Below are positions 1 through 64,000 of a DNA stretch of 64,000 nt, in pieces. This DNA is from Acidobacteriota bacterium. GTDB lineage: Bacteria > Acidobacteriota > UBA6911. The translations under genes were made by a program, and so were the position numbers. The stretch is taken from positions 1-64,000 of the forward strand of contig JAAYAJ010000098.1 in the NCBI GenBank assembly GCA_012719455.1, in the 5' to 3' direction. Below the pieces are notes generated by a model. The model was not told where the DNA came from. It made no database searches and saw only the letters and a program-made list of their open reading frames with translations. The first letter of the stretch is position 1, and every line of letters begins with the position of its first letter.

Positions 1-1486
<1,486 letters not shown>

Positions 1487-1519
1487 GATCGTCCCCCTTC
1501 TGCCGGTTTTCCCGGATTG

Positions 1520-1525
1520 ATTGTA
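1520..1525 (-). promoter_or_regulatory. Candidate -10 box for aspA
   Basis: The minus strand reads TACAAT preceded by TG, about 35 nt upstream of the aspA start. No good -35 hexamer is visible, so this is tentative. Confidence 0.35.
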
Positions 1526-1580
1526 CACCAGCCGGGGGAAAAGGGCATCGTCGGTGGGCGCCCCCGCGGCGGCCGCGATT

Positions 1581-1589
1581 TGCTACAAT
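1581..1589 (+). promoter_or_regulatory. Extended -10 promoter for the TPR lipoprotein gene
   Basis: TGCTACAAT is an exact TGn-extended -10 element (TACAAT) 25 nt before the ATG at 1615. There is no matching -35, which extended -10 promoters often lack. Together with the minus-strand box at 1520-1525 this makes a divergent promoter region. Confidence 0.5.
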
Positions 1590-1614
1590 AAAGGCAAACG
1601 GGAGGGAGGGCTTC

Positions 1615-2430
1615 ATGCGGATACTGAACCGGGTTTACGGGACGATTTTCCTCTTCGGGCTGCTTGCGGCCCTGGGCGGGAGCGCCTGCGCCGGACGCGT
1701 GGCCCATGTTCCCGTGTCGGAGGAGGCGATCCGGCGCGCACAATTCGCCCTCAAGGAGGGGGACCAGGCCTTCGCGCGGCGGGATTACTACGCCGCCCTG
1801 ATCCGCTACCTCGAGGGCTCCAGACACAACCCCAACAGCGAGGTGATCGCCAACCGACTCGGAGTCACCTACGCGACACTGGGGTTCTACGACCGGGCGG
1901 AGGAGACGTTCCGGCGCGCCGTGGGACTCAACCCCAAATTCGCCCAGGGCTACAGCAACCTCGGGTCGGTCTACTTTCTCAAGAACAACCTGCGCCGGGC
2001 GGAACGGAACCTTAAAAAGGCGATCCGGCTCGACAACGGGGCAGCGTCCTTTCACCTCAACCTCGGAACCCTCTACCTGGAGAAAAACCAGGTCGCGCAG
2101 GCGATGGAAGAGTGGCGCCGCGCGTTCGAACTCGACCCCCTCTCCCTGTCCGGCAGCGGCGCCGTGAACCTTTCCCGGGGGGGGCGCGTCTCCCCCGGGG
2201 AGAGGGCGTACATGATCGCCCGGCTCTATGCCCGGCAAGGGAATATGGAGCTGGCGCTCCGGAATCTGCGCCAGGCGATCGAACTCGGTTTTTCCGACAC
2301 CAAAGCCATCCGGAAGGAACCCGACTTCGAACCGCTCCGGCAGGACCCCCGCTTCACGGACTTCGTAAGAAGCCTGGACACCCTGACTCAGCTTCAGGAC
2401 AAAGGGGATATCGGGTCCGCCGCCCCGTAG
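1615..2430 (+). CDS. TPR repeat lipoprotein (PilF/PilW-like)
   Basis: This 271-residue exported protein has a hydrophobic signal segment (IFLFGLLAALGG) ending in a cysteine (GSAC), which suggests a lipoprotein although the lipobox is not ideal. At least four tetratricopeptide repeats follow (for example ANRLGVTYATLGFYDRAEET and SNLGSVYFLKNNLRRAERNL). Such proteins are periplasmic scaffolds, and the PilF family assists secretin or pilus assembly. That role here is inference from family resemblance and from the secretion operon 4.6 kb downstream. A GGGAGGGAGGG ribosome site precedes the ATG. It is transcribed divergently from aspA and followed by a strong hairpin. Confidence 0.8.
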   Translation: MRILNRVYGTIFLFGLLAALGGSACAGRVAHVPVSEEAIRRAQFALKEGDQAFARRDYYAALIRYLEGSRHNPNSEVIANRLGVTYATLGFYDRAEETFRRAVGLNPKFAQGYSNLGSVYFLKNNLRRAERNLKKAIRLDNGAASFHLNLGTLYLEKNQVAQAMEEWRRAFELDPLSLSGSGAVNLSRGGRVSPGERAYMIARLYARQGNMELALRNLRQAIELGFSDTKAIRKEPDFEPLRQDPRFTDFVRSLDTLTQLQDKGDIGSAAP

Positions 2431-2434
2431 TCTC

Positions 2435-2462
2435 AATGGGGCCGGTCTCCACCGGCCCCATT
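2435..2462 (+). terminator. Hairpin after the TPR lipoprotein gene
   Basis: A perfect 12-bp stem (AATGGGGCCGGT paired with ACCGGCCCCATT) with a 4-nt loop starts 5 nt after the stop codon. The U-tract is short (ATTTC), so termination efficiency is uncertain. Confidence 0.65.
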
Positions 2463-2616
2463 TCGAGGGCTGCGTCCGCTGCCGCGGGCAAGTCGGGCGC
2501 GCGGCCGCCCGGGGAGAGCGCCAAGGCCGCCACAACGGTATCGACATGCCCCAGACATCCATCGCTCTGCGCGCCCCTGCCAAGCCAAACCCGCAAACCC
2601 GACCTCCCGGGGCGCA

Positions 2617-2649
2617 TTGACTCCCCCCCCCCTATCTGATAGGTTATGC
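2617..2649 (+). promoter_or_regulatory. Possible secA promoter with a C10 tract in the spacer
   Basis: TTGACT at 2617-2622 resembles a -35 box. It is followed at once by ten consecutive C residues (2623-2632) and then by TATGCT at 2644-2649. The spacing to TATGCT is 21 bp, longer than optimal. A weaker hexamer lies at the 17-bp spacing. Confidence 0.3.
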
Positions 2650-2677
2650 TGTTCATATCCTCTGGAGAGTGTCTCCA

Positions 2678-5359
<2,682 letters not shown>

Positions 5360-5379
5360 TCAGCCAATCTTTTCGATAA

Positions 5380-6861
<1,482 letters not shown>

Positions 6862-6880
6862 GGGGCCGGGGAGCGGCCCC
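6862..6880 (+). terminator. GC-rich hairpin directly after guaB
   Basis: GGGGCCG pairs with CGGCCCC around a 5-nt loop, starting at the base after the stop codon. There is no T-run, so this may be a weak terminator or only an mRNA 3'-end structure. Confidence 0.4.
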
Positions 6881-6949
6881 GGAGCCCGGAAGGCCGCCGG
6901 AATAACATCGCTGGCACTGCGTGCCCCGGCCGATGTATGCTGGAGGACA

Positions 6950-7078
6950 ATGGGTTTCCTAAAACCGCAGGCGCGTCCGGTTACGCTGGTTCCTCATGAG
7001 ACCGCGCGCGTCCGACCGGGACGGGGAAGGGCGCGGCAACGGTCATTTCCGGCATCAATACGGGTGGACTATCGGTGA
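6950..7078 (+). CDS. Possible 42-residue leader ORF coupled to gspE
   Basis: ATG at 6950 follows TGGAGGACA, a strong ribosome site, and opens a 42-codon frame (MGFLKPQARPVTLVPHETAR...) whose TGA at 7076-7078 overlaps the GTG start of gspE at 7075. The peptide is rich in arginine and proline and I recognise no family. It could be a leader peptide that couples translation into the secretion operon, or a chance frame in GC-rich DNA. The ribosome site and the exact overlap are its only support. Confidence 0.3.
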   Translation: MGFLKPQARPVTLVPHETARVRPGRGRARQRSFPASIRVDYR

Positions 7079-8805
7079 GCATCGGAATAGAGACTCTCAA
7101 ATCCAAGCCCTTCATCGGGCAGGTGTTCCTGGAGCGCGGCCTCATCGACGCGGAAGAGCTGCGGACGGCCCTCGGGCTCCAGGCGGAATCGCGTGAAAAA
7201 CTGGGCAAGATCCTGGTCGATCTCGGCTACGTTTCGGAAAAGGACTGCCTCGCCGTGGTGAGCGAACATATCGGCGTCCCCGCCGCCGGCGCCGCCGATT
7301 ACCCGAAGGTGCCGGTGCTCGACGGGGTGCTCTCCTTCCGGTTTATGAAACTGTGCCGCTTCGTCCCGGTCGGCCTGGAAAACGGCCGCCTGGCCCTGGC
7401 GATGGCCGACCCGCTCGACGCCGCCACCCTCGACGCGGTGCGCCAGGCGACAGGGTACGAGCTGCAACCGCTGCTCGGCGCCGAAAGCGAAATCCTGGAC
7501 GCGCTGGAAAATTACTACGGTTCCTCCGCCAGCACCCTGGGGAGGATCATCGAGGGGATCGACGAGGGGGAGATCGAAACCCTCTCCGACGAGATCGACG
7601 ACATCGAGCAGCTGAAGGACCTGGCGAGCGAAGCCCCCGTCATCCGGCTGGTCAACCTCCTGATCTCCCGGGCGATCGAGAACCGGGCCAGCGACATCCA
7701 CATCGAGCCGTTCGAAAAGGACCTCAAGGTGCGCTACCGGATCGACGGCATCCTCTACGACGTCGAATCCCCCCCGAAAAAGCTGAAGGCCGCCGTCATC
7801 AGCCGGATCAAGATCATGGCACGGCTCAACATCGCCGAGCGTCGGCTGCCCCAGGACGGGAGGATCAAGCTCAAGGTCCTCGGCAAAGAGATCGACCTGC
7901 GCGTTTCCACGCTCCCCACCCTCTACGGGGAGAGCGTCGTGATGCGCATCCTCGACAAGAGCAACACCGACCTGTACGACATCCGGCGCCTCGGCTTCCC
8001 CGAAGATTCGCTCCGTACCTTCGAGGCCCTCATCCGCCGCCCCCACGGGATCTTCCTGGTGACCGGGCCGACCGGCAGCGGCAAGACCACGACGCTGTAC
8101 AGCGCGCTCTCCACCATCAACCTCCCCGACAAGAAGATCATCACCATCGAGGACCCGATCGAATACCAGATCGAGGGAGTGAACCAGATCCACGTGAACC
8201 CGCAGATCGGGCTCACCTTCGGCACCGGCTTGCGCCACATCGTGCGCCAGGACCCCGATGTCATCATGGTGGGGGAAATCCGCGACCTGGAGACGGCCAG
8301 GATCGCCATCCAGGCGGCGCTGACGGGGCACCTCGTCTTCTCTACCCTGCACACCAACGACGCGCCGAGCGCCATCACCCGCCTGATCGACATGGGGGCG
8401 GAGGATTACCTGATCGCCTCCTCGCTCCTGGGCGTGCTGGCCCAGCGCCTGGTCCGTGTCATCTGTCCCCACTGCAGGACGGAGATCCACCCGGTGCCCG
8501 AGATGCTGGAGGATATCGGCTTCCGCCCGGGGGGAATCCCCGGGGCGCCCGACCGTTTCTACGAGGGGCGCGGCTGCGACCACTGCAGCAACACCGGCTT
8601 CATCGGCCGGATGGGGATTTACGAATTGATGGAGATCAACGACGACATCCGCAAGATGACGATCGGGAGGGCGGATGCCGGCCAGATCCGGAAAAAGGCC
8701 ATCGAAAACGGCATGCGGTCGCTCCGGGAAGACGGCTGGCTCAAGGTGCGCCGCGGGGTGACGAGCCTGTCGGAGGTGCTCCGCGTCACCCAGGAGGAAG
8801 CATGA
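7075..8805 (+). CDS. gspE: Type II secretion system ATPase GspE
   Basis: GspE is the cytoplasmic hexameric ATPase that powers pseudopilus assembly. The 576-residue protein has an N-terminal GspE/PilB domain (about 10-150), Walker A GPTGSGKTTTLYSA near residue 331, an Asp box (TIEDPIEYQIEGVNQIHVN), a Walker B/His-box region (GEIRDLETARIA, LVFSTLHTNDA), and a tetracysteine zinc site CPHC...CDHC near 465 and 503. GTG at 7075 was chosen because GGTGGA lies upstream and it overlaps the preceding small frame as GTGA. The first gene of an 11-gene secretion operon. Confidence 0.95.
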   Translation: MSIGIETLKSKPFIGQVFLERGLIDAEELRTALGLQAESREKLGKILVDLGYVSEKDCLAVVSEHIGVPAAGAADYPKVPVLDGVLSFRFMKLCRFVPVGLENGRLALAMADPLDAATLDAVRQATGYELQPLLGAESEILDALENYYGSSASTLGRIIEGIDEGEIETLSDEIDDIEQLKDLASEAPVIRLVNLLISRAIENRASDIHIEPFEKDLKVRYRIDGILYDVESPPKKLKAAVISRIKIMARLNIAERRLPQDGRIKLKVLGKEIDLRVSTLPTLYGESVVMRILDKSNTDLYDIRRLGFPEDSLRTFEALIRRPHGIFLVTGPTGSGKTTTLYSALSTINLPDKKIITIEDPIEYQIEGVNQIHVNPQIGLTFGTGLRHIVRQDPDVIMVGEIRDLETARIAIQAALTGHLVFSTLHTNDAPSAITRLIDMGAEDYLIASSLLGVLAQRLVRVICPHCRTEIHPVPEMLEDIGFRPGGIPGAPDRFYEGRGCDHCSNTGFIGRMGIYELMEINDDIRKMTIGRADAGQIRKKAIENGMRSLREDGWLKVRRGVTSLSEVLRVTQEEA

Positions 8806-8845
8806 CCTTCCGGCCCGCCACGACCGGCCGGTAAGCGGGGGACCT

Positions 8846-10066
8846 ATGCCGTCATACAGCTATCGCGCCAGCACCATGGAGGGGAAGATCGTCGAGGGTT
8901 CCATGGAATCCGCCGACGAAGGGACCGTGGCCATGAAGCTCCAGGAGATGGGGCTTCTTCCCATCCGCATCGGGGCCGCGACGCGCCCCTCCGCCCTGAC
9001 GCGCGAGGTGGAGTGGCCCTGGAAAACGCGCCGCATCCACCCCAGGGACCTGCTCGTGTTCACCTCCGAACTCCGGACCCTGGCCCACGCGGGCTTCCCC
9101 CTCGACCGCAGCCTGGCCATCCTGGGCCAGCTGGCTGAAAGCCCGGCCATGGCCGAGGTGATCCAGAACGTGCTCAAGGAGGTCAAGGGGGGACGCTCGT
9201 TCTCCGAGGGGCTGGCCCGGCACCCGGAGGTGTTCCCAAAGGTGTACGTCAGCATGGTGAAGGCGGGCGAAACCGGGGGGGCGCTCGACGAGATCCTCGC
9301 CCGGCTGGTCGACTACCTGGAATCGGGGGCGGAGCTCCGCTCCTACATCCTCGGCGCCATGATTTACCCCGCTCTGCTCTCGGTGGTGGGGCTGGCGAGC
9401 GTCGCCCTCCTGACCGTCTTCGCCGTCCCCCGGTTCGCAAGCATCTTCCACGACATGGGGTTGCCCCTCCCGCTGCCGCTGGCCGTCCTCGGCGGCCTGG
9501 GGAACCTGGTCTCCGGGTATTGGTGGGCGGCGGTGCTCGCGGCCGTCGCCGCCGCGTGGTGGCTGCGGAAGTTCCGCGCCGGCGAGAAGGGGCGGCTCCA
9601 GTGGGACCGCTGGCTCCTAAGGCTCCCGCTGGTCGGCGGCGTGCTGCGCAAGATCGAGGTGGCCCGCTTTTCCCGCACCCTGGGGACTTTGCTCCACGGG
9701 GGGGTGCCGCTCCTGCAGGCGATGACCATCGTGCGCGATGTCGTCGGCAACCGGAGCATCGCCAAGATGATCGATCCGATCCGCAACGGCATCAAGAAGG
9801 GGGAGGGGATCGCCCAGCCGATGAAGCAGAGCGGCGTTTTCCCCCCGCTGGCCATGCACCTGGTGGAGGTGGGAGAGGAATCAGGGAAACTGGACGCCAT
9901 GCTCGTCGAGGTCGCCGACATCTACGACCTCGACGTCCGCAGGAGCGTCAAGAGAATCATCGCGTTTTTCGAACCGGCGCTCATCCTGCTGATGGGCATC
10001 ATCATCGGGACCATCGTGGTCTCCATGCTGCTGGCCATCTTCAGCATCAACGACATACCGTTGTAG
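8846..10066 (+). CDS. gspF: Type II secretion inner-membrane platform protein GspF
   Basis: This 406-residue polytopic inner-membrane protein matches GspF/PilC length. It begins PSYSYRASTMEGKIVEGSME and contains two T2SSF domains (about 70-190 and 270-390), each with the family's pattern of leader-helix bundle and membrane segment (for example SYILGAMIYPALLSVVGLAS, and PALILLMGIIIGTIVVSMLL at the C-terminus). It anchors the ATPase GspE and the pseudopilus at the membrane. It lies 40 nt after gspE with a GGGGGA ribosome site. Confidence 0.95.
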   Translation: MPSYSYRASTMEGKIVEGSMESADEGTVAMKLQEMGLLPIRIGAATRPSALTREVEWPWKTRRIHPRDLLVFTSELRTLAHAGFPLDRSLAILGQLAESPAMAEVIQNVLKEVKGGRSFSEGLARHPEVFPKVYVSMVKAGETGGALDEILARLVDYLESGAELRSYILGAMIYPALLSVVGLASVALLTVFAVPRFASIFHDMGLPLPLPLAVLGGLGNLVSGYWWAAVLAAVAAAWWLRKFRAGEKGRLQWDRWLLRLPLVGGVLRKIEVARFSRTLGTLLHGGVPLLQAMTIVRDVVGNRSIAKMIDPIRNGIKKGEGIAQPMKQSGVFPPLAMHLVEVGEESGKLDAMLVEVADIYDLDVRRSVKRIIAFFEPALILLMGIIIGTIVVSMLLAIFSINDIPL

Positions 10067-10104
10067 CGATGCGCGCCGGGCAGGGAACGGACAGGGAGGT
10101 TGAG

Positions 10105-10527
10105 ATGCCGGGAAGATCGAAGAAGCCGGGGCCGGAAGCGGGGTGGTCGCTCATCGAGCTGATCGTCGTGCTGGTGATCCTGGGGCTGCTGGCCGCGGTG
10201 GTGGGGCCGAAGGTGTACGACAAGCTGGCCAGGAGCAAGGACCAGATCGCCATAATCCAGGTCGGCGAACTGGAGCAGGCACTGAACCTGTTCGCCTTCG
10301 AAATCGGCCGGTACCCCGACACGAGCGAGGGGCTCCAGGCCCTGGTGCAGAACCCGGGCGGCATCGACACCTGGAAAGGCCCCTACCTGACCAAGGGGGT
10401 GCCCCGGGACCCCTGGGACCGGCCTTACACCTACCTCTGCCCGGGCCAGCACGGCGATTTCGATCTCTGCTCCGCGGGAGCGGACGGGACTGAAGGAACC
10501 GATGACGACATCTGCAACTGGAAATAG
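10105..10527 (+). CDS. gspG: Major pseudopilin GspG
   Basis: A 140-residue class III prepilin. A 13-residue basic leader ends AG and is followed by WSLIELIVVLVILGLLAAVV, with Glu at mature position 5, then the GspG body (GRYPDTSEGLQALVQNP, WGPYL-like WKGPYLTKGVPRDPWDRPY, and an acidic calcium-site-like tail DGTEGTDDDICNWK). ATG at 10105 follows AGGGAGG at good spacing, while the earlier in-frame ATG at 10069 has none. Mature residue 1 would be Trp instead of the usual Phe or Met, which is unusual. It needs a prepilin peptidase that is not in this window. Confidence 0.93.
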   Translation: MPGRSKKPGPEAGWSLIELIVVLVILGLLAAVVGPKVYDKLARSKDQIAIIQVGELEQALNLFAFEIGRYPDTSEGLQALVQNPGGIDTWKGPYLTKGVPRDPWDRPYTYLCPGQHGDFDLCSAGADGTEGTDDDICNWK

Positions 10528-10528
10528 G

Positions 10529-11017
10529 ATGCACACGGAGGGGGGCGGGGAACGGGGGTTCAGCCTCCTCGAACTCGTCATGGTGCTTGTCATCCTGGCC
10601 GCAGCCGTGGCCGTCTCCTACCCCTCCTTCACCCGGGGCTCGGCTTCCGTGGCGTTGCGCGCCGCGGGGCGCGACGTCCTCAACACCTTCCGGCACGCGC
10701 GCGAGAAGGCGGTCACGGAACAGGCCCGCCTGCACCTGGCGATCGACCGGGAACGGGGGGAACTGGTCCTCGCGGACGCCGCCGGGCGGGAGGCGGGGCG
10801 CTACACCCTTCCCGGCGAGGTCGAAATCGAGCGCCTCGCGCTCGGGGACCGGGAAATTCATGAACGGGGGATGGTCGTGCGCTTCCTGCCGAACGGGAGT
10901 TTCGAGGAAGCCAGGGTGGTGCTGAAATCGCGCACCGGGTCGCGCCTCTCGATCGTCTCCGACCCCGGGCAGGGGCGCGCGCGCATCGAACCGGGCCCGC
11001 CGGAGGTTTTCCCATGA
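10529..11017 (+). CDS. gspH: Minor pseudopilin GspH
   Basis: A type IV prepilin-like protein of about 162 residues. The leader MHTEGGGERG precedes FSLLELVMVLVILAAAVAVS, a canonical cleavage site with Glu at +5, and a GspH-like body follows (LRAAGRDVLNTFRHAREKAV). Minor pseudopilins form the tip of the pseudopilus. A second in-frame start at 10502 has an AAGGA element but only a short spacer and would overlap gspG by 26 nt, so both starts are possible. Confidence 0.85.
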   Translation: MHTEGGGERGFSLLELVMVLVILAAAVAVSYPSFTRGSASVALRAAGRDVLNTFRHAREKAVTEQARLHLAIDRERGELVLADAAGREAGRYTLPGEVEIERLALGDREIHERGMVVRFLPNGSFEEARVVLKSRTGSRLSIVSDPGQGRARIEPGPPEVFP

Positions 11018-11460
11018 CCCGCCGCACGCGCGACGCCGGGGGATTCACCCTGCTCGAGGTCGTGGTGACGCTCACGATCCTGGCCCTTGGAGTGTCGCTC
11101 GTGCTCTCCCTGATGTCGGGCTCGCTGGGGAACATCCGCAAGGTGCAGTCCCGGACCCGCATCGTGGAGCATGCGCAGACGGTCATGGAACTGGCGCTGC
11201 TCGACGAGGCCATCCAAGGGGCGACGGCGTTTACGGGCGACTTCGCCGACGGCACCCGCTGGTCGGTCCAGGTGGAGGAACAGGCGCCCGACACGGCCGG
11301 GGGAACGGACCCCGGGGCGCTCGAACGGATGCCGGTGCGGCTGCTGCGCTACCGGGTGGAGATGTTCGCGCCGGGCTCGGGGGCCCCCGAGTTCGGACTC
11401 GAGACGCTGAAACTGGTGACCACCGCCGAAAACCTCCCCGCCGCACCGGTTCAGCCATGA
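11014..11460 (+). CDS. gspI: Minor pseudopilin GspI
   Basis: A 148-residue prepilin with a ten-residue leader MTRRTRDAGG and the core FTLLEVVVTLTILALGVSLV. It is assigned as GspI by order (between H and J) and by its short C-terminal domain. The start ATG overlaps the gspH stop as ATGA, implying translational coupling. GspI nucleates the I-J-K tip complex of the pseudopilus. Confidence 0.85.
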   Translation: MTRRTRDAGGFTLLEVVVTLTILALGVSLVLSLMSGSLGNIRKVQSRTRIVEHAQTVMELALLDEAIQGATAFTGDFADGTRWSVQVEEQAPDTAGGTDPGALERMPVRLLRYRVEMFAPGSGAPEFGLETLKLVTTAENLPAAPVQP

Positions 11461-12350
11461 CAGGAACCATGGAAGGACGGACGGAAGGGACGCGCGCGGA
11501 TTCGGGATTCACCCTGCTGGAACTGATCGTCGCCCTCACGCTCATGACCCTGATGGCGGTGGCGCTGTGGGCCGTCTTCAGCATCAGCCTCCGCTCCTGG
11601 TCCACGGGTACCAACCGGATCGAGTCCGCCGGGCGGCACCGCTACGTCATGGACGCCACCCGAAAGCAGATCGCTTCCGCCTACCCCGTCGGGGCGCCCG
11701 GGAACGTCACGAATGCGGGTGGTGTGCCGCCGGCCGCCGAGCAGGGCGCCTCCGCCCCGCTCTTTTTCGGAAGCAGGGACAGCCTGGTATTCGTGAGCCT
11801 CAACTCGCGCCGCTTTTTCGAGAGTCCCGGGCTGACGCTGGCCGCCTACCGGGCGGTCCCGGACGAGGAGGGGACGCTTGCCCTCGTCACCGGGGAGAGG
11901 CCCTACACCGGGGGGGAAGCCGACCCCGAGGCGCTCCCGGAGGGGAACCCGCTCTTCGAGGGCCTCGCCGAATGCATCTTCGAATATTTCGACCCCGGCA
12001 CGGAGCCGGGCGCGGCCCGCTGGGTTCCGGAGTGGGACGGGAGCGCGGCGGGCACCCTGCCGGCCGCCGTCCGCCTTACCCTGGTGTCCCCCGACAGCGG
12101 GAGCGGGCGGCTCGAACGGCAGATGGTGATCCCCATCCGCGCCCGCGACACGATCACCGCCCCCGTCGTGCTCAACCCCTTCGCCGAGGGGGGGTTGCGG
12201 GGAAGGCGGGGCGCCATGCAGGGGGGACCGCGGGGCGGGACGCAGGGGGGGCAGCGGGGCATGATGCGGGGCGCCATGCCGAAAGGAGCACCCGAGGGGA
12301 CGCCCGAGGGGAGGCGGGGCGGGAGACGGGGAATGGGAGGACGTCCATGA
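11457..12350 (+). CDS. gspJ: Minor pseudopilin GspJ with an Arg/Gly-rich tail
   Basis: A 297-residue prepilin with a 17-residue leader, then FTLLELIVALTLMTLMAVAL and a GspJ-type beta domain (residues 60-235). This is longer than typical GspJ because the last 50 or so residues are an Arg/Gly/Met/Pro-rich low-complexity tail (GRRGAMQGGPRGG, GMMRGAMPKGAPEGTPEG, GRRGGRRGMGG). The ATG overlaps the gspI stop as ATGA. The tail is coded in frame right up to the gspK overlap, so it is not an obvious frameshift artefact. Its function is unknown. Confidence 0.85.
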   Translation: MTGTMEGRTEGTRADSGFTLLELIVALTLMTLMAVALWAVFSISLRSWSTGTNRIESAGRHRYVMDATRKQIASAYPVGAPGNVTNAGGVPPAAEQGASAPLFFGSRDSLVFVSLNSRRFFESPGLTLAAYRAVPDEEGTLALVTGERPYTGGEADPEALPEGNPLFEGLAECIFEYFDPGTEPGAARWVPEWDGSAAGTLPAAVRLTLVSPDSGSGRLERQMVIPIRARDTITAPVVLNPFAEGGLRGRRGAMQGGPRGGTQGGQRGMMRGAMPKGAPEGTPEGRRGGRRGMGGRP

Positions 12351-13405
12351 CCATGGAAAACACCCGCCCGGCCCCCGGGATCCCGGTCGACGCCCCCTCT
12401 CCCCGCGGCCGCTCCCACGCACAGGAGGGGGTCATCCTGATCGGGCTTCTATGGATCCTGACGGCGCTCGGGGTGATCGCCCTGAGCTTCGCCCGGGAGA
12501 GCTTCGTGGAGGTGACCGCCGCCCGCAACATGCAGTCGATGGAAAGGGCGGGCTTTGCGGCCCGGGCCGGAATCGAGACCGCCGTCTACCGCCTGCTGGC
12601 CCGACAGTATGCCCGCTCCGCACAACCGGCCGACTCGATGCAGGAGCCGGACCCGATCGAGGCGGGCCGCCTCGAGGGGAGTTTCGCCGGGAGTGTCTAC
12701 AAGGTGGAGATCCAGGACGAATCGGGCAAACTCAACGTCAACCTGGTCTCAGAAGCCCAGCTTGCGGCGTTGATTGAGGCCGCCGGCATCCCCCAGCCGG
12801 ACTCCGGGATCATCCTCGAATCGATCCTGGACTGGAAGGACCAGGACACGGCGCACCGGACCAACGGGGCCGAGGACGACTATTACCAGTCCCTCGATCC
12901 CCCCTACCGGGCGAAAAACGGGAGGATCGACACGATCGAGGAGCTCCTGCTGGTGCGCGGCGTCACGCCCGATTATTTTTACGGCCGCTACGAGAAGGGA
13001 CCGGACGGAGCCCCGGTGTACCGCATCGGCCTGGCGCGGCTCCTGACCGTCTATTCCACGCGCGGGCAGGTGAACGTCAACCACGCCCCCCTGCCCGTGC
13101 TCCTGTCCATCCCCGGGATACCGGAGGACGCGGCGCGGGCGATTTACGAGCAGCGGAAGATCCGGCCGTTCCGGAATATCGCCGAGATGAGAAACTCCAT
13201 CCCCTTCCCGGTCGGGACCTGGGGGGCGCAGCTCACCACGGCGCAGACCGGCGTCTTCACCCTCACGGCGGAGGCGCGCGAAGAAAACAGTAAGGCGCGC
13301 AGGGTCATCCGCACTATAATCAGTCTCAGCCCGGGCGCGAAGGCACCCTACCGGACGTTGTACTGGAATGAAAATGTATCCGATTACGAAAGCATGACGC
13401 CATGA
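12347..13405 (+). CDS. gspK: Minor pseudopilin GspK
   Basis: A 352-residue protein with an N-terminal hydrophobic helix (GVILIGLLWILTALGVIALS) and the GspK alpha-domain pattern including DESGKLNVNL, LESILDWKDQD and the helix-hairpin-helix-like VNVNHAPLPVLLSIPGIPED. GspK caps the pseudopilus tip. The usual Glu at +5 is missing, as is common in GspK. The ATG at 12347 overlaps the gspJ stop and follows GGGAGG. The overlapping frame of gspJ stays open far upstream, but only this start has a ribosome site. Confidence 0.9.
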   Translation: MTMENTRPAPGIPVDAPSPRGRSHAQEGVILIGLLWILTALGVIALSFARESFVEVTAARNMQSMERAGFAARAGIETAVYRLLARQYARSAQPADSMQEPDPIEAGRLEGSFAGSVYKVEIQDESGKLNVNLVSEAQLAALIEAAGIPQPDSGIILESILDWKDQDTAHRTNGAEDDYYQSLDPPYRAKNGRIDTIEELLLVRGVTPDYFYGRYEKGPDGAPVYRIGLARLLTVYSTRGQVNVNHAPLPVLLSIPGIPEDAARAIYEQRKIRPFRNIAEMRNSIPFPVGTWGAQLTTAQTGVFTLTAEAREENSKARRVIRTIISLSPGAKAPYRTLYWNENVSDYESMTP

Positions 13406-14805
13406 TCTACCTGAGGACCGGCATAGGCATCGAACCGCGGGGTAACGATCTCGTGATCGCCTCGCTGGAGGGGAATTTTTCCGCGGGGACCTTCACCCAT
13501 TTCGCGCGCATCACCGATTACGCCACCCGCCCCTCCGACGAGGTGCGGCGCGAGATCCACCGGTTCTTCCGCGAAAAGGGTCTCGGGAGGGACAACGTCG
13601 TGTTCGGGATTCCCCGCCGGGAGGTGCTCCTGCGGCAGATCGACCTCCCCGCCGAAGTGAAGGACGACCTCCGGCAGGTCCTCGCCTACCAAGTCCAGTC
13701 CTACGCCCCCACGGACGAGGAAAGCTACTGTTTCGACTACCTCCCGCTCGACGACGACGCCGGCGCCCGGAGGATCGCCCTGCTGCTGGTCATGGTCCGC
13801 AGGAGCGTGGTGGACGGCTACCTGCGACTGCTGGCGGGCTTCGACATCCACCCCGTAGCGGTGGTCCCGGCTTCGATCGGCCTCGCCAACCTCTTCCTGG
13901 CCGGCTCCCGGGGCGCGGAGCACCAGACCTGCCTGCTGGCCGACTGCGGATCCGGGCGCCTGGAAATCCTGGCGCTCCGGGGGGGCAAATTCGTCTACAG
14001 CAGGGAGGCCACCAGGGAAAACGGCCTGGACTGGGGCGACCTGTTCGTGGGAGAGGTTTCCGAGGCGCTCTCCGAGATACGGCTCGGCCCCGGGCAGACG
14101 GTCGACCGGATCGTCCTGACCGGGGAATCGGCCGCCGTGGTCGGCGAGGAGATCCGGGCCCGCATTCCGAACCGCGAACTGCTCGAGGAATCGCTGCGGA
14201 TCTCCGCCCGGCTCGAAACCCGGGCCCGCCTCCGGGAGGCCGCCGCGGCGCTGGGACTGGCCCAGACCGGCAGCGCGCGCAACCCGGCGCTCCGGGTCAA
14301 CCTCCTCCCCGCGGAGATCCGCCGGCGGCGGCTGCGCTGGGCCCACATCCCGGCGGCGATCCTGGGGGGCGTCATCCTCCTCCTGCTCGTGGCCCTGGCC
14401 CTGCGGCCGATCGTACAGAACCGGATCCTCTCCTCCACCCTCGACAGGGAGATCGAGGCGCTCGAGGGCCCGGTCGGACGGGTCAAGGCGCTCGAGCGCG
14501 AGGCGGCTCTACTGGAGCAGAAGGCCGAGAGCATGGAGGAGCTCCTCTCCTCCCGGGACCGGAACCTCGAGGTTCTGCAGCAGCTGACGCTGATCCTCCC
14601 CTCCGACACCTTTCTGACCAGCTACAGCAACCGTGACGGCACGATCCAGCTGGTGGGGCTGAGCGGATCCTCTTCGGAGCTGATCCCCCTGCTGGAGAGA
14701 TCCCCGCTCCTGCGCGACGTCACCCAGAAGGGGACGATCTACCGCGACACGCAAACGGGCCGGGACCGGTTCACCTTCGAAGCGAAACTGGAGAACAAAC
14801 CGTGA
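13402..14805 (+). CDS. gspL: Type II secretion assembly protein GspL (PilM/PilN-like)
   Basis: A 467-residue bitopic protein. Residues 1-300 form an actin-like cytoplasmic domain resembling PilM/GspL (LRTGIGIEPRGNDLVIASLE, VFGIPRREVLLRQIDLP). One membrane helix lies near 320-338 (AAILGGVILLLLVALALRP), and a periplasmic coiled coil plus ferredoxin-like domain resembling PilN/GspL-C follows. It recruits GspE to the membrane through its cytoplasmic domain. The ATG overlaps the gspK stop. Confidence 0.85.
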   Translation: MIYLRTGIGIEPRGNDLVIASLEGNFSAGTFTHFARITDYATRPSDEVRREIHRFFREKGLGRDNVVFGIPRREVLLRQIDLPAEVKDDLRQVLAYQVQSYAPTDEESYCFDYLPLDDDAGARRIALLLVMVRRSVVDGYLRLLAGFDIHPVAVVPASIGLANLFLAGSRGAEHQTCLLADCGSGRLEILALRGGKFVYSREATRENGLDWGDLFVGEVSEALSEIRLGPGQTVDRIVLTGESAAVVGEEIRARIPNRELLEESLRISARLETRARLREAAAALGLAQTGSARNPALRVNLLPAEIRRRRLRWAHIPAAILGGVILLLLVALALRPIVQNRILSSTLDREIEALEGPVGRVKALEREAALLEQKAESMEELLSSRDRNLEVLQQLTLILPSDTFLTSYSNRDGTIQLVGLSGSSSELIPLLERSPLLRDVTQKGTIYRDTQTGRDRFTFEAKLENKP

Positions 14806-15443
14806 AGCTGAACGCCAGAGAAAAAAAGGTCCTCCTTGCCGGCGCCGTCGTCGCCGTCGCGATCGGCCTTTTCCACTTCTTCACCTCCCAGGTGCCGGAC
14901 CGCGGGAAGCTCGCCGGGGACGTGGAATTCAAGAAGCGGATGCTGCTCGCCCAACGCGAAGTCCTGAGCCGCGAGGACAACGCCGGGCAGCGGGCCGGGC
15001 AGTACGGCCGGCGCCTGGAGCTGGCGCGCACGCGCCTCCTCCCCGGGGACAACTCGAGCGTGGCGAGCGCCGAACTGCAGAAGGTGCTCATGGATTTCGC
15101 AAACCAGAGCGGGGTGGAGATCACCCAGAAGAACACTCTCCCGGAGAGGGCGCTCCCGGACAACCCCGCGGTCACCCGGGTGTCGGTCCGTATTGAAACC
15201 CGCTGTGACCTCGAGCAGCTGGTGAACTTTTTGACCGCCATCGAAAATTACGATAAGTTTCTGAAAGTCGAGGAGCTGGTCATCAACAGCTTCCGCATTC
15301 AGCGCAGGTACGAGATCCGACCCAGCCTGACCGTCACGGGCTACATCGGGTCCCGGAGCCCGGAGCCGGCGGCAGGCTCCGCACCGGAAACCGCCGCCCG
15401 CCTCGAGCTCCCTGCAGATCCGGAAGCAGGACCGGAGCAATAG
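14802..15443 (+). CDS. gspM: Type II secretion protein GspM (PilO-like)
   Basis: A 213-residue bitopic inner-membrane protein with a short cytoplasmic N-terminus, one membrane helix (VLLAGAVVAVAIGLFHFF), a coiled coil and a ferredoxin-like domain ending near residue 185. A Pro/Ala/Glu-rich tail follows. GspM partners GspL. The start is GTG overlapping the gspL stop as GTGA. Low sequence identity is normal for this family, so the assignment rests mainly on operon position and topology. Confidence 0.8.
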   Translation: MKLNAREKKVLLAGAVVAVAIGLFHFFTSQVPDRGKLAGDVEFKKRMLLAQREVLSREDNAGQRAGQYGRRLELARTRLLPGDNSSVASAELQKVLMDFANQSGVEITQKNTLPERALPDNPAVTRVSVRIETRCDLEQLVNFLTAIENYDKFLKVEELVINSFRIQRRYEIRPSLTVTGYIGSRSPEPAAGSAPETAARLELPADPEAGPEQ

Positions 15444-15452
15444 GAACAGATA

Positions 15453-16298
15453 ATGGCAAAAAGGTGGATTGCGATTAACGCGCTGTTGATTGCCTGCGCG
15501 CTGCTGCTCGGTTGGCAGCTCCGGGCCTCGATCCTTCGCTTCGCCGCCGACCACGACCCGGCACGGATCCGGCCCGCCGCGGAGCGCCGCCCGGCGGACC
15601 AGGGGAAGGCCGTGGTCGCGCCGCAGCCGGAGGGGGACGCCGAATCCGCCGATTTCTCCGTGATCCCGGAGCGGACCATTTTCTCCGACACCCGCAGCCT
15701 CGCCGAACCGCAGCAGGCCGTCCCCCAGCAGGCACCGCAGCTGCAGCCGAAACCTATCCTGGTCGGGGTCACCATCGCGGGGGACCAGCGCCGGGCGCTC
15801 ATCATCGATCCCGGGACGCCGTCCCGGGAGGGGAGACGGACCGAATCGAAGCGGATCGGGGACGTCTACCGCGGATTCCGGATCACGGAGATCGCGCCGG
15901 CCTACATCGTGCTCGAAAACAACGCACGCAAGGAGATCATCCCCCTGCACGAGGGCTCCAAGGGGGCCCAGGCTGGGAAGACGCCCATCCTGTCCACCCG
16001 CGTCGTCTCCTTCGGGGGCGGCGCAACCGCGGGCGGCACGCCGATCACGGTGCAGGCGGCGGGGGGCGGGACCCAGGGGCGGACAGCCGTTCCCGCCGCC
16101 CCGCCCGCGGCGCCCCAGGCACGGACACAGACCATCGCCCTGCCGGGGGCCGTCGCGGGACGGCCGGCGGCCGCCCCGCCGCAGGAGCCGAGCGCCCCAA
16201 AGGAGCAGGCGCAACCCCCGGCTCCGCCGCCTGGTCCGGGGGGAAGCCGCATCATTCGGACCCCGTTCGGCGACATCGTCCGGCCGGACCAGAACTGA
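15453..16298 (+). CDS. gspC: GspC/PilP-like inner-membrane clamp protein of the secretion system
   Basis: A 281-residue protein with one N-terminal membrane helix (INALLIACALLLGWQLRASI), a Pro/Ala-rich linker, and a small beta domain at about 95-180 (PILVGVTIAGDQRRALIIDP, VYRGFRITEIAPAYIVLEN) typical of the GspC homology region. A long Gly/Ala/Pro-rich C-terminus follows. GspC links the inner-membrane platform to the secretin N0 domain. I see no PDZ domain. The assignment rests on this domain pattern and on the position directly before gspD. Confidence 0.75.
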   Translation: MAKRWIAINALLIACALLLGWQLRASILRFAADHDPARIRPAAERRPADQGKAVVAPQPEGDAESADFSVIPERTIFSDTRSLAEPQQAVPQQAPQLQPKPILVGVTIAGDQRRALIIDPGTPSREGRRTESKRIGDVYRGFRITEIAPAYIVLENNARKEIIPLHEGSKGAQAGKTPILSTRVVSFGGGATAGGTPITVQAAGGGTQGRTAVPAAPPAAPQARTQTIALPGAVAGRPAAAPPQEPSAPKEQAQPPAPPPGPGGSRIIRTPFGDIVRPDQN

Positions 16299-16369
16299 CC
16301 TGCGGCCGGCCGGGAACGGACGCCGTACCGATTTTGCATACAGACGCGCTCATGGAGAGGAAAGCTTAA

Positions 16370-18778
16370 ATGGCCACACGCATCGGGAGATCCTGGAGTT
16401 TTACGATTATCATCTGCACGTCCCTGATCCTGGGCACCCTCTACTCCGCAGGATGGGCGGTCCAGGAGCCGGACCGGCCTCCCACGTCGGAAAGCCAGCG
16501 CCGGGAGGCGATCGAGCGCCTGCGCCAGCAGATGCAGCGCACCCCGCCGGCGGCCCAGCCTTCCGCGGCGCCTGCCAAAGCGGCGACCCCCAGCCCGCCG
16601 ACGGCGCCGGTGCCCGAAGCCGCAAGGATCCGCACCACGGGCGGCGGGCAGAAGGTCACGCTCAATTTCGACAACCTCCCGCTGTACGATTTCGTCAACC
16701 AGGTCGGCGCCATCCTGGGGCTGACGCCCATCGTGATCGACTCGGACGTCCGCGGGAACGTAAACCTCGTGAGCGCCTCCCCGATGGCGCGGGAGGATCT
16801 CTTTCCCCTCTTCAACCTGATCCTCAAAAGCAAGAACGCGGCCCTCGTCGAGCAGAAGGGCATCTACCAGGTCGTCCCCATCTCCTCGGCCCTGAAGAGC
16901 GGCATCGACATCATCGAACAGCTCCCCGCACCCGGGGAAGCGCCCGCGGCGCAGCCGTCCGGGCCGGACGCCCCGAAGGAAATGCTGGCCGTCCCCTCCT
17001 CAGCCCGGGCCGCCGACGACTCCGCCCCGCGGCTGATGACCCACGTCATCCGCGCCGAATTCGTGCCGGTCAAGGACCTGATCGAGCCGATCAAGCTCTT
17101 CATGACCGAGGGGGGCGTGATCATGCCCTACGAGCGGCTGAACATGCTGATCCTGACCGACTACTCCGACAGCGCCGCCAAGGTGCTCGAAATCATCCGG
17201 ATGCTCGACAGCAACTACCTCGATCCCGACCTGGTGGAACTGGTCAAGGTCGAGAACAACTCCTCGGCGGACGTGGCCGAGGACCTCGCGAAGATCTTCG
17301 GGAGCGGCGCCAAGGACGCAGCCACGGGGATCTCCTTCGCCTCGCTGGACCGCATGAACACCATCCTCGTCATGGCCAGCAGCAAGCGGGGGCTCGAAGA
17401 GGTCAAACGCTGGATCCGGGAACTGGACGCCACCTCGGGGAAGAAATTCCAGACCTTCGTCTACGTCGTCCAGAACTCGACGGCGTCCAACATCGCCATG
17501 ATGATCTCGGCCCTCTTCGGCGGCGAGGAATCGTCTGCAACCACGGCTTCCACCCCGACAACGGCGCAGCAACAGGGGGCCCAGGGGAGCGCCCCCCTCT
17601 CCTCCCGGCCGAGCGCATTCGGGTCCTCCTCCCCGGGCCGCACCGGCAGCCAGGGCTTCAGTTCCGGGGGGTATGACGACGGTTACATGGGGAGCGGCTC
17701 CTTCGGGAGTTCCCAGCGCCTCGGCCCCCAGCTCAACGTCTCCCGTTCGATCACCTCCCAGATCCTGCGGGGGGGCACCTTCAGCGGGCTGCAGGACATC
17801 GTCCGCCTGGTGGTGGACGATATCAACAACTCCCTCATCATCCAGTCCACCCCCGCGGACTATGCCTACATCTCCGAGACCATCAAGAAGATGGACGTGC
17901 TCCCGCGCCAGGCCATCATCGACGCCCGGATCTTCGAGGTGGACCTGACCGACGACCTGAGCTTCGGGGTCAACGCCGAACTGCAGGCCCGCACCGACGG
18001 GAACATGACGACGGGCGGCATCTCCCCCACTTCGGGCAAGCTGTCGGCCAACACCTTCGCCTTCATCGGCAATTCGCGCCAGATCATGCTCGCACTGGAA
18101 GCCCTGCGCACCAAGACCCGGGTGAAGATCCTGGAAGCCCCGTCCGTGCTCGCACTCGACGGCACGCAGGCGAGCATCATCGTGGGGAGCGAGGTCCCCT
18201 ACCCGGCCGGGAGCTTCACCACCACCGCCGGGAGCACCACCAACGTGCAGTACCGCGACACCGGCATCTCCCTCATCGTCGTTCCGCGGATTTCGGCCTC
18301 CGGGTCGGTGACCCTGGACATCACCCAGGAGGTCAGCAGCATCGGGGCCGGCATCGAGTTCGGCGACGGGCAGACGGCCCCCACCTTCTCCAAGACCAAC
18401 GTCATGACCACCCTGTCGGTCAAGGACGGGGAGACGGTGGCCATCGCCGGCCTCATCCGCGACAAGAACAACGTGTCCCGCGGCGGCATCCCCTTCCTTT
18501 CGGACATCCCCATCATCGGCAGCCTGTTCGGCGCCACCGTCCGGAAGAACTACCGCACGGAGCTCATCATCCTGATCACACCCCACGTCATCCGCACCGT
18601 AGAACGGTTCCAGGAGATGACGCAGGAGCTGAAGGACTCCCTGCGCAACGTGCGCCGGCTGGCGGACGAGAAGGATGAGGAAATGGTCCGCGACATCAGG
18701 GAAGCGCGCGAGGAACGCTACGACAAGGAGCAGAAGCGGATCAAGAAGATCAAGCCGGCCCGAAAAAATGAGGATTAG
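16370..18778 (+). CDS. gspD: Type II secretion secretin GspD
   Basis: An 802-residue outer-membrane secretin with an N-terminal signal segment. The N0 domain (about 85-170) begins VTLNFDNLPLYDFVNQVGAI. The N1-N3 repeats follow (FVPVKDLIEPIKLFMTEGG, VKVENNSSADVAEDLAKIFG, FVYVVQNSTASNIAMMISAL), and N3 carries a Ser/Gly/Thr-rich insert near 385-450. The secretin core contains VPRISASGSVTLDITQEVSS and GIPFLSDIPIIGSLFG. The C-terminal region is highly charged (Lys/Arg/Glu), possibly a pilotin-binding or cytoskeletal tail. It is the last gsp gene of the operon. Confidence 0.95.
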   Translation: MATRIGRSWSFTIIICTSLILGTLYSAGWAVQEPDRPPTSESQRREAIERLRQQMQRTPPAAQPSAAPAKAATPSPPTAPVPEAARIRTTGGGQKVTLNFDNLPLYDFVNQVGAILGLTPIVIDSDVRGNVNLVSASPMAREDLFPLFNLILKSKNAALVEQKGIYQVVPISSALKSGIDIIEQLPAPGEAPAAQPSGPDAPKEMLAVPSSARAADDSAPRLMTHVIRAEFVPVKDLIEPIKLFMTEGGVIMPYERLNMLILTDYSDSAAKVLEIIRMLDSNYLDPDLVELVKVENNSSADVAEDLAKIFGSGAKDAATGISFASLDRMNTILVMASSKRGLEEVKRWIRELDATSGKKFQTFVYVVQNSTASNIAMMISALFGGEESSATTASTPTTAQQQGAQGSAPLSSRPSAFGSSSPGRTGSQGFSSGGYDDGYMGSGSFGSSQRLGPQLNVSRSITSQILRGGTFSGLQDIVRLVVDDINNSLIIQSTPADYAYISETIKKMDVLPRQAIIDARIFEVDLTDDLSFGVNAELQARTDGNMTTGGISPTSGKLSANTFAFIGNSRQIMLALEALRTKTRVKILEAPSVLALDGTQASIIVGSEVPYPAGSFTTTAGSTTNVQYRDTGISLIVVPRISASGSVTLDITQEVSSIGAGIEFGDGQTAPTFSKTNVMTTLSVKDGETVAIAGLIRDKNNVSRGGIPFLSDIPIIGSLFGATVRKNYRTELIILITPHVIRTVERFQEMTQELKDSLRNVRRLADEKDEEMVRDIREAREERYDKEQKRIKKIKPARKNED

Positions 18779-18811
18779 ATTGCATCGACGGATCTGCCGG
18801 CCCAGGGCGGG

Positions 18812-19642
18812 ATGCTTATGAGCGAGATCGTTTCGTTTCCCGGAGAGGGCGCGTCGAAAAAGCTCGAGCGCGTGCAGTCGACCTACACCGTGCGCGAGAT
18901 CAGCCGCCAGTTCGGGCTGAGCGAACATTTCATCCGGCGCTGGACACGCGAGGGGTTGGTGCGGGCGGCCGAGCCCGACGAGACCGGTGAGCTGCGTTTC
19001 GATTTCCAAGCCCTCACCCAGTTCCGCCGCGCGCGCGAACTGCGCAGCCGCGGCCTGAGCATGCGCCAGATCGAGGCCGAGCTGAACGGCCAGCTCAACC
19101 TCTTCCCCGAACGGAAGGGGATACTGATCCCGCTTCCGATCCGGATGAGCCCCTTCGAGGAAGCGCTGATCCTCCACGAACAGAACGACCCGCGCGCGGA
19201 TGCGATGTACCGGCGGGCGATCGAGGAGGGGGAGTGCGTGCCTGACGCCTACTGCAACCTGGGGATCATGGCCTACGAGAAGAACGACATCCCCAAGGCG
19301 TTCGATCATTTCACCCGTTCGCTGCAGCACAACGAACGCCATTTCGAATCCCATTTCAACTTGGGGCACATCTACTTCGAGGCGGGGGACCTCCGGCTCG
19401 CCCGTCTGCATTACGACTTCGCCGCGGCGATCGAGCCGTGCAGCGCGAGCGCCCATTTCAACCTGGGCCTCATCGACGCCATGGAGGGGGACACCCCCGC
19501 CGCCGTCGCCTCCCTCAACCGGGCCCGGCGCTACGCGACCGAGGAGGAGATCGGGCAGATCGACGAAACCCTCGCCGGGCTGCAGAAGAACGCCGGGGAC
19601 CCCGGCGCCCCGAGTGAGGCGGGCGTGAAGAAGGACGCGTGA
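18812..19642 (+). CDS. MerR-type HTH fused to TPR repeats
   Basis: A 276-residue protein in two parts. Residues 20-95 form a MerR-family winged helix (YTVREISRQFGLSEHFIRRW, then RELRSRGLSMRQIEAEL). Residues 110-260 hold about four tetratricopeptide repeats (YCNLGIMAYEKNDIPKAFDH, FNLGHIYFEAGDLRLARLHY). No membrane or signal segment is seen, so it is probably a cytoplasmic DNA-binding protein whose effector module is a protein-binding TPR array in place of a small-ligand domain. It starts 33 nt after gspD on the same strand. ATG at 18818 is an equally good start. A target is not evident from sequence. Confidence 0.8.
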   Translation: MLMSEIVSFPGEGASKKLERVQSTYTVREISRQFGLSEHFIRRWTREGLVRAAEPDETGELRFDFQALTQFRRARELRSRGLSMRQIEAELNGQLNLFPERKGILIPLPIRMSPFEEALILHEQNDPRADAMYRRAIEEGECVPDAYCNLGIMAYEKNDIPKAFDHFTRSLQHNERHFESHFNLGHIYFEAGDLRLARLHYDFAAAIEPCSASAHFNLGLIDAMEGDTPAAVASLNRARRYATEEEIGQIDETLAGLQKNAGDPGAPSEAGVKKDA

Positions 19643-19650
19643 ACGCGACC

Positions 19651-19902
19651 ATGAAGGCGATGGTGCTGGAATCCCCCGGCGGGGGTCTCCGGCTCATGCA
19701 GCTCCCCGTCCCCGGCCCCGGCGACACGAGCGCGCAGGACTTCGCGCTCCGGCTGGGGGCGGCGTGGGCGGGAGGCTCGCTGGAAACACCCCCGTAAGCG
19801 CTCGACGCGGCCTTGATTTTCGCGCCGGTGGGGGAACTCCTCCCCGCGGCCTTGCGCGACGGCCGCCTCGAGGGGGCGGCCGTCCTTACGATGCGCGCCT
19901 GA
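19651..19902 (+). pseudogene. Decayed zinc-type alcohol dehydrogenase remnant
   Basis: The frame starts MKAMVLESPGGGLRLMQLPV, the typical N-terminus of medium-chain zinc-dependent alcohol dehydrogenases. It jumps directly to LRLGAAWAGGSLETPP, meets a TAA at 19795-19797, and continues in the same frame as ALDAALIFAPVGELLPAALR. It then ends DGRLEGAAVL before a TGA. These three pieces correspond to the N-terminus, a mid-protein nucleotide-binding-domain segment and the C-terminus of one ADH, so two internal deletions and a nonsense codon are inferred. All the zinc ligands are lost. It begins 9 nt after the MerR-TPR gene stop. The match is from recalled family sequence and was not checked by alignment. 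Confidence 0.7.
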
Positions 19903-19919
19903 AAACCGGGGTCATGCTT

Positions 19920-19937
19920 CCCGGGGCAAGCCCCGGG
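19920..19937 (-). terminator. Hairpin downstream of metK
   Basis: CCCGGGGC and GCCCCGGG form an 8-bp perfect stem with a 2-nt loop, flanked by an outer CGGGGT/ACCCCG pairing. It lies 15 nt beyond the metK stop and could also serve the plus-strand pseudogene. There is no T-run on either side. Confidence 0.45.
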
Positions 19938-19952
19938 CTTCCCAAACCCCGA

Positions 19953-21077
19953 TCACTCTTCCCAGGGCAGGCCGGGCTTGCCGAAATGGCCGTAATTGGT
20001 CGTTTGCCGGTAGATCGGGCGCAGCAGCCGGAAGCGCTCGATGATTGCCGCCGGCCGGAAATCGAGCTCCTCCACGTACTTGACCGCAGCGAAATCGTCA
20101 CCGGTTCCGAAGGTGTCGACCTTGACCGAGAGGGGCCGGGGCTTTCCGATGGCGTAGGAAACCTGGATTTCGGCGCGGCGCGCCATCCCCTTGCGGATGA
20201 TCTGCCGGGCGATGTAGCGGCAGAAATAGGCGCCGCTGCGGTCCACCTTCGAGGGGTCCTTCCCGCTGAAAGCGCCGCCGCCGTGCCGTCCCGCCCCGCC
20301 GTAGGTGTCGACGATGATCTTGCGCCCGGTCACCCCGGCGTCGGCCGAGGGCCCGCCCAGGACGAAGCTCCCCGTGGGGTTCACGTGGAAGCGGATATCC
20401 TTGGAGTACCATTTCCCCAGGATCCGCGGGGCGAGGTCGTCGTTCACGTAGGCGATGATCCCCTCCCTGGAAATGGAAGGCTGGTGCTGCGGGGAAACGA
20501 TGACGTCGGTGATGGCCACCGGCTTGTCATTCTCGTAGCGAACCGAAACCTGGGTCTTGCCGTCGGGGCGCAGCCAGGCGCATTTTCCGCTGTGACGGTC
20601 CGCGGCCAGGCCCCGGGCCAGGCTGTGGGCCAGCAGGATCGGCAGGGGCATCAGTTCGGGGGTTTCATCCGTGGCGTACCCGAACATGATCCCCTGGTCC
20701 CCCGCCCCCTGGTCCGATTCCAGGTTGGTGTCGATGTCGACCCCCTGGGAAATTTCCGGGGACTGCCGGGTCACGTATTGGTGCACCTGCACGCCGTCGG
20801 CGTTGAACGGGGTGGAGGGGTCGAGGTAGCCGATCTCGCGCACGGCCTGCCGCGCCACCGCCTCGTGGTCCACCTCGCCGGAGGAAGTGATCTCCCCCGC
20901 GATGATGACATGTTGTTCCTTGCACAGGACTTCACAGGCGACCCGGCTTTTCGGATCCTTCTCCAGATAGGCGTCCAGGATCGAGTCGGCGATATAGTCG
21001 CAAACCTTGTCCGGATGCCCCTCCGTAACCGACTCAGAGGTGAAAATGTAGGAACCGCTGGCTCGGGTCATCGTCAT
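19953..21077 (-). CDS. metK: S-adenosylmethionine synthetase
   Basis: MetK makes S-adenosylmethionine from methionine and ATP. The 374-residue protein begins with SYIFTSESVTEGHPDKVCDY and carries the signatures GDQGIMFGYATDET and GGGAFSGKDPSKVDRSGAY. Length is normal. The ATG at 21077 follows AAAAGGAG. The leader is about 30 nt and I see no SAM riboswitch fold. Instead a tandem 10-bp repeat overlies the putative -10 box. Confidence 0.97.
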   Translation of the reverse strand: MTMTRASGSYIFTSESVTEGHPDKVCDYIADSILDAYLEKDPKSRVACEVLCKEQHVIIAGEITSSGEVDHEAVARQAVREIGYLDPSTPFNADGVQVHQYVTRQSPEISQGVDIDTNLESDQGAGDQGIMFGYATDETPELMPLPILLAHSLARGLAADRHSGKCAWLRPDGKTQVSVRYENDKPVAITDVIVSPQHQPSISREGIIAYVNDDLAPRILGKWYSKDIRFHVNPTGSFVLGGPSADAGVTGRKIIVDTYGGAGRHGGGAFSGKDPSKVDRSGAYFCRYIARQIIRKGMARRAEIQVSYAIGKPRPLSVKVDTFGTGDDFAAVKYVEELDFRPAAIIERFRLLRPIYRQTTNYGHFGKPGLPWEE

Positions 21078-21104
21078 GAAAACACTCCTTTTCTCAAAAT
21101 AGCC

Positions 21105-21124
21105 CTACTATTTTCTACTATTTC
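21105..21124. repeat. Tandem 10-bp repeat in the metK promoter
   Basis: CTACTATTTT is followed immediately by CTACTATTTC (nine of ten bases identical), so the two copies lie on the same face of the helix. They overlap the proposed metK -10 box and are AT-rich in an otherwise GC-rich region. This is a candidate operator. Confidence 0.5.
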
Positions 21125-21137
21125 GGACGCAAGTCAA
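21110..21137 (-). promoter_or_regulatory. Candidate metK promoter
   Basis: The minus strand has TTGACT (21137-21132), a 16-bp spacer and GAAAAT (21115-21110), about 33 nt before the ATG. Confidence 0.45.
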
Positions 21138-21309
21138 GAACGACCTCCCCCCCGGTCCGGGATCAGGATCGGGGGGATGCCGGGGGCAACCGGGAATTTT
21201 TATTCACTATCAAAATTGGACCTTTCCCGGAATCGGCGCGGCGCCGCGCCGCCGGTTGGGGTACACTTTCCCGGAACGGACACCCCAATCGATCCGGACG
21301 GCGGGACTT

Positions 21310-22515
21310 ATGCGCACATTCACGCTCCGTTTGCTGTTGCTGGCGGCCCTCTGGCTGCCGACCGCTTCCGGGCTGCAGGCCCGGGACCTCCGCGACCCGG
21401 CCTTTGTCGCCCGGGCCCAGGAGGGGTTCGCCCACATCTTCAACCAGGACTACGCCCCGGCCCGCGCCCTCTTTCTCGGCCTGGAGCGCGATTACCCCGG
21501 CCACCCGGCGCCCCCCCTCTACCTGGCGTCGATCCACTGGCTGGAGGAGATGATGCGGCGCCAGGACCTCACCCTGGGCCGCTTCGTGTCCGCCGCCTAC
21601 TTCGCCGGGAAGACCGACCTGGCCATGCCGGAGCGGGAGCGGGACGCGTTCCTGGGCGCAATCTCGAAAAGCGAAAGCCGCGCCGCGGCCATCCTGGCAC
21701 AGGCGCCCGGGGACCGGGACGCGCGCTATTTCGCGGCCAGCGCGGCCGGGATGCGCGCCTCCTTCGCCGTCACCATCGACCATTCCCTGCGCGAGGCCTT
21801 CCGCAGCGGCCGGAAGGCCTTTACCCTGACCAGGGACCTGATCCGGGAAGACCCCGCCTACCACGACGCCTACCTCATCACCGGGGTCTATGAATATATC
21901 GCCGGCAGCCTCCCCTGGTACCTGAAATGGATGGCCGCCGTCCTCGGAATGGGCGGGGACCGCGGGCGGGGGTTCGACCAGGTCAGGGTGGCCTCGGAGC
22001 GCGGGGCAGTCGTGCGCAACGAGGCCACCCTCGTCCGGATGGTCCTCGAGGTGCGCGAAGGGCGCTATGGCCGGGGGCTGGAGCTCGCCCGCGCCCTGCA
22101 CGCTGACTATCCCCGGAACTTCCTCCTGGCACTCTCGGTGGCGCAGATCGAGCAGCTGGCGGGGATGAGGGACGAGGCGGCGCGGACATTTCTCGAGATC
22201 GAGCGGCGGGCGGAGCAGCGGCAGCCCAACTACGACCGGATCCCGCTCCGGGAGTTCCGGTGCAGCCTCGCCACCCAGCTGATGTACATGGAGCACCACG
22301 ACCTGGCCGCGGCGCGTTTCCGGAGCTGCCTCGCCGATCCACTGACGGGACCCGCGGAAAGAGCGCAGGCGCACCTCTCGCTCGGGAAGATCCACCTCTG
22401 GCTGCACCGCCCCGAGGAGGCGGCCCGGGAACTGCGGACAGTGCTCTCCCTGGCTGACACGGAGGGATCCCACCGCCAGGCCCGGGAACTGCTTAAAAGG
22501 CTGGAGAAGCGGTGA
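21310..22515 (+). CDS. Exported TPR-like protein of unknown function
   Basis: A 401-residue protein with a signal peptide (FTLRLLLLAALWLPTASGLQA) and alpha-helical repeats across its length. Recognisable TPR-like units include FAHIFNQDYAPARALFLGLE and HLSLGKIHLWLHRPEEAARE at the C-terminus. A middle segment GVYEYIAGSLPWYLKWMAA is conserved-looking and could contact membrane. It is divergent from metK and its stop abuts the tkt stop (convergent). Probably periplasmic or outer-membrane associated. I cannot name a family beyond TPR. Confidence 0.75.
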   Translation: MRTFTLRLLLLAALWLPTASGLQARDLRDPAFVARAQEGFAHIFNQDYAPARALFLGLERDYPGHPAPPLYLASIHWLEEMMRRQDLTLGRFVSAAYFAGKTDLAMPERERDAFLGAISKSESRAAAILAQAPGDRDARYFAASAAGMRASFAVTIDHSLREAFRSGRKAFTLTRDLIREDPAYHDAYLITGVYEYIAGSLPWYLKWMAAVLGMGGDRGRGFDQVRVASERGAVVRNEATLVRMVLEVREGRYGRGLELARALHADYPRNFLLALSVAQIEQLAGMRDEAARTFLEIERRAEQRQPNYDRIPLREFRCSLATQLMYMEHHDLAAARFRSCLADPLTGPAERAQAHLSLGKIHLWLHRPEEAARELRTVLSLADTEGSHRQARELLKRLEKR

Positions 22516-24594
22516 CTATTTCCCGACCAGTCGCAGGGCGCGTTCCAGGACGTTGTCGACCGTAAAGCCGAATTTTTCGAACATGGTGTCGCCGGGGGCG
22601 GAGGCGCCGAAGCGGTCCAGGGCGATGATATCCCCCCCGTCCCCCACGTACTTGTGCCACCCCTGGCTGATCCCGGCCTCGACGGCGATCCGGGCGCGCA
22701 CCCCGCGGGGGAGCACCCCCTCGCGGTACTCCTCCGGCTGGAGATCGAAGAGCTCCCAGCTCGGCATGGACACCAGGCGCACGGCGATCCCCTTCGCTTC
22801 GAGCCGCAGCCGTGCCTCGACCGCCAGCCCCACCTCCGAACCGCTGGCGATCAGGATCAGCTCCGGGCGGCCCCCCTCAGCCTCCGCCAGGACATAGCCC
22901 CCGCGTTCGAGGAGCGAGGCCGGGGCGTAGAGCGCGCGGTCGAGTACCGGCACGTCCTGCCGGGTCAGGACCAGCGCCACCGGGCGGCGGCGGTGCTCCA
23001 CCGCGACGCGCCAGGCCTCGGCCGTCTCGTTGGCGTCCGCGGGTCGGATCACGACCAGGTTCGGGATGGCCCGCAGCGCGGCCAGGTGCTCCACCGGCTG
23101 GTGCGTGGGGCCGTCCTCGCCCACCCCGATGCTGTCGTGGGTGAAGACGAAGATGACGCCCAGTTCCATCAGGGCCGCCAGGCGCAAAGGCGGGCGCATG
23201 TAATCGGAAAAGACGAAGAAGGTGGCCGTGTAGGGGATCACCCCGCCGTGGGCCGCCATGCCGACGGCCGCCGCTCCCATGGCGTGCTCGCGCACGCCGT
23301 AGTGGATGTTGCGCCCTTCGTACCCCCACGGGCCTCCCGCCGTCCCCTGCAGGATCTCCGGCACGCTATCGGGGGGCTCGAAATCCCCCCCATTGCCGAT
23401 GACGGTCTTCGTCGAGGGGTTCAGGTCGGCCGACCCCCCCATGAGCGCCGGCAGCACCGGGGCGATCGCGTTGAGCACCTTGCCCGAAGCCGCCCGCGTC
23501 GCCGTCCCCTTCGCGTCGGCGGCGAAGACGGGAAGGTGCCGCTCCCATCCGGCGGGCCGTTCACCCCGCATCGCCCGTTCGAACTCGCGCGCCTCATCGG
23601 GAAATTCGGCCGCGTAGGCCGCCATCCGCCGCCGCCAATCGATCGCCGCCTCCCTGCCGGCCTGGGCCGAACGGCGGAAGAACTCCACCACTTCGCCGGG
23701 GAGGAAAAACGGGGGCTCCTCGGGCCAGCCCAGGGCCCGCTTGGTCCGCTTGACCTCCTCCACCCCGAGGGGCGAGCCGTGCGCCTCGAAGGACCCCTGC
23801 TTGCCGGGGGACCCGTACCCGATCTCGGTCCGGACCAGGACCAGGGAGGGGCGCCCGGTTTCGGCCTTCGCCGCCGCGAGCGCCGCGGAGATCGCTTCCA
23901 GGTCGTTGCCGTCCCCGACCGTCACCGTATGCCAGCCGTAAGCCGCAAAGCGCGCGGCCCGGTCCTCGCCGAAGGAGAGGTTGGTGGTGCCGGCCAGGCA
24001 GATGCGATTGTCGTCGTACAGGCAGATCAGCTTGCCGAGCCGGAGGGTGCCGGCGAGCGAGGCCGCTTCGGCCGCCACCCCCTCCATCAGGTCGCCGTCC
24101 CCCGCCAGGACCCAGGTGGTGTGGTCGACGATGTTGTGTCCCGGGCGGTTGTAGCGCGCCGCCAGGTGGGCCTCGGCCATGGCCATCCCCACCCCGTTGG
24201 CCAGCCCCTGGCCCAGGGGCCCCGTCGTCACCTCCACCCCCGGGGTGTGGCCCCGTTCGGGATGGCCCGGGGTCCGGCTTCCCCACTGGCGGAAATTCTC
24301 AATCTCCCCGAGCGGAAGGTCGTAGCCCGTCAGGTGCAACAAGCTGTACAGGAGCATCGACCCGTGCCCGGCGCTGAGCACGAAGCGGTCGCGGTCCCAC
24401 CATTCGGGGTCGGCCGGGTTGTGCTTCAGGAACCGGGTCCAGAGGACGTAGGCCATGGGAGCCGCGCCGAGAGGCAGCCCGGGATGGCCGCTGTTGGCCT
24501 TCTGGATCGCGTCGATGGCAAGGGTGCGGATGGAATTCACGCACATCCGGTCCAGGGTTGACGAGGAGGATGCCGCCGGCATGTCTGGGCTCAT
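22516..24594 (-). CDS. tkt: Transketolase
   Basis: Transketolase moves two-carbon ketol units in the pentose phosphate pathway using thiamine diphosphate. The 692-residue protein has [19 protein letters not shown], the ThDP motif beginning [19 protein letters not shown]-type central residues, and the C-terminal [22 protein letters not shown] at 24594 has TTGGAGAG six nt upstream. An upstream extension of 30 codons in frame has no ribosome site. The next gene, rpiB, is divergent and belongs to the same pathway. Confidence 0.97.
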
Positions 24595-24751
24595 GAAAAC
24601 TCTCCAAGGGTTGACGGGGAAACCGCAAGAACCTGCCAAAAGCCAAATGTAGATGGCGCCGGGGCCGATGTCAAACCAAACCATGGCGGAGCCGGGCCGG
24701 GAAAATCGTGCGCCGGCCGCAAACCCCCTGCTATTTCCGCGGCCGGGAAGT

Positions 24752-24757
24752 TATAAT
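24752..24757 (+). promoter_or_regulatory. -10 box for rpiB
   Basis: A perfect TATAAT lies 24 nt before the rpiB ATG. No convincing -35 is present at 16-18 bp. Confidence 0.45.
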
Positions 24758-24781
24758 GTCACCCTCGCGAGGAGATCGGAC

Positions 24782-25264
24782 ATGCGCGTTGTGCTCGGTG
24801 CAGACCATGCAGGATTTGAGCTGAAACAGACCCTCGTGGCCCATGTCCGGGCCATGGGGCACGAGGTGACCGACGTCGGCACCCACAGCAGCGAGGCGGT
24901 GGATTACCCCGATATCGCCGAGGCGCTGGGAATGGCCGTCGTCCGGGGGGAGGCGGACCGGGGGATCCTGATCTGCGGCAGTGGAGTCGGCGCGGTGATC
25001 GCCGTCAACAAGATCCCGGGGATCCGCGCCGCCGTCTGCCACGACTGCTACTCCGCGCACCAGGGGGTGGAGCACGACGACATGAACGTCCTGGTGCTGG
25101 GGGCGCGCATCATCGCCGCCGCCCTGGCCCAGGATATCGTCTGGCTCTACCTGGGCGCCGAGTTTTCGCGCGATGAACGCCACCTGCGCCGGGTCGGCAA
25201 GATCCGGGAACTGGAAAACCGCTTTTCCCGCAATCCTTCGGAGCAGCCTAGCCCGCGGGCGTGA
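24782..25264 (+). CDS. rpiB: Ribose-5-phosphate isomerase B
   Basis: RpiB interconverts ribulose-5-phosphate and ribose-5-phosphate. The 160-residue protein begins MRVVLGADHAGFELKQTLVA and carries the catalytic-Cys segment CGSGVGAVIAVNKIPGIRAA and the motif HDDMNVLVLGARII. ATG at 24782 follows GCGAGGAGA. It runs head-to-head with transketolase and overlaps the 3' end of the YciI-like gene by 17 nt in convergent orientation. Confidence 0.95.
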   Translation: MRVVLGADHAGFELKQTLVAHVRAMGHEVTDVGTHSSEAVDYPDIAEALGMAVVRGEADRGILICGSGVGAVIAVNKIPGIRAAVCHDCYSAHQGVEHDDMNVLVLGARIIAAALAQDIVWLYLGAEFSRDERHLRRVGKIRELENRFSRNPSEQPSPRA

Positions 25265-25520
25265 ACTTCACGTCCCATTCGTGGACTTCCAGGCTGCGCG
25301 CCCCCGAGACCACGTAAGGGTCGCTCGCGGCGATCTTTTCCGCCTCACCGATCGAGGGGGCCATGTAAATCACCAGCCCGCCGGTGTTGTCGAGAAATTT
25401 CCCCCGGGCGAAGATCTCCCCGCGCTGCTCCCTTTCCGCCAGAAAGGCGACATGCTGCTCGCGGAACGTCCGGTTCTTCTCGGGGTCTTTCATCATCAGA
25501 AGCGCTGCGAAATACTTCAT
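25248..25520 (-). CDS. YciI-family protein
   Basis: A 90-residue cytoplasmic protein of the YciI/dimeric ferredoxin-like fold (KYFAALLMMKDPEKNRTFRE, then GGLVIYMAPSIGEAEKIAAS, then DPYVVSGARSLEVHEWDV). The His and Asp residues typical of the family active cleft are present (HVAFL and SDPY). The function of these proteins is generally unknown. Its tail overlaps the rpiB tail. Confidence 0.85.
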   Translation of the reverse strand: MKYFAALLMMKDPEKNRTFREQHVAFLAEREQRGEIFARGKFLDNTGGLVIYMAPSIGEAEKIAASDPYVVSGARSLEVHEWDVKFTPAG

Positions 25521-25642
25521 GGCATTCTCTCCGGATTCCCATTATCTGTTATATTCGTTCTTGGCGCCGAAACACCGGAAGATACTATAAGGGAACATGC
25601 ACCGCCGGAGAACGCCAAAAATCGAGGAGGCCGAAGCTCACC

Positions 25643-27262
25643 ATGCCAGCAAACACCCGTAAACCATCCCGCGTGCTGCGATGGGTCCTTGCGGCCGCGG
25701 TGCTTTTGGTCCTCATCGTCGCGGCGCTGCCGTTTCTCATCGACGCCGACCGGTTCCGACCCCAGGTCGAAGCCAAGCTGTCGGAGGCGCTGGGACGGCG
25801 GGTCACGATAGGCGCCATCCGCCTCTCGCTCCTCTCGGGCAGCCTCGCGGTGGATGACCTCGCAATCGGGGAAGATCCCGCTTTCGGCACGACCCCCTTT
25901 CTGACCGCCCGCTCCCTCAAAATCGGTGTCGAAATGCGCCCGCTCCTTTTCTCCCGGCAGGTGCGGATCACGGGCATCACCCTGGAACAACCGGCGATCC
26001 GCCTCATCGGCGGTCCCGACGGAAGTTGGAATTTTTCCGGCCTGGGGAGCGAGGGGGACACCGGACCGGAGCAACGGGCGGGGGAAGGGGAGCCGACGGA
26101 TCTTCTCATCCGGAAGCTCGAGATCTCCGCCGGCCGCATCACCGTCATCAAGGGGGAGGGGAAGCCGTCGGTCTACGACCTGGTGGACCTGACCTCGCGC
26201 AACCTGTCCCATGCCGCCCCCTTCCCCTTCACCCTGACCGTCGCCCTCCCCGGCGGTGGGGATGCGCGCCTGCAGGGAACGGCGGGACCGCTCGACCGCA
26301 CCGACAACGTGCGGACGCCGTTTACGGCCGAGCTGACCGTCCGGGACTTCGACATGGTCGGCTCGGGCCTCGTCCGGGAGGGTTCGGGGGTCAAGGGGCT
26401 CCTCGATTTCAAGGGGACCGCCTCCTCTGACGGCCGCATGGTCGAAAGCACCGGGAGCGCCACCGTCGAAGGGCTCCAGGTGGTTCCCGGGGGGAAGCCG
26501 GCCCGCAGCCCGGCCTCACTCAAATACCACCTGGATTACGACCTGGAGGCACGCCGGGGGGCTATGAAAGAGGTGCAGATCGGCCTGGGCAAGGCCGCGG
26601 CCACCCTGGCGGGGAGCTTTGACGCCGGCGGCAGGACGCCCGACCTGAACCTGAAACTGGGCGGCGCCCGCATGCCGATCGGGGAACTCGGGGAGTTTCT
26701 CCCGGCGCTCGGCGTGATCCTCCCCAAGGGGGCGACCCTGGAGGGGGGGACGCTCGACGCGGAAATGACGGCCGAAGGCCCCCTCGACGCCCTGGTGTTC
26801 CGGGGAACAGCCGACCTGGCCGGGACCCGCCTGAAGGGGTTCGACCTGGCGGGAAAAATGGGAGCGCTGGCGAACCTGGCTGGGATCGGCTCCAGCTCCG
26901 GGACGGAGATCGAAACTTTCTCCTCCGCCTTCGAGATGTCACCGAAGGGGGTGCGGGTCGAGCGCCTGCTCCTGGTGGTGCCGACGCTGGGCACCCTCTC
27001 GGGCGCGGGGAGGATCTCGCCTGAACAGGCCCTCGACTTCGCCCTGCGCGCCGCGCTCGAACCGCCGGGGGCGCTCGGCGCCGGGCTCGGGCGCCTGCTG
27101 AAGAGGCAAAAACTCGACATCCCGTTTTTCGTGCGCGGGAACATGTCCGACCCCGCCTTCGTCCCCGACCCCCGCACCACCCGCACCGTCCTGGATTCGG
27201 TCCTGCCCGGCGGCGCGGAGGAGAAATCCGTAGGGGAGCGCCTGCGCGACCTCCTCAAATAA
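25643..27262 (+). CDS. AsmA-family inner-membrane protein
   Basis: A 539-residue protein with one N-terminal membrane helix (VLRWVLAAAVLLVLIVAALP) and a large periplasmic portion. The AsmA N-terminal motif is visible (FRPQVEAKLSEALGRRVTIG, then RSLKIGVEMRPLLFSRQVRI) and the AsmA C-terminal domain lies near 340-520. The AsmA superfamily is associated with envelope assembly and lipid transport between membranes. The start has GAGGAGG 11 nt upstream. A GC hairpin with a T-run follows the stop. Confidence 0.85.
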   Translation: MPANTRKPSRVLRWVLAAAVLLVLIVAALPFLIDADRFRPQVEAKLSEALGRRVTIGAIRLSLLSGSLAVDDLAIGEDPAFGTTPFLTARSLKIGVEMRPLLFSRQVRITGITLEQPAIRLIGGPDGSWNFSGLGSEGDTGPEQRAGEGEPTDLLIRKLEISAGRITVIKGEGKPSVYDLVDLTSRNLSHAAPFPFTLTVALPGGGDARLQGTAGPLDRTDNVRTPFTAELTVRDFDMVGSGLVREGSGVKGLLDFKGTASSDGRMVESTGSATVEGLQVVPGGKPARSPASLKYHLDYDLEARRGAMKEVQIGLGKAAATLAGSFDAGGRTPDLNLKLGGARMPIGELGEFLPALGVILPKGATLEGGTLDAEMTAEGPLDALVFRGTADLAGTRLKGFDLAGKMGALANLAGIGSSSGTEIETFSSAFEMSPKGVRVERLLLVVPTLGTLSGAGRISPEQALDFALRAALEPPGALGAGLGRLLKRQKLDIPFFVRGNMSDPAFVPDPRTTRTVLDSVLPGGAEEKSVGERLRDLLK

Positions 27263-27325
27263 TTCCGGGGACGGACCAGGGTTTGTCCTTGTCAGAAAAG
27301 AAGATACGTCCCGCCCGCGACCGAC

Positions 27326-27354
27326 GCGGCCCGGGCCGGCCGCCGGCTTTTTTT
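27326..27354 (+). terminator. Terminator after the AsmA-like gene
   Basis: GC-rich self-complementary sequence (GCGGC ... GCCGC and neighbouring GCCGG/CCGGC) is followed by seven T residues at 27348-27354. The exact stem is ambiguous because several pairings are possible. Confidence 0.6.
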
Positions 27355-27409
27355 CATCCCGCCGCACGGGCATTCGAGCCTTGCCGCTGGAAGCCGGGGA
27401 ATTATCCAT

Positions 27410-27415
27410 TATAAT
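27410..27415 (+). promoter_or_regulatory. -10 box for ettA
   Basis: TATAAT lies 60 nt before the ettA ATG. TTGCCG upstream is 23 bp away, which is too far for a good -35. Confidence 0.4.
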
Positions 27416-27433
27416 CCAAGGCTCATTGTGAAG

Positions 27434-27455
27434 GGGGACACTGGCGACTGTCCCC
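27434..27455 (+). repeat. Inverted repeat in the ettA 5' leader
   Basis: GGGGACA and TGTCCCC flank an 8-nt loop, ending 13 nt before the AGGAGGG ribosome site of ettA. In the mRNA it would form a hairpin just upstream of initiation. Confidence 0.5.
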
Positions 27456-27474
27456 ATACCCGACAGGAGGGAGC

Positions 27475-29149
<1,675 letters not shown>

Positions 29150-29160
<11 letters not shown>

Positions 29161-31717
29161 GCGGGGGGCGCAGCCGGACGACGAGCCTGCCATCCGGCTG
29201 CCGGGAGACATCAAGCCCGCCGATGCGTGCCTCCACTTCGTCCCGGCCGGCGCTCCGGATTTCATCCTCTTCCAGCCAGTAGATGCGGTCGATGGCCATC
29301 ATCGCCACCCGGGGGAGGAGCGCCGCCACCCGCTCCCTCCTCCTCCGGCTGCGGCGCCACCAGGCGTCCCGAAGAGCGCTGAAGAGCGTCCGCCCTCCCT
29401 GGGGCGGGGCATCCGCGCCCGCCCCGTGCAGCAGGATCGGGGGCAGGGTGTTTTTGTCCCCCTGCGTGTACCGGACCAGGTCTTCCACGATCCCCGGGAT
29501 GAGCGGCACCCAGTCCCCGGCGATGATTCTCTCCCGGTAGGCGCGCACGACTTTCTGAAACCCGAGCAGCTGCCGCCGCTCCTTCAGCCAGGCGACCTCT
29601 GATAGATCGAACAGGAGCAGGCTGAACTCGTCCAGGATTTCCGCCTTCGTCCCCTCGTCCAGCCCCAGTTCCTCGAGGAAATCGGGGAGCGTCCGCCTCT
29701 CGAACCGGACCAGCCGGACCCCAATGTCGCGCACGTGCTCCTCCGGGATCCGAGCAAACGTCCTGCGGGCAGCGGCGGCGAAGGCATCCAGCCTCTCCCG
29801 GGCAGCGGCGCCCGGGAGCGCCCCCCGCACCTTCCCATCGAGGGTCTGCCCGAGGAACACCTCCAGCCGCGCGAGCATCCGCTCCCGGTCTTCCCGCCGG
29901 CCTGGATCGTCCAGGCTGAAGATCTCGAGCAGGCTCTTGTTGAACTCCTCCAGGATCTTGAGCTTGTGCGCGTCCAAAAGGGCGCTCGATTCCATGAACA
30001 TCACGAGGACGTTCCAGTTCCGACAGATCTCCCTGATCCGCCCTTTCGGACTGCGCCCCATCAGCGTGCGGCGGTTCTGGATCTTGTCGGACGCCTTGGC
30101 CAGCGGGACGACGGCCCGCAGCCACTCGAATGCCTCCATGTCGGGCAGGACCCTGTCTCCCATTGTCAGGCACCCGGCGATATAGCGCAGGTAATCGATC
30201 TCCTTGAACGGCTGCGGCCGCTCCGCGGCCCCCTCCTCCTCCGGCTTGGTGAGGATTGCAAGCGCCTTGGGGAGCCGCCCCCGGACGTCCTCCTTCCGGA
30301 AAGCGGCCCGGATATCGTCCATGCTCGTGTCGGTATCCTCCAGGACATCGTGCAGCAGGAGGGTGACCAGGACCAGCGTATCGGTGACGCCGAAAACTTC
30401 CACCATGATCCGCGCCACCCGGATCGGGTGCTCGATGAACTTCCGGCGCACGTCACCAACGGGTACCGTCTTCAGCTGCCGGCGGGAATCGCCGTCATGG
30501 GAGCGGTAGGCTATCTTGTAGCCCTTCAGGAGCAAGGCTTTGTCCGCGGCCGGAAGCGCCCTGCCCGAAGCGGCCTCCACCAGGTGCAGGAGCTGGTTGA
30601 CCTGGTCGTTGATATGAATATGGTCTTCCTTGATGATGCGGAACTTTTCGAAAGACTCCATGTGATCTTCGAGCATCATCTTTTCTTCGTCGTCGAGGCG
30701 CTCCCCCCCGGCCTTGATCCGGTCGAGCAGCAACTGGAAGAGTTCCGCGAACGGGGTGCCAAACGGTTTTCCCCGGCGGATCTGGCCGAAAGCCTCCCGG
30801 TAGCGCATGAAGGCCCGGTAGCGGGAGGGGGAGCTCCGAACCACCAGGACCACGTTCATGTAGTTGTAGGCCATCCAGACCCGCATCAACGTTTCCCGGG
30901 GGATACGCGCCATGTCCGGCCGGACGGCGTTGGCGTCGGCGAGCTGCAGGACCTGGAGCATCTTCAACAGGTCTTCCTTGCGGATTCCCGTCTCCCGCTC
31001 GACCGTCTCGATCTCGGCGTAGACGTCCTCGTGCAGCGTCCGCCCGTCTTTGACGCGGCCGTAGGTCGCTTTTTCGATCAGGACCGACTGGTTCCGGACC
31101 AGGAACTGCACGATGGCGATGTCGCGGGGGCTCCACCCCAGCCGGGCGAGAAAATCGTTCGCGAGCAGCGCCGAAATCTCGGGGTGGATCAGGTAGCTAA
31201 GGTAGCTTCTCGCCTCCGGCGTATCCAGCCCGAAGAAAGGGTAGGTCTCCTTCAGGATGGAAGCGTTGCGCTCCCGGTTCCGGCTCCATTCCACCGCCAG
31301 GCCGTTCCAGAGCCTGAGGTGCATCCCCCGGATGATGGCCACCTCACCCAGGTCGTGAAAGAGCAGCGCGGTGTTGATCCAGAGCGTAGAACCCCGCCCC
31401 GCTTCCGGGTCCAGGTATTCCTCCGCACCGAAGCCCTGGACCCAGTCGAACGCGTGCCGGATGGCCTCGATCGTATGCTCCATCAGGGGCATGGGACGGT
31501 AGATGTTCGGGTCCTTTTTCGGCAGGTTCTCCCCGAAGTCGCGGAGTCCGGGAATGAGCTTCTCCAGCCCGCGGGTGCTGACGGCACGTTCGAAGGCGCG
31601 CCGGTCGGTCATGGCGCGGGCGAACGCCTCCCCCGGAGGGGGCTGGGTACGGAGGGTCTCTGCTAGATGGGCCAGGACTTTTCTCATCGATCTTGCGCAA
31701 ACCCCGCCGCGGGTCAC
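29150..31717 (-). CDS. Large double-HD protein with an alarmone-hydrolase-like domain
   Basis: An 855-residue cytoplasmic protein with two separate HD-type metal sites. The first (about 75-250) reads [14 protein letters not shown] ... [10 protein letters not shown]. The second (about 425-560) reads [10 protein letters not shown] ... [12 protein letters not shown] ... [13 protein letters not shown], which reproduces the H...HDxxED...D...N pattern of the RelA/SpoT ppGpp hydrolase domain. I see no synthetase, TGS or ACT domain. The last 250 residues are charged and helical and unrecognised. GTG at 31717 overlaps the stop of the HNH gene (GTGA), and an ATG at 31687 is an alternative start. Substrate is unknown. 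Hydrolysis of (p)ppGpp or another phosphorylated nucleotide is inference. Confidence 0.8.
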
Positions 31718-32103
31718 TTTTTCTTGAGCAACTGGTCGAGGCCGGCGAAGGGGTTGTGGGTGGTAACGGTTGCCTGGGCGCCCGTGGGGGTCGGCCCCTC
31801 CGACCAGTCGGCCACGGCGTGGCGCGCGTGTTCATTTTCATGGCAGAAGACGCAGAGCAACTCCCAATTGCTGCCGTCGGGGGGATTGTTGTCGTGATCG
31901 TGGTCCCGGTGGTGCACGGTAAGCTCGCGCAGCCGCTTCCCCTCGAACTCCCGCCCGCAGCGCCCGCACACCGCCGGGAACAGGCGCAGCGCCTGCTCGC
32001 GGTATCCCTGCATGCGCAACTCCCGTTCGCGCCGGAGGCGGATGATGAATTCGCGATCGCTTCTTTCGGTATCGTTGGTCATAATCAAAAGGGGGACGGT
32101 CAC
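31714..32103 (-). CDS. HNH endonuclease domain protein (YajD-like)
   Basis: A 129-residue protein with a complete HNH/zinc-finger fold: CGRCGREF, then LTVHHRDHDHDNNPPDGSNW, then LLCVFCHENEH, giving two CxxC zinc pairs and the H-N-H catalytic residues. This matches the YajD family, whose biological role is not established. I chose GTG at 32103 because GGAAGGGGG lies seven nt upstream, while the internal ATG at 32082 has no ribosome site. Its stop overlaps the start of the double-HD gene, so the two are co-translated. Confidence 0.85.
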   Translation of the reverse strand: MTVPLLIMTNDTERSDREFIIRLRRERELRMQGYREQALRLFPAVCGRCGREFEGKRLRELTVHHRDHDHDNNPPDGSNWELLCVFCHENEHARHAVADWSEGPTPTGAQATVTTHNPFAGLDQLLKKK

Positions 32104-32118
32104 GGGCGCCCCCTTCCG

Positions 32119-32150
32119 ATTATACAGTAAATGACGGAGAGTGTTATAAT
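32119..32150. promoter_or_regulatory. Overlapping divergent promoters (HNH operon and hom)
   Basis: On the plus strand TGTTATAAT (32142-32150) is a perfect TGn-extended -10, 22 nt before hom. On the minus strand TATAAT (32124-32119) lies 16 nt before the HNH start codon. The two -10 boxes are only 20 bp apart, so RNA polymerases probably exclude each other. Confidence 0.65.
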
Positions 32151-32171
32151 CAGCGTTTTGCAGAGGTGACT

Positions 32172-33473
32172 ATGAAACCGATCAGGGTGGGGCTGTTGGG
32201 GCTGGGGACAGTCGGGGCGGGGGTGGCCAAGGTGTGCCGGACGCACCGGGAGGAATTGGAGGAGATGGTCGGCGCTCCCATCGTCCTGGCCGCCGTGGTC
32301 GATCAGGACATCACCACCCCCCGCGACGGGCTCCCCCTGGAGGGGCTCCCCCTCGGCCGGGACGTCTCCACGGTCCTCGACGATCCCTCGATCGACATCG
32401 TCGTGGAGCTGATCGGCGGACTCGAACCGGCGCGCGCCTACATCCTCCGGGCGCTGGCCAACGGGAAACACGTCGTGACGGCCAACAAGGCACTGCTGGC
32501 CACCCACGGCGAGGAACTCTACGCCGAGGCGCGCCGCCGGAGGTGCATGCTGGCCTTCGAAGCCTCCGTGGCCGGGGGGATCCCGTTGATCCGCTCGGTG
32601 AAGGAGGGGCTGGCCGCCAACCGGATCACCTCCCTGTACGGCATCGTCAACGGCACCTCCAACTACATCCTGAGCAAGATGACGGACGAGGGCTTGGAAT
32701 TCGGCCGCGTCCTGGCCGAAGCCCAGGCCGAGGGCTACGCCGAGGCGGACCCCACCTTCGACATCGAGGGGATCGATTCCGCCCACAAGCTGCAGATCCT
32801 GGCGACGCTGGCCTTCCGCACCTGCGTGGGACTCGGGGACATCTACGTGGAGGGGATCACCCGGGTCACGCCGGAAGATATCGCGCTGGCGCACGAGATG
32901 GGGTTCCGCATCAAGCTCCTGGCCATCGCGAAATCGGCCGACGGCCGGCTCGAATTGCGCGTTCACCCCACCATGATCCCCGAATCTTCGCCGATGTCGG
33001 CGGTTTCCGGGGTATTCAACGCCGTCTTCCTCAACGGCGACGTCGTCGACGACCTGATGTTTTACGGCCGGGGGGCGGGGCAGTTCCCCACCGCATCCTC
33101 GGTCTGGGCCGACATCGTGGAGATCGCCCGCCGGCTGGCGGCCGGCCATGCCGCCGTCCCCCAGGACCTCCCGGTCCTGGGACGCAATCCGCTCGGGCTG
33201 AAGCCGATCGAGGAGGTCGTCTCTTCCTACTATCTCAACGTCTCCGCCCTGGACCGGCCGGGCGTCCTCGCCCAAGTCGCGGGCATCCTCGGCAAACACA
33301 ACATCAGCATCGCCAACGTCATCCAGAAGGTGCACCAGAAAGCCCAGGCCGTGCCGGTCGTGATGATGACGCACGAGGCCCGGGAGGGGGACATGCAGAA
33401 GGCTCTCCGGGAAATCGACGCGCTCCCCGTCATCGTCGCCCCCACGCGCATGATCCGCGTCGAGGAGTCCTGA
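32172..33473 (+). CDS. hom: Homoserine dehydrogenase
   Basis: Hom reduces aspartate semialdehyde to homoserine in threonine and methionine synthesis. The 433-residue monofunctional enzyme has the NAD(P) motif GLGTVGAGV, the catalytic region GIVNGTSNYILSKMTDEG with GYAEADPTFDIEGIDSAHKL, and a C-terminal ACT domain (LNVSALDRPGVLAQVAGILG) for amino-acid feedback control. ATG at 32172 follows AGAGG. A hairpin follows the stop. Confidence 0.96.
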   Translation: MKPIRVGLLGLGTVGAGVAKVCRTHREELEEMVGAPIVLAAVVDQDITTPRDGLPLEGLPLGRDVSTVLDDPSIDIVVELIGGLEPARAYILRALANGKHVVTANKALLATHGEELYAEARRRRCMLAFEASVAGGIPLIRSVKEGLAANRITSLYGIVNGTSNYILSKMTDEGLEFGRVLAEAQAEGYAEADPTFDIEGIDSAHKLQILATLAFRTCVGLGDIYVEGITRVTPEDIALAHEMGFRIKLLAIAKSADGRLELRVHPTMIPESSPMSAVSGVFNAVFLNGDVVDDLMFYGRGAGQFPTASSVWADIVEIARRLAAGHAAVPQDLPVLGRNPLGLKPIEEVVSSYYLNVSALDRPGVLAQVAGILGKHNISIANVIQKVHQKAQAVPVVMMTHEAREGDMQKALREIDALPVIVAPTRMIRVEES

Positions 33474-33474
33474 C

Positions 33475-33495
33475 GCCGCCGTTTTTCACGGCGGC
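33475..33495. terminator. Hairpin between convergent hom and phosphatase genes
   Basis: GCCGCCGT and ACGGCGGC form an 8-bp stem with a TTTTC loop, 2 nt after the hom stop. It lacks a T-tail on the hom side. Confidence 0.45.
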
Positions 33496-33590
33496 CCGCG
33501 CTTCTGCTCCATGCAGGTCAGCCGGGACGTGGGGGAATTCGCGGACGGCGGGACCGGAGAGAAGCGGCGGAGATCGGCGGCAGAAGGCGG

Positions 33591-34238
33591 CTAACTCATC
33601 CAGCGCGCCGAGGTCCAGCCGAGATGCGCGTGGGAGTTGAACAGCCGCAACAGCGGGCGCGGCCCCCATTCCACCACGCTGATGGTCCCGGGATCGAGAA
33701 ACAGGCGGCGCGCCGCCGCCAGCGGCACCCCCAGGACGGCGGCCGCCAGCGCCTTGATCGGCCCGACGTGGCTCACCAGCACCACGGCCCCGCCCGGAAA
33801 CTCCCGCGCCAGCTCGTCGGCGAGACCGGCGACCCGCCGCTGCACCTCCGCCATCGATTCCCCGCCCGGGGGCGCGACCGACGGGTCCGCTTCCCAGCGC
33901 CCGAGCAGCGCCGCATCCGCAGGCCCCAGGGCCAGGACCTCCCCGCGGGTCCGCCCCTCCCACGATCCGAAGGAGCCTTCCGCCAGGCGCGCGTCGGTGC
34001 GGAGCTCGACGCCGGAGCCCGCGGCTATGGCCGCGGCCGTGTCCGCCGCCCGGCGGAGCGGGCTGGAGACGATCAATCGGAGCGGGATGCGCGCAAGCAC
34101 CTCCGCCGCCCGGAGTGCCTGGCGCCGGCCGCGCGCATTGAGCGGCTCGTCGCCGAGCCCGAGGTAGCGCATATCGACGTTCTGCGCCGTTTCGCCGTGG
34201 CGCACCAGATACAGCCGCAGCATGACGTCCGCGTTCAT
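33591..34238 (-). CDS. Histidine phosphatase family protein
   Basis: A 215-residue phosphoglycerate-mutase-like phosphatase with the catalytic LYLVRHGETAQN motif, IVSSPLRRAADTA, the acid residue in EGSFGSWEG, and the second histidine in VLVSHVGPIKAL. Family members include alpha-ribazole phosphatase (CobC), GpmB and acid phosphatases, and sequence alone does not decide. A cobalamin adenosyltransferase gene nearby makes CobC conceivable. The ATG overlaps the LysR stop as ATGA, so it is coupled to that regulator. Confidence 0.85.
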   Translation of the reverse strand: MNADVMLRLYLVRHGETAQNVDMRYLGLGDEPLNARGRRQALRAAEVLARIPLRLIVSSPLRRAADTAAAIAAGSGVELRTDARLAEGSFGSWEGRTRGEVLALGPADAALLGRWEADPSVAPPGGESMAEVQRRVAGLADELAREFPGGAVVLVSHVGPIKALAAAVLGVPLAAARRLFLDPGTISVVEWGPRPLLRLFNSHAHLGWTSARWMS

Positions 34239-35143
34239 GCGCTCTTCCGCCCCGCTCTCCCCTGGTGGGGCCGGCGCATCAACTCGATGAATTTGCGGGC
34301 GGCCGGGGAAAGCGGCTGCCGGGAGCGGACGATGACGCCCAGGAGGCGGTAAAAGCTCTTTTCGATGAAATTTACCTGGACCAGGGAGCCGCCCTGGACC
34401 TCCTTCTGGACGCTGAGCAGCGGTACGATCGAGACCCCGGCGCCGATCTCCACGCTGCGCTTGATGGTCTCGATGTTGTCGAATTCCATGACTACGCGCA
34501 CGTCGATCCCCTGCTCGTGGAAAATCCGGTCCAGCGCCCGCCGGCTCGCCAGCCCCTTCTCGAACGCGATGTAGTTCTGCCCGGCGAGTTTCCGGATGTC
34601 GACGTGGGGCCGCCGGGCCAGCGGGTGGTCCGGGGCGCAGATGAGCACCAGCTTGTCGGCGGGGAGCGGGATGATGCGCAACCCCTTGCGCGGCTCCGGG
34701 TAGGTTACGATCCCCAGGTCGACGGCGCCGGCGAGGCAGTCTTCGTAGACCCGCGTCCCCTTGCTGTATTCCACGTGGAGCCGGACCTTGGGGTGAAGTT
34801 TCAGGAACGTCTTCACCACCACCGAGATCTCATACAGGCCGACGCTGTAGATCGTCGACACCCGCACGCTCCCGGACATGTCCTGGCCGACGGCCTTCAG
34901 CTCCAGCTGCATCTGTTCGAAGCCGTCGAGCATCTGCCGGGAGCGCTCGTAAAAGATCCTTCCCGCGGGGGTGGGGGAGACGCCCTTGCCGTCCCTGCGG
35001 AGCAGCTGCGTCTCGAACCGCTTCTCGAGGTTCTTGATCTGCTGGCTGACGGCCGACTGGGTGATGTCATTGCGCACGGCGGCGCGGGAAAAACTCCTGC
35101 TCTCGACCAAGTCGCAGAAAACCTTGAGCGTCTCGATCTGCAT
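34235..35143 (-). CDS. LysR-family transcriptional regulator
   Basis: A 302-residue regulator with an N-terminal winged helix (LKVFCDLVESRSFSRAAVRN, then ITQSAVSQQIKNLEKRFETQ) and a periplasmic-binding-protein-like effector domain (about 90-290). It is most like the CysB/CysL group of LysR proteins. It is translationally coupled to the histidine phosphatase behind it. Effector and targets are not evident. The 149-nt gap upstream has no gene. Confidence 0.92.
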   Translation of the reverse strand: MQIETLKVFCDLVESRSFSRAAVRNDITQSAVSQQIKNLEKRFETQLLRRDGKGVSPTPAGRIFYERSRQMLDGFEQMQLELKAVGQDMSGSVRVSTIYSVGLYEISVVVKTFLKLHPKVRLHVEYSKGTRVYEDCLAGAVDLGIVTYPEPRKGLRIIPLPADKLVLICAPDHPLARRPHVDIRKLAGQNYIAFEKGLASRRALDRIFHEQGIDVRVVMEFDNIETIKRSVEIGAGVSIVPLLSVQKEVQGGSLVQVNFIEKSFYRLLGVIVRSRQPLSPAARKFIELMRRPHQGRAGRKSA

Positions 35144-35292
35144 GCCATCCTCCGGCGGCCACCGGCCGGGACCGGCTCAGGAAACCGGTTGCGGAGATGC
35201 CGGCCCGACGCTGTTTTTCAGCATAAGTTATTCCGATCGTTTTATCAAAGTGATTCATTTCCCTTAAACCGGCGGGGCCGGCGCAGCGGCGT

Positions 35293-35844
35293 TTACTCCC
35301 CGGGGGGGATGGCGGCCGGGGCGGTCTCGGGCGCGGACTGGCGTAGGTTGACACTGCGGGCCAGCACGAAAAGAAGGTCGGACAGGCGATTCAGGTAGCG
35401 GAGGAAATCGGGGCTGACGGCGCCCGAGCGGCCGAGCGGCGCGCATTGCCGTTCCGCCCTGCGGGCGACCGCGCGCGCGAAATGAAGGAGGCTGCCCGCC
35501 GGCGTCCCCCCGGGCAGGATGAAGTGCCTGAGCGGCGGCAGGGGGAGGTCCAGGGCGTCGATTTCCGCCTCCAGCCTGCGGATGTCCGCGGGGCCGATCC
35601 TCTGCCCTTTCCCCCCGGCGGGAGCGGCCAGTTCGGCACCCAGCACGAACAGCTGGCTCTGCAGGAGGCCCAGGATCCCGTCCGCCTCCTCGGGAAGCGT
35701 CTCCGCGCGGACGACGCCCAGCAGGGCGTTGAGTTCGTCGAGGGTGCCGTTGGCTTCGATGCGGGGATCGTCCTTGGGAACGCGCCGGCCTCCCGCGAGG
35801 CTGGTGGTCCCCTCGTCCCCCGTGCGGGTGTAGATCGGCGTCAT
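35293..35844 (-). CDS. Cob(I)alamin adenosyltransferase, PduO type
   Basis: A 183-residue PduO-type ATP:cob(I)alamin adenosyltransferase, which makes adenosylcobalamin. Visible signatures are IYTRTGDEGTTSLAGGRRVP at the N-terminus, RIEANGTLDELNALLG, FILPGGTPAGSLLHFARAVA and RYLNRLSDLLFVLAR. Length is normal. The B12-binding radical SAM protein at the end of the window shows that the cell uses cobalamin. Confidence 0.95.
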   Translation of the reverse strand: MTPIYTRTGDEGTTSLAGGRRVPKDDPRIEANGTLDELNALLGVVRAETLPEEADGILGLLQSQLFVLGAELAAPAGGKGQRIGPADIRRLEAEIDALDLPLPPLRHFILPGGTPAGSLLHFARAVARRAERQCAPLGRSGAVSPDFLRYLNRLSDLLFVLARSVNLRQSAPETAPAAIPPGE

Positions 35845-35892
35845 CGGGATCCTCCTGCGGGCGGCGCGGGATCAGGACGTTTCATTTCCGGC

Positions 35893-36234
35893 TCAGGCGG
35901 TCTTTTTCTCCTTGCACGCGATGCAGACGGAGGTCCAGGGGACTGCCTTGAGCCGGGCGGCGCTGATCTCCTGCTCGCAGACGGAACAGACGCCGTAGAT
36001 CCCGTTGTCGATCCTATCGATGGCGGCATCGATCGCGCGCAGCAGCTTGGCGTCGATCTGCAGCAGCCGGAGATTGACATGAATCTCGTTGTCGTCGCTC
36101 GCCTGGTCCACGAAATCCCCGTGGCGCGTGTCCACCATGTTTTCCCAATGAGGCTTCTTGCTCGGAGCGCTGAGGATGGAATCCCGCTTCTGTTCGAGGG
36201 CGGCCCTGAATTTCTTGAGCTCCCTTTTGTTCAT
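35893..36234 (-). CDS. DksA/TraR-family zinc-finger protein
   Basis: A 113-residue protein with an N-terminal coiled coil, an acidic tip (DFVDQASDDNE) and a C-terminal four-cysteine zinc finger (CSVCEQEIS ... CIACKEKK). DksA-type proteins enter the RNA polymerase secondary channel and act with ppGpp. ATG at 36234 has GAGG eight nt upstream and a good sigma-70 promoter 28 nt before it. It is shorter than E. coli DksA (151 aa), closer to the short TraR/YocK-like forms. Confidence 0.88.
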   Translation of the reverse strand: MNKRELKKFRAALEQKRDSILSAPSKKPHWENMVDTRHGDFVDQASDDNEIHVNLRLLQIDAKLLRAIDAAIDRIDNGIYGVCSVCEQEISAARLKAVPWTSVCIACKEKKTA

Positions 36235-36261
36235 AACCCAAACCTCGATTGAAAAAGTAAG

Positions 36262-36290
36262 ATTATAAATCAAAGTCGGAGGCAAGTAAA
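36262..36290 (-). promoter_or_regulatory. Promoter of the DksA-like gene
   Basis: The minus strand has TTTACT (36290-36285), a 17-bp spacer and a perfect TATAAT (36267-36262), followed 28 nt later by the ATG. Confidence 0.65.
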
Positions 36291-36342
36291 TATCCGGATT
36301 TCCGGCGCGGCGCGCCGTACGGGCGCCCGGGGCCCGTCGCGC

Positions 36343-37260
36343 TCAGGGCCGGTATGTCAATTCGTATGCGGGAACGATCTCGACGGGGTGGTACGATTGC
36401 TTGGCCGCCCGGAGACCGGGGTCGCCGAGATCCTCCTCGCGGTTGATGAACTCGTACCCCTGGTCTCCGATGACCCGGGCCGTTTCCCAGTTGACGACCT
36501 GGTAGAGCCCCTTGAAGCTGCGCAACGCCCGCTCGAAATGGATCGCCGCCGTGCGGGGGCTGATCGCTTCGTAGATGGAAAACGCCGCGGGCCGTCCGGC
36601 CGCCTCGACGAGCACCCCCTGCTGCTCCCATGCCTTGAAATGACGCAGCGTGCTCTCGAGCGCCGCTATCTCCCGCGCCAGCATCCCCTCCACCAGGGGA
36701 TGCTCCTCCTCGACGATCGCCTGCAGCACGGCGAAGCAGTCATCGGTCCGCGCCGCCGTCAGGGGAGAGGCGGTCCATTCGTACAGCCCCTCCGCCTGGG
36801 AAATCAGGTTGCGCTTCTTGGCGTATTTACGCCCCTTGAGCGTCGCCAGGGCCTCGGTGGAGTAGACGTAGTTCGACGTGGTCCGATCCTCCCGGACGGT
36901 GAAGGCGCGGGAGAAATCGGCGTGCTCCCCGATAAACCGCTCGGAAACCCCGATAATTTTCAGGGGGTAGGGGAGGGCGTCGGCCGCGGCGAGGATCCTA
37001 TCCTTGAGCGAAGGACCGAACGTCCCCAGGGGCTGCAACAGGTGGCGCCGCCTCGGGGAATCGATCAGGCAGGAGATCAGCAGCGTGTCGGGGCCGGCGG
37101 TCGACCAGCCGTAATGGTAAAAAGGGTTCCAGGCGGCGAGGACCGCGAAGGTGTACCCGGCCAGCGGCTGCGGATGCCGCCGCAGGACCGGGGTCAGCAG
37201 CTCCCTGTCCCCCAGCCGCAACGGGGCGAATTCAAAATCAAGGAACCGATGGTCCGTCAT
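36343..37260 (-). CDS. DUF2156 protein (phosphatidylglycerol lysyltransferase C-terminal-like)
   Basis: A 305-residue soluble protein with the tandem GNAT-like fold of DUF2156. The characteristic block VYSTEALATLKGRKYAKKRN and the C-terminal GYEFINREEDLGDPGLRAAK are present. In MprF this domain transfers lysine from tRNA to lipid, but here there is no membrane part, so the substrate is unknown. Its start overlaps the stop of the preceding GNAT gene by 4 nt. Confidence 0.85.
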   Translation of the reverse strand: MTDHRFLDFEFAPLRLGDRELLTPVLRRHPQPLAGYTFAVLAAWNPFYHYGWSTAGPDTLLISCLIDSPRRRHLLQPLGTFGPSLKDRILAAADALPYPLKIIGVSERFIGEHADFSRAFTVREDRTTSNYVYSTEALATLKGRKYAKKRNLISQAEGLYEWTASPLTAARTDDCFAVLQAIVEEEHPLVEGMLAREIAALESTLRHFKAWEQQGVLVEAAGRPAAFSIYEAISPRTAAIHFERALRSFKGLYQVVNWETARVIGDQGYEFINREEDLGDPGLRAAKQSYHPVEIVPAYELTYRP

Positions 37261-37676
37261 GGGCGCTTGCCGTATAGCATTGGCTGATACCCGGCCAGCT
37301 GACCGTAGCCCAGCCGTTCATAGAATCCCTGGGTGTCCGGCTCGGCGACCAGCCCGATCCAGGGGATCTTCCGCTCCCGGCAAAACGCGGTGAGCCGCCG
37401 CACCAGTTCTCCCCCGATCCCCTGACCCCGGTAGGACTGGAGCACCACCACGTCCTGGACGTAGGCGTCGCTCGACCCGTCGGAGATCACGCGCCCCATC
37501 CCGACCGTGCGGCCGCCGGGCAGGCGCGCGACCATGAAACAGAAGCTGCCGCGGATCATGGCGGGGATGATGGCGCGCGCCTCGGGGCTCTCCTCCCACC
37601 AGCCGCCGGAGCGGTAGAGCGCCACGATCTCCTCGACGGGGGCCGAGGAGACGACTTCAAACAACACCTCCTGCAT
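37257..37676 (-). CDS. GNAT-family N-acetyltransferase
   Basis: A 139-residue acetyltransferase with the acetyl-CoA-binding loop QSYRGQGIGGELVRRL and the preceding beta strand VQDVVVLQ. The substrate is unknown. It sits between an ornithine-cyclodeaminase-like gene (18 nt upstream) and the DUF2156 gene (4-nt overlap), which suggests one operon concerned with amino-acid-like substrates. Confidence 0.88.
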   Translation of the reverse strand: MQEVLFEVVSSAPVEEIVALYRSGGWWEESPEARAIIPAMIRGSFCFMVARLPGGRTVGMGRVISDGSSDAYVQDVVVLQSYRGQGIGGELVRRLTAFCRERKIPWIGLVAEPDTQGFYERLGYGQLAGYQPMLYGKRP

Positions 37677-37694
37677 GGGAACCCTCCCGCGCCT

Positions 37695-38645
37695 CTAGAA
37701 AGGGAGCTTGGCACCGGTTCCCGCTTCGAGCGCCCGCCGGTAGATCTCGGCCGCCAGCGCGACATCCTCCAGGGCGACCCCCTGCGATTCAAACAGGGTG
37801 ATCTCGCCCGCGTCTTCACGGCCGGGGAATTCGCCCACCACCACCAGGCCCAACTCCCGGGCGTCCTCCCAGTAGAAGGCCTCCTCTTCGGCGGCCCGCT
37901 CCAGGTCGCCGCTTTCCAGCCTGGCCTGTTCGAGGGAGTCCACGATCACGCACGCGCTCCGGCGGACCGTCTCAACGTCGATTTCGCGCCGCGACAGGCA
38001 ATTGGATCCCACGGCGTTGATATGGACGCCCGCGGCCAGCCATTCCCCCTGGAACACCGGTTCGGAAGATGTGGTGGCCGTCGCCACGATGTCCTGGTCG
38101 CGCACCGCCGCCTCGGGGCCGGCGGCCGGGACGATCTTGATCCCCGTGGCCTCGGCCATCTCACGGCAGAACGCCTTCAGCTTATCCGCGGTCCGGGCAT
38201 AGACCGTGACCTTCTCAATGGGACGCACGGCGCGGATCGCCTCGATCTGCGCCCGGGCTTGCGCCCCGGCCCCGAAAACCCCCAGCCGGGAGGCGTCCTC
38301 CCGCGCCATGAAGCGGGTGGCCACCGCCGAGGCGGCCCCGGTCCTCAACTGCCCCAGCCGGTCGGCGTCCATCACGGCGGCCAGCCGGCCCTCGCCGTCG
38401 TACAGCAGCACCACGAACCGGTTGACCCCGGCGACGCTGGTGTAGCTCTTCAAGCCGGAAAACCCGAGCGAGGGGAGGGAGGCGCCCATCACGTGAAACA
38501 TCCCCTTCTCCAGGCGGCAGCGGCGTCGGGGAGCGATATGGGCCTTTTCCTCCCCCTGAAGCCTGAATGCCCGCTCGACCGCTTCAATGGCCATGTCCAT
38601 CGAAGCCAGCGCGTTGATGTCCGATTCCTGCAGAAAAATCGCCAT
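37695..38645 (-). CDS. Ornithine cyclodeaminase/mu-crystallin family dehydrogenase
   Basis: A 316-residue NAD(P)-dependent enzyme of the OCD family (ornithine cyclodeaminase, alanine dehydrogenase, ketimine reductase). Visible features are GLKSYTSVAGVN with a substrate-site lysine, DADRLGQLRTGAASAVATRF, the Rossmann motif GVFGAGAQARAQIEAI and VGSNCLSRREID. The exact substrate cannot be told from sequence. ATG at 38645 follows GGGGGGAAT. First gene of a three-gene minus-strand operon with the GNAT and DUF2156 genes. Confidence 0.88.
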   Translation of the reverse strand: MAIFLQESDINALASMDMAIEAVERAFRLQGEEKAHIAPRRRCRLEKGMFHVMGASLPSLGFSGLKSYTSVAGVNRFVVLLYDGEGRLAAVMDADRLGQLRTGAASAVATRFMAREDASRLGVFGAGAQARAQIEAIRAVRPIEKVTVYARTADKLKAFCREMAEATGIKIVPAAGPEAAVRDQDIVATATTSSEPVFQGEWLAAGVHINAVGSNCLSRREIDVETVRRSACVIVDSLEQARLESGDLERAAEEEAFYWEDARELGLVVVGEFPGREDAGEITLFESQGVALEDVALAAEIYRRALEAGTGAKLPF

Positions 38646-38816
38646 ATTCCCCCCCTGCAATGCCTTTGAAGCCGCTCAAAAATCAACCTTTAAATATACT
38701 GGACGCCCCCCGGCGCAGCCAAGGAGAAAACGGGGGCGCCCGGGGGCCGGCTCGGTGCAATTTTGCCATCCCCGCCCCCGGTGGTACACTGTTCCGGTCC
38801 AAAGGAGCCACGGCCG

Positions 38817-39302
38817 ATGATACGAAGAACCCTGCTTTTCGCGCTGACCCTGATCCTGGTGGCGCTCCTGGCCGGCCTGATGATGCGGGGGTGCCGGCAG
38901 GAAAAGGAGCGGACGGCCGGGATGACGGAGCAAACGCTCGAATCCCCCCCTTCCCCCATCAGGGTGTTCACTCCGGACGACCTCGAGATCGTGCGCTCCG
39001 ATTTCCGGGCGCAAACCCTGCCCGGCGGGGAGACCGGGGCCGGGCACCAAGTGGAGATCCGCCACCGCGGGCCCCTTCCATACCAGGCGATCCGGCTGCG
39101 GTTCGCCTATCTCGACCGGCAGGGGCGCATCCTGGAAACCAGGACGTTGACGCACCGGGAAACCATTTCCCCGGGGGCCACCCTCCGGATCGACGGCATC
39201 GAGGTCGCACCGGTCCCTGCGGCGGCGGCCGCGGCGGAGACTTCGATCCTCAGCGCCGATCTCGCCCTCTCCCCCGCCACGACCGCCGGGCAGGCTCCCT
39301 GA
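38817..39302 (+). CDS. Small membrane-anchored protein with an FxLYD-like beta domain
   Basis: A 161-residue protein with an N-terminal hydrophobic anchor (TLLFALTLILVALLAGLMMR) and a short beta-sandwich-like domain at about 60-130 (VEIRHRGPLPYQAIRLRFAY, then LTHRETISPGATLRIDGIEV). This pattern recalls FxLYD/DUF3426-type periplasmic domains. Function is unknown. AAGGAG lies upstream of the ATG. It is divergent from the OCD gene and 115 nt before the beta-barrel gene. Confidence 0.65.
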   Translation: MIRRTLLFALTLILVALLAGLMMRGCRQEKERTAGMTEQTLESPPSPIRVFTPDDLEIVRSDFRAQTLPGGETGAGHQVEIRHRGPLPYQAIRLRFAYLDRQGRILETRTLTHRETISPGATLRIDGIEVAPVPAAAAAAETSILSADLALSPATTAGQAP

Positions 39303-39332
39303 ACCGGCGGAGTCCCCGAAAGGGGGGGCGAA

Positions 39333-39360
39333 TTGACAGAAAACCGGGACCTGTGATAGC
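39333..39360 (+). promoter_or_regulatory. Candidate promoter for the beta-barrel gene
   Basis: A perfect TTGACA (39333-39338) is followed after 16 bp by GATAGC, a weak -10. The start codon is 57 nt further on. Confidence 0.4.
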
Positions 39361-39417
39361 CTCGATTTATGCCCGGTTTCCACCAGGCGGGGATTCCGGT
39401 GACGAGGGTTCCAAGCC

Positions 39418-41181
39418 ATGAAGTCTCTCTCGCGAACGATTCTGCTTCTGGCGATGTTTATGAGCGCCGCCGCCTTGGGCGCCTCCGTCCCGGCCGCCGG
39501 CGCCGGGGACAAGGGGCGGATCACGGGCAGCGTCACCAGCCTGTCGGGCCACCCCCTGGCCGACGCCGTCGTCCGGATCGTCCGCGAAATCGAGGCGAAG
39601 GAGTTCTTCACCCTGGTCCGGAGCGACAGCCGGGGGTTCTTCAGATCGGCGGTCCTGTCCCCCGGCATCTATCACCTCCAAGTCTCCCGCGAGGGATATG
39701 AGCCGGTCACCACGACCAAGTTCGCCGTCGACAACGATCGCTCCATCTCCCTCGACATCCCGCTGCGGGAATTCATCCGGGCGATCTCCCGTGATGACGA
39801 CGCCCGAAACTGGAGCCCCGGGACGGTCCTGCGCGGCACCTCCGACGGCCGGCTGATCTTCCGGAACACTTCCGGAAGGCTCCCCGAGATGGCCGCCACC
39901 GGGGGGGAACCCTTCGCGCGCAGCGGGGCGATGAGCATCGCCTCCGGCGCCCCCGCCGGCATCCGGGGCTTCCTGTTGCGCCCGCAAGCCAGCCATAGCG
40001 GGATCTCGTCCAATTTCGCCCTGACCGAGCCTTTGGGCGCGCGCAGCCGCATCGTCCTCTCCGGCCAGATGGATGTCGGCGCCGGGTTCTTCTGGCGCAT
40101 GCGCAACACCTACCAGTTCCGTCCGGACGGCGGCCGCGATTACCGCGCCTCGATCGGCTACGGGCGCGCCACGGGCTATTCCCCCACTTCCCAAGCCATC
40201 TCCTGCGACGATGTTCCCACCGTCTCGGGCCTGGAGACATTCGATGCCAGTGTAGAGGGGACCACGAAATTCCTGGACCTGCTCGCGGTCAGGTACGGCA
40301 TCGACTACTCCAGGATCTATTACGACCGGGATCGGCACTTCCTCTACCCGTCGATCGAGATCCTGTTGACCCCGGCCGAGGGGTGGAGCTTCCGGACCTC
40401 CCTGGCCTCCCGCCGTCCGAGCGCCACCAACACCCTCGTCCTTCCCGACGGGGAGATGATCGACCTCTCCGAACCGACCCTGATCACGATGGCGGGAGAC
40501 AAGATCAGCATGAGCCAGGTACGGCATTCCGAGTTCGCCGTGCAGAAAATGCTGGCACCTGAAACCGCCGTCGGGATCGCCGTCTACCACGACTACGTGC
40601 GGGGTCCGGGAATCCCCCTGATGGTCACCGAAATCGTCCCGGGGGCGCCCGACTCCAGGCACATCATCGAAATGGACGGGGATCATTCCAGCCAGCGCGG
40701 GGTGCGGGTGACCCTGGACCACCAGGTCCTGGATTCGGTCCGCGGGTCGGTCGCCTACATCTACGGGGAGGCCCGGAGCATTGACGAGGGCGCGCCCCCC
40801 GTCTCCGCCGCCCTCCTGGAGAAAGACCCGGCCGCTTTTCTCCGACAGCGCTTCGAGCATTCTCTCACGGGGAGGATCGGCATCACCCTGCCGCTGGCGC
40901 TGACCGACGTACTGGCGACCTTCCGCTGGGACTCCGGCAATCCGCTGACCACGCTCGACTGGTTCAGCGACCGGATGGATATCGGCACCCAGTCGGTCAA
41001 TTTCGAGATCCGCCAGCCGATCCCCCGCTTGCCCGGGGCCCCCGGCCGGTGGGAAATCCTACTCGACTTCCGCAATATCCTCAACCAAGGGGTCAAGGTC
41101 ATTCCCACCGAGCAGGGGGAACTGGTCCTGAACCGCAACCCCCGTTCGCTCCGCTACGGCCTCAACTACCGCTTCAACTGA
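39418..41181 (+). CDS. Outer-membrane beta-barrel protein with carboxypeptidase-regulatory-like domain
   Basis: A 587-residue exported protein. A signal peptide (SRTILLLAMFMSAAALGAS) is followed by a CarboxypepD_reg-like beta-sandwich (about 32-115: GRITGSVTSLSGHPLADAVV, then SPGIYHLQVSREGYEPVTTT). The remainder is aromatic-rich amphipathic strands typical of TonB-dependent receptor barrels, ending RYGLNYRFN like an outer-membrane sorting signal. I see no TonB box or plug domain and the protein is much shorter than the roughly 1000-residue acidobacterial receptors of similar architecture. Transport or binding role is inferred only. Confidence 0.7.
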   Translation: MKSLSRTILLLAMFMSAAALGASVPAAGAGDKGRITGSVTSLSGHPLADAVVRIVREIEAKEFFTLVRSDSRGFFRSAVLSPGIYHLQVSREGYEPVTTTKFAVDNDRSISLDIPLREFIRAISRDDDARNWSPGTVLRGTSDGRLIFRNTSGRLPEMAATGGEPFARSGAMSIASGAPAGIRGFLLRPQASHSGISSNFALTEPLGARSRIVLSGQMDVGAGFFWRMRNTYQFRPDGGRDYRASIGYGRATGYSPTSQAISCDDVPTVSGLETFDASVEGTTKFLDLLAVRYGIDYSRIYYDRDRHFLYPSIEILLTPAEGWSFRTSLASRRPSATNTLVLPDGEMIDLSEPTLITMAGDKISMSQVRHSEFAVQKMLAPETAVGIAVYHDYVRGPGIPLMVTEIVPGAPDSRHIIEMDGDHSSQRGVRVTLDHQVLDSVRGSVAYIYGEARSIDEGAPPVSAALLEKDPAAFLRQRFEHSLTGRIGITLPLALTDVLATFRWDSGNPLTTLDWFSDRMDIGTQSVNFEIRQPIPRLPGAPGRWEILLDFRNILNQGVKVIPTEQGELVLNRNPRSLRYGLNYRFN

Positions 41182-41237
41182 CGTCGCGGCCACGGAAATG
41201 GAGCAAGTCTTTCCCCTTGAATATCTCCCACCGCTGA

Positions 41238-41251
41238 TTCAAAATATTGAA
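41238..41251. promoter_or_regulatory. Enhancer half 1: TTCAA-N4-TTGAA inverted repeat
   Basis: TTCAA AATA TTGAA is a perfect inverted repeat. A second copy with the same arms is centred 22 bp (two helical turns) downstream. It lies about 130 bp upstream of the sigma-54 -24 element, the usual place for an NtrC-type activator site. Confidence 0.7.
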
Positions 41252-41259
41252 CAGCTGCA

Positions 41260-41273
41260 TTCAAGTTGTTGAA
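41260..41273. promoter_or_regulatory. Enhancer half 2: TTCAA-N4-TTGAA inverted repeat
   Basis: TTCAA GTTG TTGAA has arms identical to the first site and a different spacer, so the arms look selected. It is centred about 107 bp upstream of the sigma-54 -24 element. Confidence 0.7.
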
Positions 41274-41298
41274 GTATTGGCGCTACGCGTGCGCGACC

Positions 41299-41319
41299 GG
41301 GATAGACAAAACCTATCCC
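41299..41319. repeat. Inverted repeat GGGATAG-N7-CTATCCC
   Basis: Perfect 7-bp arms separated by 7 bp, between the enhancer pair and the sigma-54 promoter. It could be a binding site for a second regulator or a bending protein, or a weak hairpin. Confidence 0.45.
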
Positions 41320-41372
41320 CTTAATATTCCAGCAGTTAACAGCACCCATGATTCAGACACTCCCCCTCACCG

Positions 41373-41388
41373 TGGCATGTAAATTGCA
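41373..41388 (+). promoter_or_regulatory. Sigma-54 (RpoN) promoter of the sensor kinase/NtrC operon
   Basis: TGGCATGTAAATTGCA matches the -24/-12 consensus (TGGCAYR-N4-TTGCW), with GG at 41374-41375 and GC at 41386-41387 separated by exactly 10 bp. The start of transcription would fall near 41399, 30 nt before the kinase start codon. This rules out the longer in-frame start at 41348. Confidence 0.85.
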
Positions 41389-41414
41389 TCTTTCCTCCTT
41401 GCAGGGAACCCGAT

Positions 41415-41432
41415 ATGAAAGTGCGGCTATGA
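41415..41432 (+). CDS. Five-codon upstream reading frame (MKVRL)
   Basis: AGGGAA lies five nt before an ATG that opens the frame MKVRL. Its TGA overlaps the kinase ATG at 41429 (CTATGA). The kinase ATG has no good ribosome site of its own, so it may depend on terminating ribosomes from this mini-frame. Confidence 0.4.
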   Translation: MKVRL

Positions 41433-44218
41433 ACCCTTTTGCAGTGCCACCGAGAATCGTCGCCGCGGCACTCCTCTCCTCCGTCCTGCTGGCGGCCGGT
41501 ATCCTGAATCTCAGGGACCGCCTCGGCTGGATCGAACCTTCGGACGGGATCTTTTGGGTGGAGTCCGAAGGCGCCCTCCGGGCGGTGGGGTTCCGCCCCG
41601 AAGGTGGGGCGAACCGGTCCGGGATCCAGCCGGGCGACCGGCTGCTGACGATCGACGGCCTGCAGGTGCCCGATCCGGGCCGGTACGCGGAGCTACTGCT
41701 CGGCTTCACCCCCGGTTCCTGGCACACCTACGAGGTGGCGGGGGACGCCGGGGTGCGCACCGTGCGCCTCCGGCTCGGGGAGCGCCCCCTCTTTTCAGCC
41801 CGGGATGGATTGAAGACACTGCTGGCCTTCCTCCACCTCGGCATCGGGTTCTACGTATTGTGGCGCAGCCGGGCGGCCGGCGCCGCCGGGCACTTTTTCC
41901 TGATCTGCCTGGCCGCTTTCGTCCTCTGGCTCTACAGCTACACCCCGCGCCTCGGCCCGCTCGACTGGACGGTTTACGCGCTCTCGGCGCTGGCCTTCCT
42001 CCTCCTCCCGGCGCTCTTCCTCCATTTCTGCCATCGCTTCCCGGTCCCCTCCGGCCGGAGAACCGCGCTTGTGGCCTACGCCCCGGCGCTCCTGCTCGTT
42101 GCGGGTCATCTTCTCTGGATCACCGGGCACCTCGCCCCTCTCGGTCTCCCAAGAACGGCCCGCGGAAGCCTTGTCGTCGACCGGGTGGAGCTGGCCTTTT
42201 TCTGTGCCGCTTTCCTGGCCGGGGGGCTGCGCCTCCTGCGGCAGCGGCAAACCAACCGGGACCTCGTCGCCGGCCAGCAACTGAAATGGATCGGGTACGG
42301 GACCCTGGCAGGCATCCTCCCTTTCATCCTGGCCTACGGGCTGCCGGTCTCCCTTGGGATGCGCCCCACCCTCGCCATGGAAGCGTCGATCCTCCCGCTC
42401 GCCCTGATCCCGTTGACGATCGGGTACGCCCTCATCCATTTCCGCCTGATGGACGTGGAACGGATCGCGCGCGCCGCCGCGGCCCGGATCGGGGCGGCCC
42501 TGCTCCTGGTGGCCCTCTACCTCTTCCTTCTCCTCGTGCCGGGGCGGGGGCTCGAGGGGTTCGCCCCGCAATCCGTGCCTCCAGCCCTGGGCTTGGCGGC
42601 GTTGGCGCTCGCCCTCCTGTTCCCGCCCCTGTACCGAGCGCTCGAACAGCGGCTCGAGCGCCGCTTCTACCGGGATCGCTATGAGGACCGGGCCACCTTG
42701 CTCGATTTCGCCCGCACCCTCGGCTCCGAAATCAGCCTCCTCCCCCTGGCGCACCGCATCCTGGAGCGGATCTCGGGCGCCTTCCGGATCGAAACGGCCG
42801 CGCTGCTCGTCGACGACCCGGCGCACCCCGAATCCCTGCGCGTGGCCGGCGCGATCGGCCCGGCCGGCGCCACGAACCGGCGCCTCTTCCGGGTAGAGGC
42901 CCCCGGCGCACCCCTGCCCGGCCTGCCGGGCGGCCCCGGCCGACTTTACCCCGCCGGGGCCGAGCTCGGCGCGGAAGGGTTCGCCTACCTGCACGATCTC
43001 GAGTGTCGGGGGCGGCGCGTGGGGGTGATCGCCCTCGGCCCCCTCCCCGGCGGGAGCCACTTCTCCACCGAGGACCTGGACCTCCTCTCCGCCCTGGCGC
43101 GCTACGCCGCCATCGCGATCGAGAACGCCCGGCTCCTCGAATCGGCCGAGCGCCGGGCGCTCGACCTGGAACGGGTGAAGCGCGCCACCGAAAACATCCT
43201 CGAAAGCATCGATGTCGCGGTGCTCGCGCTGGAGGAGAGCGGGAGGATCCGCTCCTGCAACCGGGCGTTCGAAACGCTCTACGGCGTCTCCAGGGAAGAT
43301 ATCGTCGGCACCCCGGTGGACCGCCTCCTGGCGGCCGACCTCCTCGCCACCATCCGCGGGGGAGGGAGGGAGGGGTGGAGGATCGACGCCCCCACGAACC
43401 TCTTCAAGCTCCACTTCGACAACCTGGAGGGGAAGCGGCGGATTGTGAACCTCGCCCTCGTCCCCCTGTCCAACCCCGACGAGCGGGGGGTGCTCCTGGT
43501 CATGGACGACATCACCGAAAAAGCCGCGCTGGAGGACCAGCTGCTGCAGGCGGAAAAGCTCTCCTCCCTGGGGCTGCTCGCGGCCGGGATCGCCCACGAG
43601 ATCAACACGCCGATCACCGGCATCTCCAGCTACGCCCAGATGCTGCTCCAGCAGACCGGCGCCACGGACCGGCGCAGGCCCATGCTGGAAAAGATCGAAA
43701 AACAGTCCTTCCGGGCTTCGGAAATCGTCAACAGCCTCCTCAACTTCTCCCGCCTGAGCGGGAGCGCGTTCCACCCCGTCGATGTCAACCGCCTGATCGC
43801 CGACTGCCTCGCCCTGCTCCGGCACCAGTTCGAACGCTCCGGCATCCGGGTAGAGGCGGACCTCGAGGAATCGCTCCCCCCCGTCTACGGCAACACGGGC
43901 AAGCTGCAGCAGGTGTTCGTCAACCTGTTCCTGAACGCGCGCGACGCCATGCCTTCGGGGGGGGACCTGGTTGTCCGCACCGGGATGCGTGAATCGATGG
44001 TCGTCGTTGAAATCTCCGACACCGGCGAGGGGATCCCGCGGGAAAACCTGAACCGGATCTTCGACCCCTTCTTCACGACCAAGCCTATCGGGAAGGGGAC
44101 CGGCCTGGGCCTGGCGGTGAGCTACGGCATCGTCGAAGAGCATGGGGGAAGGATTTTCGTGGACAGCCCCGGCAGGGGGACCCATTTCCAGCTGAACTTT
44201 CCGGCGAGACTCCAATGA
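41429..44218 (+). CDS. Sensor histidine kinase with PDZ, polytopic membrane, GAF and PAS domains
   Basis: A 929-residue kinase. After a first membrane helix ([17 protein letters not shown]) comes a periplasmic PDZ-like segment ([20 protein letters not shown], then [16 protein letters not shown]). Seven or so membrane helices (about 105-400), a GAF domain (about 420-590) and a PAS domain (about 610-690) follow. The HisKA phospho-acceptor lies in [13 protein letters not shown] (His near 722), and HATPase_c ends the protein ([35 protein letters not shown]). The architecture resembles PrsK-type kinases but with a PDZ insertion. It is coupled to the response-regulator gene by a 4-nt overlap and transcribed from the sigma-54 promoter. 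The ligand is unknown. Confidence 0.88.
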
Positions 44219-45603
44219 TGATTCTCAACCGGCGCATCCTGGTGGTCGATGACGAGGAGATCCTGCGTGACGTCCTGTCGGACCTGCTCACATCGGCGGC
44301 GTACGAAGTCGACCTGGCGGAAAACGGCGCCCGGGCGCTCGAACGGCTCCGGGAGACGGAGTACGCCGTGGCCCTCGTCGACCTGATGATGCCGGGCATG
44401 GACGGGCTCGAGCTGCTGGAGGAGATGAAGAAGCTCGAGAACGCCCCGGCGGCCATCATCCTCACCGCCTACGGCTCGATCGACAAGGCGGTGCAGGCGA
44501 CGAAGCTGGGGGCGTTCAATTTCCTGACCAAGCCGTTCAAGAACGACGAACTCCTCCTGGCGGTGAAGAACGCGGCCGAACACCGGCAGCTGGTCGAGGA
44601 AAACTCGCGCCTGCGGCGCACCCTGACGGAACGCTACGGGTTCGGGAACCTGATCGGCAAGAGCCCGGCCATGCAGCAGGTGTTCGACCTCATCCGGCAG
44701 GTCGCGCCGCGCCGGAGCACGGTCCTGGTCCAAGGGGAGAGCGGCACGGGCAAGGAGCTGGTGGCGAAGGCGATCCACGCTTCCAGCGGCAGGGCCGAAG
44801 CCCCCTTCATCGCCATCAACTGCGGCAACATCCCGTCGGACCTGCTGGAAAGCGAGCTGTTCGGGCACGTGCGCGGGGCTTTCACCGGCGCCAACGTCTC
44901 CCGCAAGGGGCTGTTCGAGGAGGCCTCGGGCGGCACCCTCTTCCTCGACGAGGTCGCCACCATCTCGCTCGAAATACAGGCCAAGCTCCTGCGCGCCATC
45001 CAGGAGCGGGAGTTCCGCCGGCTGGGAAGCTCGGAAAACATCCGGGTGGACGTGCGCATCGTCGCCGCCACGAACACCGACCTGGAGGCCGGCATCCGGG
45101 AGGGGACCTTCCGGGAAGACCTCTACTACCGCCTCAACGTCATCGCCATCAAGATCCCCCCCCTGCGCGAACGGAGCGAGGACGTGCAGCTCCTGGCGGA
45201 GTTTTTCCTGCGCAAGTACGCCGCGGAGAACGGGCGCGACCCCCTGATGCTCGACCCGGCCGCGCTGCGGGTGCTCCTGGACTACCGCTGGCCGGGGAAC
45301 GTGCGCGAACTGGAAAACGTGATCGAACGGGCGGTGGTGCTGGCCCCGGGAGACCGCATCGGCCCCGACCTCTTCCCCGCGGGCCTGACGGCGCCCCCTC
45401 CCGACCTCCCCCCGGACTTCGTCTCCGACGGCGTGTCCCTGAAGGAACGGGTGAACGAATACGAAAAATCGCTCCTCCTCGCCGCCCTGGAGCGGACCGA
45501 CTGGAACCAAAAGAAGGCGGCCGAACTCCTCTCGGTCAACACCACCACCCTGAGCGAAAAACTCAAGCGCTTCGGCATCCGGCGCGAACGGCCCCAAAGT
45601 TGA
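44215..45603 (+). CDS. NtrC-family sigma-54-dependent response regulator
   Basis: A 462-residue activator. The receiver domain (about 8-120) has ILVVDDEEILRDVLSD with phospho-acceptor Asp in VALVDLMMPGMDG and the switch Lys in FLTKPF. The AAA+ domain has Walker A GESGTGKELVAKAIH, the sigma-54-contacting ELFGHVRGAFTGA loop, and Walker B GGTLFLDEV. The C-terminal Fis-type helix-turn-helix is NQKKAAELLSVNTTTLSEKL. Its start overlaps the kinase stop. It is the obvious candidate to bind the paired TTCAA-N4-TTGAA sites upstream of its own operon. Confidence 0.95.
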   Translation: MMILNRRILVVDDEEILRDVLSDLLTSAAYEVDLAENGARALERLRETEYAVALVDLMMPGMDGLELLEEMKKLENAPAAIILTAYGSIDKAVQATKLGAFNFLTKPFKNDELLLAVKNAAEHRQLVEENSRLRRTLTERYGFGNLIGKSPAMQQVFDLIRQVAPRRSTVLVQGESGTGKELVAKAIHASSGRAEAPFIAINCGNIPSDLLESELFGHVRGAFTGANVSRKGLFEEASGGTLFLDEVATISLEIQAKLLRAIQEREFRRLGSSENIRVDVRIVAATNTDLEAGIREGTFREDLYYRLNVIAIKIPPLRERSEDVQLLAEFFLRKYAAENGRDPLMLDPAALRVLLDYRWPGNVRELENVIERAVVLAPGDRIGPDLFPAGLTAPPPDLPPDFVSDGVSLKERVNEYEKSLLLAALERTDWNQKKAAELLSVNTTTLSEKLKRFGIRRERPQS

Positions 45604-45655
45604 CACCTCTCCCGGGGGCGGCTACCCTAACAAGAGACGTTTTGACGGGGGACCG

Positions 45656-46624
45656 ATGAAGATCACTCCATTGCTCCGTTCGCTGGTGCTGGCCTGCCTG
45701 CTGGCGGCGGTCCCGGCCGCCCGGGCCGACTACAAGCAGGCGGTCGCCTATTACAACCAGGAGCAGTTCGCCAAGGCCATCCAGGAACTGAAGCCCGACC
45801 TGGACAAATCACCCGACTGGGAATTCGGCCAACGGCTGCTGGGACTCTGCTACCTCGGCCTCGGCAACAACGCCCTGGCGGTCTCCTCCTTCACGCGCGC
45901 GGCGGAGCTGCAATCAACGGCGTTTTCAACCTACTACGGGCTGGGGCAGGCCTACTTCAACATGCAGAAATACGCCGACAGCGTCACCGCTCTCGGACGG
46001 GCGGAAACCCTGGCGGCGCGGGAAAAGAACCCGGAGGCCGAAAAGACCAGGGTCTACAGGCTCCGGGGGGCCGCCCACTACCGCCTGCAGCGGTTCGACG
46101 CCGCCGCCGCAGACCTCGCTCGTGCGCTCCGGAACGGGAACGGGGACTGGACGGGGCATTCCATGCTCGGCGTGTCCTACCTCAACACCAACCGGACCGG
46201 CGAGGCGATCACGGAACTCGAGCGGGCACTGGCAATGAAACCGGGGGATCCGTCCGTCCGCGAGGCCCTGGGGAAAGCCTACTTCAAAAAGGGGATCACG
46301 GCGCTCTCGGGAAAAGATTACGCCGCCGCGATCCAGGCGCTCGGCAAGGCCCGGGAGTACGATGCGCGCAACGGCTACCTGCACTACAACCTGGCCGAGG
46401 CCTACCTCTTCCAGAAACGGTATCCCGACGCGGAAAAATCCCTCGGGCAGGCCGTCGCCCTCCTTCCCAACCACGCGGGGGTTCACGCCCGGCTGGGCTT
46501 GGTTTACGAAAAGCAGAAGAAGTGGGACCAGGCCCTGAAAGCCTACCGGAAGGCGGACGCGCTCGCCCCCTCCAAGGAAATCAAGGAAGCGATCCAGCGG
46601 ATCACCGAAAACAGGAAACAATAG
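45656..46624 (+). CDS. Exported TPR protein
   Basis: A 322-residue protein with a signal peptide (LRSLVLACLLAAVPAARA) and TPR repeats throughout (for example AVAYYNQEQFAKAIQELKPD, STYYGLGQAYFNMQKYADSV, HYNLAEAYLFQKRYPDAEKS). Periplasmic scaffold or chaperone roles are typical. It begins 52 nt after the response-regulator gene with a GGGGGA ribosome site, so it is probably in the sigma-54 operon. Its 3' end faces the minus-strand metalloprotease-like gene. Confidence 0.8.
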   Translation: MKITPLLRSLVLACLLAAVPAARADYKQAVAYYNQEQFAKAIQELKPDLDKSPDWEFGQRLLGLCYLGLGNNALAVSSFTRAAELQSTAFSTYYGLGQAYFNMQKYADSVTALGRAETLAAREKNPEAEKTRVYRLRGAAHYRLQRFDAAAADLARALRNGNGDWTGHSMLGVSYLNTNRTGEAITELERALAMKPGDPSVREALGKAYFKKGITALSGKDYAAAIQALGKAREYDARNGYLHYNLAEAYLFQKRYPDAEKSLGQAVALLPNHAGVHARLGLVYEKQKKWDQALKAYRKADALAPSKEIKEAIQRITENRKQ

Positions 46625-46647
46625 GCTGCGAAGATAACGGCTGCAGG

Positions 46648-47709
46648 CTAGCGGACCAGGGTTTCGCTCCAGCTCCGCAGGTTCCCCGCCTCGTCCACGG
46701 CCACGATCGTGACGCTCCCCGTCCCTGCCGGAAGCGGCACGGTATAGACCAGGGTGTCGTTTTCTTTCTCCTCCCGCGCCTGGAACACGCCACCGGTCCC
46801 CTCGTCGCGCACGAACACGCCCCCCGCGCCAAGGTCCCCGTCGGTATCCTCGATGACCATGCGCAGGTTCTCCTCCACCGACTCGATCCGGACCAGGCGG
46901 GGGGCCCGGGCCTCATCGACGAGAATCTCCTCCGGGATCCGGTAATCGCGCACCCGCTCGAGCCACACCCGCTCCAGCTCGTCCCCGGATGCCTTGAAAG
47001 CTATCTCCAGCGCTTTCAGCAGGCTGCGCTTTTTGAGCGCCTCGAAAAACTTGACCGGGCGCGTGCGCCCCTGCAGGTCGCGGAAGGTCTTGAGAAAAGT
47101 GATCCCGGGGGCGGCGTTGCGGTGGTTGCGGACCCCGCCGGAAAAATCGGTCCAGGAGCGCTGCCGGGCCAGCCCGAGCCCCTCGCCGGCGTCGAGGAGC
47201 TTGGCGATCGCCCAGGCGGACTCCAGGCTCCGAGAGGAATGGTCGAACTCGTGCACCAGGATTTCGATCATCCCCTCGAAGAGAAACTCGGTGTCCTCCC
47301 GCGCCGCCCCTTCTGAAATATTGAGGAGCCCCAGGCGCGCCATCTCCCGGGCGATGGCGTGAAAGATGCCGTCCTTGCCGCCGGCGTCGGCGCCGGGCCG
47401 GCCCAATCCGATCGTGATGTGCCCCGCTCGGCGGTTGCAGCGGTTTTCCGCAGCGCCCCAGTCCAGGGTGACGGTCACCCGGCGCGGCAGCGCGCCGCCG
47501 ATGGAGCGGTTCATGTAGACGTAGCAGCGCTCGAGGTCACCGATGAGCCCGCGGCCCACGAGCTCCCTCTCGGCCGGCAACTCGATGGTCACGTGGTCGG
47601 AATTGACACGCCCCAGCTGCTGGGCCGGGGCGAACCCCGTCCCCGACATGCCCACAAGCAGGCACAGGGCTGATACCAACAGGCGTCCGGATCTGAACAT
47701 GGTTTCCAT
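46648..47709 (-). CDS. Exported protein with HExxH motif (putative metalloprotease)
   Basis: A 353-residue exported protein with a signal peptide (LLVSALCLLVGMSGTGFAPA). The middle contains FEGMIEILVHEFDHSSRSLE, a HExxH motif (HEFDH) in a helical context, resembling gluzincin-type peptidases of the MA clan. The C-terminal 80 residues look like an Ig-like beta domain (LVYTVPLPAGTGSVTIVAVD). A third zinc ligand is not certain, so activity is unproven. GGAGGGG precedes the ATG at 47709. Confidence 0.6.
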   Translation of the reverse strand: METMFRSGRLLVSALCLLVGMSGTGFAPAQQLGRVNSDHVTIELPAERELVGRGLIGDLERCYVYMNRSIGGALPRRVTVTLDWGAAENRCNRRAGHITIGLGRPGADAGGKDGIFHAIAREMARLGLLNISEGAAREDTEFLFEGMIEILVHEFDHSSRSLESAWAIAKLLDAGEGLGLARQRSWTDFSGGVRNHRNAAPGITFLKTFRDLQGRTRPVKFFEALKKRSLLKALEIAFKASGDELERVWLERVRDYRIPEEILVDEARAPRLVRIESVEENLRMVIEDTDGDLGAGGVFVRDEGTGGVFQAREEKENDTLVYTVPLPAGTGSVTIVAVDEAGNLRSWSETLVR

Positions 47710-47763
47710 CAGGCGCCCCTCCGGTGCCGGGAGGCACCCTGCCGGAGCGGCCGAAAAGCGGGA

Positions 47764-48102
47764 TTACGTGAAGCTCGCGAGCGCGGTCTCCTCGTCGTCG
47801 TAACTGTCGAATACCGTCAGGAGCTTGGTGATGTTCAGCAGGTCACGGACGCGCGCGTTGGGCGACAGGAGCTTGAATTGTCCCCCGTTCTTGCGCAGCG
47901 CGGTGAAACAGCGGATGATCTCCCCCAGCCCGGCGCTGTCCATGTAGGGGACCTTCGCAAGGTTCAGGAGGATCTTCTTCCTCCCCCGCTTGACCAGCTC
48001 ATCCACCGCCTGCTTGATCTCCACGTCCCCCTCGCCGAGGGTGATCTTCCCTACGGCATCGATCACCACCACATCCCCTGCGTTCCTGATCGAAAACTTC
48101 AT
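47764..48102 (-). CDS. STAS-domain anti-sigma-factor antagonist
   Basis: A 112-residue single STAS domain like SpoIIAA/RsbV. The conserved phosphorylatable serine is in VPYMDSAGLGEIIRCF. Such proteins, when unphosphorylated, sequester a partner anti-sigma kinase. No kinase gene is adjacent. ATG at 48102 has GGGAGG just upstream. It has its own TTGACA promoter. Confidence 0.92.
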   Translation of the reverse strand: MKFSIRNAGDVVVIDAVGKITLGEGDVEIKQAVDELVKRGRKKILLNLAKVPYMDSAGLGEIIRCFTALRKNGGQFKLLSPNARVRDLLNITKLLTVFDSYDDEETALASFT

Positions 48103-48126
48103 GCCGCCTCCCGATCTCAATAGAAG

Positions 48127-48156
48127 AAACTAGCACAGCGGGCCGAAGCCTGTCAA
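48127..48156 (-). promoter_or_regulatory. Candidate promoter of the STAS gene
   Basis: A perfect TTGACA (48156-48151) is followed by an 18-bp spacer and TAGTTT (48132-48127) on the minus strand, 25 nt before the start codon. Confidence 0.45.
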
Positions 48157-48306
48157 TTTTGCCGCCGGCCCCCGTCGCGGGAGCGCCTCCCGCCCGCGCC
48201 GCAGGCGGGCCACCGACAAGTGGTCCTCAAGCTCGACCATTTTGCACGTCAGCGGCCGGTCGGGAGCCGCAACATGGGACAAGCCGGATTCAATGAGCAG
48301 TTGCAC
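48130..48306 (-). CDS. Doubtful 58-codon reading frame between eno and the STAS gene
   Basis: A GTG at 48306 preceded by AGAGGA opens a 58-codon frame (VQLLIESGLSHVAAPDRPLT...) ending at TAG 48132-48130. The codons have normal GC-rich third positions. Two perfect hairpins (48177-48193 and 48192-48210), the eno promoter and the STAS promoter all overlap it, which argues for non-coding DNA. I recognise no family. Confidence 0.2.
   Translation of the reverse strand: MQLLIESGLSHVAAPDRPLTCKMVELEDHLSVARLRRGREALPRRGPAAKLTGFGPLC
48177..48210. repeat. Two adjacent perfect hairpins upstream of eno
   Basis: GCGGGAG-CGC-CTCCCGC is followed at once by GCCCGC-N7-GCGGGC. No T-run follows on either strand. 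The role is unknown, possibly an mRNA structure or an insulator between the divergent STAS and eno genes. Confidence 0.45.
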
Positions 48307-48329
48307 TAAGGTATCCTCTGCGCTACATT
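48301..48329 (+). promoter_or_regulatory. Candidate eno promoter
   Basis: TTGCAC (48301-48306), a 17-bp spacer and TACATT (48324-48329), 47 nt before the eno ATG. Confidence 0.45.
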
Positions 48330-48337
48330 CGAATTAA

Positions 48338-49654
<1,317 letters not shown>

Positions 49655-49674
49655 CCGGAACGGCGGCGGAAATG

Positions 49675-49708
49675 AAAACGGGCGGCCCGGCGGCCGCCCG
49701 TTTTTTTT
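49675..49708 (+). terminator. Strong intrinsic terminator of eno
   Basis: AAAACGGGCGGCC and GGCCGCCCGTTTT form a perfect 13-bp stem with a 4-nt loop, followed by a run of eight T residues including the stem's end. The A-run on the 5' side makes it bidirectional, so it would also end the minus-strand ABC gene. Confidence 0.92.
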
Positions 49709-49726
49709 ATGCATTTCGTCAGGTGA

Positions 49727-50455
49727 CTACTTCTGCACCTTCTCGTCGCTGTGGATCTGTCCGTCGAGCAGCCGGATGATGCGGTAGGCATGTTCGGCGA
49801 TGTCGTTTTCGTGGGTGACCAGCAAAATCGTGTTCCCCTGCGCGTGCAGGGCGTCGAAGATTTCCATGATTTCCCTGCTGGTGGCGCTGTCGAGGTTTCC
49901 CGTCGGCTCGTCGGCGAGGATGAGCGAGGGATTGTTGACCAGCGCGCGCGCGATCGCCACCCTCTGGCGCTGCCCCCCCGAAAGCTCGTTGGGCCGGTGG
50001 TAGATGCGCTCCCCCAGGTCTACGTTCTGCAGCGCCTTGATCGCCCGTTCCTTCCTTTCGTGCGACGCGACCCCGTTGTAAATCAGCGGGAGTTCCACGT
50101 TCTGCAGCGCCGAAGCCCGCGGCAGGAGGTTGAAGGTCTGGAACACGAACCCGATCTCCTTGTTGCGGATGTGGGCCAGCTCGTCGTCGTCCATCTCCGA
50201 CACCATCCGCTCGTTGAGCATGTACGTCCCCTTCGAGGGGGTGTCCAGGCAACCGATCAGGTTCATCAGGGTCGATTTCCCCGACCCGGAGGGCCCCATG
50301 ATGGCGACGTACGATCCCCGGACGATGGAGAAGGTGACGCCCCTCAGGGCGTGGATCTGTTCCGTCCCCATCTGGTAGGTTTTCCAGAGATCCTCGATGT
50401 TGATCAGGATGTTGTTGTCCCCGCCGGCGTTGCTGTCGTTGGTTCCGCTCATCAT
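49727..50455 (-). CDS. MacB/LolD-type ABC transporter ATPase
   Basis: A 242-residue ATP-binding protein with Walker [17 protein letters not shown]-loop [10 protein letters not shown], signature [16 protein letters not shown] and Walker [14 protein letters not shown]. This is the MacB/LolD subfamily, which works with MacB-type permeases in efflux or lipoprotein release. The gene directly follows the periplasmic adaptor (25 nt), but no permease gene lies in between or after, because eno comes next in the opposite direction. Of two adjacent ATGs, the second (50452) has the better spacing from GAGGAG. Confidence 0.93.
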
Positions 50456-50480
50456 GCTCCTCTATGCTTCGTTCTGGCTG

Positions 50481-51941
50481 TCATTTGTTGAAATCGGACT
50501 TGGCCGATTTGTCGGCTTTGACAAAGGCCCCGTCCTTGATGGTGCGCAGGGTCTGGAAGCTGCCCGAGACGATGGTCTCCCCTTCCTTGAGGTTCTCCAG
50601 GACCTCGATCTCGGACTCCCCGGTGATCCCGGTCTTGAGGTCCCGGAAACGGGCCATGCCATTCGCCCCGACCACGAACACCCCCTCCAGCTCTTTTTTC
50701 TCGGCTTTGTCGCCGGCCCCCTCGGCCGCACGCGCCCGCTGCGCCGATTTCCGGTTCAGGTCGGGGGGGTGGTACTTACCGTCCCTGTCCACTTCCACAT
50801 CCCGGACGGTCAGCGCCTGCATGGGGATGACCAGCGCGTCCTTGCGGACATCGGTGGTGATGTCGCCCGTGCACGACATGCCCGGCCGCAGCTTGGAGGA
50901 GGGGTGGCGCAACGTCACGATCACTTTGAAGTCCTTGGCTTCCTGGGACACGGCCGACGACTGGATGGGGCTGTTGCCGATTTCGGTGACCTCCCCCTCG
51001 AAAACCTCGTTGGGGAGAGCGTCCACCCTGACCTCGGTCACGTCCCCCAGGGAAAGGCTCACCACGTCGGTCTCGTCCACTTTCAGTTCGGCCTGGATGA
51101 CGCTCAGGTTGGCGATCGTCATCAGCGTCGCTTCCGGGTTGCTCATGATCCCGGGCTGCGCCCGCTCCCCCTTTTCGACGTTGAGCTGGGTGATCACCCC
51201 GTCGAGCGGGGAGTAGAGGGTGGTCTTCTTCAGCTGGTCCTTGGCCCGCGTGAGATTGGCCATCGCCGCCCGCGCGTTGGCCAACCGCGCCTCGGCCGAA
51301 GCCTTGCTCTGCTCGATGTTATTGCGGGAGACCTCGACCTGGCTCTCCGTCTGGGAAGCCTGCGCCCGGGCCACCTCGAGCCGCGACTGCGCGGACTTGA
51401 AATCGTTCTGCGCCGCTTCGTAATCATCGCGCGAAATCAGGCCGTCTTCGTGCAGGAGCTGCATGCGCTTGAAGCTGCTCTCGGCCCGGGTGAAGTTGTG
51501 CTCCGCTTGCTTGAGTTCCGCGCGCGCCGACCGCAGCGAGGCTTCGTCCCGCCTGAGGTTCGCCTCGGCGTTTATGATCATGACTTCCTGCGCCCGTGTC
51601 TCCGCCAGCGCGGCATCGTATTGAGCCCGGCTCGAAGCCTGCTCCGCCTCCGTCTGGATCGGGTCGATGCGCAGCAGCACGTCCCCTTTCCTGACCGCGG
51701 CCCCTTCCCGGAGCGGCAGCTCGGTGATGATGCCCGCGATTTCGGACTGCAGGTCGACGAATTCCTTGGCACGGATCTCGCCGCTGGCCGTCACCTTGGA
51801 AATCAGCGTCTCCTTGCGCTTCACGACCGATGTCTGGACAAGTACCGTATTCTTGCGGCTGACCTTGACGCTGGCCACGACAATGATCAGCAAGGCTAAA
51901 ACGGCGCCACCGATAATCCAGACCCTTTTCCCCTTGGTCAT
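50481..51941 (-). CDS. Periplasmic adaptor (membrane fusion) subunit of an efflux transporter
   Basis: A 486-residue HlyD/MacA-type adaptor anchored by one N-terminal helix (VWIIGGAVLALLIIVVASVK). Order of domains: a barrel-sandwich half (GIITELPLREGAAVRKGDVL), a long coiled-coil hairpin (about 100-230), the return half-motif (TTLYSPLDGVITQLNVEKGE), a beta-barrel domain and a C-terminal membrane-proximal domain with a charged Lys/Arg/Glu insert near 395-420. It is the partner of the downstream ATPase. The GGAGG site is ten nt before the ATG. The 242-nt gap upstream holds no convincing gene. Confidence 0.93.
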   Translation of the reverse strand: MTKGKRVWIIGGAVLALLIIVVASVKVSRKNTVLVQTSVVKRKETLISKVTASGEIRAKEFVDLQSEIAGIITELPLREGAAVRKGDVLLRIDPIQTEAEQASSRAQYDAALAETRAQEVMIINAEANLRRDEASLRSARAELKQAEHNFTRAESSFKRMQLLHEDGLISRDDYEAAQNDFKSAQSRLEVARAQASQTESQVEVSRNNIEQSKASAEARLANARAAMANLTRAKDQLKKTTLYSPLDGVITQLNVEKGERAQPGIMSNPEATLMTIANLSVIQAELKVDETDVVSLSLGDVTEVRVDALPNEVFEGEVTEIGNSPIQSSAVSQEAKDFKVIVTLRHPSSKLRPGMSCTGDITTDVRKDALVIPMQALTVRDVEVDRDGKYHPPDLNRKSAQRARAAEGAGDKAEKKELEGVFVVGANGMARFRDLKTGITGESEIEVLENLKEGETIVSGSFQTLRTIKDGAFVKADKSAKSDFNK

Positions 51942-52183
51942 CTGTATGCTACCTCCATTCGGGGCAATATCGAATACTACGAGCGGGCGGGATGAAAGGT
52001 TTCATATTTCGTTGCAATCATAAGCCATTCCGGGCCGCGATGGAATCCCCGACATCGCCGGCGTACAAGGGAAGGGGCGAACCCCGCTTGGGGGAACGCC
52101 GATGCCTGAATCCGAAACCGGAAACTTCGCGAGGAGACCGCTAAGCACCTGAAAACATTACTGTTAGTGGCCGGCAACCCCGC

Positions 52184-52558
52184 CTAGCCGGAGCCCGTCC
52201 CCTCGGGGGGTGCATCGGCGCCCATATTGCAGCGCCCCTCGAAGACGGCCCCGGCCTCGATGATCAAGCAGGGGGAGTAGATCTCGCCGAAAACTTTCCC
52301 CTCCTTGTGGATCTCGACCCGGTCGGAAGCGTGAATGGTGCCGCGGTATTCCCCGCGGATGGAAATCCGCCGGACATGGGCTTCCGCTTCGACTCTGCCT
52401 CCGGGTCCGATCTCCAGGGCCGCCTCCGCCTTCACCCTCCCCTTGAGCACGCCGTTGATGCGTGCCCCGGTGGCGAAGAGGAGGTCACCGTTCAGCTCCG
52501 CCCCTTCTCCCAGGTGGCTGACAATCTCACCTGCCGATTTTCCCCGTCTGAATCCCAT
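52184..52558 (-). CDS. Bactofilin
   Basis: A 124-residue bactofilin, a cytoskeletal protein that forms nucleotide-free filaments. The right-handed beta-helix repeats are visible (SHLGEGAELNGDLLFATGAR, then INGVLKGRVKAEAALEIGPG, then ISIRGEYRGTIHASDRVEIH). ATG at 52558 lies inside the end of parB (32-nt overlap), with GGAG seven nt upstream. Bactofilins are known to position ParAB-parS complexes in some bacteria such as Myxococcus, which suits this linkage. Confidence 0.9.
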   Translation of the reverse strand: MGFRRGKSAGEIVSHLGEGAELNGDLLFATGARINGVLKGRVKAEAALEIGPGGRVEAEAHVRRISIRGEYRGTIHASDRVEIHKEGKVFGEIYSPCLIIEAGAVFEGRCNMGADAPPEGTGSG

Positions 52559-53414
52559 GGTTGTGCTCCGTTGAATTCTGCGTGTCCTCGAGGAGGGCAA
52601 AGAGGCGCATGAGTTCCTCGCGGCCGTAGTAGTGAACCCGTATCTCCCCTGAATCCTTGGACTTGCGAACAATCTCCACCCGGGTGCCCAGGGCGAGGCG
52701 CAGCCGGTCTTCCGCCGCCGCCTCGTTGGGGTCCTTGATCCGGGGGAGCGCAGGAGCCTTGTCCTTCCGTTTCGCCCAGCGCTCCGTCTCCCGTACCGAC
52801 CACCCCTTGTCGAGGATGACCCCGGCCATCCGCTTCATCTCGGCGGGAGAGAGGTCGGCGGAAAGGAGGGCGCGCGCATGCCCCGGGGACAATTTCCCTT
52901 CGGAAACCAGGAGCGACACCGCGGGGGGAAGTTTCAACAACCGGATGGCGTTGGCAATGGTGCTCCGGTCCTTCCCCAGCCGCGCGGCCACCTGTTCCTG
53001 CGTGTGACCGGTTTCCTCGATCAGGTTCTGGTACGCCTGCGCCTCCTCGATCGGGTTGAGCTGCTCGCGCTGAATGTTTTCCACCAGCGCCAGTTCGAGC
53101 AGCCGCTCGTCGGGCACCTCCCGGACCACCGCCGGAATCTTCAGCAAGCCCGCCCGCTGGGCGGCCGCAAGGCGGCGCTCCCCGGCGATCAGCTGGAAAT
53201 TCCGGCCGAAGGGGCGGACGAGCACCGGCTGCAGAACCCCGTTTTCGCGGATCGAGGCCGCCAGCTCTTCGAGGCGCTCCTCGTCGAAGAGGAGCCGGGG
53301 CTGGTTCGGATTCGGGGAGATCCGGTCGATGTCGATCTCGTTCGGGGGGGCCTCCGCGCGCTCGACCTCGGGGATCAGCGCCCCCAGCCCCCTACCTAAT
53401 GCCTTTTTTTTCAT
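52527..53414 (-). CDS. parB: Chromosome partitioning protein ParB
   Basis: A 295-residue CTPase and parS-binding protein. It begins KKKALGRGLGALIP, contains the CTP/box II-III motifs GERRLAAAQRAGL and ENIQREQLNPIEEAQAY, and a helix-turn-helix with EQVAARLGKDRSTIANAIRL. It overlaps parA by 23 nt and bactofilin by 32 nt. Two parS sites lie just upstream of parA. Confidence 0.96.
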   Translation of the reverse strand: MKKKALGRGLGALIPEVERAEAPPNEIDIDRISPNPNQPRLLFDEERLEELAASIRENGVLQPVLVRPFGRNFQLIAGERRLAAAQRAGLLKIPAVVREVPDERLLELALVENIQREQLNPIEEAQAYQNLIEETGHTQEQVAARLGKDRSTIANAIRLLKLPPAVSLLVSEGKLSPGHARALLSADLSPAEMKRMAGVILDKGWSVRETERWAKRKDKAPALPRIKDPNEAAAEDRLRLALGTRVEIVRKSKDSGEIRVHYYGREELMRLFALLEDTQNSTEHNHGIQTGKIGR

Positions 53415-54168
53415 GGTTCAGGATTTCCTTGGCCAGACGGAGATAGCTTTCCGCTCCCTTGGAGCGTATATCATAGAGAAGAACAGGTTTACCGAAACTC
53501 GGGGCCTCGGCCAGCCGCACGTTGCGGGGGATGACGGTGTCGAGCAGTTTATCGGCGAAGTGGCTTTTCAGCTCGTCGCGCACCTGGGCGCTCAGGTTGG
53601 TCCGCTCGTCGTACATGGTCAGGAGGATCCCCTGGACGGAGAGGCCGGGGTTGAATGCCCCGCGGACCCGGGCCAGGGTGTCGAACAGGTCGGCCAGCCC
53701 TTCCAGGGCGAAATATTCGCACTGGATCGGGATCAGCACCGAATTGGCCGCGACCAGCCCGTTCAGTGTCAGGATGCTGAGCGAAGGGGGACTGTCGATC
53801 AGCACGAAGTCGAAGTTCCCCAGCACCGGCTCGAGCAGGCGCTTGAGGAGGAATTCCCGATCCGGCAGCTCCAGCATCTCCACCACCGCCCCCGACAGGT
53901 TTCGGTCCGCCGGGGCGATTTTCAGGGTGTCGAGCTCGGTGTCTTGCAGGATCTCGACCAGGGGGAGCGACCGGATCAGGGAATCGTAGAGACTCGGCTT
54001 CGTGGAGCCCTTGACCACCCCCAGCCCGCTGCTGCAATTGGCCTGGGCGTCGGTATCGATGACCAGGACGCGCATATCGGCCATGGCCAGGCTTGCGGCC
54101 AGGTTGATGGTGGTCGTGGTTTTGCCGACCCCCCCCTTTTGATTGGTTACTGCGATTATTTTTGCCAT
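53392..54168 (-). CDS. parA: Chromosome partitioning ATPase ParA
   Basis: A 258-residue ParA/Soj ATPase that binds DNA non-specifically and moves ParB-parS complexes. The deviant Walker A is TNQKGGVGKTTTTINLAASL, with LVIDTDAQANCSSGLGV and VLIDSPPSLSILTLNGL following. Start at 54168 is the standard MAKIIAVTNQKGG. The parS pair lies in its promoter region. Confidence 0.97.
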   Translation of the reverse strand: MAKIIAVTNQKGGVGKTTTTINLAASLAMADMRVLVIDTDAQANCSSGLGVVKGSTKPSLYDSLIRSLPLVEILQDTELDTLKIAPADRNLSGAVVEMLELPDREFLLKRLLEPVLGNFDFVLIDSPPSLSILTLNGLVAANSVLIPIQCEYFALEGLADLFDTLARVRGAFNPGLSVQGILLTMYDERTNLSAQVRDELKSHFADKLLDTVIPRNVRLAEAPSFGKPVLLYDIRSKGAESYLRLAKEILNHEKKGIR

Positions 54169-54231
54169 GGAACCGGAGCGAGCGTAGCACAGCGCCGGGA
54201 AAAAGTCGATCTTTAGTGGCCCCGGCGGGAA

Positions 54232-54247
54232 TGTTTCACGTGAAACG
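54232..54247. promoter_or_regulatory. parS site 1
   Basis: TGTTTCACGTGAAACG matches the 16-bp parS consensus at 15 of 16 positions (consensus TGTTNCACGTGAAACA). The 14-bp core is a perfect palindrome. Confidence 0.95.
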
Positions 54248-54258
54248 ACTCCCGGGCG

Positions 54259-54274
54259 CGTTTCACGTGAAACA
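54259..54274. promoter_or_regulatory. parS site 2
   Basis: CGTTTCACGTGAAACA has the same palindromic core as site 1 and starts 27 bp after it. ParB would load here, between rsmG and parA. Confidence 0.95.
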
Positions 54275-54303
54275 GCGGCGCGGGACCAGGAGCCCTGTCC
54301 GTT

Positions 54304-54948
54304 CTAGGAACGATGCCGACTGCCCCTATAGATCGAGAGCCAGGAATCGTTCGTCCCGGGAACCCGCAGGCTCTTCTCGAGCCGCAAGCCGTCCGAAAGG
54401 GCTGTGGGTTCGCCCACGGCGACGTTGGCGCCATGGTACATCCAGAAGCGGGTGTCCTCCCCGGCATGGAGCCGCAGGGATGCCAGCTCGGCGCCGGAGA
54501 GCCGGATCGCCTTCCAGCTGATCGAATCCCAGCGCTTTTCCCCCGGGCCGCGGCGCAAAAAGGCATCCAGCCGCTCCGCATGCACCCGCACTTCCCCAAA
54601 CCCCAACTCCCAGGCCGCCGTTTCCAGGAAAGCGGCCTTCTTCCCCCGGCTTTCGACCATCTCCAGCTTCATGCCGGGGTTGAAGATCCGCAGGATGATG
54701 GCGGGGAACCCGGCCCCGCTGCCGATGTCGAGGTGGGAGCGCTCCCCGGGGGGGTATAGCTGCGCGCTCCAGACCCCTTCCCGCACCAGCGGTTCGAGGG
54801 CATCCCACTCCCCGCGCGCCGTCAGGTTGATCCGCGCGTTCCATTTGAGCAGCAGTTCGAGATACCGGCCCAGCAGGCGCGCGGCGTCCCCATCGGCGGG
54901 GATGCCAAATCCCGCCAGCATTCGCGCGAGTCCCGCCGCGACCTTCAT
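54304..54948 (-). CDS. rsmG: 16S rRNA (guanine-527-N7) methyltransferase RsmG
   Basis: A 214-residue methyltransferase (GidB). The SAM-binding motif is [20 protein letters not shown], followed by [17 protein letters not shown]. The C-terminal part is shorter and more divergent than in E. coli. The start overlaps the mnmG stop by 4 nt. Position between mnmG and parA is the conserved order. Confidence 0.93.
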
Positions 54949-56870
54949 TTCGCCTCCCCGGGCACGCCCGGCGCCGCGGCGCGCCTCCGCTCCGCCTGGC
55001 GCATCTCCAGCTGCACGTTCAGGATCGCGATCGCCGCCGGGGTCACCCCCGGGATCCGCCCCGCCATCGCAAGGTCGCGCGGGCGGATGCGCGTCAGTTT
55101 CTCCCTGACCTCGTGTGTCAGTCCCGCGATCCCCTGGTAGTCGAAATCGTCGGGGATCCTCCGGGCGCCCATCCGCCCGAACTTCTCCGCATCCCTCTTC
55201 TGCTGTTCAATATACCCCGCGTAGCGGACTTCGATTTCGACCACCCGTCCGACTTCCCGCTCCTCGGGCCAGTGCCCCTGCGCCCGCAGGAGCGGCTCCA
55301 GGTCCAGGAGCTCCACCTCCGGCCGCCGCAACAATTCCTCCAGGGTGGCCCCTTTGACCGCACCACTGTCGAGCTTGGCGCCGAGGCGCGGACAGGGGAC
55401 GAGGTCCGGGTTCCAGCGGGATTTTTGGAGAAAGTCTCGCAAATTGTCGATTTCCAAGTATTTACGCTCGAACTCCTCGTAGTCGGCCCCGGAGACCAGC
55501 CCCAGCCGCCGCCCCACGGGGCGCAACCGGCGGTCGGCATTGTCAATCCTCAGCAGGAGCCGGAATTCGGAGCGGGAGGTGAACATGCGGTAGGGCTCGT
55601 CGACCCCCCGGGTGATGAGATCGTCGATCAGGATCCCGATATAGCTCTCCGCGCGCGGGAAGAAGAGCGGCTCTCCCCCCAGGACCCGGAGCGCGGCGTT
55701 GATCCCCGCCACCAGCCCCTGCGCCGCGGCCTCCTCGTACCCCGTTGTTCCGTTGACCTGGCCGGCAAGGTAGAGCCCCGGCACGGCGCGGGTCTCGAGC
55801 GTCCCCTCGAGCTGGCGCGGATCGAGGATATCATACTCGATCGCGTAGGCGGGCCGGATCATCTCCGCCCTCTCGAGTCCCGGGATGGCGCGCACCATCT
55901 CCATCTGGATCTCGATCGGCAGGCTGGTGGAGAGGCCGTTGAGATACACCTCCTCGCTGTCAAGACCTTCCGGCTCGAGAAAGACCTGGTGCCGGTCCCG
56001 GTCGGGGAATTTCACGATCTTGTCTTCGATGCTGGGGCAGTAGCGGGGACCGACGATCGCGGTATTTTCCCCGTATAATGATGATTTTTCTAAGTTTGCA
56101 CGGACAATGTCATGCACCCCGCCATGGGTGTACCCCAAGTGGCAACTCAATTGCGGCAGGGCGGCCGCTTTCGTCCGGAAAGAGAAGAAGGTGGGATTGT
56201 CATCCCCCTTCTGTTCCTCGAACCGGGTGTAGTCGATGCTGTCGCGGTGCAGGCGGGGAGGGGTGCTGGTTTTGAGCCTGCCCACCCTAAACCCTTTGTT
56301 TTGTAGACTTTGCGCCAGCCTCACCGAGGCCCTTTCTCCCATTCGGCCGCCGCTCCAGCTCCCGGCGCCGATCCGCAGCGTCCCGTTGAGGAAGGTGCCC
56401 GTGGTCAGAACCGCCGCCCGGCACTCAATCTCGGAACCGTCCCCGAGGCGTACCCCGCGCACCCCCTCCCTCCCAAGGACCAAGTCGACCACCTCCGCCT
56501 CGAGCACCTCGAGTTGGGAGGTGCCGGCGCACTTATCCCTCATATAATTGACATATCTGGCTTTATCCGATTGGCAGCGCGGGGCCTGCACCGCCGGGCC
56601 GCGGCTCGCGTTCAGGAGCCGGAACAGGATTCCGGTGGCATCCGCCACCTCCCCCATGACGCCGCCGAGCGCATCGATTTCCCGAACGATGTGCCCCTTG
56701 GCGATCCCGCCGATCGCGGGGTTGCACGACATCTGCGCCAGCCGCCCGGCGTCAAAAGTGCACAGCACCGTCCTGGCGCCCATGCGCGCGCTCGCGAGCG
56801 CGGCCTCGCACCCGGCGTGCCCGCCCCCCACCACGACCACGTCGCACCCGTTCCCGAACCGTCGCGCCAT
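54945..56870 (-). CDS. mnmG: tRNA uridine-34 5-carboxymethylaminomethyl synthesis enzyme MnmG
   Basis: MnmG (GidA) acts with MnmE to modify the wobble uridine of several tRNAs. The 641-residue FAD protein has the dinucleotide motif [20 protein letters not shown], then [20 protein letters not shown], the Cys in [15 protein letters not shown], and the C-terminal MnmE-binding helical domain ([20 protein letters not shown]). The gene starts 6 nt after mnmE. Confidence 0.97.
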
Positions 56871-56876
56871 CGTCCC

Positions 56877-58253
56877 CTACTTCCCGATGCAGAACCGGGA
56901 AAAGATTTCCCCCAGGAGGTCTTCGGTATGGACCTCGCCCGTTATCGCTCCGAGGCTGTCGAGCCCCCGGCGCAGGTCGTAGAGCGCGAATTCCTCCGAC
57001 ATCCCGCCTTCAAGCGCGCCTGCAGCCGCCTCGAGCCTTTTGGCGGCTTCCTCGAGATGCCGCTGCTGGCGCCACTGGGTGACGAGCACCCCCTCCGTCG
57101 CTCCCCCTCCGCTCCCGAGCATCAGCTCCAGGAGCCAACCGCGGAGTCGGTCGATGCCGTCCCCCCGGAGGGCCGAGACCTCGAAAACGGGCCACCCGTG
57201 CGCAAACCGCGCCGTCTCCTCCTCCCCCCACGCGCCGGCCAGGTCAGCCTTGTTCAGCACCACCGCGCCCTCGAGCCCCTCGAGCCGCGCCCGGACCTCT
57301 TCGTCCTCTTCCGTTCGGGCGCGCGCCCGATCAACCACCAGCAGGAGCGCGTCCGCGTCGGCGATCGCCGCGCAGCTCCGCTCGACCCCCAGTTGTTCCA
57401 CCGGGTCCTCCGAGTTCCGGATCCCGGCGGTATCCTGGAGGTGAACGGGGATCCCGCCGATGCTGGTCGATTCGCTCACCAGGTCGCGCGTCGTCCCGGG
57501 GAGCCGGGCCACGATGGAGCGGTCACGCCCGAGCAGGGCGTTGAACAGGCTGCTCTTGCCCACGTTCGGCCGCCCCACGACGGCGAGCGTGAATCCCTCG
57601 CGCACGATCCTGCCCCGCCGGTAGGAGTCGACCAGGCGGCGCAGCCGCCCGCAGGCCTCGCGGAGCCGCAGGGTAAGGGCGCGGCGCGATACCGCCGGCA
57701 CGTCCTCCTCGACGAATTCAACCGCCGTTTCCAGTTGCACGATGATGTCGACGAGCGCTTCCCTGACCGGCCGGAGTTCGCGCCCGATTTCCCCCGAACG
57801 CTGCCGCAGCGCCGTCTGCGCCTGCAGCAGGGTCTGCGCCCCGACCAGGTCGGCCACCGCCTCCGCCCCGGCCAGGTCCACTTTTCCGTTTATAAAGGCG
57901 CGCAGGGTGAATTCGCCGGGGCCGGCCGGCCGGGCACCCTCCTGGCATAGTGCGTCGAGCAGGGCCGCGGCGATGACGGGACTCCCGTGCAGCGAAAACT
58001 CGACCATCTCTTCGCCGGTGTAGGAGTGCGGGGCGGGAAAATAGAGAGCCAGCCCTTCGTCAATGGCCGCCCCCCCGGCGTCGAGCACCCGCCCGAGCTC
58101 CGCCCGCCGCGGCTCAAAGCCCGGGCGGCGGCGCGGAACGAACACCTGCCGGGCAAACTCGAGGCTGCGCTCCCCCGACAGGCGCACCACCGCGATCCCC
58201 GAATGCCCCGGCGGGGTGGACAACGCGCAGATTGTATCCTTAAGATTTTCCAT
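56877..58253 (-). CDS. mnmE: tRNA modification GTPase MnmE
   Basis: A 458-residue potassium-dependent GTPase (TrmE). The tetrahydrofolate-binding N-domain begins DTICALSTPPGHSGIAVVRL. The G1 motif is GRPNVGKSSLFNALLGRDRS, G3 is DTAGIR, and the protein ends with the essential FCIGK. ATG at 58253 places DTICAL at the family's usual position. An ATG ten codons upstream lacks conservation. Confidence 0.96.
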   Translation of the reverse strand: MENLKDTICALSTPPGHSGIAVVRLSGERSLEFARQVFVPRRRPGFEPRRAELGRVLDAGGAAIDEGLALYFPAPHSYTGEEMVEFSLHGSPVIAAALLDALCQEGARPAGPGEFTLRAFINGKVDLAGAEAVADLVGAQTLLQAQTALRQRSGEIGRELRPVREALVDIIVQLETAVEFVEEDVPAVSRRALTLRLREACGRLRRLVDSYRRGRIVREGFTLAVVGRPNVGKSSLFNALLGRDRSIVARLPGTTRDLVSESTSIGGIPVHLQDTAGIRNSEDPVEQLGVERSCAAIADADALLLVVDRARARTEEDEEVRARLEGLEGAVVLNKADLAGAWGEEETARFAHGWPVFEVSALRGDGIDRLRGWLLELMLGSGGGATEGVLVTQWRQQRHLEEAAKRLEAAAGALEGGMSEEFALYDLRRGLDSLGAITGEVHTEDLLGEIFSRFCIGK

Positions 58254-58308
58254 GACCAGAGACCGGCGGCCTCTCGCGGCCATGATCCGGGTCGCGGCCC
58301 CGAAGGCT

Positions 58309-58797
58309 TCAGGAAGGGATAATGGTGACCGAGCGTTCGTCCCCGCTCCCGCGGCTTTCGCTCTGCACCCCCGCGGTTTCGGCCAGGGCCAGGTGCACGA
58401 TCCTTCTTTCCCGGGGCGTCATCGGCTGCAGGGTGAGCGGTTTGCGGGAAGCGGCCACCTTTTCCGCGGCCATCTTCGCCAGGAGCCGGAGTTCCAGTTC
58501 CCGGTGCTTGCGGTAGTCGTCCGAATCGAGCACCACCCCGGGCGCCTTCCCGCCGGACCCGCGGAAGATCAGGTTGAGAAGGTACTCGGTCGAGTTCAGC
58601 AGCGCCGCGCCGTTGGACAAGAGGAACTGGCGGTCAGGCCCGGTCAGGTTGATGACTATGGTCCCCTCCTCCTCCCGGAACCCCGCATCCAGGTCGAGCT
58701 GCGTGTGCTCGATCAGGGTCAGAAAAAACTCCTCGACCTCCGGCAGCGTCCCACGCTTACGCCCGGGCCTTTGCCGGCTTCGCTTTTGTTCCGTCAC
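58309..58797 (-). CDS. jag: RNA-binding protein Jag/KhpB (KH-R3H)
   Basis: A 162-residue protein with a KH domain (about 20-85: LDLDAGFREEEGTIVINLTG) and a C-terminal R3H domain (PMTPRERRIVHLALAETAGV, containing the R-x3-H core). It lacks the Jag_N domain present in Firmicutes proteins. It overlaps the 3' end of yidC by 41 nt, the conserved yidC-jag arrangement. Confidence 0.88.
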   Translation of the reverse strand: MTEQKRSRQRPGRKRGTLPEVEEFFLTLIEHTQLDLDAGFREEEGTIVINLTGPDRQFLLSNGAALLNSTEYLLNLIFRGSGGKAPGVVLDSDDYRKHRELELRLLAKMAAEKVAASRKPLTLQPMTPRERRIVHLALAETAGVQSESRGSGDERSVTIIPS

Positions 58798-60478
58798 CCA
58801 TCCACCTCTCGGCTATTTTTTGAAACAGGACTTGGAAGATATTACTGCAGAGAAAATAGAGGTTCAAGCCGCTCGAAAAATTCAGGAACATGACCGTAAA
58901 AATGACCGGCATGATCATCATCATTTTCGCCTGCATCGGGTCGGCCCCCGGAGTTGCGGGGGAGATCTTCTGAGAGATGAAGGACGTGATCCCCATGACG
59001 ATGGGGAGCACGTAGAAGGGGTCCTTCAGCGACAGGTCGTGGATCCACCAGATGAACGGGGCCTGGCGCAGCTCGATCGAATATGCCAGCAGCGCGTAGA
59101 AGGCGAACAGGAGCGGAAACTGGATCAGGAGCGGCAGGCACCCGCCCATGGGGTTGACGTTGTGCTCCTTGTAGAGCCCCATGATCTCTTGGTTCATCTC
59201 CGCCCGCTTCGGGTCGGTCTTCTTGTACCGGCGGTACTTCTCCTGGATCGCCTTCACCTTGGGCTGGATCGCCTGCATCCTCTTCATGGATACCATCTGC
59301 TTGAGGCGGAATGGGAAGAGCAGGATCGACAGCAGCAGGGTCAGGATGACGATAGCCCAACCGTAGTTGTGCACGAACTGGTTGATCCACTTGAGCGCCG
59401 CCAGCAGCGGGTAGACGAGGAAGGAGAACATCCCGTAGTTGATGACGCCGGTGATGTCGCCGGAACGGACCGCCTTGAGGTGGTTCTGGTCCTTGGGACC
59501 GAGGTAGAGCTGGTATTGCGCGGCGCCGTTCATCGGCAGGGTGAGTTCGGGCAGGTCCCGGTCGACCGTATCCCCGTCAAGGGCCCTCGTTTTGATCGCG
59601 TGCTTGCGGAGGTTGAAGTGCCCGAGCGGCCCGTCGGGAAGGGCAATCATGCTGAAATATTGCATGTCGAGCCCGACCCATCGGATATCCCCCTCGATCT
59701 TCTTGATCTCGTTCTCCTTTTTCGGGGCCCCCTCGCGCCGCGCTTTGCCGTTGGAATAGTAGATGGCTTCGAGCTTGCCCAGGCGGCTGGAGATATGCTC
59801 CTGTTCCGGCCCGATATCCCTGCCGAGGAAATAATGGCCCGCGAGCGCCTTCCCCCCCTTGGTGCATTCGATAGTGAGATCGGCCAGGTAGTTGTCGCTA
59901 TCAAAGGTGTAGCTCTTCTCGACGACGAAGTCCCCCCGCCGCAGCTTCAGGCGCACGGTGGCGGGAGGCGCAAGCACCCCGGCCCCCAGCCGCCCCCCCT
60001 CGACGGTAACTTCGTACAAACCCTCGTTCGCGGCCGCACTCAGCTCGGCGTCCTCGAACAGGAGCGTCCCGGGGCGCGGGCCGCTCTCGGCGCCGCGCAT
60101 GGGGGGGATCATCTCGAACACTTTCTTCTGCGCCGTCTGGTACTTGTTCAGTTCCCAGCTCGAGATTACCCCGCCCCGGTTGTCGATGACGGCCGTATAA
60201 AGGTTGCCCATGACCGTGATCTTCTGCTCCTCGGCCTGGGTATCTTCCGCCCCCGCCAGGGCAGTCTCCGCATCGCCTGCGCCGGCCGCACCGGGAGCGC
60301 TGGTGGCGGGAGCGCCCTGGGTGGAAGGCGCGTTCTGCCCAGGGGGGGTGGTCAAGGGCGCGGCGGTTTCAATCCGTCCGGCGGCCCTGTGCTCTTCCAT
60401 CCTCTGCCTCTGGAGATGGGAGAAAAGGACGAAGACCACGATGGACAGTCCGATGGCGAGAATTGCTCTTTTTTCCAT
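58757..60478 (-). CDS. yidC: Membrane protein insertase YidC
   Basis: A 573-residue insertase of the Gram-negative type. The first membrane helix (ILAIGLSIVVFVLFSHLQ), an Ala/Pro/Thr-rich linker and a large periplasmic beta domain (about 85-340) precede the conserved five-helix core with the hydrophilic-groove arginine region (FPFRLKQMVSMKRMQAIQPK) and NPMGGCLPLLIQFPLLFAFY. It inserts membrane proteins alone or with SecYEG. It starts 3 nt after the yidD stop. Confidence 0.96.
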   Translation of the reverse strand: MEKRAILAIGLSIVVFVLFSHLQRQRMEEHRAAGRIETAAPLTTPPGQNAPSTQGAPATSAPGAAGAGDAETALAGAEDTQAEEQKITVMGNLYTAVIDNRGGVISSWELNKYQTAQKKVFEMIPPMRGAESGPRPGTLLFEDAELSAAANEGLYEVTVEGGRLGAGVLAPPATVRLKLRRGDFVVEKSYTFDSDNYLADLTIECTKGGKALAGHYFLGRDIGPEQEHISSRLGKLEAIYYSNGKARREGAPKKENEIKKIEGDIRWVGLDMQYFSMIALPDGPLGHFNLRKHAIKTRALDGDTVDRDLPELTLPMNGAAQYQLYLGPKDQNHLKAVRSGDITGVINYGMFSFLVYPLLAALKWINQFVHNYGWAIVILTLLLSILLFPFRLKQMVSMKRMQAIQPKVKAIQEKYRRYKKTDPKRAEMNQEIMGLYKEHNVNPMGGCLPLLIQFPLLFAFYALLAYSIELRQAPFIWWIHDLSLKDPFYVLPIVMGITSFISQKISPATPGADPMQAKMMMIMPVIFTVMFLNFSSGLNLYFLCSNIFQVLFQKIAERWMGDGTKAKPAKARA

Positions 60479-60481
60479 AAT

Positions 60482-60769
60482 TTACCGGACGGGGTTATCC
60501 CCGGCTCCCCTTTCTGGTCTGGCCTGCGGGACGGGGTCCACCCCCCCCGCGCAGAACGGATGGCAGCGCAACAATCTTCGGATCCCGAGCCAGCCCCCCC
60601 GGAGCAGTCCCAGCGCCCCAATCGCCTGCATCATGTAGACGGAGCAGGTCGGCTCGAAGCGGCAGGCGTGGGGGAGCAGGGGTGATATGAAACGCTTGTA
60701 AACCCGCAGCACGGCTATCACCCCGCCGCGGATGCCGCCCGCCCAGCCCCCGGGCACCGGCCGCGTCAC
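60482..60769 (-). CDS. yidD: Membrane protein insertion efficiency factor YidD
   Basis: A 95-residue YidD (family PF01809) with the diagnostic [20 protein letters not shown] followed by [12 protein letters not shown] and [15 protein letters not shown] at 60769 overlaps the rnpA stop as GTGA. Longer in-frame starts lie inside rnpA and have no support. Fifth from the rpmH end of the classic rpmH-rnpA-yidD-yidC-jag order. Confidence 0.92.
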
Positions 60770-61140
60770 GCCTTGTCCCGCCCCCCCTGCCGGGCGATCT
60801 TCCCCAGTGCGGCGAGAAACTCCTCGCGCAGGGTATCGTAATCCACCCCGGCGCAACCCGGTTTGGCATTGACGACGATATCTAGCTGGCTTGGAATTTT
60901 GTGGAAAGATCTCCGAAAGATCTCCCTGAACAAACGCTTGATGCGATTCCGGACAACGGCGCCCCCGACCTTCCTCGACGCGGTGATTCCCAGGCGCGGG
61001 TGCCCGAGGGTGTTATCGCGGCAGAAAAGCACGAACCTGCCGCTATGGATCTTCCGGCCCGTCTTGTAGAGCGCGCGGTAGTCCGAGCTGCGAACGATTC
61101 GGACGTGGTGCGGGAATGCCTCGCGTGTCGCCTTATCCAC
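60766..61140 (-). CDS. rnpA: Ribonuclease P protein component
   Basis: A 124-residue RNase P protein that assists 5' processing of tRNAs. The RNA-binding signature is [20 protein letters not shown], preceded by [20 protein letters not shown] start at 61140 overlaps the rpmH stop region (8 nt). Codon choice and length are normal. Confidence 0.94.
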
Positions 61141-61273
61141 TCACTGTAAGCCTTTTGCGCCCCTTGGCGCGCCTGCGCTTCAGCACCAGCCTTCCCCCCC
61201 GGGTCGACATGCGTTCCCTGAAACCATGCGTCTTCTTCCGCTTTCTGTTATTGGGTTGGTATGTCCTTTTCAT
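61133..61273 (-). CDS. rpmH: 50S ribosomal protein L34
   Basis: A 46-residue protein, translated by hand: [20 protein letters not shown], then [20 protein letters not shown] and RLTVSG. This is L34, the usual first gene of the cluster. TGGAGAAAG lies upstream of the ATG at 61273. Its TAA lies inside the first codons of rnpA. Confidence 0.97.
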
Positions 61274-61322
61274 GGCGCCACTTTCTCCAGATTACGGCAT
61301 CAGCCTGAGGCCAAAAGCTTAA

Positions 61323-61351
61323 ATCATAGAAACTGCGGAGGAAAAATGCAA
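61323..61351 (-). promoter_or_regulatory. rpmH operon promoter
   Basis: The minus strand reads TTGCAT (61351-61346), exactly 17 bp, then TATGAT (61328-61323). The start codon follows 49 nt later. This is the best sigma-70-type promoter in the window. Confidence 0.75.
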
Positions 61352-61382
61352 GGGCTACCATGCTCCCCCCACCGCCCCGTCC

Positions 61383-62183
61383 TCACTTTTCCAGTCGCCG
61401 CCCGACGGCCCACCAACCGTCCCCCCGGACGCGCAATTCGTCCAGGCTTTGCTGGATCCTGGCCTGGCAGTCCTCCAGCTCCCCGCCCCTCCCGCGCTCG
61501 ACCGGGATCGGGTCTCCAATCAGCAGCACGGCGCGGGAAAAGGGTTTCGGAACCTGGAAGCCGTCCCAGCTCGGGAGCGTCCACTTCCGCTCGACCGAAA
61601 TCCCGAAGGGGATGACGGGGTTCCCGCTCTTCCACCCCAGGTAAGCGGCCCCGGCCTTGGCCACGTAGCGGGGCCCGCGCGGGCCGTCGATGGCGAACCC
61701 GACGTCCCCCCCCCGCCCCAGGATCCGCAGCATCTCCCGGGCCGCGCCATGCCCCCCGGCCGAACTCGACCCACGCACCGCCGTGTAGCCGAGCCGGCGG
61801 ATCACCCGCGCGATATACTCCCCGTCTCGGTTTCGGCTCGTCATCACCGCGATCCCGCGCCCGCGGAAATACCAGGAGGCTAGAAACAGCCGCCCGTGCC
61901 AGAAAGCGAGGACCCAGCTCTTCCCGGCGCCGTGCACCGCCTCGAGCTTTTCCCAGCCGACGACGTCCCAACGGAGCGTCCGGCCGATGAGGCCGATTGT
62001 GCACCACCCGAGCCAGGAAACGACTTGCACCCTGATCCACTCGCCCGGCGCGGCCCCGCCCCGAGGCTTCGCCCCTCGGGGGGCGGTTCCGGAAAGATCC
62101 CCGCGTGGGCGTGGGCGCGGGCGGGCGGCTTCTTCCTGCACGGGTCGTCCCTTTCCGGCCCGGACGGGCCTTCCGTTGGCCAC
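61383..62183 (-). CDS. DUF374 lysophospholipid acyltransferase family protein
   Basis: A DUF374 (LPLAT superfamily) protein of about 266 residues. The acyltransferase blocks are visible: LAFWHGRLFLASWYFRGRGI with the His, MTSRNRDGEYIARVIRRLGY, and GGDVGFAIDGPRGPRYVAKA. Family members add acyl groups to lipid A-like or phospholipid substrates in the inner membrane, but the substrate here is unknown. The start is uncertain. GTG at 62183 has AAAGG upstream, and a TTG at 62225 is also possible. It follows the radical SAM gene by 47 nt on the same strand. Confidence 0.82.
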   Translation of the reverse strand: MANGRPVRAGKGRPVQEEAARPRPRPRGDLSGTAPRGAKPRGGAAPGEWIRVQVVSWLGWCTIGLIGRTLRWDVVGWEKLEAVHGAGKSWVLAFWHGRLFLASWYFRGRGIAVMTSRNRDGEYIARVIRRLGYTAVRGSSSAGGHGAAREMLRILGRGGDVGFAIDGPRGPRYVAKAGAAYLGWKSGNPVIPFGISVERKWTLPSWDGFQVPKPFSRAVLLIGDPIPVERGRGGELEDCQARIQQSLDELRVRGDGWWAVGRRLEK

Positions 62184-62230
62184 CAGCTTAAGCCTTTCGA
62201 CGGGGGATGTAACCCTTTTTTTCAACCCGC

Positions 62231-63940
62231 TCAGGCGATCATGGCCTCGCGCTGCACCGGGCACCGGGCAACGGCTTTCCGCTCGGGGTAGGTCACGCGG
62301 CGGGTCGGCGGCTGGCGCATGACCACGCCCTCCTTGCGGATCCTGCGGCTTTCCCGCAGGGCGAACACCCGCACGGCCATCGCCTTGAGCCGGTCGGTGA
62401 GCGACATCGGGCCGAAGGCCTCCCGGTACATGGCCATCACCTTGCGGCACTTCGCCTCCGCCCGGGCATTGGGAGCGTAGCGCATCATGGCACCGAGCGC
62501 GGGCCGGAACATAAGCGCCGTCTTCTTCACGCGCTCCAGCCGGAGGCGCATGAAGGGGTCGGGCGCCGGGGCTTGCCCCTGGACGTAGCGCATCGTTTCG
62601 GGATCCCAGGCGAGCCCCTTCTTCTCCCGATCCTCGATTTCGGCGCGCAGGGCCAGGTACCCCTTCACCGCCGTGTGCGCCATGGCGAGCACCCCGGGCC
62701 CCTGTTCCTCGTACTTGCGGACGAAGGCGTCCTTGAGGTAGCGAGCCGATTCGGGGAGGGTGAACTCCGGGTGATGGAACCAGATCTCGTCCTGCCCATG
62801 CTTCTTGGGCCAGGGGATGCCCGCCAGCAGTTTGCCCGCCGCCTCGTAGTCCCGGTACAGCTGCGTCCCCGGGGTGGGGCCGAGTCCCATGAACTGGGAG
62901 AAGTCCGATTCCAGGCTGAGGGCCCACTCGATGTCCTCGTGGATCGTCTTCTTGTCGTGGTGCTCGAGGAAGAGGATCGATGAGGCCAGCACGCTGATCC
63001 CGTGGTCCTGCAGCTCGGCGACCAGCCGGTGCAGGTCGACCCCCCGCGTCTTTTCAAACAGGTTGGCCTTGCTCTCGACCCCGATCCAGATGAAATTGAC
63101 CCCCAGCCGCAGCAGGAAGTCGATCCCGAGCACGGCGAGGGTCTCGGCGGAGGAGAAAATACTGAAACTGTAAGCTTTTCCGTTCCTCTCCATCTCCGCC
63201 AGAAGCTCGCGCGCGCGCGCCGGCTCCTTGCAGAAGTTCTCGTCTATCACGCCGAAGTCATCGACCCCCAGCACCTGCTCCGCTTTCCGGCAGGCTTCGA
63301 ACATCTCCTCGCCCGTGGCCAGGAAGGGGGTGTACTTGCGGTCGAACTTGTGCGAGGTGGAGCAGAAGCGGCAGGAATTCTGGCACCCGACCCCGGGGAT
63401 GAGGATTCCGGCCTTCCCGAGCAGCGGGGCCCCGTAGACGTAGCCGTTGACGGCCGACTCGACCACGGGGTGCACGATGGGGCGATCGGTCTCCTCCCCG
63501 AAGTAATGCCGCAGCCAAGCCACCCCTTCCCCGTGGCAGACCTCGTCGCAATCGACCAGTTCCCGGATGCCGGGGATCGCCGTGCCGTGCCCGCCGAGGA
63601 TGATCTTCGCCCGCGGGGCAGCCTTGCGGATATACTCGGCCATGCGCCGCGCCTTCAGCACGTTGGGGACAATGAAGGATATCCCGACGTGGCTGTAGCC
63701 GCCGGTGTCGATTTCGCGCGTGAACTCCTCCCAGGTGGGGAAGTCGAGCACCGTCACCGGGACATTCAAGTTTTCGGCCAGCAGGTAGAGGCCGAAGCTG
63801 GGGTTGGAAGAGCGGGGAGAGTGAATCCCCTGTTCCCTGGTCACCTGGTTGTTGAGCAGTTCCATGGTGCAGAGCGCTTCGCCGGTGTCATCCTGGACCC
63901 CGTAAGGCTTGTAAACCCCGCATAGCAGCAATCGCGTCAT
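62231..63940 (-). CDS. B12-binding domain radical SAM protein
   Basis: A 569-residue protein with an N-terminal cobalamin-binding Rossmann-like domain (about 1-150, including VGISFIVPNVLKARRMAEYI and IILGGHGTAIPG). The radical SAM core carries the CxxxCxxC cluster CQNSCRFC near residue 188, followed by a TIM-barrel section and a helical C-terminus of 150 residues. I do not see a signature naming its substrate. Relatives methylate or rearrange carbon skeletons, for example of hopanoids or tetrapyrroles. ATG at 63940 follows GGGAAGGG, and the residue before it is TTG. Confidence 0.85.
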   Translation of the reverse strand: MTRLLLCGVYKPYGVQDDTGEALCTMELLNNQVTREQGIHSPRSSNPSFGLYLLAENLNVPVTVLDFPTWEEFTREIDTGGYSHVGISFIVPNVLKARRMAEYIRKAAPRAKIILGGHGTAIPGIRELVDCDEVCHGEGVAWLRHYFGEETDRPIVHPVVESAVNGYVYGAPLLGKAGILIPGVGCQNSCRFCSTSHKFDRKYTPFLATGEEMFEACRKAEQVLGVDDFGVIDENFCKEPARARELLAEMERNGKAYSFSIFSSAETLAVLGIDFLLRLGVNFIWIGVESKANLFEKTRGVDLHRLVAELQDHGISVLASSILFLEHHDKKTIHEDIEWALSLESDFSQFMGLGPTPGTQLYRDYEAAGKLLAGIPWPKKHGQDEIWFHHPEFTLPESARYLKDAFVRKYEEQGPGVLAMAHTAVKGYLALRAEIEDREKKGLAWDPETMRYVQGQAPAPDPFMRLRLERVKKTALMFRPALGAMMRYAPNARAEAKCRKVMAMYREAFGPMSLTDRLKAMAVRVFALRESRRIRKEGVVMRQPPTRRVTYPERKAVARCPVQREAMIA

Positions 63941-64000
63941 CAATAATCCCTTCCCTGGATCGTCCTGGCGACTTTTTCAAACAGGCGAGGAAAACGGCGG

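Follow-up and report, generated by a model that had tools for sequence, protein, structure and literature searches.

A predicted sigma-54 enhancer-promoter unit of a two-component system in Acidobacteriota and its putative regulon of outer-membrane receptor genes

The locus and its genes

The region at positions 41238–41388 of the window (the whole stretch of 64,000 nucleotides of acidobacterial DNA that was analysed) contains two palindromes and a sigma-54 type promoter, followed on the same strand by the genes for a histidine kinase and an NtrC-type response regulator, which overlap by 4 bp (Table 1). The start of the kinase was taken as 41429, because the reading frame is open from 41348 and thus begins upstream of the promoter. 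A five-codon ORF (MKVRL, 41415–41431) that is preceded by AGGGA ends in a TGA which overlaps the start codon of the kinase (ATGA), and translational coupling of the two is possible. The regulator has the GAFTGA motif, as a first sequence-only reading of this DNA had reported for an NtrC-type activator in the same operon, and its helix-turn-helix (HTH) is conserved in orthologues. The gene for a TPR-repeat protein located downstream may be co-transcribed with these two genes, its membership of the operon being uncertain. The CarboxypepD_reg gene located upstream of the unit also directly precedes the kinase gene in most loci of orthologues; this retention suggests a third member of the system, and the protein is possibly part of the sensing apparatus.

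Table 1. Location and characteristics of the features described in this work (positions refer to the window, except for the RNA).
Feature	Location	Strand	Characteristics
Enhancer palindrome 1, TTCAAAATATTGAA	41238–41251	.	Putative target of a regulator dimer (NtrC type, encoded by the operon); from sequence and conserved arms in ten relatives
Enhancer palindrome 2, TTCAAGTTGTTGAA	41260–41273	.	From sequence and conserved arms in ten relatives
Sigma-54 promoter, TGGCATGTAAATTGCA	41373–41388	+	GG at 41374–41375, GC at 41386–41387; from sequence and conservation in relatives
Histidine kinase, 929 aa	41429–44218	+	TM helix, PDZ, multi-helix membrane region, GAF, PAS, HisKA, HATPase_c; from domain matches and structure model
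NtrC-type response regulator, 462 aa	44215–45603	+	Receiver, AAA+ (Sigma54_activat) with GAFTGA, Fis-type HTH
CarboxypepD_reg outer-membrane-type protein, 587 aa	39418–41181	+	Upstream of the unit; not driven by TGGCATGTAAATTGCA
TPR-repeat secreted protein	45656–46624	+	Downstream, same strand
Rod-shaped candidate non-coding RNA	L051 1360–1482 (contig C25 of the same genome)	minus	Also at L377, L378 and L380–L385

The enhancer sites and the sigma-54 promoter

Both palindromes consist of the arms TTCAA and TTGAA separated by an N4 spacer, and their centres are spaced exactly 22 bp from each other, at 128.5 and 106.5 bp before the first base of TGGCATGTAAATTGCA. The sequence-only reading had described this geometry correctly (two inverted repeats with identical arms and centres 22 bp apart, about 107–130 bp upstream of the promoter), as it had the GG-N10-GC spacing of TGGCATGTAAATTGCA, which is a perfect match to TGGCAYR-N4-TTGCW. 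The start of transcription would be expected near 41399. The window contains only these two copies of TTCAA-N4-TTGAA, vs. 0.03 expected from shuffled sequences, and the 2.79-Mb genome holds three exact copies, the third of which is located inside the coding sequence of a peroxiredoxin. The sequence TGGCATGTAAATTGCA is the sole match to the promoter pattern in the window, even when one mismatch is allowed; however, 0.92 such one-mismatch matches are expected per window, and the match, which is not significant by itself, counts as significant because of its position and conservation. RpoN is also encoded in the genome (PF04552 match, E 1.1e-56). The locus hence displays the elements that characterise NtrC-type units, viz. 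a -24/-12 promoter with GG-N10-GC, at least two dyad sites about 80–200 bp upstream of it, an activator with AAA+ Sigma54_activat, GAFTGA and HTH, and RpoN in the genome. A seven-bp terminator-like stem is present at 41299–41319, between the enhancers and the promoter, but it is absent in relatives and was left out of the unit for this lack of conservation.

Loss of the repeats in close relatives, which the sequence-only reading had named as evidence that would count against it, was not seen in an alignment of ten members of the genus and family. In all ten, two palindromes with a spacing of 19–22 bp are retained upstream of the promoter, and neither departs from TYCAA-N4-TTGRA at more than one position. 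Mean pairwise identity in this alignment is 0.89 for the arms, 0.57 for the N4 spacers and 0.80 for the -24/-12 element, compared with 0.34–0.36 for the flanks, the linker and the rest of the intergenic region, so that the arms and the promoter stand out as a clear conservation footprint in the aligned sequences. Position 2 of the site varies only between T and C and position 13 only between A and G, the core being fixed. The exact TTCAA arm, which holds for the locus itself, gives way in relatives to TYCAA...TTGRA, and judged from these sequences the working consensus is TYCAA-N4-TTGRA, with TTCAA as its local version.

Orthologues of the kinase occur throughout the phylum and the palindromes recur upstream of them; most of the named sequences closest to the regulator carry the label Acidobacteria. 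A strict palindrome is missing before some kinase orthologues that do have a sigma-54 promoter, which we count against the reading of the locus as an autoregulated unit. Among named public relatives (L064–L071), most of the kinase orthologues have a sigma-54-type promoter and they are mostly without the strict palindrome. One member of the genus (G006) carries the palindrome pair and the kinase promoter on two separate contig ends (L006 1–239 and the end of L203). Both ends share the same sequence in inverted orientation, an end of the ACTACTGTCCCAACGTTA type, and the enhancers and promoter of this genome have apparently been split by an insertion, as by a mobile element.

The sensor region of the kinase

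In a model of the kinase N-terminus (residues 1–400) made with 26 relatives (pLDDT 84), a TM helix is followed by a PDZ-like fold at about 35–120 and then by a multi-helix membrane region. Profile searches matched the region to PDZ domains from DegP and from a homologue of a site-2 protease (best E 5e-8), and Foldseek ranked AlgW and DegS first, among them DegS in complex with peptides of outer-membrane proteins. Because one TM helix precedes it, the PDZ domain is probably located in the periplasm. In view of what is established for DegS and AlgW, it is a reasonable hypothesis that the PDZ of the kinase senses C-termini of outer-membrane proteins or peptides in the periplasm, and its likeness to DegS and DegP together with its probable location makes sensing of the outer-membrane state plausible.

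Occurrence of the site across the phylum

We have searched 38 relatives for pairs of sites and for a site followed by a promoter, and 396 genomes of the phylum for the latter combination. Further pairs found in the 38 relatives precede CarboxypepD_reg outer-membrane genes. The site-plus-promoter pattern was matched in 27 of the 38 relatives and in 97 of the 396 phylum genomes; the reversed pattern gave only 2 matches, and a composition-matched control with swapped arms (TYGAA-N4-TTCRA) was matched in 11 of 396 genomes, three of these matches preceding Oar-like genes. The genes downstream of 143 distinct promoters were read, and they comprise 93 Oar-like genes, 29 orthologues of the operon's kinase and 21 others. 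The last group includes four promoters with no readable gene before the contig end, one that precedes the truncated start of a receptor gene (L310) and one at a kinase locus whose leader is longer (L167). By these counts, two gene classes, the Oar-like receptors and the kinase, account for about 124 of the 139 promoters that could be read (89%). The distance from the site to the -24/-12 element is 92–122 bp before more than 120 receptor or kinase genes, and paired sites are 18–23 bp apart. Among the sampled Oar-like targets, the sequences of which were truncated, CarboxypepD_reg was detected in 27/27, OMP_b-brl_4 in 23/27 and Plug in 13/27; they thus show the build of an Oar-like TonB-dependent receptor, in which plug and barrel come after an N-terminal CarboxypepD_reg.

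Kinase promoters with the site were found in about 18 families, including f12, f30, f32, f37, f40, f61 and f80, in which the site is directly before the kinase. In families that lack the kinase (f31, f13 and f38) none of the 52 sampled genomes, counted by hand from the tables, was matched vs. 97 of 344 in the rest, a difference for which the Fisher value of 1.7e-7 is indicative only, since the genomes are related and their match counts are not independent. A few genomes (G016, G073) have the site with no clear kinase match, which also counts against autoregulation. An Oar-like gene at L357 (genome G179) has a sigma-54-type promoter and a different upstream palindrome, TCGAA-N4-TTCGA; judging by this sequence, other activators may serve the receptor genes of other families.

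The wider regulon predicted from these site-bearing promoters is a phylum-wide set of Oar-like outer-membrane receptors, and the same repeats before receptor genes across the phylum look like an undescribed regulon for control of the cell surface. Our search of the literature on Acidobacteria, sigma-54, TonB and enhancer-binding proteins, whose coverage excluded most subscription papers so that absence is not proof, found no earlier description of the site or regulon, and two surveys of sigma-54 regulons do not mention Acidobacteria.

The expectation of the sequence-only reading that more sites would lie near other sigma-54 promoters is borne out across the phylum and mostly fails in the genome itself, where the regulon rests on pattern searches. 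The sole full palindrome pair of this genome is that at the kinase operon, and its other CarboxypepD_reg genes have neither a full pair nor a good -24/-12 element in the 900 bp upstream that were scanned. Defining the regulon by exact palindromes was likewise unproductive, the single further copy being the one in the peroxiredoxin gene. The other perfect TYCAA-N4-TTGRA sites of the genome include one at C25:7751–7764; TGGCATGGAATATGCT lies on the minus strand at a distance of 96 bp from it. The absence of a pair from its own CarboxypepD_reg genes, and the presence of only one further likely target, were counted against the reading as an autoregulated unit.

A structured RNA downstream of a second promoter

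No gene follows TGGCATGGAATATGCT on contig C25 until the 3' end of a SurA-like gene, and the RNA target has as its neighbour a gene for an activator with GAF and AAA+ domains. DNA searches identified downstream of the promoter a short block with 80–93% identity in the genus. The same promoter is present in eight further genomes with the site 99–110 bp upstream (two of them with one mismatch), the RNA locus thus being conserved in nine members of the genus. An invariant apical hairpin (TCGCGG-UCCCUUC-CCGCGA) is located 86–88 nt downstream of the promoter in the eight further genomes and 81 nt downstream in this genome. The predicted fold is a long rod with z-scores of -4.8 to -6.2; in its stems 93.5% of cells are paired and 19 carry changes on both sides, and none of the 500 shuffles or of the slid versions reaches its covariation score. 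Many G-U pairs agree with the strand of the sigma-54 promoter. No Rfam match was found in the RNA region at E values up to 1 (L051) or 0.5 (the eight relatives). A weak, below-threshold match to Acido-Lenti-1 is present at a contig end of one relative (L380 1–30, genome G008), outside the rod-shaped RNA.

We read this element, from its conservation and promoter, as a putative sigma-54-dependent small RNA of the same regulon. A pseudoknot between the loop and the 3' part is possible and shows only one compensatory change; pairing of the C/U-rich loop with ribosome-binding sites is a guess.

Interpretation and alternative explanations

The evidence summarised above makes us confident in predicting that positions 41238–41388 serve an autoregulated two-component system as its enhancer-promoter unit. 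Autoregulation, which the sequence-only reading had proposed, gains strong support from the presence of the site before orthologues of this operon in about 18 families. Phosphorylated dimers of the regulator would bind the two palindromes and oligomerise, their AAA+/GAFTGA module would through DNA looping open the sigma-54 RNA polymerase at 41373–41388, and the opened promoter would yield more kinase and regulator. Throughout the phylum a regulator of the same type would act through the same sites on genes for Oar-like (TonB-dependent-type) outer-membrane receptors, and in this genus also on the structured RNA. The sites, promoter, gene order, conservation and identity of the site-bearing genes are directly observed; we infer that the operon's own regulator is the protein that physically binds these sites and that it activates transcription. 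The signal would probably be the state of the outer membrane or periplasm, read by the PDZ of the kinase.

The co-occurrence of sites and promoter could also arise in other ways. The most serious of these, which we nevertheless consider unlikely, is that the palindromes are enhancers for a different NtrC-family activator, so that the operon is one target among many and its own regulator acts elsewhere. The phylum has several other activators of this family, any one of which could share the site (a point against autoregulation), and at least one other GAF and AAA+ activator is encoded in this genome, beside the RNA target. However, the operon's own promoter is the most recurrent non-receptor target, the only full pair of the genome is located before the kinase, and the site is absent from the sampled genomes of families without the kinase. 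Palindromes whose arms measure 5 bp are a typical feature of repressor operators as well, and those of the locus might bind a repressor or other dimeric regulator unrelated to sigma-54, the nearby -24/-12 match being a separate matter. This is very improbable, as the sites are paired with a spacing of 18–23 bp, do not overlap the promoter but are situated far upstream, and recur 92–122 bp from a -24/-12 element before more than 120 receptor or kinase genes. That the palindromes and promoter match are due to chance is scarcely credible: a one-mismatch -24/-12 match by itself is expected about once per window, but the rarity of the palindromes in shuffled sequence, their conservation at the genus, family and phylum levels and the swapped-arm control all contradict it.

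The autoregulated unit is, in its enhancer-promoter arrangement, of textbook form. The greater interest, judged from the sequence comparisons, lies beyond it, in the predicted phylum-wide receptor regulon and the structured RNA. What is new with respect to the literature searched is the combination, within one phylum, of a regulator, a predicted site and a coherent target class of outer-membrane receptors; this phylum is a major and poorly cultured one, whose surface regulation is almost unknown. To these is added what may be a new RNA family, predicted to share this control. This target class, the degenerate Y/R arm, the conserved upstream gene and the small RNA had all been missed by the sequence-only reading. 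With the consensus TYCAA-N4-TTGRA, the regulon can be tested directly in those members of the phylum that are culturable. As a tentative wider model, somewhat short of an even chance in our judgement, the unit may form the self-amplifying core of an old regulon that spans the phylum. A kinase whose periplasmic PDZ resembles that of DegS would here monitor the state of outer-membrane proteins and, via sigma-54, determine the levels of Oar-type receptors; in this genus it would also determine those of a new family of rod-shaped small RNAs.

Comparison with known systems

The unit resembles those of NtrC at glnA and PspF at psp in having two dyad sites about 100–130 bp upstream of a -24/-12 promoter, a GAFTGA activator and, as predicted here, autoregulation; it differs from them in its site, TYCAA-N4-TTGRA, and in its predicted targets, which are outer-membrane receptors and not nitrogen genes. 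The regulator is not assignable to named families by the NCBIfam cut-offs, scoring 448.7 bits vs. 558.6 for NtrC, 501.1 vs. 714 for AtoC and 379 vs. 763 for GlrR (QseEF/GlrKR). Identity with the PEP-CTERM system PrsK/PrsR was likewise rejected (PrsK 99.7 vs. 300; PrsR 408.2 vs. 502.6), though that system also links a kinase and an NtrC-type regulator to envelope functions. The enterobacterial QseE/QseG/QseF (GlrK/GlrR) system, with its targets glmY and rpoE, is an NtrC-type two-component system with periplasmic sensing and upstream activating sequences at sigma-54 promoters, and it controls a small RNA and cell-envelope functions (PMC6075780). The system described here shares with it the NtrC-type pair, the upstream sites at sigma-54 promoters, the probable periplasmic sensing and the theme of RNA and envelope, whereas its kinase has PDZ, a membrane region, GAF and PAS, its main predicted targets are Oar-like receptors, and its RNA is not GlmY-like by the Rfam search. 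The closest parallel to the sensor is outer-membrane stress sensing by DegS and AlgW, with which the kinase shares a probably periplasmic PDZ of the DegS/DegP kind; here, however, the PDZ is part of a histidine kinase that has no protease domain, and the output would be through sigma-54 rather than sigma-E.
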